From Jannaschia faecimaris (GTDB lineage Bacteria > Pseudomonadota > Alphaproteobacteria > Rhodobacterales > Rhodobacteraceae), in assembly GCF_900107415.1 (NCBI RefSeq), contig NZ_FNPX01000003.1, positions 1 through 64,000 on the forward strand: DNA of 64,000 nucleotides. Direction: 5' to 3'. The translations under genes were made by a program, and so were the position numbers. The first letter of the stretch is position 1, and each line of letters opens with the position of its first letter. Shown here one piece after another: positions 1 to 64,000 of this stretch. The notes beneath the pieces were generated by a model, which did not search any database, was not told the origin of the DNA, and saw only the letters and a list, made by a program, of their open reading frames with translations.

Positions 1-276
1 TCATCTTGCATCCTTGGCGAAGTACGCGGCTGCCTTTTTTAAGATATCGCGCCCCTCAGTCATCCGCGCCAGCTCGCGCTTGAGCCTCCGGTTCTCAGCC
101 TCGTGGTCCACAGATGATGCCTGTGACGCGGCTTTCGCATACAACTTCATCCATTTGTAGAGCGAGTAAGTGCTGACGCCTAAGCGCTCTGAAACCTCAC
201 GAACGGCGTACCCCCGCACTGCAATCTGATGCACCGCATCACGCTTAAAATCTTCACTGAAATTTGGCTTCCCCAT
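1..276 (-). CDS. IS3-family transposase OrfA
   Basis: This 91-residue protein has the IS3 OrfA layout: an N-terminal helix-turn-helix of the homeodomain-like Tnp_1 type (about residues 5-50, with SEDFKRDAV and GVSTYSLYKWM) followed by a leucine-zipper-like segment (about 58-85). It binds the IS ends and is normally fused to the DDE integrase OrfB by programmed -1 frameshifting. A slippery A-AAA-AAG heptamer is visible on the minus strand (34-40), just before the orfA stop at 1-3, as expected for such fusion. OrfB would lie left of the window. The gene is intact as far as visible. Confidence 0.85.
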   Translation of the reverse strand: MGKPNFSEDFKRDAVHQIAVRGYAVREVSERLGVSTYSLYKWMKLYAKAASQASSVDHEAENRRLKRELARMTEGRDILKKAAAYFAKDAR

Positions 277-318
277 AACGGCCTCCCTGCCTCAAAATTA
301 GGGAAGAAAGCGTCTACA
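1..318 (-). mobile_element. IS3-family insertion sequence, end with orfA
   Basis: The minus strand from 318 downward begins TGTAGACGC, which fits an IS3-type terminal inverted repeat (TG at the tip), and orfA starts 42 bases further in. Only the orfA end lies in the window; orfB and the other terminus are to the left. The exact tip (318) is inferred from the TG...CA rule and was not checked against the other end or a target duplication. Confidence 0.7.
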
Positions 319-657
319 ATACTAAGGGCTATTCAGAGATCTGGCACCGACATCGTCTAACTTCTGAGCTACGGATGCCAATCGCTCAGGATGAGCTGAG
401 GGTCTGAAAGAAGGCTGAAATCAGAAACAGGATAGGCTGCGGATAATCTGCGGCCTGTTTTTGTTTTCTGGCTCGTAGCCGATAACTTGCTCTGGTGTTC
501 AGCCCGGCCTACGTCTGTGAAGCAGTGACGCGATGTCGACGCCCTCGGTCCCCGGCCACCTCGTCAATGTGCACGGATTTCTTGTAAAATGTGCGCGAAA
601 CTATCCAAAGAGTGGAAAGTTTGCTTGGCGACACAGCTCAGGGCGGAGCCTGCCCGC
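319..657. other. Intergenic stretch next to the IS end, no gene seen
   Basis: No convincing reading frame or RNA gene was found between the IS tip and the nrdJ stop. There is a T-rich run near 460-470 preceded by a weak AGGC/GCCT pairing, and a GC-rich weak inverted repeat at about 640-656 that could end nrdJ transcription. Neither is strong enough to call. Confidence 0.5.
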
Positions 658-2937
658 TCAACTGCACTTCGAATAGCCGCAGCTTGCGCAGGTCGCGCAG
701 CCTTCTGCCATGTGTACGTCAAAGCTGCCGCAGTTCGGGCAGCTCGGGCCCGGCGGCGCGGTCGGCCTGATGTCGGCCTGCGCGTGGGCAGGATCGATCT
801 TCAGGCCGAGACCCTCGCCCTTCAGGAACCCCGTCGCGACCATATGCTTTTCGATCACGCCGCCGATGGCTGCCAGAATCGAGGGGACGTATTTTCCTTG
901 CATCCAGGCCCCGCCGCGCGGGTCGAACACCGCCTTCAATTCCTCCACCACGAAGGACACGTCGCCGCCACGCCGGAAGACCGCGCTGATCATCCGGGTC
1001 AGGGCAACGGTCCAAGCGAAATGCTCCATGTTCTTGGAGTTCACAAAGATCTCGAACGGGCGTCGCTTACCTTCCAGCGTGATGTCGTTGATCGTGATAT
1101 ACAGCGCATGTTCCGACTGTGGCCATTTGATCTTGTAGGTCTCGCCCGTCAGGCGTTGCGGCCGGTCGAGAGGGTCGGCGAACGTCGTCTTCGTGGCGGG
1201 GACGGAGGGTTCGGGGGACGCTTCCTCGCTCAGGACACTTCCTGTAACTGCATTCGGGCGATAGGTCGTACATCCCTTGCAGCCCTGTGACCACGCCTGC
1301 ATGTAGACGTCCTTGAAGGCATCGAAGTCGATTTCCGCGGGGACGTTGATCGTCTTGGAGATGCTGGAATCCACCCAAACCTGCGCGGCGGCCTGCATGG
1401 CGACGTGATCGGCGGGGGTCAGGTCGGCAACGCGAACCATGTGCCCGGGCAGGGGCAATGTGCCGTGCAGTTCGCGCCAGAGTGCGACAGCGTAATCCTC
1501 AACCACCTCCTCGGTTCGGGTGCCGTCGGGTTGCAGGACCTTGCGGGTGTAGCTGTGCGCGAAGATCGGTTCGATGCCCGAAGATACGTTCCCCGCCAGC
1601 AGGCTGATCGTGCCGGTGGGCGCGATGGATGTCAGCAGGGCGTTGCGCAGCCCGTGTTCCGCGATCAGGGCGCGCGTGTCGTCGGACAGTCGCCGTATCA
1701 TCGGCGCGGCCAGGATCGCATCGCGATCATAGAGCGGGAACGCCCCCTTTTCGGCGGCCAGCCCGGCGGAGGCGGCATAGGCGGAATTGGCGATCACCTC
1801 CAGCCAATCGCTTGTGGCGGCCACGGCGTCCGGTGCACCGTAGCGCAGCCCGCACATCGCCAGCGCATCGGCCAACCCCGTGACACCCAGCCCGATGCGC
1901 CGCTTGGCGCGCGCCTCCTCGGCCTGCTGGGGCAGGGGGAAACGGCTGGCATCGACGACGTTGTCCATCATGCGGATCGCGGTGGCTGTCAGGTCGGCAA
2001 GTTCGGTTGGGTCCAGCCTAGCCTCCGCCGTGAATGGATCACGGACCAATCGCGACAGGTTCACCGATCCCAGCAGACAGGCACCGTAGGGCGGAAGGGG
2101 TTGCTCGCCGCAGGGGTTGGTGGCTGCTATCGTCTCGACATAGGAAAGGTTGTTGGTGGTGTTGATCCGGTCGATGAAGATCACGCCCGGTTCAGCATAG
2201 TCGTATGTCGCCTGCATGATTGCATCCCAAAGATCACGGGCGCGGATCGTGGTGTGGGTCTTGCCCCCGAAAACAAGCGGCCAGTCGGCGTCGATCTCCA
2301 CCGCCTCCATGAACGGATCGGTGACGAGGACTGACAGGTTGAACATCCGAAGCCGCGTGGAGTCGGACTTGGCCGCCACGAAGTCCAGAACATCGGGATG
2401 ATCGCAGCGCAAGGTCGCCATCATCGCACCGCGCCGGGATCCGGCGGACATGATCGTGCGGCACATCGCGTCCCACACATCCATGAACGACAATGGCCCC
2501 GAGGCATCGGCGGCCACCCCCGTGACTCCCGCGCCCTTTGGCCGGATGGTCGAGAAGTCATAGCCGATACCGCCCCCTTGTTGCAGGGTCAGCGCAGCTT
2601 CGCGCAGGGCGGTAAAGATTCCGGACATGCTGTCTTCGATGGTGCCCATGACAAAGCAATTGAAAAGCGTGACTGCGCGCCCCGTGCCCGCGCCCGCGAC
2701 AATGCGCCCCGCTGGCAGGAAACGGAAATCCTGCAAGGCGTCGCGGAAGCGGTCCTGCCAGGCGGAGGGATCCTGCTCCGGGTCGGCGAGGGCTTTGGCG
2801 ACCCGATCCCAGGTGGCGTCGATATCGGCATCTATCGGGGCACCGTCTGCTGATTTAAGCCGGTATTTCATGTCCCAGATCTGCTCCGCTATGGGGGCGG
2901 CAAAGGTTGAGGACAGTCGGCGGGCGGTGTCGGGCAT
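658..2937 (-). CDS. nrdJ: Adenosylcobalamin-dependent (class II) ribonucleotide reductase
   Basis: Reduces ribonucleotides to deoxyribonucleotides in the cytoplasm using adenosylcobalamin, so it needs no oxygen-dependent small subunit. The roughly 760-residue length fits the family. Visible hallmarks are the active-site loop NPCGEQPLPPYG with its radical-relay cysteine, the N-terminal FLPAGRI/NCFVM region carrying a redox cysteine, the GGGIGYDFS loop, and a C-terminal cysteine-rich tail with two CxxC pairs plus a final C-S. I chose the ATG at 2937; an in-frame GTG at 2946 would add three residues, and neither has a clear ribosome binding site. It is divergent from the DUF1489 gene with a short shared promoter region, and no B12 riboswitch fits in that gap. 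Confidence 0.95.
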   Translation of the reverse strand: MPDTARRLSSTFAAPIAEQIWDMKYRLKSADGAPIDADIDATWDRVAKALADPEQDPSAWQDRFRDALQDFRFLPAGRIVAGAGTGRAVTLFNCFVMGTIEDSMSGIFTALREAALTLQQGGGIGYDFSTIRPKGAGVTGVAADASGPLSFMDVWDAMCRTIMSAGSRRGAMMATLRCDHPDVLDFVAAKSDSTRLRMFNLSVLVTDPFMEAVEIDADWPLVFGGKTHTTIRARDLWDAIMQATYDYAEPGVIFIDRINTTNNLSYVETIAATNPCGEQPLPPYGACLLGSVNLSRLVRDPFTAEARLDPTELADLTATAIRMMDNVVDASRFPLPQQAEEARAKRRIGLGVTGLADALAMCGLRYGAPDAVAATSDWLEVIANSAYAASAGLAAEKGAFPLYDRDAILAAPMIRRLSDDTRALIAEHGLRNALLTSIAPTGTISLLAGNVSSGIEPIFAHSYTRKVLQPDGTRTEEVVEDYAVALWRELHGTLPLPGHMVRVADLTPADHVAMQAAAQVWVDSSISKTINVPAEIDFDAFKDVYMQAWSQGCKGCTTYRPNAVTGSVLSEEASPEPSVPATKTTFADPLDRPQRLTGETYKIKWPQSEHALYITINDITLEGKRRPFEIFVNSKNMEHFAWTVALTRMISAVFRRGGDVSFVVEELKAVFDPRGGAWMQGKYVPSILAAIGGVIEKHMVATGFLKGEGLGLKIDPAHAQADIRPTAPPGPSCPNCGSFDVHMAEGCATCASCGYSKCS

Positions 2938-3015
2938 CACAGTCACGTTTCGCTAGGGATGGTTGCGCGCATGGGTGGGAAGTCTAGATATACGTTATCC
3001 GCCGGGAGAATCCTA

Positions 3016-3438
3016 ATGATCAATCTCATAAAGCTGTCCGTGGGCACCGAGGGAATCGAGGACTTGGCAGCGTGGCAACAGACCCCGCGTGCCCGTGCCA
3101 GCGACGGCTTGCCGCGCCATGTCACCCGCATGTGGCCCAAGCGCGAGACGGAGATCCTGGATGGCGGTTCGATCTACTGGGTCATCAAGGGGGCGATCCA
3201 GTGCCGTCAGCCTATCGTTCGGTTGGATGAGGTGATCGGTGGTGATGGTATCCGTCGTTGCGCCATCGTCCTCAAGCCCGGCCTAATCCCTGTTGCGGCG
3301 TCCTTGAAGCGGCCGTTTCAGGGTTGGCGCTACCTCAAGCCCGAAGATGCGCCCATCGACCTCGATCCGGCCCGCGCTTCGGAGCAGCCTCTGCCCGCCG
3401 AACTCTCGGTTGCGCTTGCGGAAATCGGCGTGCTCTGA
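3016..3438 (+). CDS. DUF1489 family protein
   Basis: A 140-residue cytoplasmic protein that matches the alphaproteobacterial DUF1489 family as I know it: it begins INLIKLSVG, has the segment RHVTRMWPKR and ends with conserved basic/aromatic stretches (RPFQGWRYL). The family has no established function. An upstream in-frame ATG at 2959 exists, but the ATG at 3016 has a good GGGAGA ribosome binding site at 3004-3009 and matches the usual family start. The gene is divergent from nrdJ and 96 bp upstream of the dehydrogenase gene on the same strand. Confidence 0.85.
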   Translation: MINLIKLSVGTEGIEDLAAWQQTPRARASDGLPRHVTRMWPKRETEILDGGSIYWVIKGAIQCRQPIVRLDEVIGGDGIRRCAIVLKPGLIPVAASLKRPFQGWRYLKPEDAPIDLDPARASEQPLPAELSVALAEIGVL

Positions 3439-3534
3439 GCGCGCAGGTCGCAAATCGCCCCCGTCCCGTCGGACCCGATTGCGTCCCCTTCGCCCGATCC
3501 GTCAGATTGGCGGCATCACGAGCGAGGACGGTCC

Positions 3535-6033
3535 ATGAAATCCCATGTCAAAGCATTGATCGTCGGCGGCGGTGCCGTGGGCACGGGCATCGCGTATGCG
3601 CTTTCCAAGGCGGGCTGGCGTGACATCGTTCTTTTGGAGCGTGACGAGCTGACATCCGGATCCACCTGGCATGCGGCGGGTCTGCTACCACTGTTCAACA
3701 TGGGCTATGCCACCAGCCACATCCACGACCACTCCGTGAAGATGTACAAGCAGTTGGAGGAGGAAACCGGTCTGAACCCCGGTTTCAGCGTCGTCGGAAA
3801 CCTGCGCATGGCCCAAAGTCAGGAGCGTATGGACGAATATGCGCTCTATGCTTCCACCGCCGAGACGGTGGGCATTCCGTATGAATGGATGACGCCTGAT
3901 CAGATCAAGGAGCGCTGGCCGCTGGTGCGGACCGACGACCTGAAGGGTGCGATCTTCCATCCGACGGACGGCTATATCAACCCAGCGGACGTCACGATGG
4001 CCATGGCCAAGGGGGCGCGCGACCGGGGTGTCACGATCGAGCGGCGCTGGCAGGTGGACGGCTATGACTGGCAGGGCGACCATTGGGCGGTCACCGTCAC
4101 GAAGATGGTCGAGAAGGGGGGCAACCTGATCCCCTCTGAAGAGCAGACCGTGATCCACGCCGAGCATGTCGTGACAGCGACCGGCAACCACGCGCAGCGC
4201 ACCGCGCGCCTGCTGGGCGTAAAGATCCCCGCGATCCCGGTGGAGCACCAGTTCATCGTGACCGAGCCGGACCCGGCGCTGGTGAATTACCGCAAGAGCA
4301 ACCCGGAGCATCCCGTCCTGCGCGATGCCGATGGCAAGTGGTACGTGCGCGAAGAACGCGGCGGCTGGATCCTGGGCCCGTACGAAAAGAACGCGCCCGC
4401 GCGTTTCCTGTATGACGTTCCCGACAGCTTCCGCGCCGATCTGTTCCCCTTGGATCTGGAGCGGATCGAGGAGGAGTACATGTCCTTCATCCACCGCATT
4501 CCGTCTTCGGAGACGACCGGCCTCAAGGATGATTATAACGGCCCCATCTGCTACACGCCCGACGGTAACCCACTGGTTGGTCCGGTGCCGGGCCTGCGCA
4601 ACTTGTGGCTGGCCGAAGGGTTTTCGTTCGGCATCACCGCCGCCGGTGGCGCGGGGCATTACCTCGCCCAGATGATGACCGAAGGCGAGGCCGAGATCGA
4701 CATGGCCTCGCTCGACCCGCGCCGGTTCGGACGGTGGATCACGACGGAATACGCCGCCCGCAAGAACGAGGAGGCCTATGACCACGTCTATATCCTGCAC
4801 CACCCCGACGAGGAGCGGCCCGCCTGCCGCCCTCTGAAGACCGCACCCAGCTATGACCGGATGAAGGCCCGCGGCGCGCAGTTCGGCTGCGTCAACGGTT
4901 GGGAGCGCCCCAATTACTTCGGGCCGCTGGATGCGCCCGACAGCTTCGACCACGACGCCCGGTCTTTCCGCCGGGGTGGCTGGTGGCAGCATGCCGTGGA
5001 TGAGGCGCGCGCCGTCCGCGAAACCGCAGGCATGATCGACGCGACCGCCTTCACCAAGCACAAGCTGCGCGGGCCGGGGGCGGCGGCGTTCCTAGATTGG
5101 TTCACGACGAACAAGCTGCCCAAGGTCGGGCGTATCAACCTGACCTATGCGCTGACGGCGACCGGCACGACACGCACGGAATACACCATCGTTCGGCAGG
5201 CCGAGGATACTTTCTATCTGGTCTCCGCAGGGGCGTGGCAGAGCTACGACAGCGATTATCTGGCACAGGCGATGAACGACACCGTGGACCGTTTCGGGCC
5301 GATGTGGCTGGACGATTGCACGGCGCAGCATGGCGTTTTCGCGCTGGCCGGGCCGACGTCCCGCGCGCTCCTGAACGAGCTTGTGCGGGATGCGGATGTG
5401 TCCACGGTCCTGTCGAACAAGCGTTTCCCTTGGTTGTCGGCCCGTCGGCTTGAGCTGTTGATGTGCCCGGTGAACGCGATCCGCGTGGCTTATACTGGTG
5501 AGTTGGGGTGGGAGCTGCATCACCCGATGGAGATGCAGAACTATCTGTTCGACCGCCTGATGGAGGCCGGGGAAGGTCACGGCCTGAAACTGGTCGGAGC
5601 GCGGGCGCAGAACTGGCTGCGGCAGGAGAAGAGCTACCGCGCCTTCGGAACCGAACTTGGCCGCGATGCCTCGCCGCTTGAGGCCGGGCTGGACCGGTTC
5701 GTGGACCTGTCCAAGGATTTCCACGGCAAGGACGCGATGCGGGCCATCGGCATTCGGTCAAAATGCGTCACCGTCCTGATCGACGGTCCGTCCGACGCAG
5801 ACCCGTGGGGGCGCGAGGCGCTTTATATGGGTGACGAAAAGGTCGGGCGCTTAACCTCGGGCGGCTATTCGGTCGCATTCAACAAGAGCATCGGGATGGG
5901 CTACGTCCGCCCGGAGCTTGCCGTTCCGGGCACCAAGTTGAAGGTCCGGATGCAGCGGCAGCTCTGGGACGCGGAAGTGACCGAGGACAGCCCCTATGAC
6001 CCGACGAACGCGCGGATTCGCCAAGACGGTTAA
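3535..6033 (+). CDS. FAD-dependent dimethylglycine/sarcosine dehydrogenase-type oxidoreductase with GcvT domain
   Basis: An 832-residue two-part enzyme. The N-terminal half (about 1-430) is a DAO-type FAD domain with the dinucleotide motif GGGAVGTG (11-18) and STWHAAG, whose His46 is the usual covalent FAD attachment site in this family. The C-terminal half (about 440-830) is a GcvT/aminomethyltransferase domain that binds tetrahydrofolate. Family members demethylate N-methylated glycines such as dimethylglycine or sarcosine and pass the one-carbon unit to folate, fitting betaine/choline use in roseobacters. The exact substrate cannot be read from sequence. The ATG has GAGCGAGGA upstream. The stop overlaps the next small gene. 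Confidence 0.88.
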   Translation: MKSHVKALIVGGGAVGTGIAYALSKAGWRDIVLLERDELTSGSTWHAAGLLPLFNMGYATSHIHDHSVKMYKQLEEETGLNPGFSVVGNLRMAQSQERMDEYALYASTAETVGIPYEWMTPDQIKERWPLVRTDDLKGAIFHPTDGYINPADVTMAMAKGARDRGVTIERRWQVDGYDWQGDHWAVTVTKMVEKGGNLIPSEEQTVIHAEHVVTATGNHAQRTARLLGVKIPAIPVEHQFIVTEPDPALVNYRKSNPEHPVLRDADGKWYVREERGGWILGPYEKNAPARFLYDVPDSFRADLFPLDLERIEEEYMSFIHRIPSSETTGLKDDYNGPICYTPDGNPLVGPVPGLRNLWLAEGFSFGITAAGGAGHYLAQMMTEGEAEIDMASLDPRRFGRWITTEYAARKNEEAYDHVYILHHPDEERPACRPLKTAPSYDRMKARGAQFGCVNGWERPNYFGPLDAPDSFDHDARSFRRGGWWQHAVDEARAVRETAGMIDATAFTKHKLRGPGAAAFLDWFTTNKLPKVGRINLTYALTATGTTRTEYTIVRQAEDTFYLVSAGAWQSYDSDYLAQAMNDTVDRFGPMWLDDCTAQHGVFALAGPTSRALLNELVRDADVSTVLSNKRFPWLSARRLELLMCPVNAIRVAYTGELGWELHHPMEMQNYLFDRLMEAGEGHGLKLVGARAQNWLRQEKSYRAFGTELGRDASPLEAGLDRFVDLSKDFHGKDAMRAIGIRSKCVTVLIDGPSDADPWGREALYMGDEKVGRLTSGGYSVAFNKSIGMGYVRPELAVPGTKLKVRMQRQLWDAEVTEDSPYDPTNARIRQDG

Positions 6034-6541
6034 GCGCCTGATCCTGCTGATCCTGGCCTTTGCCGCCGGGGCCGCGACCCACCGCGCTATTACGCCGATT
6101 TCGCCGCATGACGTACACGTCAGCGGGGACGGGGCTGCCCAATTGGCCGAGGCGCTTTTCACTTGGCCGGGCCCCGAGCGTGCCGGTGATGCGGCGATCG
6201 CGACGACGCAGGTCATCACCGTGCGTCGCTGGCAAAACCTTGAGGGTTTGACCGATATCGCGCGGCTGTGCGGTGTGGCCTGCGACGGGCGAGCGGGTGT
6301 CGTGATCCTTCGTCGGCCATCCCTCAACGGGTTGACGCGGGTCGTTTTGGTCAATCTCGGCAATTACGGTGCAGGCGAGATGTTGGACGCCGGGCAGCCG
6401 ATGCCGGATCAAATCGTCGCTTGCGTCGTGCAGGGCATCGAAACCGCGCGCAACGACGGGCGAGTCAATGTCACTGAGTGCGATGTGCCGGAGCACGTAA
6501 CATTGCTCCGCCCCCGGCTCTGGACACCAAGACCCCAGTAG
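5996..6541 (+). CDS. Hypothetical membrane-anchored or secreted protein
   Basis: I do not recognise this 181-residue protein. It starts within the last 38 bases of the dehydrogenase gene, in another frame. The N-terminus is basic (RRTRGFAKTVKR) and is followed by a hydrophobic stretch, LILLILAFAAGAAT, that would act as signal anchor or signal peptide; the rest looks periplasmic with two cysteines close together (LCGVAC). It runs on as an uninterrupted frame for 500 bp past the upstream stop with no competing frame, which supports it being real. No function is assigned. Confidence 0.6.
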   Translation: MTRRTRGFAKTVKRLILLILAFAAGAATHRAITPISPHDVHVSGDGAAQLAEALFTWPGPERAGDAAIATTQVITVRRWQNLEGLTDIARLCGVACDGRAGVVILRRPSLNGLTRVVLVNLGNYGAGEMLDAGQPMPDQIVACVVQGIETARNDGRVNVTECDVPEHVTLLRPRLWTPRPQ

Positions 6542-6559
6542 CCGGAGATCCTGCGAGCT

Positions 6560-7528
6560 TTACAGGCGCGGCAACACCGCGATCGGCAGGCCCAGAACGC
6601 TCAGTTGCCCATCTGCCAGCGTGACGGGCACCTGCGCTTCGCCGTCGCTTCTTGCCAGCCCGCCGATCCCGCCATTCAGGACCGCGGCCTCGCCGGGTGT
6701 CAGCAGACCCTGCGCGACGGCGTTCAGGATCAACGGTTCCCAATTGCGCAGGCCCAGCATCAGGGCACCGGCGGGAAAGCCGTCGCTCCCGACCGATACC
6801 TCTCCCGCCAGGTTGGCGCGTGTTTCGCCCCATGTGACCTCGGCCCGGCGTATCAGAACGCTCTGCACCTGCGGCGTGCGGCCCGGACCGACTGCGTCCG
6901 TGAGACCGACCTCGACCTCGATTTCCACCCCGTCAATCAGCTCCGGCAATCGCTCGGCCGGGTCCAGTGCGGCGCGGACGCTAGGTGAGAGGGTCAGCCG
7001 GGAAAGCGACAGTGCCACGTCATGCGCAGTCTCTCCCCCCGCCTGCCGGGTTGCGAATCGGCCTGTCGCAACTTCAACCCAGAGGTCGGCCAGGGCCACG
7101 CGCAAGGCCTCCATCGTCACGGTGGACCGGTCAAGCACCGGCTGCGCCGAGGCGGACAGGACAACCGACGCACGCAGGTCGGCGTTTGTCACGTCGATAG
7201 CCTCCCCGGGTACCTCGAAGGACATCCGGGGTGGGGCGACCGCGATCACATGATTCAGCCGGTAGGCCAGCGAAAAGACCTGCACGAAGGGTGCCGACCA
7301 TTCGACCGTGCCATCGGGCGTGGTCACACGCGGTTCGCTCACCGTGGTGTCGAATCGGTTTGGAAAGCCAGCGACAGAAAGGTCATCATAGGCGATGGTC
7401 CAGCCCTGCGCGCGGGCCGCGTCGATTCCGGCAATCGCGCCCTGTTGGGCGGCGCGCGATCCGATGAACCACCACCCGCTCCAAAGTGCCGCGACCACCA
7501 CGGTCACGATTGTCATCCACTTTGCCAT
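6560..7528 (-). CDS. DUF2125 domain-containing envelope protein
   Basis: A protein of about 322 residues with an N-terminal hydrophobic helix (WMTIVTVVVAALWSGWWFIG) and a long beta-rich periplasmic part, matching the DUF2125 family common in alphaproteobacteria; typical segments are YDDLSVAGFPNRFDTT near the N-terminus and the C-terminal DGQLSVLGLPIAVLP. Function unknown. I chose the ATG at 7528 because GAAGGGG lies just upstream; an upstream frame to 7603 would add a non-conserved extension. It is divergent from chaC, with 67 bp between starts, and convergent with the hypothetical gene before it. Confidence 0.85.
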   Translation of the reverse strand: MAKWMTIVTVVVAALWSGWWFIGSRAAQQGAIAGIDAARAQGWTIAYDDLSVAGFPNRFDTTVSEPRVTTPDGTVEWSAPFVQVFSLAYRLNHVIAVAPPRMSFEVPGEAIDVTNADLRASVVLSASAQPVLDRSTVTMEALRVALADLWVEVATGRFATRQAGGETAHDVALSLSRLTLSPSVRAALDPAERLPELIDGVEIEVEVGLTDAVGPGRTPQVQSVLIRRAEVTWGETRANLAGEVSVGSDGFPAGALMLGLRNWEPLILNAVAQGLLTPGEAAVLNGGIGGLARSDGEAQVPVTLADGQLSVLGLPIAVLPRL

Positions 7529-7595
7529 CCTCGGCCCCTTCACCATTCCGCGCGCCCCGTCTATCGGGGGGGAACACCACGCGAAAGGACCGGAG

Positions 7596-8138
7596 ATGAC
7601 CAATCCCGACGAACTCTGGGTGTTCGGCTATGGCTCGCTCATCTGGAACCCGGGGATCGAGGTGGCCGAAATGAAACTGGCTTCGCTCGCCGACTTCCGG
7701 CGCAGCTTCTGCATGTGGTCCATCCACCATCGCGGGTCCGAGGAAGAGCCGGGTCTCGTCCTGGCTTTGGAGCCACACGCGGGGGCGACCTGCACGGGGC
7801 TGGCCATTCGCGCGGCGGACCCCGACGCCGCGCTGGCGGAGTTGCGCGCGCGGGAGTTGATTTCCTCGGCCTACTACGAGCAGCACATCACGCTGCTGGA
7901 TACGGATGGCACCCCGATTACCGCGCTGGCCTATGTCATCGACACGAACCACACACAGTATTGCCCCGACCTGACGCTGGAACACCAGGCCCAGATCATC
8001 GCCAACGCGGTGGGTGGTCGCGGGCCGAACCATGAATACCTGACCCGGACATCCGCCGGGTTGACGACTCTGGGCATACAGGACGACGACATGGGGTGGC
8101 TGGTCACGCGTGTGCAACAGATCATGGATGCCAGATGA
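7596..8138 (+). CDS. chaC: Gamma-glutamylcyclotransferase, ChaC family
   Basis: A 180-residue ChaC-type enzyme that cleaves glutathione to 5-oxoproline and Cys-Gly in the cytoplasm. The substrate-binding loop VFGYGSLIWNPG lies at the N-terminus (about 7-18), and the ITLLDTDG...ALAYV block is the family's C-terminal core. The ATG at 7596 follows AAAGGACCGGAG; longer in-frame versions lack the conserved start. Monocistronic, with a weak GC hairpin at 8153-8165 followed by a T run at 8173-8179 that could end transcription. Confidence 0.88.
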   Translation: MTNPDELWVFGYGSLIWNPGIEVAEMKLASLADFRRSFCMWSIHHRGSEEEPGLVLALEPHAGATCTGLAIRAADPDAALAELRARELISSAYYEQHITLLDTDGTPITALAYVIDTNHTQYCPDLTLEHQAQIIANAVGGRGPNHEYLTRTSAGLTTLGIQDDDMGWLVTRVQQIMDAR

Positions 8139-8216
8139 GGCCCCATTGTGAGGGGGCGGTGCCCCGGCTAGGGTTTTTTGCAATCACAAGGGTCCGCACG
8201 GGGCCACAAGGGGCAG

Positions 8217-9437
8217 ATGTCACGCGAACCGCTTGAAACAGGCACGCAATTCTCTCAGCCGATCCGTCAGATCGTCCAGATGCTGGTCGTGCTGGGGGCG
8301 GTCACGGGCGGTGTGGTGCTGGCCTATCCGCAGGTATCGCCGATCTTCGCCGCGAATCCTTGGCTCAATGGCACGATCATCCTCGTGTTCTTTCTTGGTG
8401 TGCTGGCCTGTTTTGCGCAGGTGTTCCAGCTGTTCAGCTCCGTAAGCTGGATCGAGGGATTTGCCGAACAGCGCCTGGGCCATGACATCACACGCCCGCC
8501 GGGCCTGCTGGCCCCTTTGGCCGCCTTGTTGCGATCTAGGTCGGCACGCAGCCAGATATCCTCATCCTCGTCGCGCTCGATCCTCGATTCGGTCGGTGCG
8601 CGGATGGAAGAAGCCCGAGATATTACGCGGTATATCGTCAACACGCTGATTTTTCTGGGTCTTCTGGGCACGTTCTGGGGGCTGGCTACGACAGTTCCCG
8701 CAGTCGTCGATACGATCCGCAATCTGAATCCCGACAGTGGCGAAGGCGGCGTCGCGGTCTTCGGACGTCTGATCGGCGGTTTGGAAAGTCAACTCGCGGG
8801 TATGGGTACGGCCTTCGCGTCGTCCCTGCTGGGTTTGGCCGGATCGCTGGTTGTGGGCCTTCTGGAATTGTTCGCGGGGCATGGCCAGAACCGCTTCTAC
8901 CGCGAGATGGAGGACTGGCTGTCGTCCATCACCCGCGTGGGCCTCGTGGGCGATGGTGGCGAGGAGACCATCGACCAGTATTCGCTGGCCGCCGTTCTGG
9001 ACCATATGAATTACCAGATGGAGAGCTTGCAGGACATGTTCGCCAAGGCCGAGGCCGGGCGTTTGGCGGCCGACAGCAAGATGGCCAGCCTTGCCGAGTC
9101 GGTGGGCGCGATGGCCAGCCGGATGGACGGCGGGGCCGGGACCGCAGAAGCGCTGAACCGGGTGGCGGAAGGCCAGCAGAACATCGTGACCGTTCTGCAG
9201 GGGTCGGTGGGCGGAACTGGCGATGGCGGATTGGACGCCGAGAGCCGGATGCGCCTTCGGTCGATCGACGTTCAGCTTCTGAAGGTGTTTGAAGAACTGC
9301 AGCAAGGTCGTCAGGCCGCCATCGACGATCTGCGCGGCGATCTGGGGTCCCTGACGCGGACGATGCGCCAAATGAACCGCCTTTTGCAACTGTCGTCTGG
9401 GCAGGTCCATCGGGACAACGGCGAAGGCGGGGGCTGA
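8217..9437 (+). CDS. MotA/TolQ/ExbB-like proton channel protein
   Basis: A 406-residue membrane protein with four predicted helices (about residues 20-38, 52-74, 145-168 and 200-225 in this start). Helices three and four carry the small-residue pattern of MotA/ExbB channels (FLGLLGTFWGLATT and GMGTAFASSLLGLAGS). The C-terminal third is soluble and helical. It is followed after 1 bp by a MotB-like gene, so the two probably form a peptidoglycan-anchored ion-driven stator. I chose the ATG at 8217, preceded by AAGGGGC, over an upstream TTG at 8178. The force it would drive is unknown; flagella, Tol or TonB are not encoded nearby. Confidence 0.82.
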   Translation: MSREPLETGTQFSQPIRQIVQMLVVLGAVTGGVVLAYPQVSPIFAANPWLNGTIILVFFLGVLACFAQVFQLFSSVSWIEGFAEQRLGHDITRPPGLLAPLAALLRSRSARSQISSSSSRSILDSVGARMEEARDITRYIVNTLIFLGLLGTFWGLATTVPAVVDTIRNLNPDSGEGGVAVFGRLIGGLESQLAGMGTAFASSLLGLAGSLVVGLLELFAGHGQNRFYREMEDWLSSITRVGLVGDGGEETIDQYSLAAVLDHMNYQMESLQDMFAKAEAGRLAADSKMASLAESVGAMASRMDGGAGTAEALNRVAEGQQNIVTVLQGSVGGTGDGGLDAESRMRLRSIDVQLLKVFEELQQGRQAAIDDLRGDLGSLTRTMRQMNRLLQLSSGQVHRDNGEGGG

Positions 9438-9438
9438 C

Positions 9439-11502
9439 ATGGCCTTCACCCGGCGTAGCGGACAGCGGTTCACGGCCAACGTGTGGCCCGGCTTCGTCGA
9501 CGCGATGACGGCGCTGCTTCTGGTGCTGATGTTCGTGTTGTCGATTTTCATGATCGTGCAGTTCGTCCTGTCGGAAACCATTGAGGGGCAGGGTCAGGAG
9601 TTGGACGCGCTTGGCGAACAACTGGCCTCTCTCTCGCTGGCGCTGGGATTGGAGAACCAGCGGGCCGCTGCCTTGGAGGACGACGTCGCGGCGCTGGGGG
9701 CGGAACGGGACAGTCAGGCCGCGATGATCGCGACGCTTTCGGCGCAACGCAACGATCTGACCGCCCGCGTCGCCAGTTTCGAGGAGCAGGTGGCCAGTCT
9801 GATCGCCACGCGCGACCGCCTGAGCACCTCGCTGGAGGAGACCGAAGGCGAACGCAGCACACTCGCCGGGCAACTGGAGACGACGCAGGGAGAGCTGACG
9901 CGTATCATCGACGAGCGGGAGGCGTTGCAATTAGCCCTTGCCGCAGCTCGCGAGGAGATCGACGCCGAAGCCGAGGCCGCGCGCCTGGCCGCCGCACAAC
10001 GCGACGCCACCGAGGCGCTTCTGGCCGATCTGCGGGCCGAGGCGCAAACGCGGGAGGCGACGCTGGCCCAGACGCTCGCCGCGCTAAACGGTCAGCAGGC
10101 GCAGGCCGAAACCTTGCAAGCGCGGGTCACCGATCTGGAAGCGTCGGTTGACGAGGCCGAAGCCGCCCGCCTCGCCGAACTGGCCGCCGCCGAGGCTCTG
10201 CGCGCGCGGCTGTCCGATGCAGAAACCGAATTGACCGAAGCGGAAGCCGCGCAGCTTGCCGAAGCCGCGGCCGCGCAGGCTCTGCGGGATCGGTTGGCTA
10301 ATTCCGACGCTGAGCTGACGGCGATGACGCTGGCGCTGGAAGAACAACGGCAGGCGGCGGAGGACACCCTGACATTGCTGGCTGCGACCGAGGTGGCGCG
10401 TGACGACCTGACCGATCGGTTGTCGCAGGCGCTGGTCGACCTCACGGCCAACCGGGACGCGGTGACGTCGATGGAAGAGCGTCTTTCGGTGGCGTTGGCC
10501 AGCCTGAGCGAAAGCGAGGCGACCGAAGCGGAACTGCGGGCTGAAGTTGCGCGATTGCAGGCGACCTTGGACGCGCGGGGGGGCACGGTTGCCGAGGCCC
10601 AAGCGCGTCGGGCCGAGTTGGAGTTGCGGCTGAACGATGCGCTGGCCGCGCAGGAAGCGGCGCGGGCCTCAGAAGCCGAGCTGCGCGATGCGCTGGCTGC
10701 GGAACTCGCGCAGCGGCTGACCGCTGAAGGCGAGATGGATGCGGCGCTGAGCGATGCCGAGCAGACGGCGATCCTTCTGGGCCGGGCGCGTGCGGAGCTG
10801 GCCGAGGTTGACGGCGAACGCATCGCCGCCCAGCGGGAGGCGGCCGTCCTGAACCAGCAGGTCGCCGAACTGCGTGCGCAGCTGGGCGGGTTGCAGACCC
10901 TTCTGTCCGACGCCGAGGCGCGCGACGCCCAGGCGCGGGTGCAGATTGACAGCTTGGGAAGTCGCCTGAACGCGGCCCTTGCCCAAGTCGCCGCCGAGGA
11001 GAAGGCCCGCGCTGAACGCCTGGCCCGCGAGGCGCAGGAGTTGGAGCGCTTCAAGTCGGAGTTTTTCGGCCAGCTGCGCGACGTTTTCGCCGGGCGCGAC
11101 GGGATCGAGGTTGTGGGAGATCGCTTTGTCTTCTCGTCCGAGGTGCTGTTCGCGCCGGGCGACGTGCAATTGCAGAACGCAGGACGGGAGCAGATCGCGC
11201 AGGTTGCGAGTATCATTCTGGGCGTGGCCGATCAGATCCCGGCGGACATTGATTGGGTGCTGCGTATCGACGGACACACCGACGACGTGCCGCTTCTGGG
11301 GCTGGGAAAATACGCCAACAACTGGGAATTGTCGCAGGGCCGCGCACTTTCGGTCGCGCTCTACATGATCAACGAACTGGGCGTTCCGCCCGACCGGGTC
11401 GCGCCCACCGGTTTCGGCGAATTTCGTCCCGTCGATCCGCGCCAAACACCCGAGGCACGCGCCCGCAACCGGCGGATCGAGCTGAAGCTGACGGAGCGCT
11501 GA
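9439..11502 (+). CDS. MotB-like protein with very long coiled coil and OmpA C-terminal domain
   Basis: A 687-residue protein in three parts: one N-terminal membrane helix (about 22-44) led by WPGFVDAMTALLL, where Asp21 sits where MotB has its proton-binding aspartate; a highly repetitive Ala/Glu/Leu/Arg coiled coil (about 50-545); and an OmpA-type peptidoglycan-binding domain (about 560-687) with DGHTDDVP and RNRRIELKL. It would span the periplasm from inner membrane to wall. It sits 1 bp after the MotA-like gene. The coiled coil is far longer than in flagellar MotB. Partner genes of Zorya defence are absent on either side. Confidence 0.82.
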   Translation: MAFTRRSGQRFTANVWPGFVDAMTALLLVLMFVLSIFMIVQFVLSETIEGQGQELDALGEQLASLSLALGLENQRAAALEDDVAALGAERDSQAAMIATLSAQRNDLTARVASFEEQVASLIATRDRLSTSLEETEGERSTLAGQLETTQGELTRIIDEREALQLALAAAREEIDAEAEAARLAAAQRDATEALLADLRAEAQTREATLAQTLAALNGQQAQAETLQARVTDLEASVDEAEAARLAELAAAEALRARLSDAETELTEAEAAQLAEAAAAQALRDRLANSDAELTAMTLALEEQRQAAEDTLTLLAATEVARDDLTDRLSQALVDLTANRDAVTSMEERLSVALASLSESEATEAELRAEVARLQATLDARGGTVAEAQARRAELELRLNDALAAQEAARASEAELRDALAAELAQRLTAEGEMDAALSDAEQTAILLGRARAELAEVDGERIAAQREAAVLNQQVAELRAQLGGLQTLLSDAEARDAQARVQIDSLGSRLNAALAQVAAEEKARAERLAREAQELERFKSEFFGQLRDVFAGRDGIEVVGDRFVFSSEVLFAPGDVQLQNAGREQIAQVASIILGVADQIPADIDWVLRIDGHTDDVPLLGLGKYANNWELSQGRALSVALYMINELGVPPDRVAPTGFGEFRPVDPRQTPEARARNRRIELKLTER

Positions 11503-11506
11503 CGCC

Positions 11507-12352
11507 CTAGCGGCAGTAAGGACCAGAGCGGTAACTGGCCACATCAAAGTGGAAATGGTCGCGGTGGAAGCGGTCGCTCTCGGGCCCCAAAACCGTGCCG
11601 AACGGCCCGCAGGCCCGCACCCAAAGCCTGCGCAGAAGCTGCCCCTTTGAGCTGCGCCCCCAATCGTCGAGGACCGTCAGCCGCTCACCGTTGGCCAGCT
11701 CGATGGCCGAGATGTCGATGGCATTGCCCTTGGAGTGTTCGCTGAGCTTCGCGCCGGCTTGGCTGTTGCGCGTGCGACAGCTGTAACCGGCAGCGACCTG
11801 CAGGGCGACAGCCCCGCCTCCGGTACGCCCGATCGTGGGCAGTACGCCCTGCTGCACCCAATCGTCCAATGCGCGGGCCGTGGTGCAGTTCATACGGGTT
11901 GGCCGGCTCAGCGCGACGCCGCCGACGCCGGTAATGCGTACAGGGTCTGCGATGCCGCAGGCCCCGGCCCCTTTGACCGGCTCGACCCGCGTTCCCTGAA
12001 TCGAGTTGCGGCCGCATGTCCCGCCGCTGTCTTGGGATCTGCGAGGTGTGCGGCTGGCGGCGAGGACCGGGCCGTTTGGGCGAGATATCGGGCGGGCAGA
12101 TTGGCGCAGACCGCTACCTGCGTCGATGCCCCGTGTGGGCGAAGGGATCGACGCCGGGTTCATCAGGGCCAGCCGGTCGTCCGCCGAAAGGCGCCTGACC
12201 GGGCGGATCGAGCGGGGGATCGCGGTGACGACCCCGGCGTCCGTTGTGCCGCGCGTCGACATCAATTTGACCTCAGGCATCGGACGGGGCAGGGGGCGGA
12301 CCTCCGCCGCGGCGGGGACAGCCAGAAGGGCAAGTGCGAGCAACCACTTCAA
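11507..12352 (-). CDS. Extensin-like family secreted protein
   Basis: A 281-residue exported protein with a signal peptide ([16 protein letters not shown]) and, from about residue 135, the extensin-like C-terminal domain found in many alphaproteobacteria. Visible family features are the cysteine pairs, SEHSKGNAIDISAIEL and a terminal SDRFHRDHFHFD block whose histidines and aspartates resemble a zinc peptidase centre (D-alanyl-D-alanine carboxypeptidase/M15-like fold). A cell-wall role is likely but unproven. Its ATG overlaps the tyrC stop by 4 bp, so it is the last gene of the hisC-tyrC operon. Confidence 0.85.
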   Translation of the reverse strand: MKWLLALALLAVPAAAEVRPLPRPMPEVKLMSTRGTTDAGVVTAIPRSIRPVRRLSADDRLALMNPASIPSPTRGIDAGSGLRQSARPISRPNGPVLAASRTPRRSQDSGGTCGRNSIQGTRVEPVKGAGACGIADPVRITGVGGVALSRPTRMNCTTARALDDWVQQGVLPTIGRTGGGAVALQVAAGYSCRTRNSQAGAKLSEHSKGNAIDISAIELANGERLTVLDDWGRSSKGQLLRRLWVRACGPFGTVLGPESDRFHRDHFHFDVASYRSGPYCR

Positions 12353-13263
12353 GACGCATCCCCCCGACCGAAGTTGGGCTTGTCGGTGTCCTGCCCCGCC
12401 TCGATGATCCCGCGGCGGATAGCGCGCGTGCGGGTGAAGTAGGCGTGCAGGTGGTCACCGTCGCCCTTGCGGATCGCACGTTGCAAGGCAAACAGTTCCT
12501 CGGTGAAGCGCCCGAGGATCTCCAGCGTCGCCTCCTTGTTGTTTAGGAATACGTCGCGCCACATCACCGGATCGCTGGCCGCGATGCGGGTGAAGTCACG
12601 GAAACCGGCTGCTGAGTACTTGATGACTTCGCTGTCCGTGACACGGCGCAGATCGTCCGCCACGCCCACCATCGTGTAGGCGATCAGGTGTGGCGCGTGG
12701 CTGGTCACGGCAAGCACGCGGTCGTGGTGATCCGGCTCCATCGTGTCGACGTTCGACCCCATCGCACGCCACAGTCGCGCCAGGCGGTCCGCCGCCTCGG
12801 GTGCGTCGCCGGTGGGTGTCAGCAGGCACCAGCGGTTATCGAAAAGCTCGGGAAAACCGGACCGGGGGCCCGAATGCTCGGTCCCGGCCAAAGGGTGCGC
12901 GGGGATGAACGCGACCCCTGCGGGCAGGTGTGGGGCAACCGCGTCGATAACCGCCCCCTTGACCGAGCCGACGTCGCTGACGGTGGCACCGGGCTTCAGG
13001 TGTGGAGCGATCTCCCGCGTGACGGTTTCCATAGCGCCGACCGGCACACACAGGACGACAAGATCGGCGTCCTTCACGGCCTCTGCCGCCGTATCTGTCA
13101 CGCGGTCGCAGAGACCCAATTCGATCGCGATGCTCCGAGTCTCGGGCGAGCGGGCGGTGCCGACGATCTCCCCGACGAGCCCGTCCCGTTTCATGCGCAG
13201 CCCCATCGAGCCGGCGATAAGCCCTAGACCGATCAGGGCGACGCGTTCATAGAGCACATTCAT
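12349..13263 (-). CDS. tyrC: Prephenate/arogenate dehydrogenase
   Basis: A 304-residue NAD(P)-dependent dehydrogenase of tyrosine biosynthesis. The Rossmann motif [11 protein letters not shown] is at about residues 10-20, followed by [23 protein letters not shown] and the [12 protein letters not shown] block, all typical of TyrA-type enzymes without a chorismate mutase domain. The start at 13263 overlaps the hisC stop as ATGA; a longer in-frame start would run into hisC. The operon order hisC-tyrC is common in alphaproteobacteria, where HisC may also act as aromatic aminotransferase. Whether prephenate or arogenate is the substrate cannot be told. Confidence 0.92.
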
Positions 13264-14348
13264 CGGTTCTGCGCGCGCCATGCCGTCAGCGCCTCCAGCA
13301 GGCGGGAGGTTCCGGCTGCGTCGCCCACCGTCATCCGAAGGCAATGCGGTAGGCCGTAGTTAGCTGGGTGGCGCACGATCACGCCCATCGATTTCAGGAA
13401 GGTGTCGCAGGCGCGCGCCTCGTCCGCGTCGGCAAAGCGGGCGAGCACGAAATTTGCCTCTGAGGGGTCGGAGGGCAGACCGAGGTCGGCAAGACCGGCG
13501 CGCAGACGGGCGCGTTGCTCGGTGTTGTCAGCCAAAGACAAGGCGGCGAAGTCCCGGTCGCGCATCGCGGCCTCGGCGGCAGCCAGCGCCACGTTCGACA
13601 GGTTGAACGGCCCGCGCAGCCGGTTCAGCACGTCGATGATTGCCTGCGGTCCATATCCCCAGCCCACGCGCAGGCCGCCCAGTCCATACATCTTGGAGAA
13701 GGTCCGCGTCACGAAGACGTTGTCCCGCGTTGTCGCCAACCCCAGCCCGCCATCGAAATCGGGCACGTACTCGGCATAAGCCCCGTCCAGCACCAAGAGG
13801 CATCCGTCGGGCAAACCGTCGGCCAGCCGTGTGACATCCTGCCCGTTCAGGAACGTGCCGGTGGGGTTCGCGGGGTTGGCAATGAAAACCAATTTCGTGT
13901 CGTCCGTAACACCCGCCAGAAGGTTGTCGACATCAACGGTCCGGTTTGTCTCGTCCACCTGCACGGGCGTGGCCCCGGCCCCGCGCGCGCTGATGGCGTA
14001 CATCAGGAAGGCGTATTCGGTGTGCAGTACTTCGTCCCCCGGACCGACATAGGCTTGGCAGAGCAGGTGGATGATTTCGTCCGATCCGACGCCGCAGATG
14101 ATGCGATCGGGGTCCAGCCCGTGCACCTCGGCAATGGCGGTGCGCAGGCCCGCGTGGTCGGTGCTGGGATAGAGGTGCATCGTCTGCGCGGCCTCGGCGG
14201 CTGCGGCGCGGGCGCTTTCGGGGGCACCGTGGGGGTTTTCGTTGGACGACAGTTTCAGGATGTCCGTCACGCCATCCACCTTGGATGCGCCGCCCACGTA
14301 GAGGTCGATCTCCATGATCCCCGGCTGGGGTTTCGGTGCGGCGGTCAT
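13260..14348 (-). CDS. hisC: Histidinol-phosphate aminotransferase
   Basis: A 362-residue fold-type I PLP enzyme. It carries LSSNENPHG (about 33-41), NPANPTGT (158-165), Asp188 and Tyr191 of the cofactor site, and the Schiff-base lysine in [15 protein letters not shown] (Lys219). It converts imidazole acetol phosphate to histidinol phosphate and, given the adjacent tyrC, may also transaminate prephenate or phenylpyruvate. It heads a three-gene minus-strand operon with tyrC and the extensin-like gene. The upstream gap to priA is 76 bp. Confidence 0.92.
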
Positions 14349-14424
14349 GTCGTGGCTCCGGGATAGGTCGGGGGTGTTCTAAGCGCCCCGGACCGACGGG
14401 GCAATCCTGACGGTATGTCGCGCA

Positions 14425-16623
14425 TCACAGGAAGCTTTGCGGGTCGATGTCGATGCTCAGGCGGGTGGAGCGGGGCAGGGTGATGCGAGCGACCCACTCG
14501 GCCAGGGCGGGCTGGATCGGGGCCTGTCGCGGGGCCTTGACCAGAAGTCGCACACGGTGCCGCCCCCGGATGCGCGCGATTGGTGCCGGGGCGGGGCCGA
14601 AGACCTCCGCGCCTACCTGGTCCAGCGGCTGCGTGTTCCGCGCCAGCGCGTTGCCCACGTCGAAGGCGACCGCGCCATCCGGATCCGAGATGACGATCCC
14701 GGCCATCCGGCCGTAGGGCGGCACGCCCGCCGCGCGGCGCTGATCGGCCTCCTCGCGCAGGAAGGCCTCCTCGTCGCCCGACAGGATCGCGCGAATGACG
14801 GGATGTTCGGGTTGATACGTCTGAAGCAGGGCAACACCCGGCTTGTCGGCGCGGCCAGCCCGACCCGAGACCTGTCGCATCAACTGGAACGTGCGTTCCG
14901 CGGCGCGCAGGTCGGAGCCTTGCAGGCCGAGGTCCGCGTCGATCACTCCGACCAGCGTGAGCTTGGGGAAATTGTGCCCCTTGGCCACCAGCTGCGTGCC
15001 GACGATGATATCGGCCCCGCCCTGGGCGATTTCCTCGACCTTGGCTTTCAGGCTGCGGGCCGAGCCGAACAGGTCCGACGACAGGATCGCGACGCGCGCT
15101 TCGGGGAAGAGCGTGGCGACCTCCTCGGCCATGCGCTCCACACCGGGGCCGACGGCGGCCAGCTTACCCTCCACCCCGCAGGACGGGCAGGCGGGCGGCA
15201 TCGGGGCCGTCTCGCCGCATTGGTGGCACATCAGCCGTTTCTGAAACCGGTGTTCGACCATCCGCGCGTCGCATTGGTGACAGGCGACCTGCTGGCCGCA
15301 GGCTCGGCAGAGCGTGACGGGGGCATAGCCGCGACGATTCAGGAAGATCAGGCTTTGTTCGCCCGCGATGATCCGCGCCTCGATCGCCTGCTTCAGGGTT
15401 GGGGAAATCCAACGCCCACCCGGCACTTTCTCGTCCCGCATGTCGATGGTTGACAGCTTGGGCAGAACCGCCTCCCCGAACCGCGACGTGAGGTCCAGAC
15501 GCTTGTATTTGCCCAATTCCGCGTTAGCCCAACTCTCAAGGCTGGGCGTCGCCGTGGCCAGCACCACCTGCGCCGCTTCGCAGGACGCGCGCAGCACCGC
15601 CATGTCGCGGGCGGAGTAGAGCACGCCGTCTTCCTGTTTGTAGGACGTGTCATGTTCTTCATCCACGACGATCAGCCCAAGGTTCTGGAACGGCAGGAAC
15701 AGCGATGATCGCGCGCCCACCACCAAACGCGCCTGTCCCGTGGCGACCTTGGACCAGCAGCGGCGGCGTTCGGCCTGTGTCACGCCCGAATGCCATTCGG
15801 CGGGGCGCGCGCCGAAGCGGGCCTCGACCCTGTGCAGAAATTCGCCCGTAAGCGCGATTTCCGGCAACAGGACCAATGCCTGAAGGCCCCCTGCCAGCGC
15901 CTCTGCCACGGCCTCCAGGTAGACTTCGGTCTTGCCCGATCCGGTAACGCCCTTGAGAAGGGTCGTGCCATAGGTGTCCGAGCGGACGGACGCCCGCAGG
16001 GCGCTTGCGGCGACCATCTGATCCTCCGCCAGTGCCTTGCCGGCGCGATCCGGGTCGAGCGTCGGATAATCGGCGTCACGCGGTGTGTCTTGTTCCAGAA
16101 CGGCCCCGGACTTTACCAGCCCCTTCACCACGCCGGTCGATACACTGGCCATGTCCGCAAGCTCCGACAGGGCGAAGACGTCGCCGGGGCGTTCCCTCAG
16201 CGCGGCGATCACGCGGGTGCGGGCCTCGGTTGCGCGATCCGGCTCTCCGGTGCCGAGGGCGTAGACGCGGCGCTTGCCCGGCGCTTCGCCCAGACCTGGC
16301 GCGCGCAGGCCGAGTCGCAGCATCGCGGAAAGGGAGGTCAGGGTGTATGCGGCGGCCCGTTCTGTGAAGTCGCGGAAGGCGTCTGACATCGGCGGCACGG
16401 GAAGGATACGCAGGATCGGGCGCAGCTTCTCCACCGGCCAGTCACCCGCCGCCTTGCCCCAGACGACGCCCAGTACCTTGCGGGGCCCGAGCGGCACCTC
16501 GACATAGGCCCCGTCTTCGATGCCGCCGGCGGGCGCGCGGTAATCCAGTGCGCGGTCCAGCGGCTGGGTGGTGAGCACGGCGACGGGGGTGCCGGGGGCA
16601 TGAAAGTGCGACATGGGGGTCAT
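14425..16623 (-). CDS. priA: Primosomal protein N' (replication restart helicase)
   Basis: A superfamily 2 DNA helicase of about 730 residues that reloads the replisome at stalled forks. Seen in order: N-terminal DNA-binding region, Walker A GVTGSGKT (about 225-232), the DEEHD Walker B box, a zinc-binding region with repeated CxxC pairs (CRACGQQVACHQC, CHQCGE, CPSCG), and helicase motifs V-VI near VSGRAGRADKPG. I chose the ATG at 16623, which has AGGGGCG close by; ATGs at 16644 and 16614 are possible. It is adjacent to lysE on the same strand. Confidence 0.95.
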   Translation of the reverse strand: MTPMSHFHAPGTPVAVLTTQPLDRALDYRAPAGGIEDGAYVEVPLGPRKVLGVVWGKAAGDWPVEKLRPILRILPVPPMSDAFRDFTERAAAYTLTSLSAMLRLGLRAPGLGEAPGKRRVYALGTGEPDRATEARTRVIAALRERPGDVFALSELADMASVSTGVVKGLVKSGAVLEQDTPRDADYPTLDPDRAGKALAEDQMVAASALRASVRSDTYGTTLLKGVTGSGKTEVYLEAVAEALAGGLQALVLLPEIALTGEFLHRVEARFGARPAEWHSGVTQAERRRCWSKVATGQARLVVGARSSLFLPFQNLGLIVVDEEHDTSYKQEDGVLYSARDMAVLRASCEAAQVVLATATPSLESWANAELGKYKRLDLTSRFGEAVLPKLSTIDMRDEKVPGGRWISPTLKQAIEARIIAGEQSLIFLNRRGYAPVTLCRACGQQVACHQCDARMVEHRFQKRLMCHQCGETAPMPPACPSCGVEGKLAAVGPGVERMAEEVATLFPEARVAILSSDLFGSARSLKAKVEEIAQGGADIIVGTQLVAKGHNFPKLTLVGVIDADLGLQGSDLRAAERTFQLMRQVSGRAGRADKPGVALLQTYQPEHPVIRAILSGDEEAFLREEADQRRAAGVPPYGRMAGIVISDPDGAVAFDVGNALARNTQPLDQVGAEVFGPAPAPIARIRGRHRVRLLVKAPRQAPIQPALAEWVARITLPRSTRLSIDIDPQSFL

Positions 16624-16657
16624 ATCGCCCCTGCGGGCCTCCATTGCCAGAGGGTGT

Positions 16658-17287
16658 TCAGGCGGCCCGCCGCGTCAGGGCCATGACCAGACCCATTCCC
16701 ATCAACGCGATGCCGCCGCCCTGCGTCAGCCGGCGCAAAACGGCGGGCCGCTTCAGACCCGCTCGCATCCGGTCAGCCAGCAGGGCGTAGGCGATGGCAT
16801 TGACTGTCGCGAGGCCCACGAACGTCGTCGTCAGGATCGCGAACTGTGGCATGAGCGCAGCGTCGGGACGGATGAATTGCGGCACGAAGGCGATGAAGAA
16901 GACGATGGACTTGGGGTTGAGCGCGGTGACCACCGCGGCATGACCGAAAACCGCTCGCGCCGGAACGTCCGCCGCGCGCCCTATATCGCTTAGTCTGGCG
17001 GACCCCGCAGAGCGAAACAATTTCCATCCCATCCAGATCAGGTAAGCCGCGCCGATCCACTTGAGCACGGTGAAAAGTGTGGCGGACGCCAGCACCAGCG
17101 CGCCCAGACCCGCAAGCGACGCCGACATGGCGATCGCATCGCCCAGGGCGACTCCGGTGGCAGAAGCGATAGCGACGCGCCGGCCTTGGCTAAGCGCATA
17201 GCTCATCACCAGCAGGATCGTCGGACCTGGGATCAGCAGAAGGGCGGTTGAGGCGGCTACGAAGGTAAGCCACAATGTCATATCCAT
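16658..17287 (-). CDS. LysE/RhtB family amino acid exporter
   Basis: A 209-residue inner-membrane protein with about six hydrophobic helices. The N-terminal LIPGPTILLVMSYALSQGRR and the GVALGDA segment are the LysE/RhtB signature, and ALNPKSIVFFIAFVPQFI is the typical central motif. The family exports amino acids such as lysine, homoserine or threonine; the substrate here is not determinable. It precedes priA by 34 bp on the same strand and is divergent from fsa, with starts 82 bp apart. Confidence 0.9.
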   Translation of the reverse strand: MDMTLWLTFVAASTALLLIPGPTILLVMSYALSQGRRVAIASATGVALGDAIAMSASLAGLGALVLASATLFTVLKWIGAAYLIWMGWKLFRSAGSARLSDIGRAADVPARAVFGHAAVVTALNPKSIVFFIAFVPQFIRPDAALMPQFAILTTTFVGLATVNAIAYALLADRMRAGLKRPAVLRRLTQGGGIALMGMGLVMALTRRAA

Positions 17288-17369
17288 TGACGCCTGGTCC
17301 TTAAGTTATGTTTGCGATAACATCACACCGTAACTGATAAGACTGAACCACACCCACCCCGAGGACAAA

Positions 17370-18023
17370 ATGAAATTCTTCGTTGATACCGCCGACATCG
17401 ATGCCATCCGCGACCTGAACGAAACCGGCATGGTCGATGGCGTGACAACCAACCCGTCGCTGATCGCCAAGTCGGGTCGCGACATTATGGAAGTGACCAA
17501 GGAAATCTGTGATCTGGTGGATGGTCCGGTCTCGGCCGAGGTCGTTGCACTTGACCACGAGTCGATGCTGGCCGAAGGTCGCCACCTTGCCAAGATCGCC
17601 GACAACATCTGCGTCAAGGTGCCACTGACATGGGCCGGTCTGCGCACCTGCAAGATTCTCTCGGACGAGGGCACCAAGGTGAACGTCACCTTGTGCTTCA
17701 GCGTCAATCAGGCCCTGCTGGCCGCCAAGGCCGGGGCCACCTACATCAGCCCCTTCATCGGGCGTCTGGACGACCTGAACCTCGATGGAATGGACCTGAT
17801 CCAGGACATTCGCACGATGTACGACAACTACGGCTACGAGACCCAGATCCTTGCCGCGTCGATCCGCACTGCGAACCATATGAAGGACGCCGCCTTGATC
17901 GGGGCCGATGTCGCCACCGCGCCGCCCGGCGTCATCAAGGCGATGGTCAATCACGTGCTGACCGACAAGGGCCTGGATGGTTTCATGGCCGACGTGAAAA
18001 AGGCGGGCATCAAGATCCTGTAG
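17370..18023 (+). CDS. fsa: Transaldolase-like fructose-6-phosphate aldolase
   Basis: A 217-residue short transaldolase (subfamily 3, FSA/TalC type) starting [13 protein letters not shown]. It has [14 protein letters not shown] (about 23-36), the Schiff-base lysine in the NICVKVPLT strand, [20 protein letters not shown] and FIGRLDD. It forms a trimmed TIM barrel in the cytoplasm and either cleaves fructose 6-phosphate or acts as transaldolase in the pentose phosphate pathway; the two cannot be separated by eye. Followed by a strong terminator and then DUF484-xerC. Confidence 0.92.
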
Positions 18024-18067
18024 GGGGCCGGTCGGGCCTCAGGGTCACACCCGCGCGCAATGACAGG

Positions 18068-18100
18068 GCCGGGGGCGTTTTTGCGTCCCCGGCTTTCGTT
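18068..18100 (+). terminator. Rho-independent terminator after fsa
   Basis: A GCCGGGG / CCCCGGC stem, extended by two or three inner pairs around a T-rich loop, is followed by TTTCGTT. It lies 45 bp after the fsa stop and before the DUF484 gene. Confidence 0.75.
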
Positions 18101-18149
18101 ATCCGTGGTATCCCGCTCGGAAACCGGCATCAGACCGAAGAGAGAGCAG

Positions 18150-18848
18150 ATGGCAGAAAACACCGCCCGCATCGCGGCACCCGATTGGCGTGACCGCGTT
18201 TTGACCAACCCCGATTTGATCCTGGAAGACCGCGATTTGATGCGCGCGCTCATCGCCGCGAACGAACGGCAGATGGGCAAGAACATCGTTGACCTGCGCG
18301 GGATTGCGATGGAGCGGCTGGAGGCACGGCTGGACAGGCTGGAAGATACGCACCGCAGCGTGATCGCCGCCGCCTATGAGAACCTCGCAGGTACGAACCA
18401 GATCCACCGCTGCGTCCTCAAGTTGCTGGAGGCGGAAAATCTGGCGCATCTTCTGGACCTGCTGCCGGGCGACTTGGCCGATATCGTGCGTGTGGACCGT
18501 GTGCGGCTGGTGCTGGAAAGCCCCGCCCCGTCCAAGGCCCCCCACCCGACCGTCGCTCCCGTCGACCCCGGGTTCGTGGCTGAATACATCACCCAACGTC
18601 GCGCCGTGCCCGTGCGCCAGGTCACGCTGCGGCAGTGCAACCCCGCGTCTGAATGGGTGTTCGGCGAGGATGCCGGCTGGATCCGGTCGGAAGCCCTTTT
18701 GAAGATCGACCTCGGCGAAGGCAAATTGGGCGCGATGTTGGTTTTCGGAGCCGAGGATCCGCACCAGTTCCGCGCCAACCAGGGCACCGAACTGCTGACA
18801 TTCTTCGCACAAGCCTTCGAGTGCGTTTTGCGCAGGCATCTGGGGTGA
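18150..18848 (+). CDS. DUF484 family protein
   Basis: A 232-residue cytoplasmic protein matching DUF484, a GAF-like family usually next to xerC, as here. Seen: N-terminal DRVLTNPDLILEDRDLMRAL, a helical linker (about 40-75) and a C-terminal GAF-like half ending GAMLVFGAEDPHQFRANQGTELLTFFAQ. Function is unknown, though the pairing with xerC is old and widespread. The ATG at 18150 follows AGAGAG; an upstream in-frame start at 18060 lies inside the terminator hairpin and is unlikely. The stop overlaps the xerC GTG. Confidence 0.88.
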   Translation: MAENTARIAAPDWRDRVLTNPDLILEDRDLMRALIAANERQMGKNIVDLRGIAMERLEARLDRLEDTHRSVIAAAYENLAGTNQIHRCVLKLLEAENLAHLLDLLPGDLADIVRVDRVRLVLESPAPSKAPHPTVAPVDPGFVAEYITQRRAVPVRQVTLRQCNPASEWVFGEDAGWIRSEALLKIDLGEGKLGAMLVFGAEDPHQFRANQGTELLTFFAQAFECVLRRHLG

Positions 18849-19771
18849 CAATCGAGATCTCTCCGGGTGCGCGCGATGCATTGTCCGCCTGGATTGATCA
18901 CATGCGCGCGTTGGATGGGGCGGCAGAGAATACGCTGACCGCCTATGCACGAGACGTTACAGCCTTTCTGAGCTTTCAGGCCGGGCATCGCGGCGGGCCG
19001 ATGGGCCTGTCGGAGATCGCGTCAATTCGAACGCCCGACATGCGTGCCTGGATGGCTGATCAACGGTTGCGCGGCACCGGCCCCCGGTCGGTCGCGCGCC
19101 ACTTGTCGGCGGTGAAATCCTTTTTCCGCTGGCTGTCCGAGCGGGAAGGCTTTGATCCCACCGCGATTCTGTCGACCCGCGCGCCGAAATTCCGCAAGCC
19201 ACTGCCTCGCCCGGTCTCCAAGGGCGCGGCGAGAGACCTGATCGAAACAGTGGGGATGCAGCACGAGACGCCTTGGATCGCGGCGCGAGATGTGGCCGTT
19301 GTGACTGTGCTTTACGGGTGCGGGCTTCGCATTTCCGAAGGTCTGTCCCTGACTGGCGCGGATGCTCCGCTCAAGGACATGCTGCGCATTCGTGGCAAGG
19401 GCGGCAAGGAGCGTCTGGTTCCCGTACTACCCGCGGCGCGCGCCGCCGTTGACCGCTACGTCGCTGCCTGTCCCTTCGACCTAGCCGCCGAAGGCCCCCT
19501 CTTTCGCGGTATGCGGGGGGGCGCGTTGAACCCCCGGTTGGTGGCCGGCGTCATGGAGCGGGCGCGGATGCAGTTGGGCCTGCCATCCTCGGCGACGCCC
19601 CATGCCCTGCGGCACAGTTTTGCAACGCACCTGCTGGAGGCGGGGGGCGATCTGCGCTCCATCCAGGAACTTCTGGGCCATGCCAGCCTGTCCACGACGC
19701 AGGCCTACACCGCTGTCGATCAGGTGCATCTGATGGAAACCTACGCTCGCGCCCATCCGCACGGTCGTTGA
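18845..19771 (+). CDS. xerC: Tyrosine recombinase XerC
   Basis: A 308-residue site-specific recombinase that with XerD resolves chromosome dimers at dif. It has an N-terminal SAM-like core-binding domain (about 10-100) and a catalytic domain with Arg162 (GCGLRISE), Lys in GKGGKER, His253 and Arg256 (HALRHSFATHLL), His279 (LLGHASLSTTQ) and the nucleophile Tyr288 (QAYTAV). The GTG at 18845 overlaps the DUF484 stop as GTGA, which decides the start. The genomic position beside DUF484 marks it as the housekeeping XerC and not a phage integrase. Confidence 0.94.
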   Translation: MTIEISPGARDALSAWIDHMRALDGAAENTLTAYARDVTAFLSFQAGHRGGPMGLSEIASIRTPDMRAWMADQRLRGTGPRSVARHLSAVKSFFRWLSEREGFDPTAILSTRAPKFRKPLPRPVSKGAARDLIETVGMQHETPWIAARDVAVVTVLYGCGLRISEGLSLTGADAPLKDMLRIRGKGGKERLVPVLPAARAAVDRYVAACPFDLAAEGPLFRGMRGGALNPRLVAGVMERARMQLGLPSSATPHALRHSFATHLLEAGGDLRSIQELLGHASLSTTQAYTAVDQVHLMETYARAHPHGR

Positions 19772-19890
19772 GGCTCAGTACCTAAATCACTGCGCCTTTC
19801 ACTGTGTTTGGAACTGACGTGGACAGCTTGGGTACATGGATGCCGCGTCGCTCAACCTTGTGGGCGCAGGTCGCGGAGCGGCACTGACGG

Positions 19891-21315
19891 TCAGTCGGGG
19901 TCTGAGTAACCCCGCGGCACGCCGCGCAGACAGGTCAGGAAGCTGTTTGTCCACCAGGCTATATCCTGTTCGAACACGGTCTTGCGCAGGACGGCATGCC
20001 GGTCCCGTCGTTCGTCCAAGGGCATTTCGATCGCCCGCTCGATCGAGTCTGCAAACCGATGCCTGTCGAACGGATTGACGAGGATTGCTGCCGACATTTG
20101 TTCGGCGGCCCCCGCGAAATGCGACAGGATCAGCACGCCTGGATCTTCCGGGTCCTGCGCGGCCACGAACTCCTTCGCGACAAGGTTCATCCCATCGGCC
20201 AAGGGCGTCACCAGTGCCGCATCGGCGCGGCGATACAGGCCCGCAATCACATTGCGTTCGAAGCTGCGCCGGACGTAACGAATCGGTGTCCAATCAAGGT
20301 CCGAATGTGCCCCGTTGATCGACCCGGAGGCGCATTCCAGTTCCTCGCGAATGTCCTGATACGCTGTCACATCCTCGCGCGAGACGGGGGCAATCTGAAG
20401 GAATGTCGGACGGACCGAACCTGACTTGCGGCGCGACAGGTAGTCGCCGAACGCCTCGAACCGATGAACGAGGCCCTTGGAATAATCCAGCCGGTCGACG
20501 CCGATCAGAAGCGGTGCCTTGGGGGCCAATTGCAATTCGGGTGTCGGAGCGGATTCGGCGGTGTCGCTGAATCCCTTTGCGTCGATCCCGATCGGAAAGC
20601 TTAGAAGACGGAACGTCCGGTTCTCCCTCCGCCAGCAGCCATTCGGCAACTGCTCCGCCTTTGGGTCGTGGCGCAATGTTTCATCGGCGGAGGCGACATC
20701 GCGCATGGTTTGCAAGCCAAACACGTCATGGGCCGCGATCCAGGACGACAGGGCCGCCACTTGGGGCAGGGCCATTACGTCGGTCGGGTTTGGAAAAGGG
20801 ATATGCAGAAACAGGCCGGTGGGGTTCTTCACGCCCAGATACCGCAACTCCTGTGCGACCATCAGAAAATGGTAGTCCTGAATCCAGATCACGTCGTCTG
20901 GCTCGGCGATGTGGGCGATTGCTCGCGCCACACGCCTGTTCACGGCCGCATAGGCCTCAAAATCACCGTCTTGAATGTCGAGAAGGTCGGGGCGGTGGTG
21001 GAACAGCGGCCAGAGTACCGAGTTCGCATATCCCAGATAGAAGCCGTGATGCTCCTCCTCGGTGATGGCAAAGGTCGCCCTGTCATAAATGCCCGACCCG
21101 ATCGGGGTCAGCCCGTCAAGAGCCTGTTCGGTTGGGTCAGCAGCTCCAATCCACAAACCGCCGCCGCCGGACAATGCCTCGTGTATCGCGAAAACGAGAC
21201 CACCCGCAGGTACGTCACCCTTTGGAATGCGGTTCGAGACGACGATGATTCGACCCGGTCTATTTGTACCGTTGCTTGTCCTGGCAGGGTCCATTGTTTC
21301 AGGAGAGCCAATCAT
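19891..21315 (-). CDS. otsA: Trehalose-6-phosphate synthase
   Basis: A GT20 glycosyltransferase of about 470 residues that joins UDP-glucose and glucose 6-phosphate to trehalose 6-phosphate. Seen: RIIVVSNRIP at the N-terminus, GGLVFAIHEALS, the acceptor region WIQDYHFLM and FLHIPFP, GVDRLDYSKGL (UDP-sugar binding) and the C-terminal TPLADGMNLVAKEFVAAQ. The ATG at 21315 overlaps otsB by 17 bp; an ATG at 21294 just after the otsB stop is equally possible. It ends the galU-otsB-otsA operon, which supplies its UDP-glucose and removes its phosphate. Confidence 0.94.
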   Translation of the reverse strand: MIGSPETMDPARTSNGTNRPGRIIVVSNRIPKGDVPAGGLVFAIHEALSGGGGLWIGAADPTEQALDGLTPIGSGIYDRATFAITEEEHHGFYLGYANSVLWPLFHHRPDLLDIQDGDFEAYAAVNRRVARAIAHIAEPDDVIWIQDYHFLMVAQELRYLGVKNPTGLFLHIPFPNPTDVMALPQVAALSSWIAAHDVFGLQTMRDVASADETLRHDPKAEQLPNGCWRRENRTFRLLSFPIGIDAKGFSDTAESAPTPELQLAPKAPLLIGVDRLDYSKGLVHRFEAFGDYLSRRKSGSVRPTFLQIAPVSREDVTAYQDIREELECASGSINGAHSDLDWTPIRYVRRSFERNVIAGLYRRADAALVTPLADGMNLVAKEFVAAQDPEDPGVLILSHFAGAAEQMSAAILVNPFDRHRFADSIERAIEMPLDERRDRHAVLRKTVFEQDIAWWTNSFLTCLRGVPRGYSDPD

Positions 21316-22084
21316 CCAGTATTTTCAACAGGGCGGCCGGGTCGTGCAGGCGGGCCTTGGCGACCGATTCTGCCTGCCCGATCTTGATCCCCGTCCCGCC
21401 CATTTCCTGGACCAGTTCCAAGGCAGGTTCATCTGTGAGGTCGTCGCCCGCAAACACCGGAATTGTTCCCTGGAACATTGGCAGGTCAAGCAAGCGCTTC
21501 AGGGCGATGTCCTTGCCCACACCTTCCGGTTTCAACTCGTATGCCATGAGCGCGGGTTGCAGGCGAAACCCGTCCGCCGCCATCGCCAGGCTTTCCATGA
21601 ATCGCAGGGCCAGCGCACCGTGGTGGTCGGCTTGGCGGTAGTGCAGCACGACGCCCGACGGTTTCGGTTCAACAAGGAACTCGGGCCGTAGAACCGCAAA
21701 GTCCTCGGCCAGTCGAGTTAGGAGGCCGATCGTATTGTGGTCGAGACCGATCGTATTCTCGTGCTTGCCTTCATGGCGAATTTCCGCCCCGTGCGTGCCG
21801 ATCAAAGTGCCCCGAAAGGTCGGTAAGAACCGTTCGATGGTTTCGATTGACCGCCCCGACACGAGCGCGACACGACCGTTCAGGCGGTTCATCGCGCGAT
21901 CAAGGATATCGCTTACCTCGTCCGACACGAGAATCCCTTCGGGACGCTCGGCGATATCTACAAGTGTTCCGTCGAAATCCAGAAGAAGCGTGGCTTTGTC
22001 GAGTGGTGGCAGCGCGGTTGACAGATCCTCGTCTTCGACCGCGTCGGGCTGTCCCATGAATCCGGTCATTTGATAGAATTCCAT
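21299..22084 (-). CDS. otsB: Trehalose-6-phosphate phosphatase
   Basis: A 261-residue HAD-superfamily phosphatase that makes trehalose from trehalose 6-phosphate. The nucleophile motif LLLDFDGTLVD places Asp36 and Asp38; motif II is LVSGRS and the acidic motif near the C-terminus is AGDDLTDEPALE. GTHGAEIR is typical of the trehalose phosphatase cap. The ATG at 22084 follows GGAGGCAG; the frame stays open upstream into galU, but that extension is antisense-like and not conserved. It lies 20 bp after the galU stop. Confidence 0.93.
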   Translation of the reverse strand: MEFYQMTGFMGQPDAVEDEDLSTALPPLDKATLLLDFDGTLVDIAERPEGILVSDEVSDILDRAMNRLNGRVALVSGRSIETIERFLPTFRGTLIGTHGAEIRHEGKHENTIGLDHNTIGLLTRLAEDFAVLRPEFLVEPKPSGVVLHYRQADHHGALALRFMESLAMAADGFRLQPALMAYELKPEGVGKDIALKRLLDLPMFQGTIPVFAGDDLTDEPALELVQEMGGTGIKIGQAESVAKARLHDPAALLKILDDWLS

Positions 22085-22104
22085 CGGTTCGCTGCCTCCA
22101 TATG

Positions 22105-22950
22105 TTACTCGGCTGCAATTTTCAGTGCTGGCTCTTGTCGCAACTCCTGTACGGCGAGAGTCGCTTCTACAATACCATCTGGATTGCCGCAGTCGAACCG
22201 CTTTCCTGAAAACCGGAAAGCGTGGATGCCACCGCTGATCGCGATTGCGTCGGTCAACTGAATTTCGCCGCCCGCACCGGGGGCTGTGCCGCGGAGCGCG
22301 TCGAACACATCCTTGGTGACAATGTAGCGTCCGACAGCCGCAAGCGTGGAGGGCGCGTCGGCCGGGGAGGGTTTCTCGACCAGACCGGCCGCGGCCGTTA
22401 CCGCAGACGCCCCTGGCGTGCAGTCGAAGATGCCGTAGCTCGACACGCGATCGCGGGCTACGTCCTGCGCGGCGATCAGGCTGGTCATGCGACCTGCGTC
22501 GAAGGCGGCACCCATTTCGGCCAAGCACGGTTCGCCAAGCATCAGGTCATCGGGCAAGACGATCCCGATCGGTCCGTCCAACAGGTGATCGGCGGCCTGC
22601 AGCACGGCGTGACCCAAGCCGAGAGGCTCGGGTTGCATGACGAAAACGACGTCTACGTCATCGGGGACGGTCGCATTCCGTACTGCCTCCAACAGGTCAT
22701 CCTTGCCCTTCGCCTTCAGCCCCGTTTCCAAACGCAGGTCGGGGCGCAGATAATCCTCGATGGCCGATTTGTCGGGGTGCGAAACGAAGATCAGTCGCTT
22801 GGCCCCTGCGGCTAACGCCTCCTCAACGGCAAATTGCAGCAACGGCGTATCGTAGACCGGCAGCAACTCCTTTGGGGTGGCCTTGGTCGCGGGTAACATG
22901 CGTGTGCCCATGCCAGCGACGGGAAAAATTACTGTGGCGAGGTTGGTCAT
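22105..22950 (-). CDS. galU: UTP--glucose-1-phosphate uridylyltransferase
   Basis: A 281-residue nucleotidyltransferase that makes UDP-glucose. The N-terminus shows the activating loop PVAGMGTRMLPATKATPKE, followed by QPEPLGLGHAVLQA, LPDDLML and VEKPSPADAPS, all GalU signatures. Here it is the first gene of an operon with otsB and otsA, which points to a dedicated UDP-glucose supply for trehalose as a compatible solute. The 141-bp gap upstream (22951-23091) should hold the promoter; no clear box was identified. Confidence 0.94.
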   Translation of the reverse strand: MTNLATVIFPVAGMGTRMLPATKATPKELLPVYDTPLLQFAVEEALAAGAKRLIFVSHPDKSAIEDYLRPDLRLETGLKAKGKDDLLEAVRNATVPDDVDVVFVMQPEPLGLGHAVLQAADHLLDGPIGIVLPDDLMLGEPCLAEMGAAFDAGRMTSLIAAQDVARDRVSSYGIFDCTPGASAVTAAAGLVEKPSPADAPSTLAAVGRYIVTKDVFDALRGTAPGAGGEIQLTDAIAISGGIHAFRFSGKRFDCGNPDGIVEATLAVQELRQEPALKIAAE

Positions 22951-23091
22951 GGCAATTATCCTGTCAATTTGTCAGACATCATTCGTATAGCCGAAGAACC
23001 CCCGAGAGGCTTGGCGGGTTCCGCCGGGTTCGGGTTGCAGCCCGCGATACGGCCCATTTTTCTGCGGTTGCAGCGTTCAGGGCGAATATGC

Positions 23092-24504
23092 CTAATTTTT
23101 GAGCAGGTGCGGAATGCGGGACAGATCGCCTCGCATATCCCGAGTCGCACTCTCCCGTGCTTCGGGCACCCGCAATCGCATCAGATAGCTTGGATGTAAT
23201 GTGACCAGCAGGGGGCGTCCGTCTTTCGTGCGCTCGATAGTTCCGCGCCGACGCAGCAAGTCCCGCCCGTCACCCGTGAGCGCATGCAGGGCCGTCGCGC
23301 CCAATGCCACGACAAGTTCGGGTTCGACGGTCGACAATTCGCGGTCCAGCCACCAGCGGCAGGCATTCACTTCTCCGGTGCTGGGAGTTTGGTGCAGGCG
23401 GCGCTTGCCCTTCTGGACAAACTTGAAATGCTTCACAGCGTTGGTGACATAGGCATTCTGGCGGTCCAGCCCCGCCTCTTCGGCCAGCTGGTCGAAAAGC
23501 TGCCCGGCGGGACCGGTGAAGGGTCGCCCCTCGATATCCTCCCGGTCGCCGGGCTGTTCGCCCACGATCATCAGGCGCGCATCGGCGGGACCCTCGCCGG
23601 GCACAGCCTGCGTCGCCGGGCCGTACAGGGGACAGCGGGTGCAAGCGTCAATCTCACCGTGCAGGGCGGGCAGGCTGACAGGCCGGTGGATCATCGGCGC
23701 AGGCACCGTCTGATCGACCCGCCGACCCGGACGCGGCGCGCTGGCACCGGCGTTGTGCATCGCCTGTGTTCGGGCGCGCGCGCTCGCGATCAACTCGGGG
23801 ATGACCTGCGCCTCGGGCAGGTTTTTCCAGTATTTCTTAGGCATCTCCGCGCGCATTGCGCCGGGCTTCAACCGCGCCGGATTGAAGATGTTACTATAGT
23901 ATGTCGTCCAGAGCTGTTCCAGCGGGTCGTCCGTGTGGGGGCGTCGACTGTCGATCGCGTGCAGTGTCAGGTTCGCATCGTGGAAGCGGATCGTCACCTC
24001 GGGCGTGACAATCGTCCAGTCCATGTCACCGAAACGGTTGACGAAGAAATCGGCCACGGGCTCCTCGATCCGGTGGGTGGGCTCGAACCAGGCGGCGAAC
24101 CTGCGTTTTCCTTCACCGGAAACTTCGCGGAACCGGACGAAAGCATGCATTTTATGCAGATCGCGGTGGATCGACTTGGCGATGTCGCGGGCTTGCGCCA
24201 CGTCGCGGTCCGCCCGGTTCGACAGCAGTTTCGGCTCTTCCTGCAACCGCATGAGCAGGACGTAGGCCAGAGTCATGCCTTTCCCCGTCCGTTCGGGGAT
24301 CAGGCTACGGGTGAGGTCGGTGAAGCTGGTCGGCACCCTTAGGTCGCCTCGTTCTACTGGCAGCGGAGCGTTGAACATCGAGGCGTCGTCGCCCTCCAGT
24401 CCCCATTCGACCTGAGCGGCGGGGACGCCGGCGCGCGCCAGACGCCGCGCCATCCCGCGCCAAGCGGCATGCGTCCCGATGCGTGGCAGCCGGGGGGCGT
24501 ACAC
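23092..24504 (-). CDS. UdgX family uracil-DNA binding protein fused to DUF4130-type domain
   Basis: A 470-residue fusion. Residues about 1-240 match the DUF4130 'DNA metabolism' domain; about 275-470 form a family 4/5-like uracil-DNA glycosylase of the UdgX type. Seen: CxxC (288-291) of the Fe-S site, GEQPGD (315-320) as motif A, FTGPAGQ, and the R-loop KRRLH (367-371). In UdgX proteins the histidine of this loop (here His371) attacks the deoxyribose and leaves the protein covalently bound to the abasic site. The gene follows a radical SAM gene by 1 bp and shares its LexA box, so a role in the SOS response to DNA uracil or damage is inferred. Confidence 0.88.
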   Translation of the reverse strand: MYAPRLPRIGTHAAWRGMARRLARAGVPAAQVEWGLEGDDASMFNAPLPVERGDLRVPTSFTDLTRSLIPERTGKGMTLAYVLLMRLQEEPKLLSNRADRDVAQARDIAKSIHRDLHKMHAFVRFREVSGEGKRRFAAWFEPTHRIEEPVADFFVNRFGDMDWTIVTPEVTIRFHDANLTLHAIDSRRPHTDDPLEQLWTTYYSNIFNPARLKPGAMRAEMPKKYWKNLPEAQVIPELIASARARTQAMHNAGASAPRPGRRVDQTVPAPMIHRPVSLPALHGEIDACTRCPLYGPATQAVPGEGPADARLMIVGEQPGDREDIEGRPFTGPAGQLFDQLAEEAGLDRQNAYVTNAVKHFKFVQKGKRRLHQTPSTGEVNACRWWLDRELSTVEPELVVALGATALHALTGDGRDLLRRRGTIERTKDGRPLLVTLHPSYLMRLRVPEARESATRDMRGDLSRIPHLLKN

Positions 24505-24505
24505 C

Positions 24506-25726
24506 TCAGAACAGTTCCATCTGTTTGGGTTTCACAAATCGCGCTCGCAGATCCGACGCGTCCAGCATCTGCCCGGGTGTGTGCCCTCGCGCCACGACGA
24601 AGGACGAGGCTTGCTTCACGCGACCGCCCATCCGGCGAATGTCTTGCAGCGCCAAGGCTCCGTTGCGCCGGGCGGCAATGATACGCTGTACGATCTTGGT
24701 GCCGAAGCCCGGCACACGCAGCAGGGCCTCCTTGTCGGCCCGGTTCACATCCACTGGAAAACGGTCGCGGTTGGCCAGCGCCCAGGCCAGCTTGGGATCG
24801 ACGTCAAGGTCGAGCATCCCCGCCCCATCGCGGGTCACGATTTCGTCCAGCCCGAAGTCGTAAAACCGCAGAAGCCAGTCCGCCTGGTACAGTCGGTGCT
24901 CGCGCATCAGTGGCGGATCGACCAACGGCAGCACGGCGCTGGCATCCGGGATCGGCGAGAAGGCCGAATAATAGACCCGCTTCAGGCCATATGCTCCGTA
25001 AAGCCGGCTGGCATTGCCTAGGATCGTCGCATCGTTCGCCGCGTCCGCCCCGACGATCATCTGGGTCGACTGTCCGGCGGGCGCAAACTTGCCGCGCCGC
25101 CGGCCGGTATGGGTTCGGTCGGCATAATCCTCCTTGGTCAAACGGACCTTGCCCATGGCCTGACGAATGCCCGCGGGGTTCTTTTCAGGGGCGAAGGCGC
25201 GCACGCTCGCATCTGTTGGAAGCTCCACGTTGATCGACAGACGATCGGCGGCCAAGCCGGCGCGCTCGATCAACTCGGGTGAGGCGTCGGGAATCGTCTT
25301 GAGATGGATGTACCCGCGAAACCCGTCAGACCGCAGCCTTTCAGCAATGCGCACCATCTCCTCCATCGTGTAGTCCGAAGACTTCAGAATGCCCGACGAC
25401 AGGAACAGCCCCTCGATGTAATTGCGGCGGTAGAATTCGGTCGTCAGCCAGACTACTTCGCCCACCGTGAAGCGCGCGCGCGGGACGTTCGATGAGACGC
25501 GGTTGACGCAATACGCGCAGTCGTAGACGCAATAGTTCGTCATCAGGATCTTGAGCAGACTGATGCAGCGGCCATCGGGTGCATAGGCGTGACAAATGCC
25601 CGATCCAGTGGTCGAGCCGAGGCCCTTGCCATCCCGCGACCCGCGCTTGGTCGTTCCCGAACTTGCGCAACTGGCGTCGTATTTCGCAGCATCGGACAGC
25701 AGCGCCAGCTTATCCTGAATCGTCAT
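24506..25726 (-). CDS. Putative DNA modification/repair radical SAM protein
   Basis: A protein of about 406 residues with a radical SAM Fe-S motif CVYDCAYC (CX3CX2C, about residues 66-73) and, near the C-terminus, a helix-hairpin-helix-like DNA-contact segment LLRVPGFGTKIVQRIIAARR. It matches the uncharacterised radical SAM family that is nearly always paired with a DUF4130/UdgX gene, as here. The reaction is unknown. ATGs at 25735 and 25726 are both possible; I chose 25726. Starting at 25771 would place the LexA box inside the gene, so that start is unlikely. Confidence 0.87.
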   Translation of the reverse strand: MTIQDKLALLSDAAKYDASCASSGTTKRGSRDGKGLGSTTGSGICHAYAPDGRCISLLKILMTNYCVYDCAYCVNRVSSNVPRARFTVGEVVWLTTEFYRRNYIEGLFLSSGILKSSDYTMEEMVRIAERLRSDGFRGYIHLKTIPDASPELIERAGLAADRLSINVELPTDASVRAFAPEKNPAGIRQAMGKVRLTKEDYADRTHTGRRRGKFAPAGQSTQMIVGADAANDATILGNASRLYGAYGLKRVYYSAFSPIPDASAVLPLVDPPLMREHRLYQADWLLRFYDFGLDEIVTRDGAGMLDLDVDPKLAWALANRDRFPVDVNRADKEALLRVPGFGTKIVQRIIAARRNGALALQDIRRMGGRVKQASSFVVARGHTPGQMLDASDLRARFVKPKQMELF

Positions 25727-25738
25727 TTTAACCATGAT

Positions 25739-25753
25739 GTTCACACTATGTTC
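25739..25753 (-). promoter_or_regulatory. LexA (SOS) box upstream of the radical SAM-UdgX operon
   Basis: The sequence reads GTTC-ACACTAT-GTTC on the plus strand, an exact match to the GTTC-N7-GTTC LexA site known for alphaproteobacteria such as Rhodobacter. On the minus strand it overlaps a possible -10 (TAGTGT) placed 17 bases after TTGCTT, a good position for repression. It sits 12 bp upstream of the chosen ATG. Confidence 0.8.
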
Positions 25754-25890
25754 CACTTTAACCCCAAGCAACCCGGAAAGATCGCCGGAACATTTTGCCG
25801 CACCCCGGTGTTAACCTGAGGAATGAACTTCGTGGCACGTCGCGATATGAGGCAACGCTGCCAGCCACTGGGAGGAAAGGAGATTCCGAA

Positions 25891-25959
25891 ATGAATAGCA
25901 TCTTCTACGTCATTGGCGTCGTCGTCGTGGCGCTTGCCGTCATAAATTTTATCGCCTGA
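25891..25959 (+). CDS. 22-residue single-pass membrane peptide
   Basis: A very short gene with a strong ribosome binding site (GGGAGGAAAGGAG, 25870-25882) and a start ATG at 25891. The product is almost entirely one hydrophobic helix: MNSIFYVIGVVVVALAVINF, then IA. Similar tiny proteins of the pattern MN.IFY.IGVVVV.LA occur in alphaproteobacteria, from memory; no function is known to me. It lies 57 bp before a set of other small membrane proteins, with which it may be co-expressed. Confidence 0.65.
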   Translation: MNSIFYVIGVVVVALAVINFIA

Positions 25960-26016
25960 CAGCGAGTCATCCGACGGTCCACCCGCTCAAATCAGATACG
26001 AACATGGAGATTCCCA

Positions 26017-26514
26017 ATGGCTGACAAGTCGACACCCGCAAAGAAAAGCCCAGCAGCGAAGCGCACATCGTTCAAAACAGTGTCCGAGGCGTCAGTGAAT
26101 TCGCCCGCCGCAAGGGCCAGTCTCGATAAGACTGACGAACGTGGTCCCGATCTTGGAACACAGGCCCGCGCCAAGGCTGAAAAGCTTGCGGATCAAGCCA
26201 AGGTTGCTGCTGGTGCAAAGGCCGATGACGTCAAAGACAAAGCGGGTCACCGGATATCCGACACCGCCGACACCATTCGGAATGCGGGCCGCGAATTTGG
26301 GGCCGACAGCTATCAGGCGTATGCCGCCGACTATCTGGCCGACAGCCTGAACAAGGCGGCTGAACGCATCCGGACGCATGATCTCGAGGGCGTCGCCCTT
26401 GAAGCCAGTGCTTTCGCCCGCCGTAATCCCGCGGTCGTGTTGGGCGGGGCCGCTCTTCTGGGCTTTGCTGCGGCGCGCCTGCTCAAGGCATCTGACAGTC
26501 GGGGGCGGGCATGA
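26017..26514 (+). CDS. ElaB/YqjD-like (DUF883-type) membrane-anchored protein
   Basis: A 165-residue protein with a Lys/Ala-rich, low-complexity N-terminus (ADKSTPAKKSPAAKR), a charged helical middle resembling apolipoprotein-like repeats, and a C-terminal hydrophobic anchor, NPAVVLGGAALLGFAAARLL. This resembles the ElaB/YqjD group that tethers to the inner membrane in stressed or stationary cells; the match is by architecture only. It overlaps the following gene by 4 bp and belongs to a small-membrane-protein operon (25891-27811). Confidence 0.65.
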   Translation: MADKSTPAKKSPAAKRTSFKTVSEASVNSPAARASLDKTDERGPDLGTQARAKAEKLADQAKVAAGAKADDVKDKAGHRISDTADTIRNAGREFGADSYQAYAADYLADSLNKAAERIRTHDLEGVALEASAFARRNPAVVLGGAALLGFAAARLLKASDSRGRA

Positions 26515-26909
26515 ACGATCAGTCCCCCAACTCCGGCAAAGGCCCTGTCAATTTGATCAACGATATACTGACGCACGTGACGGCACTGATCCGAAAGGAA
26601 TTCGACCTTGCCCGCGCAGAGATATCAGAGAACATCAATCGCGCTGCCGTGGCTATCGGCCTATTGGTCGGCGCGCTGATTGTCGCGCTGGTATCTTTGA
26701 ACGTTTTGGCCGGGGCGCTGGTTGCCGGGGTTGCGAAGCTTGGCGTTGCACCCGGATGGGCGGCGCTGATCGTGGGGGGAATCATGGCACTCGTTGCGGC
26801 CGTGATGGTCGCCAAAGGCGTGCGTGATCTGAAACTGGTCAGCCTCGCCCCGACCCGGATGGCCAAGAACATCCGCCGCGATGCCGAAGCCATGAAGGAG
26901 TCGATATGA
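26511..26909 (+). CDS. Phage holin family (Holin-X/YqjE-like) membrane protein
   Basis: A 132-residue protein with an amphipathic N-terminal helix (LINDILTHVTALIRKEFDLARAEI) and two transmembrane helices (about 48-72 and 80-102). This pattern is that of the putative holin superfamily III/YqjE group, found in many chromosomes beside ElaB/YqjD-like genes. Despite the name there is no sign of a prophage. It overlaps its neighbours on both sides by 4 bp, so translation is probably coupled. Confidence 0.75.
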   Translation: MNDQSPNSGKGPVNLINDILTHVTALIRKEFDLARAEISENINRAAVAIGLLVGALIVALVSLNVLAGALVAGVAKLGVAPGWAALIVGGIMALVAAVMVAKGVRDLKLVSLAPTRMAKNIRRDAEAMKESI

Positions 26910-27811
26910 TGTCCAAAAATCAATCCACCGACGAAATCGAACGCGACATCGAGGGCGAACGCGTTGCGCTCGCCCGTGCGGTGGAGGAATTGCAACGCCA
27001 GCTTTCCCCCGACGCCATTGCCATACAGGCCCTCTCGGTTCTCCGTTCCAATAGCGGCGACATGGTGGGCTCCATTGTCCGGCAGGCCCGCGAGAACCCC
27101 TTGGCCTTGGCCGTGACCGGAGCCGGGCTTGCCTGGTTGATTACTGGTCCAGCCGCGCGGTCGAATGCGACAGTCGGTTCACCCGATCCGAAGGTCGACT
27201 ATGACCGAAGCGAGCACCCAAAGGCCCCCGGTCTTCGCCGTTCAACACCTGACGAGAGCTTCGAGACGCGCGTCGGGCACGCTCACAAAGAAAGTCATAG
27301 CTACGATCCGACAATCCGCGCAGATCCGGAGCAATCGTCGGAAACAGAAACCAACACCGCGCCGGGTGATTGCAGCCTGCGTGACCGTTTGATGGAGGGA
27401 ACTGAAATGATGACCGATGCCGCACGTGACCGCGTGATCGCCGCCCGCGAAGCCGCCATTGCTGCCGAGCGGCGTCTCGAGGCGCAGGCGCGGGACTATG
27501 GCTCCGCCGGCAAGGATGCGTTCGAGGGACACCCCTTGATGGGTGCGCTCGTCGCCTTTGGTGTCGGTGCCTTGGCCGGTGCGCTATTGCCGCGCACGCG
27601 GGTCGAGGACAGGAACCTTGGTGCCGCCCGCGATCATGCGCAGAAGGAAGCGGAGAGCGTCTACCGCGCCGAAGCAGCGAAGCTTCGCGCGCGAATGGAG
27701 GAGACGGCAGCAGATGGCATTACCGCTGTATCCGACCCCCATCGCAATCAGGCGGATGAAAAGACCGGCAAAGCCGATCATGACGAGAGCAAGGGGACGA
27801 CCGTCAACTAA
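26906..27811 (+). CDS. DUF3618 domain-containing membrane protein
   Basis: A 301-residue protein whose first 80 residues match DUF3618: an acidic helix (STDEIERDIEGERVALARAV) followed by a hydrophobic stretch (NPLALAVTGAGLAWLITGP). A long polar, low-complexity linker follows, then a second hydrophobic segment, HPLMGALVAFGVGALAGALLP (about 210-230), and a charged tail. Function unknown. The start overlaps the previous stop as ATGATG; the second ATG at 26909 may also be used. It ends the small-membrane-protein operon. Confidence 0.72.
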   Translation: MMSKNQSTDEIERDIEGERVALARAVEELQRQLSPDAIAIQALSVLRSNSGDMVGSIVRQARENPLALAVTGAGLAWLITGPAARSNATVGSPDPKVDYDRSEHPKAPGLRRSTPDESFETRVGHAHKESHSYDPTIRADPEQSSETETNTAPGDCSLRDRLMEGTEMMTDAARDRVIAAREAAIAAERRLEAQARDYGSAGKDAFEGHPLMGALVAFGVGALAGALLPRTRVEDRNLGAARDHAQKEAESVYRAEAAKLRARMEETAADGITAVSDPHRNQADEKTGKADHDESKGTTVN

Positions 27812-27901
27812 GGATCAATGGCCCCAAACTCGAAAGGGCGCGCCTTGGCTGGACACGCCTTTTCACATTTCACTATGGTCGGCAGCTCCGAAAGCGAAGT
27901 T

Positions 27902-28249
27902 TCAGCCCCTTGCGGCGATGACCAAGACTTCGACTCGCAAATCGGCGCGGGCCAGCCTCGCTTCCCCGCACGCGCGAGCGGGGGCGTGCCCCTTGGCGAC
28001 CCAGGCATCCCAGACGCCGTTCATTTCCGCGAAATCAGCCATGTCCGCCAGCCAGATCGTAGATTGGAGTATCTGGGTCTTGTCGACGCCGGCCTCGGCC
28101 AGCAGCGTGTCAATCTTGTCGAGGCAGGATTGCGTCTGCGCCGCGACGGTTTCCCCTTCGCCGACTTGCCCGGACAGGTAGATGGTGTCGCCGTGCACGA
28201 CAATCTGGCTCATGCGCTGACTGGTGTGATGACGAGCGATGTCAGTCAT
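27902..28249 (-). CDS. RidA family protein (enamine/imine deaminase-like)
   Basis: A 115-residue YjgF/YER057c/UK114 protein. It has YLSGQVGEG, QTQSCLDKIDTLLAEAG and the C-terminal APARACGEARL, where Arg92 corresponds to the arginine that binds the substrate carboxylate in RidA. Active RidA members hydrolyse 2-aminoacrylate and related enamines, protecting PLP enzymes; whether this is the archetypal RidA or a related subgroup is unclear. It is divergent from the rhodanese gene. Confidence 0.88.
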   Translation of the reverse strand: MTDIARHHTSQRMSQIVVHGDTIYLSGQVGEGETVAAQTQSCLDKIDTLLAEAGVDKTQILQSTIWLADMADFAEMNGVWDAWVAKGHAPARACGEARLARADLRVEVLVIAARG

Positions 28250-28314
28250 GGGGATGTCTCCGATAATGCACCATGGGGCTTGCGCCCAAAGCGGGCCGGG
28301 GTCAACGTGAGGCT

Positions 28315-28689
28315 ATGAAGACAGTAAAAGATATGGTTGCTGCCGCCCGTGCGCAGATCGAAGAATGGGACGCAGCAAAGCTGAAGGCTATGCCTGACGC
28401 GGTGATCGTCGATATCCGCGACGTGCGTGAACGGGCCAAGGGCAAGATTCCGGGGTCGGTGCACGCGCCGCGCGGGATGCTGGAGTTTTGGTGGGACCCC
28501 ACCTCTCCCTATCATCGCGACGTGTTTGCCGGGCCAGGCCCTTATGTGCTGCATTGCGCATCGGGTTGGCGGTCGGCCCTTGCCGCGGCCACCTTGAAGG
28601 ACATGGGGTTCGAAGTCGCACACCTGCGCGGCGGCATGAGTGAGTGGGTAGAATCGGGCGGCACTGTCGACGTGCCAGATGAGAAGTAG
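28315..28689 (+). CDS. Rhodanese-like domain protein
   Basis: A single rhodanese domain of 124 residues with no signal peptide. Seen: VIVDIRDVRERAKGKIPGSVHAPRG and the active-site loop LHCASGWRSALAA with Cys81 as the sulfur-carrying cysteine. It would transfer sulfane sulfur in the cytoplasm; the physiological acceptor is unknown. The ATG at 28315 follows GTGAGG; an upstream in-frame start at 28273 is less likely. Confidence 0.88.
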   Translation: MKTVKDMVAAARAQIEEWDAAKLKAMPDAVIVDIRDVRERAKGKIPGSVHAPRGMLEFWWDPTSPYHRDVFAGPGPYVLHCASGWRSALAAATLKDMGFEVAHLRGGMSEWVESGGTVDVPDEK

Positions 28690-29494
28690 TGCCAGGTTCC
28701 ATTTCTTGGGGGTAACCGGGGACACGATCCGGCCCTGGCCTCAGCCGTCGCGAGGCCGCCATTGTTCCGATACTGCACCCATTCGCCGACTTGAGCGCCG
28801 TCAGGCGTCGTCGGGTCCCGCAGAACAGCAATGCGGCGGTACGCGCTCCGATTGAATCAGCGCCCTGCAAGCATCGTGCCCGGAGGGGATGATGAACATC
28901 AGGATGATGACATCGCTTGGTCGTTTCCTGAAAGTTGAAGCGCTCTTGTTGCGGGCCTGCGCGTAGACCGGTAGCGCACCGCAACCGGCACGTCCGTCTT
29001 GATCTCCGTGACCTCTGCGAGGGCATTAACCAGTGGCCCTACTCGTAGTCCGGTTCGTTCAGCCGCCGATCCGCAGAGAAAGGATCGACAATCCAGAGGT
29101 GTTTTTGGATGGCCATCCGGGTGCGGGGATTCTGCGCACGCGATCCATACATGTTTCGCGGGGTCGGCTGCCCCGCGCGCCATGTCGTTCTTTACGAACT
29201 GCAACAAGCAAGTGACGAAATGAAATAGGGGGCCTTTCAAAATTTTTGGCGTGACCGATGCCGTTCGGGCCATCGCGACGCTTTTGGCGGATTTTATTCG
29301 GGCTCATCGTCGCGGTGGGTGACCCGCGCGCGACCTAGGTCCCGAGACTGACAAGAAATGCCTGTAGGCGTTGTGGCTTAGCGATCTGTCGGTGAAGTCG
29401 TGTGCCCGATCCTGGGTCTTGCATGTCGCTGATTGAAACAGGCGTCGACGGTGTGCGGTCGTGGGAAATGCCGGTCAGATCATCCGCCCAGATA
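28690..29494. other. About 800 bp without a supported gene
   Basis: Several open frames exist on both strands (for example minus 28899-29273), but their translations show no family I recognise and no clear ribosome binding site. No tRNA or repeat was seen apart from a 10-bp palindrome, GACCTAGGTC, at 29332-29341. The stretch may hold a decayed gene or a non-coding RNA. Confidence 0.45.
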
Positions 29495-29499
29495 TTAAG

Positions 29500-29533
29500 A
29501 ACCCCCGCCTCATTTCTGACGCGGGGGCTGTTT
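29500..29533 (-). terminator. Rho-independent terminator after clpA
   Basis: Arms CCCCCGC (29502-29508) and GCGGGGG (29521-29527) form a perfect 7-bp stem with a 12-base loop. On the minus strand it lies 19 bp past the clpA stop and is followed by a short T-rich tail (TTCTTAAT). Confidence 0.75.
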
Positions 29534-29545
29534 TCGAAATCCGGA

Positions 29546-31882
29546 TCATTCGGCCGTAAGAAGCGGTGGCTTCTTTTTGGTGATCTTGCCCGGTCCGGGC
29601 TCGGAGAAGCGCAGGTCGAGCTTGCCATCCTTGACGCCGACTTTTACCAGGCCGCCCTTGGCAAGCTTACCGAACAGCAATTCTTCGGCCAGTGGCTTCT
29701 TGACGTACTCTTGAATAACGCGTCCCAAGGGGCGCGCGCCCATCTTGTCGTCGTAGCCCTTGTCCGCGATCCATTCCGCAGCGGCCTTGGTCAACTCTAT
29801 CGACACGTTGCGATCCAAAAGCTGCGCTTCCAGCTGGAGGACAAACTTCTCGACCACCTGCAGGATTGTATCCTTGGGCAGCGCGCCGAAGCTGATAACG
29901 GCGTCCAGACGATTGCGGAACTCGGGCGTGAACGTCCGTTCGATCGCGGCTGTATCCTCGCCTTCGCGCTTGGACCGTCCGAAGCCGAGTGGTTCGCGCG
30001 CGGCGTCGGATGCACCGGCGTTGGATGTCATGATGAGCACCACGTTGCGGAAGTCGACGGCACGACCGTTGTGATCGGTCAGTTTGCCGTGATCCATGAC
30101 CTGCAACAGGATGTTGAAGACATCCGGATGGGCTTTCTCGATCTCGTCGAGAAGCAGCACGCAATGCGGATGCTGATCAACGCCATCGGTCAGCATTCCA
30201 CCCTGGTCGAACCCAACGTAACCCGGAGGCGCGCCGATCAGACGTGAGACCGCGTGCTTCTCCATGTATTCCGACATGTCGAAGCGCAGCATTTCAACGC
30301 CCAGCGTATCCGCCAACTGCTTGGCCACCTCGGTTTTGCCGACGCCGGTGGGCCCTGCGAAAAGGTAGTTACCGATCGGTTTTTCGGGTTCACGCAAACC
30401 GGCGCGCGCCAGCTTGATCGCGGATGACAGCGCTTCGATGGCTGCGTCCTGTCCGAAGACGACGCGCTTCAGGCTGCCCTCCAGATCACGCAGAACCTCC
30501 GAATCATCCTTGGAGACGGTCTTTGGCGGAATGCGCGCGATCTTGGCGACAACATCCTCGATCTCTTTCACGCCGATCGTCTTGCGGCGTCTGCTGTCGG
30601 GCAACAGAGCCTGGGCCGCGCCAGCCTCGTCGATCACGTCGATCGCCTTGTCGGGCAACTTGCGATCATTGATGTACCGCGCCGACAGTTCCACCGCGGT
30701 CTTTATCGCCTCGGCGGTGTATTTGATCGAGTGGTGATCTTCGAAATAGGTCTTCACCCCTTTCAGGATCTTCACGGTATCCTCGACCGAGGGCTCGTTC
30801 ACGTCGATCTTCTGGAAGCGGCGGCTCAGCGCGCGATCTTTCTCGAAGTGCTGGCGGAACTCCTTGTATGTGGTCGACCCCATCGTCCGCAGCTTGCCAC
30901 CGGCCAGCGCGGGCTTGAGCAGGTTCGAGGCATCCATCGCGCCGCCCGACGTGGCACCCGCACCGATCACGGTGTGGATTTCGTCGATGAAGAGAACGGC
31001 ATCGGGATGCTCTTCCAGCTCGGTGACGACAGCCTTCAAACGCTCCTCGAAGTCACCACGATACCGCGTCCCAGCCAGCAACGCGCCCATGTCGAGGCTG
31101 TAGATCGTGGCACCCGACAAAACCGCCGGGACTTCGCCCTGCACAATCTTGCGGGCCAAGCCTTCGGCGATTGCGGTCTTGCCCACGCCGGGGTCACCAA
31201 CGAGCAGGGGGTTGTTCTTGCGCCGACGGCACAAGACCTGAATTGCACGTTCCACTTCGTGGGAGCGGCCGATCAAGGGGTCTACGTCGCCCTTTTCGGA
31301 TTTCTTGTTCAGGTCGACCGTGTATTTGGCCAGTGCGCTCTCGCGGTTTTCGGAAGGATTCGGACCCGAAGCTTCGGCTTCGCCGAAACTGTCGCTCTCG
31401 TCTTCATCGCCCTGCAAGGGGCGATGGTCGCCGAAATCCGGGTCTTTGGCCACGCCGTGCGCGATGAAGTTCACCGCGTCGTAACGGGTCATGTCCTGCT
31501 CCTGCAGGAAGTAGGCCGCGTTGGATTCCCGCTCCGCGAAAATCGCGACGAGCACGTTGGCCCCCGTAACCTCCGTCCGGCCGGAAGATTGGACATGGAT
31601 CGCGGCGCGCTGGATCACGCGCTGGAAGGCCGCGGTGGGGACCGCTTCGGATCCTTCGACGTCTGTCACGAGAGTCGAGAGGTCATCTGAGATGAACTCT
31701 TCAACAGTCTTCTTCAAATCGTCGAGGTTTACGCCGCAGGCCTGCATGACGCGGGCGGCATCAGGTTCGTCTATAAGGACAAGCAGGAGATGCTCCAGCG
31801 TGGCCAACTCGTGACGACGGGCATTGGCTTGGGCCAGGGCCGCATGAATGGCTTGTTCCAGTGTGTTCGAGAACGAGGGCAT
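29546..31882 (-). CDS. clpA: ATP-dependent Clp protease ATP-binding subunit ClpA
   Basis: A 778-residue AAA+ unfoldase that delivers substrates to ClpP. Two N-terminal Clp repeats (about 1-145), the first Walker A GDPGVGKT (229-236), and the second Walker A GPTGVGKT with [24 protein letters not shown] (D2 module) are visible, and the lack of a ClpB-type middle coiled coil separates it from ClpB. An acidic linker (about 155-175) lies after the N-domain. ClpS, the usual adaptor, is not beside it in the window. Upstream is a 157-bp gap with A/T-rich runs; no confident heat-shock promoter was identified. Confidence 0.95.
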
Positions 31883-32039
31883 GGTGCTCTCCTGCCTGTA
31901 TGCGGTTCACGGGAGTATGGACCGCGTTTCTTTAAGTTTTGGTTGTCAGCGACGTGTCTTCAAGCTTTTTTCTTGTTTTATCGCTGATCCGTGATCGCGT
32001 GATGAAAGGGCAACGCATTATTTCAGTCGGATCGCCGCT

Positions 32040-32801
32040 TCAGAAGGCATCCTTCGCGCGGCGAGCCGCAGCGAACGTGTCGACGTCTGGCTGCCCGGTG
32101 GTTCCTGTCGCGGCCTTCAGATCGGGGTCATGCGCCCGCAGGAACGGGTTGGTGTGGCGTTCTGCCATCAAGGTGGACGGTACGGAAGGCTGACCCCGGC
32201 TCCGCAATCCCTCCACTTCGGCTAGTCTAGAAATAAGCGCCGGGTTGCCCGGTTCAAGGGACAAGGCAAAGGTCAGGTTCGACGTTGTGTATTCGTGACC
32301 CGACGCGATCAGCGTCGCATCCGGCAAGTCCGCGAACTGGGCGAGCGAAGTGTACATCTGTTCAGGCGTGCCCTCGAACAGACGCCCGCACCCCGCGGCC
32401 ATCAGGCTGTCGCCGGTGAAGGCAATGCCGTCGAACAGGTAGGCGATGTGATTTATCGTGTGCCCGGATACGTCGATGACATGCCCGGTTTCCGTGCCGA
32501 GCGTGACCTCGTCGCCGGGCGACAGCGGGTGGTCCAACGTCGGCAGGCGGTCCGCGTCCGCCTTGGCACCCCAGACTTGTGCGCCGGTGGCGGCGACCAG
32601 ATCGGCCACGCCATCAACGTGATCCCAGTGATGGTGGGTCAGCAGGATGTCCGTCAGTTGAAGGTCGTGGTCCTTCAGCGCGGCAAGGATCGGGGCGGCA
32701 TCGGGTGCGTCGACCACGGCCACGCGATCGCCCGACCGAATGATGAATGCGTAATTGTCCGACAGGCAAGGAACCGTGATCATCGTGTCGGAAAGGGTCA
32801 T
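32040..32801 (-). CDS. gloB: Hydroxyacylglutathione hydrolase (glyoxalase II)
   Basis: A 253-residue metallo-beta-lactamase-fold hydrolase that splits S-lactoylglutathione to lactate and glutathione. The metal motif THHHWDHVDG (HxHxDH), the later GHT, GDSLMAAGCGRLFEGTPEQM and GHEYTTSNLTFAL with the C-terminal NPFLR are the glyoxalase II hallmarks. The ATG at 32801 has CGGAG upstream; the frame continues to 33017, but that part is antisense to the methyltransferase gene. It is divergent from that methyltransferase with 56 bp between starts. Confidence 0.94.
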   Translation of the reverse strand: MTLSDTMITVPCLSDNYAFIIRSGDRVAVVDAPDAAPILAALKDHDLQLTDILLTHHHWDHVDGVADLVAATGAQVWGAKADADRLPTLDHPLSPGDEVTLGTETGHVIDVSGHTINHIAYLFDGIAFTGDSLMAAGCGRLFEGTPEQMYTSLAQFADLPDATLIASGHEYTTSNLTFALSLEPGNPALISRLAEVEGLRSRGQPSVPSTLMAERHTNPFLRAHDPDLKAATGTTGQPDVDTFAAARRAKDAF

Positions 32802-32857
32802 GGTAATCTCCGCTGGTCTGGATAGCATGACAGGTAGGAGCGGAAGGGCAATGAACA

Positions 32858-33610
32858 ATGCATCTCGACGTGTTGGACCTGCGGCAATTCTATTATCGCA
32901 CGCGCCTGGGCCGTGCTGCGCAGAAGGCTGTGCGCGACCGGCTGGTCGAGCTGTGGCCCGAGGCCAAGGGACAAACAGTGGTGGGATTCGGCTTCGCGGT
33001 CCCGCTTCTGCGCCCATATTTGGCGACGGCGCGCCGGGTGATCGGCCTCATGCCGGGGCCGCAGGGCGTGATGCATTGGCCTGCGGGGATGGCAAACGTT
33101 TCGTTGCTGGTCGAGGAGACGCTATGGCCGTTGGACACGGGGGCGGTGGACAAACTGGTCCTGCTCCATGGGTTGGAAACATCCGAAAATCCGACTGCCG
33201 TTCTTGATGAATGTTCGCGCGTGCTGGGGCCGGGGGGGCGCGCCGTGTTTATCGTGCCCAATCGTTCGGGCCTTTGGGCGCGGCGCGATGGGACGCCGTT
33301 CGGCTTTGGTCGCCCCTATTCACTGGGCCAGCTTGAGGCGCAGGTGAAGCAGGCCGGCCTGATCCCGGAGCGTCACGCCGCAGCGCTGTTCGCGCCGCCT
33401 AGTGACGGCAAGTTCTGGCTGCGGTTTGGCGGCTGGTTCGAGCGTCTGGGGCAAAGACTGTCCCGTTCCGGAGGAGGCGGGGTCATCCTGCTAGAGGTAT
33501 CGAAACAAGTGCCCGCAAGGCCGCGTGCGGGGTTGGCTTCGCGCGTGCGCCAACCGCTTCGTGTGCTGGAGGGCGTGCCGGAGCCGGTCGCGGCCGGTCG
33601 CAGCAGTTGA
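32858..33610 (+). CDS. Class I SAM-dependent methyltransferase
   Basis: A 250-residue protein with a Rossmann-like methyltransferase fold. [15 protein letters not shown] is the (degenerate) glycine-rich SAM loop, and [34 protein letters not shown] covers motifs II-III of the family. The target is unknown. The divergent pairing with gloB is, from memory, common in Rhodobacterales. The C-terminal 40 residues are basic and probably flexible. Confidence 0.8.
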
Positions 33611-33743
33611 TGCGATCCGATCCCGGCGCAACGCGCGATCTTGCATCAATATATTCATCTCGGACCTGATGTGCCGATCCGGCAATGCCCCGGCGAAAGC
33701 AATTGAGCGCAACAAGACCCCGAACGCCGCATGGGGAAGCGAC

Positions 33744-33848
33744 TCAATTTCTGCCGGGATAATAGCCGAGTGAGCGCAAAAATTCAGCACCTGGTGTCCC
33801 GATGAAGCCTGACACCCCGGTGATGCAGGCAGATTTCGGTATGCTGAC
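33744..33848 (-). pseudogene. Possible remnant of an NAD-dependent epimerase N-terminus
   Basis: The minus-strand frame ends with KSACITGVSGFIGTPGAEFL followed by RSLGYYPGRN and a stop. The piece ITGxxGFIGxxxxxFLxxxGY resembles the beta-alpha-beta nucleotide fold (TGxxGFIG) at the start of extended SDR sugar epimerases, but the frame then stops. No continuation was found in the adjacent frames. It may be a relic of a deleted gene, or chance. Confidence 0.3.
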
Positions 33849-34004
33849 CTGCAAGGCAACAGTCCTGACGTGGTGGGGCCTTGATCCAGTGCATGACGTT
33901 TGCAGCGACCGCCCTGGCGGGCCGTGCGCTCTTTGTGCGCCTGCTGTTTTCACTGGAGGGCGAATCGCACCCGGTTTCGACGCGGCACCTATCACGAAAC
34001 CAAA

Positions 34005-34026
34005 ATCAGCCCCGCGCAAGGCTGAT
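34005..34026. repeat. 7-bp inverted repeat hairpin upstream of atpH
   Basis: ATCAGCC and GGCTGAT flank an 8-base loop. Read on the minus strand it is followed by TTTTGGTTT, like a weak terminator, yet no minus-strand gene precedes it. On the plus strand it lies 155 bp before the atpH start and could be part of the atp leader. The rest of 33611-34180 holds no supported gene. Confidence 0.45.
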
Positions 34027-34180
34027 GATCGGGATGGAACTGCGGCGTTCAAGCGCTGTTGCAGGGTGCGAACCCCTCTGCTAGAGGAAGCGCGATTTCG
34101 TGATCCGGCCCCTCTCGGGACGGGTCTGTATAGGGTCGGCCAACGCTGGTCGCGCCAAAAAGACTGTCGAAAGGGTGGAC

Positions 34181-34740
34181 GTGTCCGAACCAGCTTCGAT
34201 TTCCACGGGGATTGCCGCGCGATACGCGCGCGCTGTCTTCGACCTCAGCCGCGAAAGCGGCGATCTCAAGGCCCTCGCAAGTGATGTCGCGGCTCTGGAC
34301 GAGGCGATCAAGGCCTCGCCCGAACTGCGCGGCGTCCTGACCTCGCCGGTCATTTCGCGCGAAGAGCAGGGCAACGCCGTCTCCGCCGTCGCGGCCAAGA
34401 TGGGGCTCGGCGCGGTTGTGGCGAACACCCTCAAACTGATGGCCTCCAAGCGCCGTCTGTTCGTGACGCCGCAGATGGTCGAGGCGCTCAAGGGCATGCT
34501 CGCCGACGACGCCGGCGAGGTAACTGCCGAGGTGCGCGCGCCCAAGGCGTTGACCAAGACACAGTCCGAAAAGCTGTCCAAGGCGCTGAAGGCGTCCACC
34601 GGCAAGGACGTGAACCTAGATGTCACCATCGACGACGGCCTCATCGGCGGTCTCGTGGTCAAGATCGGCTCGCAGATGATCGATACGTCGGTCCGCGCGA
34701 AGCTCAATGCACTCCAGAATACGATGAAAGAGGTCCGGTA

Positions 34741-34741
<1 letters not shown>
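34181..34741 (+). CDS. atpH: ATP synthase F1 delta subunit
   Basis: The 186-residue OSCP/delta subunit linking F1 to the peripheral stalk. The N-terminal helical domain begins [21 protein letters not shown], and the C-terminal part contains [25 protein letters not shown], the family signature. I chose the GTG at 34181, giving [11 protein letters not shown], which follows GAAAGGGTGG; a GTG at 34175 is an alternative. First gene of atpHAGDC; the stop shares one base with the atpA start. Confidence 0.93.
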
Positions 34742-36279
<1,538 letters not shown>

Positions 36280-36291
36280 GGGGGCAGATAA

Positions 36292-38632
<2,341 letters not shown>

Positions 38633-38635
38633 GCC

Positions 38636-39040
38636 ATGCAGTTTGAACTCGTCTCACCCGAGCGGCGGCTGGCCTCAGAAGAGGTCACGGCCGTTCGCAT
38701 CCCCGGCGCGGACGGGGACATGACCGCCATGGCGGACCACGCGCCGACGATCACGTCGCTGCGGCCCGGCATCCTGACCATCGAGACATCGGGCGGCGAG
38801 GATTCCTTCGCCGTGACCGGTGGCTTTGCCGAAATCGGCGAGGGTGTGACCGTTCTTGCGGAACGCGCCCTGCACGTTTCCGATGTGACGCAGGCGGTTA
38901 TCGATGACTGGGTTGCGGAAGCTCATGCCAAGCACAAGGAAGCCAGCGGCGATGCGATAGATGTCGCGGCCAAGCTTCTGGCAGACATGGTGGCCATGGG
39001 CGGCCATATTGGCCTGTATCCCTCTCAGGGCAATTCGTGA
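38636..39040 (+). CDS. atpC: ATP synthase F1 epsilon subunit
   Basis: A 134-residue subunit at the foot of the rotor that can inhibit ATP hydrolysis. The beta-sandwich start [19 protein letters not shown] and the [19 protein letters not shown] core are typical; the C-terminal helical part is present. Last gene of the F1 operon, 41 bp before a strong terminator. Confidence 0.95.
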
Positions 39041-39081
39041 TCTGGACTCACCGGTTGTGCTGCATCCGACACGTCACATTC

Positions 39082-39117
39082 AAAGGCCCCTGCAGAGATG
39101 CCGGGGCCTTTGCTTTT
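39082..39117 (+). terminator. Rho-independent terminator after atpC
   Basis: A perfect 9-bp stem (AAAGGCCCC with GGGGCCTTT) around a 12-base loop is followed by GCTTTT. It ends the atpHAGDC operon; the A and T flanks would let it work in both directions. Confidence 0.88.
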
Positions 39118-39170
39118 GCCAAGCTACTTGGCCTATGAATATTCGGGCGAACGCTGACCTAAGGTTTTGA

Positions 39171-39521
39171 ATGCGCAGATTATCCAACCATCTGATCGGC
39201 ATTCAGCAGGGCAGCCACGTCATGTTCTCGGATTTCGAGACCGGTGGCCCGATGTGGTCCGGCACCGGCACGCGAGAGGCGCGTTTGCGCGTCGAGTTCG
39301 AGGAAAGCTTCAAGGCCCCGCCCGCGATCCTGACGGGGCTTGCAATGTTCGACATGGACGAAGGCTCCAACCAGCGGGCTGACCTGAGTCATGGGAACGT
39401 CACCGAGGCAGGGTTCGACCTTATCTTTCGCACTTGGGGCGATACCCGAGTCGCCCGCGTCCGCGCCGACTGGACCGCCATCGGTGAAGTGCGCGCCGTG
39501 GATGAATGGGACGTGTATTGA
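39171..39521 (+). CDS. H-type lectin domain protein
   Basis: A 116-residue protein without signal peptide, resembling the H-type lectin fold (six-stranded beta-sandwich first seen in snail agglutinins). Seen: GGPMWSGTGTREARLRVEFEESFKAPPAILTGLAMFDMD, quoted here only as region 25-64, and the C-terminal FDLIFRTWGDTRVARVRADW typical of the domain. These bind N-acetylgalactosamine-like sugars in animals; the bacterial role is unknown. It follows the atp terminator and precedes the GAPDH-like gene by 90 bp. Monocistronic as far as seen. Confidence 0.75.
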   Translation: MRRLSNHLIGIQQGSHVMFSDFETGGPMWSGTGTREARLRVEFEESFKAPPAILTGLAMFDMDEGSNQRADLSHGNVTEAGFDLIFRTWGDTRVARVRADWTAIGEVRAVDEWDVY

Positions 39522-39611
39522 GACATTTGCGTCTTTGACATTGCCCGGCTCGCGCCCCCAGAGAAGGCGGGCACGGCGACCTTGGTCGTGCGGAATTGCC
39601 TGGGGCTGACC

Positions 39612-40589
39612 ATGAAGACCTTCATCAACGGCTTTGGGCGTATTGGCCGGTCGATCCTGCGCGCGCACCTGACAGGAGCGGGGCAGGGCTGCGACGTGGT
39701 TGGCATCAATGATATCGCGCCGCTGGAGACCTGTGCCTACCTCTTCAAGTACGACAGTGTCTTTGGCCCATGGCCCGGAACCGTCGAGGCAAAGGACGGG
39801 GCACTGGTCATCGATGGGCGATCCATTCCCTTCCACCGAACCCCCGATCTGCGAACCCTGTCGCTGGGCGGTGTGGAGCTGGTGATGGAATGCACCGGCC
39901 ACGTAGACACCCGGCCCGAGGTGGAACGCGGATTGCTTGCGGGCGCGTCGAAAGTGCTGATGTCTGGCCCGTCCGCCGTGGCTGACGCGACAATCGTCAT
40001 TGGGGCAAATGACGTGGCGCTGAAGCCTGCGCATCGCATTGTCTCCAACGCCAGTTGCACCACCAATGCGGTCGCGCCGCTGCTGGCGGTGCTGGATCAG
40101 GCCTTCGGCGTCACGACCGGATCGATGACGACCATTCATTGCTACACTGGCAGCCAGCCGACTGTGGATATGGCCCTGGGTGGCCCGCTGGCCCGGTCGC
40201 GCGCAGCGGCGCTGTCGATGGTGCCCACGACGACCAGCGCGGGACGCCTGGTGGACGAAGTTCTGCCCCACCTCGCGGGGCGCGTGCCCTGCCAGTCGGT
40301 CCGGGTCCCGGTCGCCAGTGTCTCTGCCGTTGACCTGTCCTTCGTGCCCAAAACCCGTGCGACCGTGGCCGAAGTTAACGCTGCCCTTTATGCCGCGGGC
40401 GGGGTCATCGGGGTCGAGGATGGCCCGCTGGTCAGCTCTGACCTGCGTGGACGCCCTGAAAGCTATATCCACGCCAGCGGGGAAACACGTGTCGGGCAGG
40501 GCGGATTGATCCGTGTATTCGGCTGGTACGACAACGAGTGGGGCTTCGCGAACCGGATGTTGGAGTTGGGCCTCAGAATGGCCGGCTGA
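39612..40589 (+). CDS. gap: Glyceraldehyde-3-phosphate dehydrogenase paralogue
   Basis: A 325-residue phosphorylating GAPDH. INGFGRIGRSILRA is the NAD-binding motif, Asp34 in GINDIA favours NAD, the catalytic Cys149 is in SNASCTTN and His176 in TIHCYT, and the C-terminus has WYDNEWGFANRM. It is more divergent than the usual housekeeping enzyme: the loop after the catalytic His reads TGSQPTVD where NDQxLLD is common, so it may be a second copy with a narrower role. The ATG is at 39612. Its 3' end overlaps the convergent beta-galactosidase gene by 17 bp. Confidence 0.85.
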   Translation: MKTFINGFGRIGRSILRAHLTGAGQGCDVVGINDIAPLETCAYLFKYDSVFGPWPGTVEAKDGALVIDGRSIPFHRTPDLRTLSLGGVELVMECTGHVDTRPEVERGLLAGASKVLMSGPSAVADATIVIGANDVALKPAHRIVSNASCTTNAVAPLLAVLDQAFGVTTGSMTTIHCYTGSQPTVDMALGGPLARSRAAALSMVPTTTSAGRLVDEVLPHLAGRVPCQSVRVPVASVSAVDLSFVPKTRATVAEVNAALYAAGGVIGVEDGPLVSSDLRGRPESYIHASGETRVGQGGLIRVFGWYDNEWGFANRMLELGLRMAG

Positions 40590-42468
40590 GGCGCAGGACG
40601 CCTGCGGGTTCCACGGTATGGCCGTCGTATTCCGACGGATGGCTGGCATAGTTGAAAACGAACCGTTCCGTTGCCGTATCGCGTACGCGTAGCCCTTCGG
40701 GCAGGAACGTCACCCTCAGCCCCACCTCCCGCGCCAGAGCGCCCATGATCCGACGCGCCGCTGCCTTGTTGGGCCAGCCCGCCAGATGCAGACGCTTGCC
40801 TGCCCGCAACAGGACGGCTGTACCGTCTATCGTCCGTTCGATCACCTGTGCGTCGCTTTCCAGATGTTCCAGCCATAGGCCGATGCCGCCGCCATTCTCT
40901 AACCCGCGCGGAGAATCGGGCGGGAAGGTCTCTTCCATCAGCGATGTCGCCTCCAACCCCGGAAGGTTCGGCCCAATCGGCATGGCGATTCCCAGTTCGG
41001 CGGTCTTCAGATCGGTGCGGGGGCCTGTCAGCACGAGACCCTTCGCCGTTTCGATTGCCGTGCGCAAAGGTTCGGAAAGGGTGAGCATTCCCGGCACAAG
41101 CGTCAGGGCATAGCGATCCAAGCAAGCTGTGTCCGGCGAGAGTATATCGACGGATAAACCTAGGCTGCGCAGCGCACGATACAGGTCCAGGCAAAGTGCG
41201 AAATGGTCGAAACCCGCCCCTTGTGGCTGCACCTCCCACGCCCATTGGGAAACGTAATCGAAGATCAGCGCGACCGGGGCCTGCGCCGGGACGACATCGG
41301 GCGCGTCGCGCAACTCTGCGGCGACCTGCGCGGCTTCGGCAAAGCCCGATGCCTCGGTCGAGTCCCGGCGCAGCAGGCCGGCGTGCTGTTGTTCCTGGCC
41401 CTGCGGGAACTGTCGCCAGCGGAACCAGCAGACCGCCTCAGCGCCGTGGGCGAACGCCTCCCATGACCAAAGGCGCACCATACCCGGCAGGGGGGCGGGG
41501 TTCCACGGGGCCCAGTTCACCGGCCCCGGCTGCTGCTCCATGATCCACCAGCGTCCGTTTCCACAGGCGCGGTACAGGTCATGGTGAAATGCCTGAAAAT
41601 CCGGGTCTCCCTGCCGCAGGTACGCCGCCGTGTCGCCGCCGGGCACGCGGTCCAGCAGAAAGCCCAACGGGTAGCTGTCCCAGGTCGCGATCTCCATCTG
41701 GCGGCCCGTTGCATAGTGGTCGAACTCCGTCACCCGGCCCATGTAGTTGTGCGATATCGGCGCGTTTGAATGCGCCCGGATCGCTTCCACCTGCGCCGCG
41801 TTCCAAGTAACGACCATGTCCGAGGCGAAGCGCCGAAAGGCGAGTGCATGGGCGGGGTTCGGCTCGGTCACGGTCAGATTGGGTAGGTCGATCTGATCGA
41901 AGCTGGAGTAGGTCATCGACCAGAATATGTTTCCCCACGCCTCGTTCAGGGCCTGAATGGTTCCGTATTTGTCTGCCAGCCAATTCCGGAACGCGTCGCG
42001 CGCCACCGGTGACCAGCTGCGCACCGTATCGTGGCAACCGTATTCGTTGTCGGTCTGCCAGGCGGCAACCCGGTTGCCGTACCGCGCGGCCATCCGTCCG
42101 GCCATCGCAGCGGCGGCGTTCCGGTAACCGGCGTGGGCGAAATCGTAATGGCGCCGCGATCCAAAGGCGCGCGGTCGCCCCTCGGCGTCCCAAGCCAGCA
42201 TGTCTGGGAACCGATCCAGCATCCAACGGGGCGGCGTCGCCGAAGGCGTGCCCAGCACGACCGACAGCCCTGCTTCGGTCAATACATCGATCGCCCGGTC
42301 AAGCCAGTCCCAGTTATAATCGCCGGGTGCGGGCTCCAACATGCTCCAGGCGAATTCGCCGATCCGTACCCAGGTCAGGCCCAGTTCCGCCATCCGGCGC
42401 GCGTCCTCGGGCCATTGGGATTCGGGCCAATGTTCGGGATAGTAGCAGACGCCGAGGGTGCGTTTCAC
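40573..42468 (-). CDS. bgaL: Beta-galactosidase, glycoside hydrolase family 42
   Basis: A 631-residue cytoplasmic GH42 enzyme releasing galactose from beta-galactosides. It starts RTLGVCYYPEHWPESQW; the acid/base Glu142 is in WQTDNEYGC and the nucleophile Glu311 in WWIMEQQPGPVNW. The trimerisation and C-terminal beta domains follow. No signal peptide. The GTG at 42468 overlaps the lactonase stop as GTGA, which fixes the start despite an open frame to 43002. It is the last gene of the galactoside operon. Confidence 0.93.
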   Translation of the reverse strand: MKRTLGVCYYPEHWPESQWPEDARRMAELGLTWVRIGEFAWSMLEPAPGDYNWDWLDRAIDVLTEAGLSVVLGTPSATPPRWMLDRFPDMLAWDAEGRPRAFGSRRHYDFAHAGYRNAAAAMAGRMAARYGNRVAAWQTDNEYGCHDTVRSWSPVARDAFRNWLADKYGTIQALNEAWGNIFWSMTYSSFDQIDLPNLTVTEPNPAHALAFRRFASDMVVTWNAAQVEAIRAHSNAPISHNYMGRVTEFDHYATGRQMEIATWDSYPLGFLLDRVPGGDTAAYLRQGDPDFQAFHHDLYRACGNGRWWIMEQQPGPVNWAPWNPAPLPGMVRLWSWEAFAHGAEAVCWFRWRQFPQGQEQQHAGLLRRDSTEASGFAEAAQVAAELRDAPDVVPAQAPVALIFDYVSQWAWEVQPQGAGFDHFALCLDLYRALRSLGLSVDILSPDTACLDRYALTLVPGMLTLSEPLRTAIETAKGLVLTGPRTDLKTAELGIAMPIGPNLPGLEATSLMEETFPPDSPRGLENGGGIGLWLEHLESDAQVIERTIDGTAVLLRAGKRLHLAGWPNKAAARRIMGALAREVGLRVTFLPEGLRVRDTATERFVFNYASHPSEYDGHTVEPAGVLRLSRPF

Positions 42469-43328
42469 AGGATGACTTTCCGTTCCGGGATACCCCTGAC
42501 CGGCATATCGGCGACCCAGGTGCGACCGCCGCCGGAATGATGATCTTGCGCGTTGTCGTCCAGACCTTGCGTGGCCGAGGTCACAAAGATCTGCCCCAGT
42601 TTCTCCCCGCCGAAAGCGGGACAGGTCGTATGCGCCGCGCCGCAGGGCAGGGCCATGCGGAAGCGTCCATCCGGCCCATGGCAAGCGACGCGCCAGGCCC
42701 CCCACTGTGCGATCCACAGATTGCCCTGTGCATCGCAGACGGCACCGTCCGGGGCGAGGCCCACGCCCGAGAAGTCGATGAACAGCTCCGGCTTGCCCGA
42801 GGGCCAGCCCGCGCGGTCGATATGCTGCTTCCAGATCGCCCCTTTGGCCGTATCGGCGAAATAGGCCGTGTCGCCGCCCGGCGAGAAGCAGATCGCGTTC
42901 GGGATCGTGATGTCGCGGAAGATCTGCCGCACCTCGCCCCGGAAATAGCGGTAGATCGCGCCCGCGCCCTCTTCGGCGTTCCGGCCCATCGTTCCGATCC
43001 AAAAGCCGCCGACCGGGTCCGCGCGGCCGTCGTTCGACCGTGTATCCGGCTGATCGGCCTCCAGCGGAGCGATGATCGCACGCGTCCCGGTTTCAATGTC
43101 AAACGACCAGAGCGCGCTGGCCCCCGCCACCATAAGGGTATCGCGGTCGATCCAGCCTGCGGCGCTGACGGGCTCGTCGAAATCCCAGGCCAAGGCGTCG
43201 TCGCCCACCCGCGACAGCAGACGCTGGCCCGTGATGTCGAACCAGAACAACTGCTCCCGCTCCGGATGCCAAAGCGGACCTTCGCCAAGCGCGCAGGTGC
43301 GATCGTCATAGATGCGAACGGGCGTCAT
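42465..43328 (-). CDS. SMP-30/gluconolactonase family lactonase (probable galactonolactonase)
   Basis: A 287-residue six-bladed beta-propeller with the SMP-30 metal ligands: Glu16 in GEGPLWHP, the Asn/Asp in [10 protein letters not shown] and the Asp in [11 protein letters not shown]. The family hydrolyses sugar lactones in the presence of a divalent metal. In an operon with a galactose dehydrogenase-like SDR, dgoK and dgoA, it most likely opens galactonolactone to galactonate. It overlaps dgoA and bgaL by 4 bp each. Confidence 0.88.
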
Positions 43329-43945
43329 GCCATGCTCCCGCGTCCCGCTGCCTTGTCAAAGGCCGCGACGATCCTGTGCGCTCGGGCTGCGATCTCTTCG
43401 ATCGGCAGATCAGGAATATAGGCCGCGGTCCCCAGTCCGAACCCATCGGCCCCCGCGTCGAGCCATTCGCCGAAATTCTCGGGACCTGCACCGCCCACGG
43501 CATAGACCGTCGTGCCCACCGGCAGAATTGCCCGGATCGCCTTCAGCCCCGATGGCCCGGCCACCGAACCAGGGAACAGTTTCAGGCCTGTCGCCCCGGC
43601 TTTCAGTGCGGAAAACGCCTCGGTCGGGGTGAAGACCCCCGGCCAGCTTTCCATCCCGAGGTTTCGTGTGGCCCGGATCACGTCGGGATCCGCGTTTGGC
43701 GATACGATGATCCTGCCCCCGGCGTCTGCGACCGATTGCACTTCCTCAACAGAAAGGACGGTGCCTGCTCCGATCAGCGCCTGCTGGCCGAAGGCATCGG
43801 CCATCGCCGCGATGGAGGAGAGCGGTTCGGGCGAGTTAAGTGGCACCTCGATCTTGGTGATGCCAGAGTTGAGCAGCGCCGCGCAGGCAGGGATGGCGTC
43901 GGGCGGGGTGATCCCGCGCAGGATGGCGATGAGGGGGCGTGTCAT
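43325..43945 (-). CDS. dgoA: 2-dehydro-3-deoxy-6-phosphogalactonate aldolase
   Basis: A 206-residue class I aldolase of the KDPG/KDPGal family that splits 2-dehydro-3-deoxy-6-phosphogalactonate into pyruvate and glyceraldehyde 3-phosphate. Seen: [10 protein letters not shown] at the N-terminus, [13 protein letters not shown] with the catalytic Glu, and GLKLFPGSV with the Schiff-base Lys. KLFPGS-type and LNSPEP favour the galactonate (DgoA) branch over Eda. It follows dgoK directly (TGA then ATG). Confidence 0.92.
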
Positions 43946-44824
43946 TCAGGTGCCTTTCGCAGCGGTCAGCCCGGCAAGCGTCATGTCTCGGGCAGGCAGG
44001 ATTTTGGGGTTCAGCCCCTGGGAGGTGAGGGCGGCGGCATAGGCGCGGGTTGTCTTGTCGGAGCCTGTGATGACGATGTCGCGCCCCATCCACCACGGCT
44101 TCGTGGCCGCCAGTTCCGCACCGATCAAGAGACCCGACAGGATGCCACGCCCGATGGCGGCGTCCTGCCCATGCAGAAGGTCGGCGGCGCGCAGTTCGAA
44201 CATCTTCGCAATTAGCGTCTCGGGGCGCGACAGGGCATCCGACACGGCAGCGAGGAACGCATCCTCGTCCCAGCCGTCCCCGCTCAGAGAATGCCGCAGC
44301 ACGGTTTGGCCGGTCAGGGTTGCGAACAGCTCCCCGGTCATCACAGTGCGGAAGCTGACGATTTCGCCGGCCGACAGATGCGCCCATTTCGTGTGGGTGC
44401 CGGGCAGGCAGGCGACGCCCTCGAACTCCGGCAGCTTGGCCAGGATGCCCGCGATCTGCGTTTCCTCGCCGCGCATGACATCCGGGTGGGGCTTCAACTG
44501 GCGCACGCCCGGCACGATGGAGACGTCCAACCGGGCGTCCTGCGTCGTCACTTTCGTCAGTCCGCTGTCCAGCGGTGTGCAAGGCAGGCTGCGATAAGCT
44601 GCTTCGGCCCAGCCCTGTCGCGCGCCGACCATGCCGCAGGCGATGACCTGCGTCGGCCCGTCGATCCAGTCGCCGGCCATCGCCAGCAGCGCAGGCTCGA
44701 ACTGCTCGCGCGTCAGGGTGTTCATGCCCTGGTCGCTCTCTCGCGTCTCAAGGGCACGCGTCCCGTCCATCCGGGTAATGCGGAGCGTTGTGGTGCCCCA
44801 GTCGGCCGCGATCCAATATGTCAT
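43946..44824 (-). CDS. dgoK: 2-dehydro-3-deoxygalactonokinase
   Basis: A 292-residue sugar-acid kinase of the DgoK family (ASKHA-like fold) that phosphorylates 2-dehydro-3-deoxygalactonate with ATP. Seen: IAADWGTTTLRI phosphate loop, CGMVGARQGWAEA, GEETQIAGIL and the LPGTHTKWAHL block, all typical of DgoK. It sits between the SDR gene (1-bp gap) and dgoA. Confidence 0.94.
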   Translation of the reverse strand: MTYWIAADWGTTTLRITRMDGTRALETRESDQGMNTLTREQFEPALLAMAGDWIDGPTQVIACGMVGARQGWAEAAYRSLPCTPLDSGLTKVTTQDARLDVSIVPGVRQLKPHPDVMRGEETQIAGILAKLPEFEGVACLPGTHTKWAHLSAGEIVSFRTVMTGELFATLTGQTVLRHSLSGDGWDEDAFLAAVSDALSRPETLIAKMFELRAADLLHGQDAAIGRGILSGLLIGAELAATKPWWMGRDIVITGSDKTTRAYAAALTSQGLNPKILPARDMTLAGLTAAKGT

Positions 44825-44825
44825 G

Positions 44826-45596
44826 TCAGCCCGTTACCACGACGCCGCCATCCACCACCATGGCCTGCCCGGTCATCATTCTTGATGCGTCAGACGCAAG
44901 GAACAGCGTCGGGTTCACAATGTCCGCCGGTGTCAGATGCTCTTTCAGGCAGGCGCGATCCAGATGAGCCCTGAGGCTTTCCGGATCGGCCCAAAGCTCC
45001 AGCTGCTTGGGTGTCAAAACCCATCCGGGAGCCAGCGCATTCACCCGGATTCCGTTCGGCCCGAACTCGCGGGCCAGGCTGCGGGTCATGCCCGTGATGC
45101 CTGCGTTCGCCGTGGTATAGATCGCGTATCCCGCGTTCCCCATCATGTAGCTGATGGAGGAGAAGTTAACGATGTGCCCTCCACCGACGGTTTTCATGCC
45201 GCGAATGGCGTTCTGACAGGCGAAGAAATAGGCCTTCAGGTTGATCGCGATGGACCAATCCCAGAAGGCCTCGTCCACCTCCAGCGAGGCGTGGCGTTTA
45301 TCGTTGGCCGCATTGTTGATCAGTCGGGTGATTGGCCCGTGGGCATCGGCGGCGGCGTCCATTGCACCGCGCAGGGCACCCAGGTCGGTGATGTCGCCTT
45401 GGACGAACAGGGGTTTGTTCCCGGTCTCTTCGGTCATTCGCGCGACGAAATCGCTCGCATCCGAGCGCCCGATGAAGGCGACTTTTGCCCCCTGTCTCAA
45501 GAACCCTTCGGTCAGGTCCGCGCCGATGCCGGATCCGCCACCGGTGATGAAAACGGAGGCACCGTCGAGATCCGGGTAGGTCGCTGTCTGGGTCAT
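44826..45596 (-). CDS. SDR family dehydrogenase (probable galactose 1-dehydrogenase), altered active site
   Basis: A 256-residue short-chain dehydrogenase. TGGGSGIG (18-25) binds the cofactor, NNAAN lies at 94-98, and Ser147 and Tyr160 are in their usual catalytic places. The Lys expected four residues after the Tyr is Asn164 (YTTAN; codon AAC is clear in the DNA). VVDGG closes the protein. From context it should oxidise galactose to galactonolactone, the first De Ley-Doudoroff step. The missing Lys could mean an altered mechanism, another reaction, or a conserved subgroup trait. Confidence 0.85.
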   Translation of the reverse strand: MTQTATYPDLDGASVFITGGGSGIGADLTEGFLRQGAKVAFIGRSDASDFVARMTEETGNKPLFVQGDITDLGALRGAMDAAADAHGPITRLINNAANDKRHASLEVDEAFWDWSIAINLKAYFFACQNAIRGMKTVGGGHIVNFSSISYMMGNAGYAIYTTANAGITGMTRSLAREFGPNGIRVNALAPGWVLTPKQLELWADPESLRAHLDRACLKEHLTPADIVNPTLFLASDASRMMTGQAMVVDGGVVVTG

Positions 45597-45674
45597 TTCG
45601 GCTTCCCTTCAGGATTGGTTTGTCGCGGGCATTGGGTGCATCTGCACTTTATTGTCTGGGCGGGGCAACGGGCA

Positions 45675-47807
45675 TCACAGACGGTGCCCTTCGATCACCC
45701 ACATGGTCTCCGGGAAGCTCCATGGCAGGGTAACTCCGTGTTGCATCAACCAAGCGCCGGAGACGTCCATCGGCCCCTCCTTGAGGATCGGATCGCCCCG
45801 CGAAAGGTCGGGGGCATCATTTCGATTGATCAATTCGATCCGGTAACGCGCGGCCGGATCAAGCGCCGTCAGCCGCAGGGGGCGCGGCGCGATCTGGTTG
45901 GAGGTAGCCGCCTTGCCGGCGAAGACGACGAAGCGGTGCCCGTCACGCGGCATCTGCTGCTCGGCCAGAATGGCGGGATCGCTGCTGTCGAGGCGAAGAA
46001 TATCCGCCAGCGTGGTCCAGTCGCGGTTGGCCTTCCACCAGGCCGTCACCTCGGTCAGGACGGCGGCCTCGTGGTCGGTCAACTCGCGGGGGTCCATCTC
46101 GAACCCCAAATGGCGTTGGGCGGCGACCCAGGCACGGAAGCTGATGTCAAAGACGCGCCCTGACGTGTGGCATCGGCGCGGACCGACGTGACTGCCCGAG
46201 ACGGCCATCGGCAGGAACAGCGCCGCGTCGTGCTGAATGCGCAGGCGTTCCAGCGCGTCGTTGCTGTCCGACAGCCAGACCCGCTGCGCGCGTTTAAGAA
46301 TACCGAAGTCGATGCGTCCACCACCGCTGGCGCAGCTTTCGATTTCCACGTTCGGGAAATCCGCCCGCAGCCGATCGAGAAGGGCATAGGAGCCGCGCGT
46401 CTGTTCCGCGTCGGGCATCGGCAGCACGCGATTGTGGTCCCACTTGATGTAGTCGATTTCATGGGCGGTCAGGATCGCGGCCATCCGGTCGAAGATGAAG
46501 TCCCGCACCTTGGGCAGGGCCATGTTTAGGGCCTTCTGCTGGCGGCCCAGGGTCTGATCCTCCGCGCCCAGTGTCCATTCGGGGTGCGCGCGGTAGAGGT
46601 CGCTATCGGGGTTTATCATCTCGGGCTCAAACCAGATGCCGAAGGTCATGCCCGTACCGTGCACGTGGTCGATCAGCGGGCCGAGGCCGTCCGGATATTT
46701 GCGCGGGTCCACGGTCCAGTCCGAGAGGGACCGGGTGTCGTCGTCGCGCTGCCCGAACCATCCATCGTCCAGAACGAACCGTTCGGCCCCGAGTTCGGCG
46801 GCGCGGCTGGCGATGTCTTTGAGGACGGGCAGGTCGTGGTTGAAATAGACTGCTTCCCAGCAATTGTAGTGCACCGGCCGGGGCACGCCGGGTCTGGGCC
46901 AGTTAACGATGCGGTCGCGCAGGTGCCGCTGAAACGCGGTCGCGCACCCGTTCAGCCCGGTTTGGGAACAGGTTACGTAGAGAGTTGCACTCTCGAACCG
47001 CGTGCCCGCCCGCGTCTCCATCCGCGCGGCATGGCCCCATTGGACCTGGCGGCGCCCGTCAGGGAGTTCTTCCGCGATCATCCTGTGCCCACCGGACCAG
47101 CCGTAGTGGAAGCCGTAGGCCTCGCCCTGGGTGTTGGTCGCCCCGGAGCACGGGATCAGAAGGCCCGGAAAATGTTCGTGCCCGGTGCGCCCGGTCCGGT
47201 TTTCGCGGGCACGGATGCCGGGGGACCAAGCGGTGCGGTTGAGCTGAAACTCCCCGCACCAGCGCCCCGTGACGTCGATCATCTCGTCCGAATGTTGCGG
47301 CGCGGGCAGGACCGGCGCGGCCAGCCAATGAAGGTGGACCGGGGTTCTTGCCGTCAGAACCGTCTTCGCCGTGATGACCCGCGTCGCCGCGTCGGTCGTG
47401 AAGCGGAACCTGAGGGTAAGCCCGGCGTCGGCATCGCCATAGGTGAAGTCAAGGGACGTCGGGCCTTGGGTGGCGTCGCGGTAGGCAAATCGGGGCAACA
47501 TCGGCACGCCGTTCCCGTCGCGCAGGATCAGGCCGGGCTGGCCGGGAAAGGACCGCGACGCCTCGGGGCATAGGCCCAGGTCGGGGTTGGCGTCCAGCAT
47601 CCCGCCGGTGACGTCGATGGCATTGGCGCGGGCAACGGTCTCCAGGTTTTCGTCCATGGGCAGGGGCGCGCCCCAGTAGACAACCTGCGGCTGGCGGTCG
47701 CCCGCGGCCGCCAGGACCATGGTCTGACGCGCCCCGTTGGTCGGATCATGATCGTCAAGGCGCCAGGTGCGGATCAAGGGGGCACCCGCGGAGGTGGAAG
47801 AAGTCAT
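45675..47807 (-). CDS. Alpha-galactosidase, glycoside hydrolase family 36
   Basis: A 710-residue GH36 enzyme that removes terminal alpha-galactose (melibiose, raffinose, galactosylglycerol-type compounds). An N-terminal beta-supersandwich (about 1-310) precedes the catalytic barrel. Nucleophile Asp457 is in YIKWDHNR, SCASGGGRID is at 491-500, and Asp514 in WLSDSND is the acid/base. No signal peptide, so substrate is imported intact. The ATG at 47807 was chosen because the frame beyond it overlaps the permease. Follows permease MalG-type by 20 bp. Confidence 0.94.
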   Translation of the reverse strand: MTSSTSAGAPLIRTWRLDDHDPTNGARQTMVLAAAGDRQPQVVYWGAPLPMDENLETVARANAIDVTGGMLDANPDLGLCPEASRSFPGQPGLILRDGNGVPMLPRFAYRDATQGPTSLDFTYGDADAGLTLRFRFTTDAATRVITAKTVLTARTPVHLHWLAAPVLPAPQHSDEMIDVTGRWCGEFQLNRTAWSPGIRARENRTGRTGHEHFPGLLIPCSGATNTQGEAYGFHYGWSGGHRMIAEELPDGRRQVQWGHAARMETRAGTRFESATLYVTCSQTGLNGCATAFQRHLRDRIVNWPRPGVPRPVHYNCWEAVYFNHDLPVLKDIASRAAELGAERFVLDDGWFGQRDDDTRSLSDWTVDPRKYPDGLGPLIDHVHGTGMTFGIWFEPEMINPDSDLYRAHPEWTLGAEDQTLGRQQKALNMALPKVRDFIFDRMAAILTAHEIDYIKWDHNRVLPMPDAEQTRGSYALLDRLRADFPNVEIESCASGGGRIDFGILKRAQRVWLSDSNDALERLRIQHDAALFLPMAVSGSHVGPRRCHTSGRVFDISFRAWVAAQRHLGFEMDPRELTDHEAAVLTEVTAWWKANRDWTTLADILRLDSSDPAILAEQQMPRDGHRFVVFAGKAATSNQIAPRPLRLTALDPAARYRIELINRNDAPDLSRGDPILKEGPMDVSGAWLMQHGVTLPWSFPETMWVIEGHRL

Positions 47808-47827
47808 CGGCAGGTCCGAGGTGGGGG

Positions 47828-48676
47828 TTATTTGACGGCACCCAGCGTGAGGCCCGCGATGAAGTGCTTCTGCATCAGGAAGAACATGGCCACGGGCGGA
47901 AGGGCGGCGACGATGCTGCCCGCGCTCATCAGGTGGTAGGCCGCGCGGTATTGCGAGTTGAAGGCCGTGATGCCCGCCGTGACCGGCTGGCTGTCTGGGC
48001 CCTGAGTCAGTACGATTGCCCAGAAGTAATCGTTCCAGATGAAGGTGAAGATCAGCACCGAGAGAGCCGCGATCGCGGGCTTCATCAGGGGCAGCACGAC
48101 ATAGACGAAGATGCGCCATTCGGAGACCCCTTCGACCCGCGCGGCCTCGATCAGGGGGAAGGGGAGCGCGCGGATGAAATTGCGCATGAAGAGGGTGCAG
48201 AATCCGGTCTGGAACGCGATGTGGAACAGCACGAGGCCGGTCTTCGTGTCGTACAGGCCAAGGTCCAGCGTCAGGTCGCGAACAGGCACCATCAGGATCT
48301 GAAACGGCACGAAGTTACCCGCGATGAACATGAAGAAGATCAGAAGGTTGCCCTTGAACCGGTAGATGCCCAGCGCGAAGCCGGTCATGCACGACAGGGC
48401 CACCGCACCGATCACCGTGGGAATGGTGATCAAGGCAGAATTGAGCAGGTAGCGCGGCATGTCGCTCTCGAAGAAGACCTTGCCGTAGTTGTTGAACAAT
48501 TCGAACGAGCCGGGGACGCCCCAGTAGTTGCCTTGGGTGAAATCGGTATCGGGTTTGATCGAGAAGAGCATCACCGCAATCAGCGGCAGCAGCCACAGGA
48601 TCAGCGCGATCGGCAGCAGGCCCTGGTAGGTCAGTTGCCACTGGCGGGAGGATTTGGCGATGGGGGTTGGAAACAT
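47828..48676 (-). CDS. Carbohydrate ABC transporter permease (MalG type)
   Basis: A 282-residue inner-membrane permease with six helices. The cytoplasmic EAA loop EAARVEGVSEWRIFVYVVLP contacts the ATPase. It pairs with the MalF-type permease at 49024-49971 and the binding protein at 50089-51333; the ATPase is on the opposite strand (52268). Substrate is inferred to be an alpha- or beta-galactoside from the co-transcribed hydrolases. The MmcQ-type gene ends immediately upstream. Confidence 0.92.
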   Translation of the reverse strand: MFPTPIAKSSRQWQLTYQGLLPIALILWLLPLIAVMLFSIKPDTDFTQGNYWGVPGSFELFNNYGKVFFESDMPRYLLNSALITIPTVIGAVALSCMTGFALGIYRFKGNLLIFFMFIAGNFVPFQILMVPVRDLTLDLGLYDTKTGLVLFHIAFQTGFCTLFMRNFIRALPFPLIEAARVEGVSEWRIFVYVVLPLMKPAIAALSVLIFTFIWNDYFWAIVLTQGPDSQPVTAGITAFNSQYRAAYHLMSAGSIVAALPPVAMFFLMQKHFIAGLTLGAVK

Positions 48677-49027
48677 CTACAGCGCCTCGCGCGTCGCTTT
48701 GGGCAGGTTGGCCCGGATGGTGTCATAGCTAACTCGGATGCGGTGCTCGGCCTCGGCCACCTCTGTCGTGGCATACGGCAGGCGTACCCAATCGGGCCCG
48801 AAAGACGGTGAGCGGACGGCCACGCCTGCGTCGATAAGCATGGCCGCTGTCTCTTTATCCGCGCATTTGACCGAGACGCGGTTTCCCCCACCCGGCCCCC
48901 CGAAAGCCACGAACGTCCGGCCGGCCAGTTTCCAGCTGTCGAATTCCCCCGGTCCAGACGGGTTGGCACTGGGCAGCGCGGAGCAGAGTGCGTCGATATC
49001 GGACCGTTCGAGAGGCAAGCCAATCAC
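48677..49027 (-). CDS. MmcQ/YjbR family DNA-binding protein
   Basis: A 116-residue protein of the MmcQ/YjbR (CyaY-like fold) family. It shows the strand VSVKCADKETAAMLIDAG and the C-terminal region SPSFGPDWVRLPYATTE followed by IRVSYDTIRANLPK, both typical. The fold is thought to bind DNA, but its role is unknown. It lies exactly between the two sugar permease genes: its ATG overlaps the upstream permease stop by 4 bp, and its stop abuts the next permease ATG, so it is made with the transporter. Confidence 0.85.
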   Translation of the reverse strand: MIGLPLERSDIDALCSALPSANPSGPGEFDSWKLAGRTFVAFGGPGGGNRVSVKCADKETAAMLIDAGVAVRSPSFGPDWVRLPYATTEVAEAEHRIRVSYDTIRANLPKATREAL

Positions 49028-49971
49028 CGCGCCGCCCTTTCATCCCGCCACATGGACCACAGGAAATATCCGATGAAGATCAGCATCAAAAGGAACAGCA
49101 CCACCGCGATGGCCGCGCCGTAACCCATGCGGAAGCCGTATTCCGACAGCGCCTTTTCGAACATGTAGAACGACAGCACGCGGGTCGAACCGAAGGGGCC
49201 ACCATTCGTCATGATCGAGATCAGATCGAAGGACCGCAGCGCGCCGATGATGGTGACGACAAAGGCGATGAAGGTGGCCGGTTTCAGTTGCGGGATGATG
49301 ATGTACCAAAGCATCTTCCAGCGCTTTGCGCCGTCAAGGCGCGCGGCCTCGATCTGTTCGGGGTCAACTGCGTTCAGGCCAGTGAGGTAGAGGATCATGC
49401 AATAGGCCGTCTGTGGCCAGATACCCGCCGCGATGATGCCATAGGTCGCGGTGTCGGGGGAGCCGAGGATGTTAACGCCGGTGATCCCGAACCACTCCAA
49501 GACGATGGCCAACATGCCGACGTTGGGCAGGTAGAACCATGAGAACACGAGGCCGACGACAACCTGCGAAATCACGAATGGAAAGAAGAACAGCGACTTG
49601 TAGAGGCGGATGCCCGTCACTGTCTGGTTCAGGAACAGCGCGATGGCCAGGCCGAGCGGGATCGCCAGCAGGTACAGCAGCAACCATCGGATATTGTTCC
49701 AGAAGCTGATCGAGAAATTCCGGTCGCTGGCCAGCTCGCGGTAATTCTCCAGCCCGATGAACTTTCCTTGTTCGGTCAGGTCGCCAAGTCCGTCCCAGCG
49801 ATAGAAACTGACCTGGAAGGACTGAAAGATCGGCAGGATCACATAGGCCGCGAAGAACAGCACGCCCGGCAGCAGGAACAGCCACGGCGTCAGCGCGATC
49901 TCGTTGCGCTTGTACCAGCCGCGCCTGGGTTGTGACGCGTGGGTCGTGGGAACGGCGGTGGCATTGGTCAT
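49024..49971 (-). CDS. Carbohydrate ABC transporter permease (MalF type)
   Basis: A 315-residue permease with six helices; the EAA loop is EAARLDGAKRWKMLWYIIIP. The N-terminal WLFLLPGVLFFAAYVILPIFQSF is the usual first helix of this class. It is preceded by the binding-protein gene with 117 bp between, including a strong hairpin. Confidence 0.92.
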   Translation of the reverse strand: MTNATAVPTTHASQPRRGWYKRNEIALTPWLFLLPGVLFFAAYVILPIFQSFQVSFYRWDGLGDLTEQGKFIGLENYRELASDRNFSISFWNNIRWLLLYLLAIPLGLAIALFLNQTVTGIRLYKSLFFFPFVISQVVVGLVFSWFYLPNVGMLAIVLEWFGITGVNILGSPDTATYGIIAAGIWPQTAYCMILYLTGLNAVDPEQIEAARLDGAKRWKMLWYIIIPQLKPATFIAFVVTIIGALRSFDLISIMTNGGPFGSTRVLSFYMFEKALSEYGFRMGYGAAIAVVLFLLMLIFIGYFLWSMWRDERAAR

Positions 49972-50050
49972 TGCATTGCCCTCGGGTCAGCGGCTCGGAT
50001 TGTCTGCGGCACATGCGGAAACCCGATGGGCGCTTGCGGATGGGCCGCTT

Positions 50051-50072
50051 GGGTCGGCCCTAAGGCCGACCC
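50051..50072 (-). repeat. Perfect 9-bp inverted repeat between binding-protein and permease genes
   Basis: GGGTCGGCC and GGCCGACCC pair around a CTAA loop. There is no T tract on the minus strand, so it is better read as an mRNA-stabilising or partial-termination hairpin that keeps binding-protein levels above permease levels, as seen in other sugar ABC operons. Confidence 0.6.
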
Positions 50073-50088
50073 GGTTGGCTGCGCTCGA

Positions 50089-51333
50089 TTATTGCGCGTA
50101 GATGCGCTCACGGGCCTGCTCAAGTCGCTGAAGAATGTCGTCCAGGTTGTCCGGGAACACCATGAACTCCTGAAGTCCTTCCATGCCGATCGACGCCATC
50201 TCGGCCGGGAAGTCCCGATCGAAGAACTGGGCGATGCCGCCCGGCGCGTTCGATGTCAGCATCTCGAACCCCTGGTTCAGGAACTCGTCATCATCCACTG
50301 AGGATGCCGCGTTGACGGGCAACTGGCCCAATGCATCGCCCGCGTTGATCGCGGTCTGCACCTCGGCACTGGTCACGAATTTGAGAAATTCGCGCGCGGC
50401 GTCCTTGTTCGTCGCTCCCGACGGGATGTGGAACGTGTCGATCGGCGCGTCCTCGCCTTTAGGGAAGTCGCCGATTGTCGGGAACTGATAGAAGTCGAGT
50501 TGATCGTCGGTCAGGCCGCCTTCACGCATGGGGGCGACCGCGAAGTTGCCCATCAGGTAGGCCGTGGCCTCGCCGTTGAGCATGAAGGGCAGCGCCTCCT
50601 GCCAGGAATAGTTCTGGTGGTCGTCGATGTAGGCACCCATGTCGATCAGCTTGCGCCAATTGGCAAAGGTTTCGCGGACGCGATCATCGGTCCACTCCAC
50701 CTCGCCGCGGGCCAGTGCCATGTGGAAGTCAAAGCCGTTGGTGCGCATGTTGAGGTAGTCGAACCAGCCGCCCGCGGTCCACAGGAACTTCGTTCCGATG
50801 GTGTAGCACTTACGGCCCGAGTCGATGATGACCTGACAGTTGGCCAACTCTTGCTCGAAGGTCTCGGGCTCCTCCAGGCCAAGTTCGGCGAAGATGTCCT
50901 CGCGGTAATAAACGCCCCACTGGTAGTAGGTATAGGGCACGCCCCACTGTTTGCCGTCGATGGTCAGCGCGCCTTTCACGGAGTCCAGCCCCTCGATCTC
51001 CGCCCAGGTGTCGGACACATCTTCGAACAGGCCGGCATTGACATAGGGCCCCATGCGATTGGCGGCGTACCAGTTGATCAGATCGGGCGGATTCGACGTC
51101 AGCGCGTTGCGGATCTGGGATTTCCAGCCGTCGCGGTCGACCACCTCCAACTCGATGTTGAGGTCGGGGTGCATCGCGCCGAAGTCCGCGACCAGACCCT
51201 CCATCACGGCGCGGGGCGCGGGGTTGGACATGTCGGAGATGATCCGCAAATCGCCTGACAAGGCGTGGGCGTCAGCATAGGCGGCGCCGGACATGAGGGT
51301 TGAAGCGGCAAGAGCCGTAAGAATGGATCGCAT
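50089..51333 (-). CDS. Carbohydrate ABC transporter substrate-binding protein
   Basis: A 414-residue periplasmic binding protein of family 1 (maltose-binding-like). A signal peptide (MRSILTALAASTLMSGAAYA) leads the mature protein beginning DAHALSGDLRIISD. Internal features typical of the family are DLINWYAANRMGPYV, WGVPYTYYQWGVYYREDIFAELGL and AAREFLKFVTSAEVQ. The ATG at 51333 has GGGAGGAATT upstream. It is the first gene of the minus-strand operon and is divergent from the IclR gene. Confidence 0.92.
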   Translation of the reverse strand: MRSILTALAASTLMSGAAYADAHALSGDLRIISDMSNPAPRAVMEGLVADFGAMHPDLNIELEVVDRDGWKSQIRNALTSNPPDLINWYAANRMGPYVNAGLFEDVSDTWAEIEGLDSVKGALTIDGKQWGVPYTYYQWGVYYREDIFAELGLEEPETFEQELANCQVIIDSGRKCYTIGTKFLWTAGGWFDYLNMRTNGFDFHMALARGEVEWTDDRVRETFANWRKLIDMGAYIDDHQNYSWQEALPFMLNGEATAYLMGNFAVAPMREGGLTDDQLDFYQFPTIGDFPKGEDAPIDTFHIPSGATNKDAAREFLKFVTSAEVQTAINAGDALGQLPVNAASSVDDDEFLNQGFEMLTSNAPGGIAQFFDRDFPAEMASIGMEGLQEFMVFPDNLDDILQRLEQARERIYAQ

Positions 51334-51358
51334 AATTCCTCCCGAATTGCATCCCGTT

Positions 51359-51384
51359 GGTTCCATTTAATGAAACCGTGTTTC
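51359..51384. promoter_or_regulatory. Probable IclR operator in the divergent promoter region
   Basis: Two overlapping palindromes: GGTTCCATTTAATGAAACC (51359-51377, one mismatch) and GAAAC-CGT-GTTTC (51372-51384, perfect). The second resembles operators of IclR-family regulators such as KdgR (AATGAAAC-N3-GTTTC). It sits between the binding-protein and IclR starts, so one regulator could control both directions. Confidence 0.55.
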
Positions 51385-51453
51385 TTATATTGAAAACGAT
51401 GCGACCTTCCGCCTAGGCTGTCAACAAGTTTGCGGAAGGGGAGGTCCAGCAGC

Positions 51454-52260
51454 GTGAATATCCAGCCAGACGCGGTGCGCGAACGGGGCGACGGCACTGT
51501 GGGCAAAGCGCTCGACGTGCTCGATCGCGTGTCGGCCTTTGGCCGGCCCGTGCGGTTTTCCGAACTGCTGGAGACTGCGCCCTTCCCCAAGGCCACGCTC
51601 TATCGTCTGGTCCAGACACTGACATCACAGGGGATGCTGCGTTTCGACGCCGACCGGGGAACCTATGCGCCCGGAATGCGCCTTGTGCGCATGGCCCATG
51701 CTGCTTGGGCGCAGTCCAGCCTGGCCCCGATCGCACGCGATCATCTGGATGGGCTCAGCGCGGTGGTTGGCGAGACGGTTCACCTGGCGCAACTTGATGG
51801 GGGGCAGGTTCTTTACGTCGACAAACGAAACGCCGCGCGCCCGGTTCGGATGTATTCCGAGGCGGGCAAGATTGGACCCGCCTATTGCACGGGCGTCGGT
51901 AAGGCCATGCTCGCCTACTTGCCCGAATCGGTCCTTGATAAAGTATTGGTCCAGCAAAGCTGGCACCGTTTCACCGATACCACCCTGACCGACGCTGATG
52001 CCATGCGCACCGAGATCTTGGCCATTCGGGCCGCTGGCTTCGCGCTCGACCGTGAGGAGCATGAGCCGGGTATCCACTGCATTGCCCTGCCGATCCTGTC
52101 GGCGACAGGCCAGGTCATGGGCGCGCTCTCGGTTACCTCGTCGACTGACCGCGGCACGCTTACCGAAATGGAGCGTTATTTGCCCCAGATGCGGCTGGCG
52201 GTTGAAAAAATTTCCGGGGATATGCGTGATTGGCGCTTCCCCGATCAACGGGAAGGATAA
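51454..52260 (+). CDS. IclR family transcriptional regulator
   Basis: A 268-residue regulator with an N-terminal winged helix-turn-helix (about 18-75: FSELLETAPFPKATLYRLVQTL) and a C-terminal IclR effector domain with AYCTGVGKAMLAYLP and EHEPGIHCIALPIL. It probably represses the galactoside operon until a pathway sugar or acid appears. I chose the GTG at 51454, preceded by GGGGAGG, over a TTG at 51430. It lies 7 bp before the ATPase gene. Confidence 0.88.
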   Translation: MNIQPDAVRERGDGTVGKALDVLDRVSAFGRPVRFSELLETAPFPKATLYRLVQTLTSQGMLRFDADRGTYAPGMRLVRMAHAAWAQSSLAPIARDHLDGLSAVVGETVHLAQLDGGQVLYVDKRNAARPVRMYSEAGKIGPAYCTGVGKAMLAYLPESVLDKVLVQQSWHRFTDTTLTDADAMRTEILAIRAAGFALDREEHEPGIHCIALPILSATGQVMGALSVTSSTDRGTLTEMERYLPQMRLAVEKISGDMRDWRFPDQREG

Positions 52261-52267
52261 TCCGAAT

Positions 52268-53323
52268 ATGGCAGGCGTCGAACTCACCAATGTCGTCAAG
52301 CGATACGGCGACGTGCAGGTCATGCACGGCGTCGATCTGAGCATCGAAGAAGGCGAATTCTGCGTCTTCGTCGGCCCGTCGGGTTGTGGCAAATCCACTC
52401 TTCTCCGCATGATCGCGGGGTTGGAGGAGACGACCGAGGGCCGGATCACCATCGGGGGCCGCGATGTGACCCGCGAAGACCCGTCGCAACGCGGCGTGGC
52501 GATGGTGTTTCAGACCTATGCCCTTTATCCGCATATGACGGTGGCCGACAACATGGGGTTTGGCCTCAAGATGAACGGCCACCCCAAGTCCGAAATCGAC
52601 AGCAAGGTTTCCGAGGCGTCGCGCATCCTTAAGCTCGATGAGTATCTCAAACGCAAGCCCGCGGCCTTGTCTGGGGGCCAACGACAGCGCGTCGCCATCG
52701 GTCGCGCCATTGTGCGGGGACCGGAGGTCTTCCTGTTTGACGAGCCCTTGTCGAACCTCGACGCCGAATTGCGGGTCGAAATGCGGGTCGAGATCGCGCG
52801 CCTGCACAAGGAAATCGGCGCGACGATGATCTATGTCACCCACGATCAGGTCGAGGCGATGACAATGGCCGACAAGATCGTGGTGTTGCGGGCGGGCCGG
52901 ATCGAACAGGTCGGCGCGCCGCTGGAGTTGTACCGAAACCCGAACAATCGCTTTGTCGCGGGCTTCATCGGGTCGCCCTCGATGAACTTCCTGAAAGGCA
53001 AGGTGACCGGAGGTGGAGTCGAGGTGCCGGGGCTGCAAACCACCGTCACCCCCGCCGTTACCCTGCCAGCCGAGGGCACGGACGTGATCCTTGGCATGCG
53101 CCCGGAGCACCTGAGCGTGGAGGACGGCGACACCCTTACCGTGGATCTGACCGAGGCGCTGGGCGGTGTCAGCTACGCCTATCTGACCACCGACACCGAA
53201 GAGAAGATCATTGTCGAGGAGCGCGGCGACATCCGTTCCGACGAAGGCGACCGCATCGGGCTGAGTATCGATCCGGCGCGCATCCTGGTCTTTGATGCCA
53301 AGACGGAATTGCGCCTGCGGTGA
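52268..53323 (+). CDS. Carbohydrate ABC transporter ATP-binding protein (UgpC/MalK type)
   Basis: A 351-residue ATPase with Walker A GPSGCGKST (about 35-43), signature LSGGQRQRVAIGRA, Walker B VFLFDEPLSNLDAELR and the switch His in VTHDQVEAMTM, followed by a C-terminal OB-type regulatory domain (about 240-351). It should energise the two permeases encoded on the other strand. The ATG at 52268 follows GGAAGGA. UgpC-type ATPases can serve several sugar systems. Co-transcribed with the IclR gene. Confidence 0.93.
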   Translation: MAGVELTNVVKRYGDVQVMHGVDLSIEEGEFCVFVGPSGCGKSTLLRMIAGLEETTEGRITIGGRDVTREDPSQRGVAMVFQTYALYPHMTVADNMGFGLKMNGHPKSEIDSKVSEASRILKLDEYLKRKPAALSGGQRQRVAIGRAIVRGPEVFLFDEPLSNLDAELRVEMRVEIARLHKEIGATMIYVTHDQVEAMTMADKIVVLRAGRIEQVGAPLELYRNPNNRFVAGFIGSPSMNFLKGKVTGGGVEVPGLQTTVTPAVTLPAEGTDVILGMRPEHLSVEDGDTLTVDLTEALGGVSYAYLTTDTEEKIIVEERGDIRSDEGDRIGLSIDPARILVFDAKTELRLR

Positions 53324-53391
53324 AACTGCGCCCGGGATGTGAAACGGGGGCTGCGAAACGGTCCCCGGTCAGTCTCGCGAATTGCTACGTC

Positions 53392-54064
53392 TCAGACCTT
53401 GCGTAGGATGCCGAAACTCACCTTCGTGTATTCGAACTTAGCGCGCACGTTGTTGGCTGCGGCAGAGCCTTCGAGACGCTCGTCGCCGAAGCCCATGTAG
53501 AGGCCCTGCGCCCGCATCGTCTAGCTATCGTTGAGCGGGCCTTCGAGACCGAAGCCGACCGCGAAGCCGAAGCTTGTCTCGTCAAGTTCGCAGATGACAG
53601 AGCCGCAGGCACCGGTGTCGGCTGTCGCCGATACCTTGCCCACTGCAAGACCGGAGGTCACATAGAGCATCAGTCCGTTCGGGAGCGCAATGCCATAACG
53701 CGCGCGAACCGTGGCCACCGCATCGAAATCATTGGAGCAGGCTTCACCGAAAATGATTCAGGGTGCGTTCCACCGACGGCGAAGCCATCGGCATTCGATG
53801 CGCTCAGATCGCCCTGGTAGCCGAACACCGAAGCACCGGACTGCCAATTGCGACCGTAGATCAAGCCGAAGGTCGCGCCATCCACGTCGACGTTTACGCC
53901 GCCTGGCGTGGCGACCCAAGAGTGGTCATCGTCGCCCGTCAGATAGCCGATTTCCACCCCCGCATATCGCCCGGCCCAATCCGGGGCCAAGGCTGGGTGC
54001 CGATCATAAGCGCAAAGGTGATCGCGGTGGTGATCGCTCCGGGTGTCACGTGGCGGTCTTTCAT
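53392..54064 (-). pseudogene. Broken outer-membrane beta-barrel protein (porin family, Omp25-like)
   Basis: Pieces of one OMP gene lie in different frames. From the ATG at 54064 a signal peptide reads MKDRHVTPGAITTAITFALM; near 54000 the frame shifts to PALAPDWAGRYAGVEIGYLT and onward through NWQSGASVFGYQGDLS; near 53755 it shifts again to SNDFDAVATVRARYGIALPN with LMLYVTSGLAVG; then a TAG at 53521-53523 interrupts it before MRAQGLYMGFGDERL and the final VRAKFEYTKVSFGILRKV. Two frameshifts and one stop make it non-functional unless they are sequencing errors. The parts follow the usual order of the surface-antigen barrel family. Confidence 0.8.
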
Positions 54065-54362
54065 TTCGGCCAATAAGGCATTTTGGGGGTTGCGGTAGCC
54101 CAAGCGAAGGCGCGCGTATCATTATGTCGAGTAATGTATGGGGCGAAAGCGATTTGTTTGCAGTTCTGACTTGGGAATCCTTCTGATTTTTTCTGACGGG
54201 CCGCTACGAATCCGGGAAGTTGCGCTCGCCGCTGCGTGGGTCAAAGACCGAACGGAGATGATGTTGTCTACACGCTAACTCGGTTGACGTGGCGCATCTG
54301 ACCGCGTTCAGTCAATTTGCAGCCCGCGTCTTTGGCGCGGTCGTCACGAGCGGGGAGGGCGC
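54065..54362. other. Intergenic region before the TRAP operon
   Basis: About 300 bp with several stop codons in all frames and no recognisable gene. It must contain the promoter of the TRAP operon and possibly that of the broken barrel gene; a GGGGAGGG ribosome binding site precedes the dctQ GTG. Confidence 0.5.
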
Positions 54363-54941
54363 GTGCGAGCATTCTTGGCAGCATTGTATGCTTTGGGGGC
54401 CATAAACGCCGGTGTCCTGGCCGTTGGCCGTTGGGTCGGCATCGCCTGTATGGCCGTGATGGTGATCTTCATCCTGATCCAGGTCTTCTGGCGTTACGTT
54501 CTCTCCAACCCGCTTCCCTGGCCCGAGGAGGCCGCGCGTTTCCTGATGCTTTGGCTGATGGTTGTCGCCCCAACAGCACTGCGCCGGGGCGGCTTTGTCG
54601 CCATCGACATGGTTCAGCTTGTCCTGCCGCGCGGGGTTGGCGCGACGCTGAATCTGATCCTGATGGCGATCTCGCTCATCGTTCTGGTTGTCGCGGTCCA
54701 GATCGGCTGGTCCGAGGTCACCGGCTTTTCGGGCCGTTTCAAAACGTCCTCTCTCTTTTACCCCACCGGTGACGGTTTGGAAAAGATACCGCGCAGCTGG
54801 ATGATGGCCTCCCTTTTGGTGGGCATCGCGATGATGATTTCCGTGATGGTGGAGTTGATCGGGCGGCAGATCGCAGTCATGGCCGGGCGAGGCGATCAGC
54901 TGATTGAAATTCCCGAAACCGCGACCGTGGGGGCGGAATAG
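54363..54941 (+). CDS. TRAP transporter small permease (DctQ family)
   Basis: A 192-residue membrane protein with four helices. LIQVFWRYVLSNPLPWPEEAARFLMLWLMV is typical of DctQ (given here as about residues 39-68), and RRGGFVAIDM follows. It links the binding protein to the large permease in a sodium-driven tripartite transporter. It starts at GTG 54363 with GGGGAGGG upstream and is followed after 14 bp by dctM. Substrate unknown. Confidence 0.9.
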   Translation: MRAFLAALYALGAINAGVLAVGRWVGIACMAVMVIFILIQVFWRYVLSNPLPWPEEAARFLMLWLMVVAPTALRRGGFVAIDMVQLVLPRGVGATLNLILMAISLIVLVVAVQIGWSEVTGFSGRFKTSSLFYPTGDGLEKIPRSWMMASLLVGIAMMISVMVELIGRQIAVMAGRGDQLIEIPETATVGAE

Positions 54942-54955
54942 ATGCTGAGACCGCC

Positions 54956-56248
54956 ATGCTAGTCTGGTTCCTACCACTTTTTCTTGTGCTGCTGATGATC
55001 GGTCTGCCGGTCTTTTTCGCCCTGCTGGCCGCGCCCGGCGCTCTTCTTTGGTTGAACGGCCAAGAGAAGGACCTCGTCCTGCTTTACCGTAACACTTACA
55101 ACGGGATGGACAGCTTCCCGCTGATGGCGATCCCCTTTTTCATGCTGGCCGGCGAGATGATGAACCGGGGCGGCATCACGATGCGGCTTGTGGAGTTCTC
55201 GCAGGCCCTCGTCGGGCACTTCCGGGCCGGTCTGGCGCAGGTCAATATCCTGTCGTCGATGCTGTTTGCGGGGCTTTCCGGGTCGGCGGTGGCGGATACA
55301 TCCGCGCTGGGCTCCATGCTGATCCCGGCGATGGAGAAGGAGGGGTATACCCGCAAGTTCGCCGCCGCCGTCACCGCCGCGTCTTCCGTCATCGGTCCGA
55401 TCATTCCGCCGTCGGGCATCATGATCATCTATGCCTACGTGATGGAACAATCCGTCGCCGCATTGTTTCTGGCGGGCATCGTGCCGGGCGTGCTGGTGGG
55501 CGTCGGGCTGATGACGGTGACCAATGTCATGGCGCGCCGAAACCCGGGCGGCTTCCCCGAGCTCAAGCGCCGGGCCACGTGGGGCGAAAAGGGGCAGGCG
55601 TCGCTCAAGGCATTCTTCCCTTTGCTGACCCCTGTCATCATCCTGGGTGGGATCCTCGGTGGCATCTTCACCCCGACGGAGGCCTCGGCCGTGGCTGTGG
55701 CCTACGCCGCCGTCGTCTCGCTTTTCATCCTGCGGGAGATGACCTGGCGCGACCTGCCGGACGTTCTGGGCAAGTCGGCCCTGATCTCATCGGTGGTTCT
55801 GCTGCTGGTGGGCGCGGCGCTGGCGTTCAAAACGGTGGTCGCCCTGTCCCACGCGCCCGAAGCGCTGGCCGCGATGATCCTGTCGCTGTCGTCGAACCCG
55901 CTGGTTCTGCTGCTGCTGATTAACCTGCTCTTGTTCATCGTCGGCATGTTCCTGGATGCCGGACCCGCGATCATCATCCTCGGCCCGATTCTGGGCCCGA
56001 TTTTTACCTCGCTGGGCGTGGACCCGGTGCATTTCGCCATCATCATGTCGGTCAACCTGACCGTCGGGCTTGCCACGCCACCAATGGGGCTGGTCCTCTT
56101 CGTGGCGAGTTCTGTTTCCGGCGAACGGGTTGAGACCATCGCCCGCGCCATCCTGCCGTTCCTTGCTGTCGAAGTTTTCGTGATCGGCCTGATCACCTAC
56201 ATCCCGGCCATTTCGCTGGCGGTGCCACGCTTCTTCGGCTTCCTGTAA
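54956..56248 (+). CDS. TRAP transporter large permease (DctM family)
   Basis: A 430-residue permease with about twelve helices. Conserved DctM segments include AIPFFMLAGEMMNRGGI, SGSAVADTSALGSMLIPAM, IGPIIPPSGIMIIYA and the C-terminal NLTVGLATPPMGLVLF. It is the transport channel of the DctQMP system. Confidence 0.94.
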   Translation: MLVWFLPLFLVLLMIGLPVFFALLAAPGALLWLNGQEKDLVLLYRNTYNGMDSFPLMAIPFFMLAGEMMNRGGITMRLVEFSQALVGHFRAGLAQVNILSSMLFAGLSGSAVADTSALGSMLIPAMEKEGYTRKFAAAVTAASSVIGPIIPPSGIMIIYAYVMEQSVAALFLAGIVPGVLVGVGLMTVTNVMARRNPGGFPELKRRATWGEKGQASLKAFFPLLTPVIILGGILGGIFTPTEASAVAVAYAAVVSLFILREMTWRDLPDVLGKSALISSVVLLLVGAALAFKTVVALSHAPEALAAMILSLSSNPLVLLLLINLLLFIVGMFLDAGPAIIILGPILGPIFTSLGVDPVHFAIIMSVNLTVGLATPPMGLVLFVASSVSGERVETIARAILPFLAVEVFVIGLITYIPAISLAVPRFFGFL

Positions 56249-56276
56249 ATATCGGTCCAAAAGGGAGAGAGACCAA

Positions 56277-57344
56277 ATGAAACTAACCAACATCCTGAAA
56301 GCGGGCGCATTGGCTGCGATCACGGCCCTTCCGTCTCTGGCCTTCGCGGACGCGCATGCCATCAACATTCGCGCCACCGCCAACTCCAACGAAAACGACG
56401 AGGATTATGACGGTCTGGTCGTCTTCAAGAACTATGTCGAAGCTGCGTCGAACGGTGCGGTCACCGTCGAGCTCTTTATCGGGACGCAGCTTTGCTCGAA
56501 CGGCGCGGAATGTCTGCAAGGCGTGGCCGATGGCTCGATCGACGTTTTCGTGACGACGTCGGGCGGCGCGGCGGGCATCTTTCCCTATGTGCAGATCTTC
56601 GACCTGCCATACCTGATGTCCGACGACCGCATCGCGGAGGAAGTCCTGACCGCCACCGACCTGACGGCGCAGCTTCGCGCCAAGGCGCTGGAGGATTCGG
56701 GCGACACGATCCGCATCATGACCGTGGGCAACACAGGCGGCTGGCGCAACTTCGCCAACACGCAGCGCCGCGTCGCGACGCCCGATGATATCGCCGGTCT
56801 AAAGATCCGCACGGTCGTGGCCGATCTGCCGCAGGAGCTGGTCCGCGCGCTGGGGGCCTCGCCCACACCGATCCCGTGGCCAGAACTGTTCACGTCGCTT
56901 CAGACCGGTGTTGTCGAAGGCTCCAAGAACGGAATCACCGACATCATGGGCATGAAGTTTCCCGATGCGGGGCTTCAGTATCTCACGCTCGACGGTCACG
57001 CCTACATGGCCGCCATCTGGGTGATGAACAACGAGAAGTTCCAAGCGATGGATGACGGCATGAAGCGCGTCATCGTTGATGGCTTCGCGGCATTGCAACA
57101 GGCCACGTTTGCCAGCCCCAAGCGCAAGTCGATCCAGGCCTACGAGGATTTCGTGGCCGGGGGCGGCGATCTCTACGTGCCCACACCCGAGCAGAAGCAG
57201 GCTTTCCAAGAGGCCGCGAGCCCGGTCTATGACTGGTTTGCGAGCAACGTGGACGGGGGGGATGAGATGCTGGCAAACTTCCGCGCCGCGATCGCATCGG
57301 CCGAAGAGAGCGTGAACGCGCGTCGTATGTCCGACATGCAGTGA
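56277..57344 (+). CDS. TRAP transporter substrate-binding protein (DctP family)
   Basis: A 355-residue periplasmic binding protein with a signal peptide (MKLTNILKAGALAAITALPS, cleaved after AFA). Family marks are NAECLQGVADGSIDVFVTTS, RNFANTQRRVATPDDIAGLK with the ligand-binding Arg, and PIPWPELFTSLQTGVVEG. TRAP binding proteins usually hold organic acids through that Arg; sulfonates and uronates are also known ligands. Last gene of dctQMP. It is convergent with the chemotaxis receptor gene. Confidence 0.92.
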   Translation: MKLTNILKAGALAAITALPSLAFADAHAINIRATANSNENDEDYDGLVVFKNYVEAASNGAVTVELFIGTQLCSNGAECLQGVADGSIDVFVTTSGGAAGIFPYVQIFDLPYLMSDDRIAEEVLTATDLTAQLRAKALEDSGDTIRIMTVGNTGGWRNFANTQRRVATPDDIAGLKIRTVVADLPQELVRALGASPTPIPWPELFTSLQTGVVEGSKNGITDIMGMKFPDAGLQYLTLDGHAYMAAIWVMNNEKFQAMDDGMKRVIVDGFAALQQATFASPKRKSIQAYEDFVAGGGDLYVPTPEQKQAFQEAASPVYDWFASNVDGGDEMLANFRAAIASAEESVNARRMSDMQ

Positions 57345-57386
57345 TACGACCGGTTGCGGGCGGCTTGTCGCTCGTTGCCGACCGGA

Positions 57387-58955
57387 TCAGGCGGCGGACG
57401 CGTCGCCCGGTTTTGTCATATCGGGTTTGCCGCCTGACGCGGGTCCAGGATCCCGCTCGAAGCTGCTGATCACCTCGGTCAGGTCGCCGGTGGCGGCCGA
57501 CATGGTCCGGGCCAGCATCACCCCTTGCTCTGACGCCTCGACGTTGCGCTCAATAGATCGGGACATGGACACCATGGTCGCCTCCAGAACGCTGAATTCC
57601 GCAGCCTGCGCCTCGTTGGTGGCGATGATGCCGTCGAAGACCGACCTGATGTCCGCCATTTGTTTCTGCAACCGGGCGAGGACTGTCCCGGTCTCCTCGG
57701 TGATCTCGCGTCCGGCTATAACCTGCAGGGCGTTGTCGGTCACCAGCGTCCGGATGTCTTCCGCGCCGTTGGCGACGCGCGTCGCAAGTGCGCGGACTTC
57801 CGTGGCGACGACGGCGAATCCAAGCCCCGCGTCACCGGCTCGCGCCGCTTCGACCGCAGCGTTGAGAGAAAGCAGGTGGGTCTGGTGGGCGATCGTGTCG
57901 ATCAGGTCGGCGAGGCCTTGGACCGCGACGCTGCCTTCTTCGATCCGGGACATGTTGGACGTGATGCGATTGATGCCCGTGCCCGCATTGGCCGCTTCCG
58001 CCGCGATTGCATCAAGGGCGGCCTGCGCCTGCCCGGCGGCATCCCTGTTGGCATCAAGGGTATCGCGCATTGCCGCTGATCCACTGTTCAGCACACTGAT
58101 ATTCGTTTGCTCCGTCGCCGCGCGTTCCCTCAGGCCGGATGCCTGTTCGCGCAGGGCATCGGAGGCGGACATGATCTGCTCAGCGGCCGATCCGATCCGC
58201 GAGAGTGCATGGTCGACGGCTCCGACGGTCGTGGCGATATTGTTCTGCAATTTTCTGAAGTCGCCCGAAAATGTGCCCGCCATCTGCGCGTTGAGCCGCC
58301 CCTGTGCCAGGTCGTCGAGGGCCAGCATCGCCGACCGCAGGCCTGCGCCCAGCGTCTCCATCAGGGCGTTCAGGTCGGCCCCGATTCCGGCCAACACAGG
58401 GTCGGTCAGATCCCCCTCGACACGGTGTGCGAGGTTCCCGTCCTGCGCGCCGCGCAGGACGGTTCCGAGCGATCTGCGAAGCTGGTCCTCCAAGGCCTCG
58501 CGCTCCCGGGCACGGGCCTGCGTTTCCAGATCGTTGAAGGCCTCCAGTATGGACATCTGTTCCCTGTTCATAACCCGCAGAAATATGTCCGCACCCTTGG
58601 GGCCAAGGCCCAGGTACCAGGATGTCCGTTGCAGCAGTGATCCGAGCATGAGTGTCTGAAGGTGTTGATGACGTTGCGAGAAATCCTGAAACGTTCGCCC
58701 GTGGGCGATAAGGCTCCGCGCCATGGCCAGATGGTTTCGCGCGCGCTCCGCGTCGTCCGGGTTCAGGAACGCATCCGTCACACGCTGGATCGTGCGCGCG
58801 ACATCGCTTTCGCTGGCCGGATCGGAGATGGCCTCGGTGCTTTTGGCCAGAACCGTCCGGACGTGGGCCTCCAGGTCGTAGGCGCAGATGCGGAATACCC
58901 TCTTGGGGGTGTCCGGTTGTGTCGGGCGTGGGAATTTGGGGGCTGCATTCATCAT
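57387..58955 (-). CDS. Soluble methyl-accepting chemotaxis-type protein with tandem HAMP-like modules
   Basis: A 522-residue signalling protein with no transmembrane helix. The N-terminal sensory part (about 1-165) is helical and not recognised by me; two HAMP-like modules follow (about 165-205 and 210-250), then a chemoreceptor signalling hairpin whose tip reads [20 protein letters not shown] and [13 protein letters not shown]. It would act in the cytoplasm on CheA/CheW. The input domain somewhat resembles a globin-coupled sensor in position, but I do not see the haem-ligand pattern. Convergent with dctP. Confidence 0.82.
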
Positions 58956-59024
58956 AACAGCTCGCGGAGAGGAAGATTCGCCCGAGCTTATCCGCTTCGC
59001 CTGAATATGACCTTAACGCCCAGT

Positions 59025-59492
59025 TCAGCGGAAAGGATACATCCAGACCTTGTAGTCGTCGATCAGCTCGTGCGCCTTGACGATCTGCGCGCGCGTCATC
59101 TTCTTGACGACCTCTTCCTGGCTGATCGCCGCGTCAGGGTCGCCTCCGATGGCGCTGAGCGCGTACCACATATAGGCGCGGATCAGGTCGGAGGCAGGCA
59201 TCCCCAGCCCGACTTCGTAGTACCAGCCGACGCCGGATTGCGCGCCGGGATGCCCCTTCATTGCCGCCCGCAAGTACCATTCAAAGGCACGGATCTCGTC
59301 GCGGTCAACGCCCAGGCCCAGAGCGTACATCACCCCGATCAACTCCTCCGCGTCCGCATTTCCCGACCGGGCCGCAGGCCAAAGCGCTTCGCGTGCTTGC
59401 GCAAACTGACCCGCCTCCATCAGGTCGCGCGCATCTTCGATGTCGGCCAGCGTGGGCGTCGCAAGCAGCAACGCAAAGGCAAGGTATTTCAT
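59025..59492 (-). CDS. Secreted SEL1-like repeat protein
   Basis: A 155-residue protein with a signal peptide (MKYLAFALLLATPTLA) and two or three SEL1/TPR-like repeats: ARDLMEAGQFAQAREALWPA, then AEELIGVMYALGLGV with AFEWYLRAAMKGHPGAQSGVG, then AYMWYALSAIGG. Such repeats bind other proteins in the envelope. The ATG at 59492 follows GGAGGAG. It is divergent from the di-heme protein gene, with only 12 bp between start codons. Confidence 0.85.
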   Translation of the reverse strand: MKYLAFALLLATPTLADIEDARDLMEAGQFAQAREALWPAARSGNADAEELIGVMYALGLGVDRDEIRAFEWYLRAAMKGHPGAQSGVGWYYEVGLGMPASDLIRAYMWYALSAIGGDPDAAISQEEVVKKMTRAQIVKAHELIDDYKVWMYPFR

Positions 59493-59504
59493 CGTCTCCT
59501 CCTG

Positions 59505-60770
59505 ATGATCACCTTGGTCGCCGGGCCCGCAGCGGCGCAAGAGGTGACATTCCACCCCTACGACGAAGCCCGTGCCGCCATTGGTCGGTTGCTTTTCTAC
59601 GATCCAATCCTGTCGGGCAACCGCAACATCAGTTGTGCAACCTGCCACCACCACGAGACCTTTTCTGCCGACGGCTTATCGCTTGGCATCGGCGAGGGCG
59701 GCACGGGGATCGGACCCCAGCGTGCGGTGGCTGACGGGGGCATCGTCAAGCGTATCCCCCGCAACGCGCCGGGTCTTTGGAACGTTGGTGCGACTGAATT
59801 TACGACCTTTTTCCATGACGGGCGCGTGTCGCAGTCGAACGCCTATGGCACCGGGTATGACAGCCCGGCCGAAGAATGGCTGCCGCCGGGTTTGCCCAAC
59901 CTTCTGGCGGTTCAGGCGCTGTTTCCCCTGACCGCGCAGTTCGAAATGGCGGGCAACGTGGGCGAGAACGAGGTGATCGGAGCGGTCAGCGACCGGATCG
60001 ACGGGGGCTGGCCGATCCTGGCGAAACGTGTGCGCACGATCCCGGCCTATGCAACTGCTCTGACGTCGGCCTTCGGACTGGCGCATGCCGAAGACATCCG
60101 CATCGGGCACATTGCCGTCGCCTTGGCCGACTTCATGAACGCGGAATGGCGCAGCCTTGATGCGCCGTGGGACAAATGGCGCGCGGGGCAGGGAAGGCTG
60201 ACGCCCGCACAGCATCGGGGGCGCACCCTGTTCTTCGGCAAGGCCGATTGTGCGTCCTGCCATTCGGGGCCGCTGTTCACTGACCACGACTTTCACGCGC
60301 TGGCCCTGCCGCCGTTCGGACCCGGCCGGACGCGGCGGTTCGACCCGATGCCGCGCGATGTCGGGCGGATGGCAGAAAGCGACGATCTTGATGATGCCTA
60401 TCGCTTCAGGACACCGAGCCTGCGCAACGTGACCCTGACCGCGCCCTACGGGCACAACGGGTCCTATCCGACGCTGGCGGGGATAATTCGGCATCATGCC
60501 GACCCTGCGCGCGGGTTGGCTGGCTGGACGCCCGACATGGCCCGGCTTCCCGAAGCGCCCTGGCTTGCGGCGACCGATTTCGTGATCCAGTCTGATCGGC
60601 GGGAAATGCAGCGTGTGGCCGCGCGCATCGATATCCAGCCGATCGACCTGTCCGAGGCGGACATCGCCGATCTCGTCGCCTTTTTGGGAGCCCTGGAGGG
60701 CACCGCCAGCAAATACGGACGTCTCGGCGTGCCGGAATCCGTGCCTTCGGGGAGTGAGGTGGAGCGATGA
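59505..60770 (+). CDS. Di-heme cytochrome c peroxidase/MauG-family protein
   Basis: A 421-residue periplasmic protein with a short signal peptide (MITLVAGPAAA) and two haem-attachment sites: CATCH (44-48) and CASCH (249-253). FYDPILSGNRNISCATCHHH and the FRTPSLRNVTLTAPYGHNGS block are typical of bacterial di-heme peroxidases and MauG-like enzymes. These reduce peroxide or oxidise protein side chains. The start is uncertain, as no ribosome binding site precedes 59505 and the promoter must overlap the divergent SEL1 gene. It overlaps the next gene, a sugar kinase, by 4 bp. Confidence 0.88.
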   Translation: MITLVAGPAAAQEVTFHPYDEARAAIGRLLFYDPILSGNRNISCATCHHHETFSADGLSLGIGEGGTGIGPQRAVADGGIVKRIPRNAPGLWNVGATEFTTFFHDGRVSQSNAYGTGYDSPAEEWLPPGLPNLLAVQALFPLTAQFEMAGNVGENEVIGAVSDRIDGGWPILAKRVRTIPAYATALTSAFGLAHAEDIRIGHIAVALADFMNAEWRSLDAPWDKWRAGQGRLTPAQHRGRTLFFGKADCASCHSGPLFTDHDFHALALPPFGPGRTRRFDPMPRDVGRMAESDDLDDAYRFRTPSLRNVTLTAPYGHNGSYPTLAGIIRHHADPARGLAGWTPDMARLPEAPWLAATDFVIQSDRREMQRVAARIDIQPIDLSEADIADLVAFLGALEGTASKYGRLGVPESVPSGSEVER

Positions 60771-61609
60771 CACGCTTGTTGGTCTGCGGCATCGCCGTCA
60801 TGGACTACGTCCACCGGGTCGAGACGCTGCCCACCGTCGAGGGCAAGCACCGCAGCACCTCGTTCGAACGGATCGGCGGCGGCTGTGCCGCGAATGCAGC
60901 GGTCGGAGCCGCGCGCCTTGGGGCGGAGGTGACGCTGATGACGCGGCTGGGGGCGGATGCGACCGGTGACGAACTGGCCGCGATGTTCGCCGACCGTGCC
61001 ATAACGCCAGCTTTTGCGCGCGGCGGGCGCACGCCGCTCAGCTCGATCCTGATCGATTCCAGGGGTGAGCGGATGATCGTCAATTTCCCCGGATTGGACC
61101 TGCCGACCGCCCCGCCGTCCCCGCCGGAATTCGATGTCGTCCTGTCGGACTGCCGCTGGCCCGAAGCGGCCGACGCGGCTCTGCGCGCGGCGCTTGACAG
61201 GGGCGTGCCCAGCGTCCTTGACGGAGAAAAATACACGCCCGAACCCCTTGCGGCATTGGCCAGCCATGTGGTTTTTAGCGCACCGGGACTGCGCGATTTC
61301 ACCGGCATCCACGACCTGCCCCGCGCGCTGGCTGATGCCGCTGCCCGGCTTCCGAACCGCGTTGCCTATACCGATGGGCCGAACGGGGTGTATTGGGCAG
61401 ATGGGCCTCATGTCCCGGCACCGCGCATCATGCCCGTCGACACTCTGGGAGCAGGGGATCTGTGGCATGGGGCCTTTGCTCTGGCTCTTGGTCGAGGGCT
61501 GGATCTGATCGCCGCGTCGACTTTCGCCAATACCGCCGCCGCGCTCAAATGCACCCGCGCGGGCGGCTGGGATCACTATCCGACATCAGACGAACTGGAA
61601 AATGCATGA
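60767..61609 (+). CDS. PfkB family sugar kinase
   Basis: A 280-residue ribokinase-like enzyme. GGGCAANAAVGAARLGA (about 37-53) and DTLGAGD (225-231, catalytic Asp231) are the two PfkB signatures. The substrate is unknown; the next gene is an aldolase for ketose phosphates, so a 1-phosphate of a ketose (for example sulfofructose, tagatose or similar) is likely. It overlaps both neighbours by 4 bp. Confidence 0.9.
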   Translation: MTRLLVCGIAVMDYVHRVETLPTVEGKHRSTSFERIGGGCAANAAVGAARLGAEVTLMTRLGADATGDELAAMFADRAITPAFARGGRTPLSSILIDSRGERMIVNFPGLDLPTAPPSPPEFDVVLSDCRWPEAADAALRAALDRGVPSVLDGEKYTPEPLAALASHVVFSAPGLRDFTGIHDLPRALADAAARLPNRVAYTDGPNGVYWADGPHVPAPRIMPVDTLGAGDLWHGAFALALGRGLDLIAASTFANTAAALKCTRAGGWDHYPTSDELENA

Positions 61610-62634
61610 CGACCCAACTCACCCCCGGCAAGCAACTGGGATTTCGTCGCATGGCCGATGCCGCGGGCCGCTTCAAGATGACAGCAGTGGATCAGCGCCC
61701 GCCTATCAAATCGTCCGTCGAGGCGCATCATGGCGGGCCGAACTGGGACGACGTGGCGCGCGTGAAGACCGAGCTTTTGGCGGCGTTACAACCCTCGTCC
61801 ACGGCAATGCTGATGGATCCGCACTATGCGATCCCGCATGGCTGGACGGTGTTCGACCCGCGCAAGGGATTGATCGTGACGCTGGAGGACAGCCAGTTCC
61901 GCGATACCGGACAGGGGCGCTTCTCGGCGGAGATCGACGACTGGTCCGTGGGTAAGATCAAGCGGATGGGCGGCGACGCGGTCAAGGTTCTGGCCTGGTA
62001 CCGGCCCGACATCTCGCAGGAGGTGCGCGAGGCGCAACACGACTTCGTCAAGCGCACGGGCGAGGCCTGTGCCAGGTATGACATTCCGTTCCTGTTCGAA
62101 CTTCTGGTCCATCCTGTCGACAGCGACGCCGAGCAGACCAGCGAGTATACCGAGATGGCGACGAAGCATTCCGATCATGTTCTCGCCTCGGTCGAGGCTT
62201 TTGCGGGCGCGGACTACGGCGTGGATGTCTTCAAGCTGGAAAGTCCTGTTCCGGCCAAGGGCATCACCGGCGGCGACGCGTCAGTGCAGGTTCTGTTCGA
62301 CCAGATGGGCCGGTTGGCGGCCCGGCCCTGGGTCATGCTCTCGGCGGGTGCGGGCAAACCCGACTTCAAAACGGTGCTGGAGTACGCCTATGCCGCAGGG
62401 GCCAGCGGCTATCTTGCCGGTCGGGCGATCTGGCTCGATGCGTTCAACAGCTATGCCGACTGGGATGCAATGAAGGCGGGCCTCGCACGCGATTCCGTTC
62501 CGTACATGGCCGATCTGAATAGGCTGACCGACGCGCGCGCGACGCCTTGGCATGACCACGCCAGCTACGGAGGTGAGGGCCTGCGCTTTGTCGATCCGAC
62601 GGCTGGCTTCCGCCACGGTTACGGAGATATCTGA
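61606..62634 (+). CDS. LacD-like class I ketose-phosphate aldolase
   Basis: A 342-residue TIM-barrel aldolase of the LacD/YihT group. AVDQRPPIK (27-35) matches the family DQR motif, and VDVFKLESPVP carries Lys210, the likely Schiff-base lysine. LacD cleaves tagatose 1,6-bisphosphate and YihT 6-deoxy-6-sulfofructose 1-phosphate; the present length and context fit either type of reaction. The ATG at 61606 overlaps the kinase stop (ATGA). Confidence 0.85.
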   Translation: MTTQLTPGKQLGFRRMADAAGRFKMTAVDQRPPIKSSVEAHHGGPNWDDVARVKTELLAALQPSSTAMLMDPHYAIPHGWTVFDPRKGLIVTLEDSQFRDTGQGRFSAEIDDWSVGKIKRMGGDAVKVLAWYRPDISQEVREAQHDFVKRTGEACARYDIPFLFELLVHPVDSDAEQTSEYTEMATKHSDHVLASVEAFAGADYGVDVFKLESPVPAKGITGGDASVQVLFDQMGRLAARPWVMLSAGAGKPDFKTVLEYAYAAGASGYLAGRAIWLDAFNSYADWDAMKAGLARDSVPYMADLNRLTDARATPWHDHASYGGEGLRFVDPTAGFRHGYGDI

Positions 62635-63971
62635 TGCGGATCGCCATACTGCCGCTGGGGCGGCCCACGTTCGATGTGCCCTATGCCGAGGAAAAGCTGG
62701 CCGCGATGCTGGCCCGGCTGGATACCTTCGCAATGAAGCAAGGGTACGAAGTCACGGGCCCGCGCACCCTTTTGATGGGGCCGGACGAGGTGGCGCTGGA
62801 GGCCGCGAAGGACGCGGATGTCTTGTTGATCCTTCAGATCACCTTCACCGATGCAGCCTTCGCCACCCGCGCCGCAGTCGCGCACGATGGCCGCGTCGCG
62901 ATCTGGGCCGTGCCGGAGCCGCGGGTGGGCGGACGCCTGCGGCTGAACGCGTTTTGCGGATTGAACCTTTTGTCCCACGCACTCGGCCTGAACGCCCGGC
63001 GGTTTGCCTGGGCCTATGGCGATGAGGTCGACCTGTCCGCCTTGCTGACCGGGCCGCAAGTGACGCCGAAACGGGGGCTTCCCACAGATGCGTCCCCTGT
63101 CGCGATCCGTGGCGACCTGAAAATCGCCCGCATTGGCGCGCGGCCCGACGGGTTCGATACCTGTGCGTATGACAAGGCTGACCTAGCGGACCTGACCGGT
63201 GCGCACGTGACCGAATTGGATTTGCCCGACCTGTTTGACCGCGCGCGTGCCTTGCCCGATGCGGCTGTTGCACCCTACGCGGCAAAGGCCGCGCATCTGG
63301 GTGGCCTGGATACGTTGGACAAGGGTGAACTTGACCGTTCCCTCCGCCTGGCCGGGGCGTTGGATCAGTTGAAGTCCGAATATCACTTCGACGCCATGGC
63401 GATCCGCTGCTGGCCCGAGACGTTCACTGAATACGGCGGTGCAGTCTGCGGCCCGGTTTCCATGCTGGGCGAGGCACGGATTCCCTGCGCCTGCGAAGCC
63501 GACGTTTACGGCGCGGTTACCCAGATCATTCTGCAAGACGTGGCAGATGTGCCCGTGTTCCTTGCCGACCTGGTTGACATGGATGGCGACACGGGCGTGG
63601 TCTGGCACTGCGGACAGGCCCCCGTTTCCATGGCCGCCCGCGCGCCCGACGCCACGGTTCATACCAATCGCAAGCAGGCGCTCCTGCTGGAATTTCCGCT
63701 GAAGGCCGGGCGCGTGACGCTCTTCCGCCTCAGCCAGGCCTACGGCACGCCCCAGGTCGTGATCGCCACGGGGACGGTAGTGGATGCGCCGATGGCCTAT
63801 ACGGGGACCAGCGGTGTTGTCCGCTTCGACAATCCCGCCGGTGCCGTCTGCCAAGATATCATGGCGTCGGGCCTCGAGCACCACATGGCGCTGGCCTACG
63901 GCGATCATGCGGACACGTTGCGCGGTGTTGCGGCGGGGCTGGGTCTGACGGTGCTGGAGCTGGGTGCATGA
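62634..63971 (+). CDS. L-fucose/L-arabinose isomerase-like protein
   Basis: A 445-residue protein of the FucI/AraA-like group. The N-terminal half is Rossmann-like, and the C-terminal half contains MAIRCWPETF, GGAVCGPVSMLGEARIPCACEADVYGAVT (about residues 269-297) and a final beta domain, as in metal-dependent aldose-ketose isomerases. It would make the ketose for the kinase and aldolase next to it. The start shares one base with the previous stop (TGATG). Confidence 0.8.
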   Translation: MRIAILPLGRPTFDVPYAEEKLAAMLARLDTFAMKQGYEVTGPRTLLMGPDEVALEAAKDADVLLILQITFTDAAFATRAAVAHDGRVAIWAVPEPRVGGRLRLNAFCGLNLLSHALGLNARRFAWAYGDEVDLSALLTGPQVTPKRGLPTDASPVAIRGDLKIARIGARPDGFDTCAYDKADLADLTGAHVTELDLPDLFDRARALPDAAVAPYAAKAAHLGGLDTLDKGELDRSLRLAGALDQLKSEYHFDAMAIRCWPETFTEYGGAVCGPVSMLGEARIPCACEADVYGAVTQIILQDVADVPVFLADLVDMDGDTGVVWHCGQAPVSMAARAPDATVHTNRKQALLLEFPLKAGRVTLFRLSQAYGTPQVVIATGTVVDAPMAYTGTSGVVRFDNPAGAVCQDIMASGLEHHMALAYGDHADTLRGVAAGLGLTVLELGA

Positions 63972-64000
63972 TCCGTTATGGGCTGATCGGTGCCGGCATG
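63968..64000 (+). CDS. Start of a Gfo/Idh/MocA-type oxidoreductase (cut by window end)
   Basis: The last 33 bases encode MIRYGLIGAGM, the beginning of a Rossmann NAD-binding fold (GxGxxG start) of the kind found in Gfo/Idh/MocA oxidoreductases. The ATG overlaps the isomerase stop by 4 bp, so it belongs to the same operon. Identity beyond the dinucleotide fold cannot be judged from 11 residues. Confidence 0.6.
   Translation, partial: MIRYGLIGAGM

Follow-up and report, generated by a model that had tools for sequence, protein, structure and literature searches.

A candidate SOS-induced radical SAM-DUF4130 operon with an optional UdgX module in Jannaschia faecimaris

The stretch of Jannaschia faecimaris DNA analysed here (64,000 nucleotides, referred to as the window) contains a gene pair that we read, with a probability of roughly 0.5, as an SOS-induced operon for the processing of DNA lesions, in which a radical SAM protein and a DUF4130 protein would form the core and a UdgX-type uracil-DNA glycosylase (UDG) domain an optional module. 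The gene pair and its SOS control are already known in outline. SOS regulation of COG1573-COG4277 was predicted for Bacteroidetes in 2021, and the same control is cited for Verrucomicrobia and Alphaproteobacteria (available text of PMC8565304). A neighbourhood with DUF4130, an SplB-like radical SAM protein and a UDG was described in PMC3765255, where a figure legend in the available text suggests that these proteins might modify thymines. Added here are a LexA box around the -10 element, a predicted leaderless start, the apparent dispensability of UdgX and a near-obligate radical SAM-DUF4130 pairing. By score, the window pair is a member of the NCBIfam trio TIGR03916, TIGR03915 and TIGR03914 (rSAM_link_UDG, SAM_7_link_chp and UdgX-family UDG), and in membership it does not differ from this trio or from the COG4277-COG1573 operon, COG4277 being presumably the TIGR03916 protein. 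Searches of the open-licence literature found no work naming TIGR03916, none on UdgX together with radical SAM, none joining UdgX and LexA, and no description of the radical SAM reaction, in agreement with the first-pass annotation, which had called that reaction undescribed.

Gene pair and protein domains

The open reading frames and profile matches bear out the initial description of two genes 1 bp apart, the second joining the UdgX R-loop KRRLH and a DUF4130-type domain in one protein. The features, all on the minus strand, are as follows.

24506..25735 (-): radical SAM protein gene, 409 aa, TIGR03916 rSAM_link_UDG
25565..25669 (-): N-terminal segment with further cysteines C23, C48 (then H49) and C57, from alignment A4
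25508..25531 (-): CX3CX2C radical SAM cluster motif, C69/C73/C76, from the alignments
24656..24754 (-): helix-hairpin-helix (HhH), residues 328-360, Pfam HHH_3
23092..24504 (-): DUF4130-UdgX fusion gene, 470 aa, GTG start 1 bp past the radical SAM stop
23809..24477 (-): DUF4130 / TIGR03915 domain, profile match
23116..23805 (-): UdgX-type UDG domain (TIGR03914), profile match
23548..23562 (-): motif A GEQPG (E316, Q317), residues 315-319, motif scan and alignment to 6ail
23392..23406 (-): R-loop KRRLH, residues K367-H371 (R369), motif scan and alignment to 6ail
23176..23196 (-): motif B HPSYLMR, motif scan

The radical SAM protein matches TIGR03916 at 560.3 bits (cut-off 343.5) and contains the CX3CX2C motif, with C69, C73 and C76 invariant across every row of alignments A1 (19 rows), A2 (67) and A4 (62). 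Its score of 27.5 bits with the Pfam Radical_SAM model (PF04055, E=4e-6) lies under the gathering score of 29.5, but the assignment is supported by the more specific model of NCBIfam and by the barrel seen in the structure prediction. The AlphaFold2 model (pLDDT 86.2) gives partial matches over the barrel to HydE, BioB, ThiH, HydG and LIAS (TM by query 0.39-0.44), and no spore photoproduct lyase is present among the 50 listed of 74 structural matches at E <=0.001. The spore photoproduct lyase SplB is likewise a radical SAM enzyme, and one that repairs DNA (available text of PMC8307549). For the window protein the best-scoring solved barrels are HydE, BioB, ThiH and HydG, with LIAS below, and its extra invariant cysteines and HhH domain may set it apart from SplB. 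The extra cysteines, C23, C48 and C57, are invariant in 62/62 rows of A4, occur also in rows from Bacteroidota and Clostridia, and are absent in a Gemmatirosa relative (L244). They lie in a segment that is partly modelled at pLDDT <50 (residues 21-34 and 41-51) and that is possibly a second metal site or a radical relay. The HhH (28.3 bits, Pfam gathering score 27) most resembles the ComEA-related 2duy (E=0.0008), with weaker RuvA matches (E >=0.02), and likely binds DNA.

In the fusion protein, both the DUF4130 and the UDG models exceed their Pfam gathering scores. The UDG domain reaches 307.3 bits with TIGR03914 (cut-off 189.95) and aligns with the solved Mycobacterium smegmatis UdgX, 6ail (E=1.1e-48), over motif A and the R-loop, with correspondence of GEQPG, N355, K-R-R-x-H and HPS. 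It thus contains the features that define the UdgX class (GEQPG and an R-loop with R107/H109), and H371 is the predicted covalent nucleophile, matching H109 of MsmUdgX. In the available text of PMC10359453, the R107/H109 signature marks covalent capture and not turnover, UdgX is noted for its use in genome-wide uracil methods, while its exact function in the cell is described as mostly unknown. The signature occurs in 77 of the 78 UDG domains of related loci as well as in the window, supporting the covalent chemistry proposed at the outset. The solved UdgX chains are of 205-229 residues and lack DUF4130, whereas the window UdgX is fused to DUF4130 and adjoins a radical SAM gene. Covalent capping of abasic sites in a damage response is carried out by HMCES/YedK (SRAP), which works alike but has an unrelated domain, and UdgX itself makes the abasic site. 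The J. faecimaris genome contains a second UDG (L156), which is family-4-like, with GEAPG and no R-loop, and ordinary uracil excision is therefore probably done by other enzymes.

The DUF4130 domain reaches 173 bits with TIGR03915 (cut-off 112.25) and is encoded by the gene 1 bp from the TIGR03916 gene, which places it in the TIGR03915 / DUF4130 family. Among 85 aligned rows, its invariant residues include H117, R124, R157, W199, R211, W226 and E231. Its AlphaFold2 model is confident (pLDDT 89.8), and structure searches, viral library included, returned no match at E <=0.001. The best match in the viral structure library (E 0.0032) is an uncharacterised protein. Assignment as a DHH phosphoesterase was rejected, the fold matches being weak (best E 0.017, TM 0.20); the match to 8a8k has a probability of 0.93 but a TM of 0.33 and E 0.11.

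The LexA box and promoter

The promoter features lie directly upstream of the radical SAM gene.

25766..25771 (-): -35-like hexamer TTGCTT, from the sequence
25743..25748 (-): -10-like hexamer TAGTGT, enclosed by the LexA box, with a 17-bp spacing to the -35
25739..25753 (-): predicted LexA box, GAACATAGTGTGAAC, which is GTTC-N7-GTTC on the plus strand, motif search

The box is exact and encloses the -10-like hexamer, as the first-pass annotation had claimed, and it ends 3 bp from the radical SAM ATG (25735). Transcription is predicted to start at or adjoining this ATG, giving a leaderless mRNA. Counting of the bare motif was dropped as evidence, since GTTC-N7-GTTC occurs at or below chance both in the window (1 observed, 2.2 expected) and genome-wide (103, with 127 for a reversed-pattern control). 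The box is credible because it is conserved in relatives. In 101 compared loci, which share ancestry (72 of the same class and 29 others of the same phylum), GTTC-N7-GTTC lies <=150 nt upstream of the start in 71/72 of the same-class, alphaproteobacterial loci, and in 5/1879 background windows of the same loci. The alpha-type box is found in 19/20 same-family loci. By way of the named relatives, the class is taken to be Alphaproteobacteria and the family to lie near Rhodobacterales. The other same-phylum loci have instead CTGT-N8-ACAG (19/29) or its relaxed form CTG-N10-CAG (24/29, missing from five; background 51/824 windows), and this change of box type between classes would favour LexA control. 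Among the named loci, 75/80 have the alpha box and 4/80 have neither.

In the 121 distinct boxes of relatives, the N7 spacer is TATCAT/TATAAT-like. A TTG placed as in the window, at -18 relative to the box start, accompanies 43 of them, compared with <=8 for any other offset. In 59 of the 121, the box begins 17 nt ahead of the start codon. Here and in the comparison of the 101 loci, start codons were assigned by script: of the in-frame candidates, the one closest to the aligned start was taken, with preference for ATG. In J. faecimaris itself, boxes of the alpha type also precede lexA (one, at most about 50 bp upstream) and recA (two, at most about 140 bp upstream). Together with the conserved boxes of the relatives, these give the proposed LexA/SOS control good support in silico, and the promoter motif, conserved across relatives, would place the operon in the alphaproteobacterial LexA/SOS regulon.

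The core pair and its optional module

In a sample of 398 genomes, all 84 genomes with the radical SAM protein also contain DUF4130, and 84 of the 87 genomes with DUF4130 contain the radical SAM protein. In the remaining three, the DUF4130 frame has a LexA-type box close to its 5' end. The UdgX domain is present in 80/101 loci and absent from 20/101, presence being scored as a UDG match of >60 bits, with L068, L083, L084 and L089 set by hand to present and L110 to degenerate. It is usually joined to DUF4130 in one protein (77 scored as fusions, one of these degenerate) and, where present, retains its trap residues. A TIGR03914 search found no R-loop UdgX elsewhere in the 20 UdgX-less genomes, and 18 of these 20 loci carry either CTG-N10-CAG or the alpha box, with 13 of them matching a strict form. 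UdgX gain and loss require at least 8 changes on the radical SAM tree, with L110 grouped with the UdgX-absent loci, and the starred branches force 3 of these changes. The protein references leave out L110 and L129-L132, the partners of which were taken from whole-locus ORF scans. This distribution suggests a core made up of DUF4130 and the radical SAM protein, to which UdgX is an optional addition that has been repeatedly lost or gained.

The gene pair is also plasmid-borne (158 records). By eye, extra ORFs separate the radical SAM and DUF4130 genes in four loci; the intervening ORF is common to L252 and L253, and those of L082 and L085 differ.

Proposed role and alternative readings

In the lesion-processing reading, LexA would bind the box enclosing the -10, the transcript being predicted to start at the ATG, and DNA damage would relieve the repression. 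The radical SAM enzyme may then dock on DNA through its HhH and, together with DUF4130, direct the 5'-deoxyadenosyl radical at a nucleotide that has been damaged, and a lesion arising at blocked replication would thereby be directly repaired or tailored. The fused UdgX would excise uracil and cap the abasic site covalently through H371, and the cap would shield the site, tether the core there, or both. Action of the radical SAM enzyme on DNA is possible, given the HhH and the context. In a more specific form, advanced tentatively and at slightly under even odds, the radical SAM-DUF4130 pair would be a radical DNA-repair machine of the SOS response in many Pseudomonadota, acting directly on a lesion that no known enzyme class handles in this way, and UdgX, in the same joint proposal, would be its plug-in, placing covalent caps during SOS on abasic sites derived from uracil.

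Alternatively, the radical SAM protein may be a maturase that modifies DUF4130 or installs a radical, with DUF4130 then acting on DNA. The 84/84 pairing, the invariant DUF4130 residues in 85 rows and the confident model agree with this, and DUF4130, for want of a confident structural relative, could equally be a protein substrate. Against it stand the HhH, which suggests that the radical SAM protein acts on DNA, and the 3/87 genomes in which DUF4130 occurs with no match to the radical SAM protein; we regard a maturase as rather unlikely. The first-pass annotation had offered DNA, the crosslink or UdgX as the target of the radical SAM enzyme, and only the first stands as a possible general role. 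Reversal or remodelling of the covalent UdgX-DNA crosslink, or another action on it or on UdgX, would agree with the UdgX domain in 80/101 loci and its usual fusion to DUF4130, and crosslink resolution is only proposed in print, through RecA-dependent pathways or proteases (available text of PMC10359453). It is set aside as a general role because 20/101 loci keep the radical SAM protein and DUF4130 with no R-loop UdgX found in the genome, and a LexA-type box is present at 18 of these loci. We consider it improbable.

The absence of a UDG from the same 20 loci also counts against an SOS-regulated unit for ordinary base excision, consisting of a turnover uracil-DNA glycosylase and a helper. The available text of PMC8565304 words the pair as a putative system for base-excision repair by a UDG, but the signature in 77/78 loci is that of covalent capture (available text of PMC10359453), and ordinary excision seems very unlikely. 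A function in defence or modification against foreign DNA, such as uracil-containing phage DNA, is highly improbable: it would suit the plasmid-borne copies, but PADLOC returned 0 families for either protein at E <=0.01, and the SOS-type promoter is a better fit to repair. A phage origin of the genes was considered and rejected. Ten phage records match, eight of which are unannotated 'Bacteriophage sp.' from human fecal samples and two Acinetobacter; the one Acinetobacter record inspected contains chromosomal-looking genes, among them glyS, glyQ and aidB. In PHROGs, the radical SAM protein matches no family, and the fusion protein matches two weakly, through its UDG part.

If the more specific form of the lesion-processing reading is true, it would join the biochemistry of UdgX with the SOS literature, where the gene is assigned to a base-excision system based on a uracil glycosylase (available text of PMC8565304). 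If the operon is LexA-controlled across alphaproteobacteria and other Pseudomonadota, with UdgX optional and DUF4130 not, this would name two proteins to be purified together, tell when the cell makes both, and steer work on the radical chemistry towards targets other than the UdgX crosslink.

The gene pair and its domains

The first-pass annotation had described a radical SAM gene separated by 1 bp from a gene for a DUF4130-UdgX fusion carrying the UdgX R-loop, and both the spacing and the fusion hold:

24506-25735, (-) strand: radical SAM ORF, 409 aa, TIGR03916 (NCBIfam, above cut-off)
23092-24504, (-) strand: fusion ORF, 470 aa, GTG start, TIGR03915 and TIGR03914 (NCBIfam, above cut-offs)

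The TIGR03916 protein, which we take to be COG4277, contains Pfam HHH_3 and scores slightly under the general Pfam Radical_SAM model (27.5 vs 29.5 bits needed), while the fusion protein contains Pfam DUF4130 and UDG. Among solved structures, the UDG domain matches M. smegmatis UdgX (6ail, 1.1e-48); GEQPG, VTNAVKHFKF, KRR-x-H and HPS all align, and H371 is the counterpart of the covalent H109. A second UDG in the same genome (L156, G000:C47:76263-76865), with GEAPG and without the R-loop, is probably an ordinary family-4-type UDG.

The predicted structure of DUF4130 is confident (pLDDT 89.8), and found no match at E <= 0.001 among solved and viral structures. The radical SAM model (pLDDT 86.2) has partial-length likeness to HydE, BioB, ThiH, HydG and LIAS. 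Its N-terminal segment, modelled with low confidence, contains C23, C48 and C57, which are invariant in 62 of 62 rows and also present in Bacteroidota and Clostridia rows. A Gemmatirosa radical SAM relative (L244, 37% identity) lacks these cysteines, has no detected DUF4130 in its locus, and probably represents a separate subfamily.

The radical SAM gene is also present on 158 plasmid records (e.g. NZ_CP081062.1, L247), 58 of them from Phaeobacter, and on one Leisingera plasmid the pair is close to repAB. A record labelled Acinetobacter phage (CAKLQH020000003.1, L246) looks chromosomal, judging by the glyS, glyQ and aidB genes surrounding the pair.

LexA-type boxes and promoter layout

GTTC-N7-GTTC, the LexA box of Alphaproteobacteria according to PMC8565304, occurs once in the window (2.2 expected) and 103 times genome-wide (vs 127 control matches). 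At the level of sequence, the motif by itself is uninformative, but its conservation is informative. TIGR03916 is present in 20 of the 100 genomes of the same-family sample, and 19 of these 20 loci have the alpha box (GTTC/GAAC-N7-GTTC/GAAC) no more than 150 bases ahead of the match (0.08 expected by base shuffling), the remaining locus having a variant with one mismatch. In a phylum sample of 398 genomes, TIGR03916 is above cut-off in 84 and at E <= 0.001 in 99, and the two samples gave a combined set of 101 loci (72 same-class, 29 other-class). The survey upstream of homologous pairs proposed in the first-pass annotation supports LexA control, with the alpha box no further than 150 nt from the chosen start (nearest in-frame start to the aligned start, ATG favoured) at 71 of 72 same-class loci vs 5 of 1879 background windows, and at none of the 29 other-class loci. 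Within the same distance, the latter contain CTGT-N8-ACAG, presumably the E. coli-type LexA box, in 19 cases (vs 4 of 824 background windows), and CTG-N10-CAG in 24 (vs 51 of 824). Among named loci, the best 80 of 587 confirmed stretches and skewed to close relatives, the alpha box occurs at 75. One of the remaining five, from Pseudacidovorax, carries CTG-N10-CAG, and both box types are absent from the last four. In the window's genome, boxes also precede the sole lexA match (one, within ~50 bp) and recA (two, within ~140 bp).

Loci L086, L087, L091 and L236 (Xanthomonas dyei) lack both LexA-type boxes and contain in their stead an upstream inverted repeat (GTCTCATccaATGAGAC in L086; AGTCTCATAGGCTGAGACT in L236), which precedes the radical SAM ATG by ~30 nt in the first three and may be the site of another regulator or a terminator-like element.

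Among 121 distinct GAAC-oriented boxes, 43 are preceded by TTG at an offset of exactly 18 nt (any other offset, at most 8), 59 begin 17 nt ahead of the start codon, and the N7 resembles a -10 hexamer (TATCAT/TATAAT). The window promoter reads TTGCTT-17-TAGTGT, and here the distance from the start of the box to the ATG is 18 nt. The -10-like N7 and the box-to-start spacing suggest that LexA would cover the -10 element, and that the predicted message is leaderless, starting at or beside the radical SAM ATG; TAGTGT falls within the predicted cover, in agreement with the overlap originally noted. This layout is not universal, and boxes in one family of loci (f8) are mostly 96-99 nt upstream.

Core genes and the optional UdgX domain

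In the phylum sample, TIGR03915 is present in 84 of 84 TIGR03916 genomes, and the reverse holds in 84 of 87. The three exceptions (L249, L250 and L251, in G295, G312 and G382) contain DUF4130, fused to UdgX in two, with no radical SAM family match and with a LexA-type box close to the 5' end of the DUF4130 frame. By comparison, UdgX is present at 80 of the 101 loci, absent at 20, and represented by a degenerate UDG domain at one. Its presence and absence require at least 8 changes on a quick radical SAM tree with SH-aLRT only and the degenerate locus scored absent, and starred branches make 3 of these changes unavoidable. Searching the 20 UdgX-less genomes with TIGR03914 gave no match in 9, and matches without the R-loop in 11, three being family-4-like UDGs with GEAPG. 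Eighteen of the 20 UdgX-less loci retain an alpha box or CTG-N10-CAG (strict form in 13). Of 78 UDG domains present at the loci, 77 retain the signature R and H, and 75 retain GEQPG. Among the best 80 of 587 stretches, 72 have a UDG domain and 8 do not, counted at the locus only and with some of the 8 near contig ends; one Bacteroides plasmid and one Acinetobacter record likewise contain radical SAM and DUF4130 without an adjoining UDG. The degenerate DUF4130-UDG fusion (L110, G481) has lost motif A (AGQPG) and the R-loop histidine; its sister on the tree is the motif-keeping L121, with a UDG-less clade nearby, and it may perhaps represent UdgX decay in progress. At L085, an extra ORF between the two genes resembles, by eye, a nucleoside/base deaminase (HPE...PMCA pattern).

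Known relatives and possible mechanism

Earlier papers link DUF4130 to UDGs and to radical SAM proteins resembling SplB (PMC3765255), and predict SOS regulation of a COG1573-COG4277 operon in Bacteroidetes, citing earlier SOS reports for Verrucomicrobia and Alphaproteobacteria (PMC8565304). For Streptomyces venezuelae, PMC9380542 reports one LexA-bound radical SAM gene, which may or may not belong to the TIGR03916 family. A search of the UdgX paper PMC10359453 found no occurrence of 'SOS', and no work treating UdgX together with LexA was found in the open-licence literature. The pair belongs to an already known kind, to which the present analysis adds anatomy and a corrected view of the essential parts.

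The first-pass annotation had left the radical SAM target as DNA, the crosslink or UdgX. We favour the first, in which the radical SAM and DUF4130 core would act directly on a DNA lesion (probability about 0.5). The second-ranked reading, in which the radical SAM enzyme would mature DUF4130, is unlikely, while action on the UdgX crosslink is ranked below both as improbable, because the core persists without UdgX. The safest statement is that of a predicted LexA-controlled unit with a radical SAM and DUF4130 core, in which UdgX is an optional, putative covalent trap.
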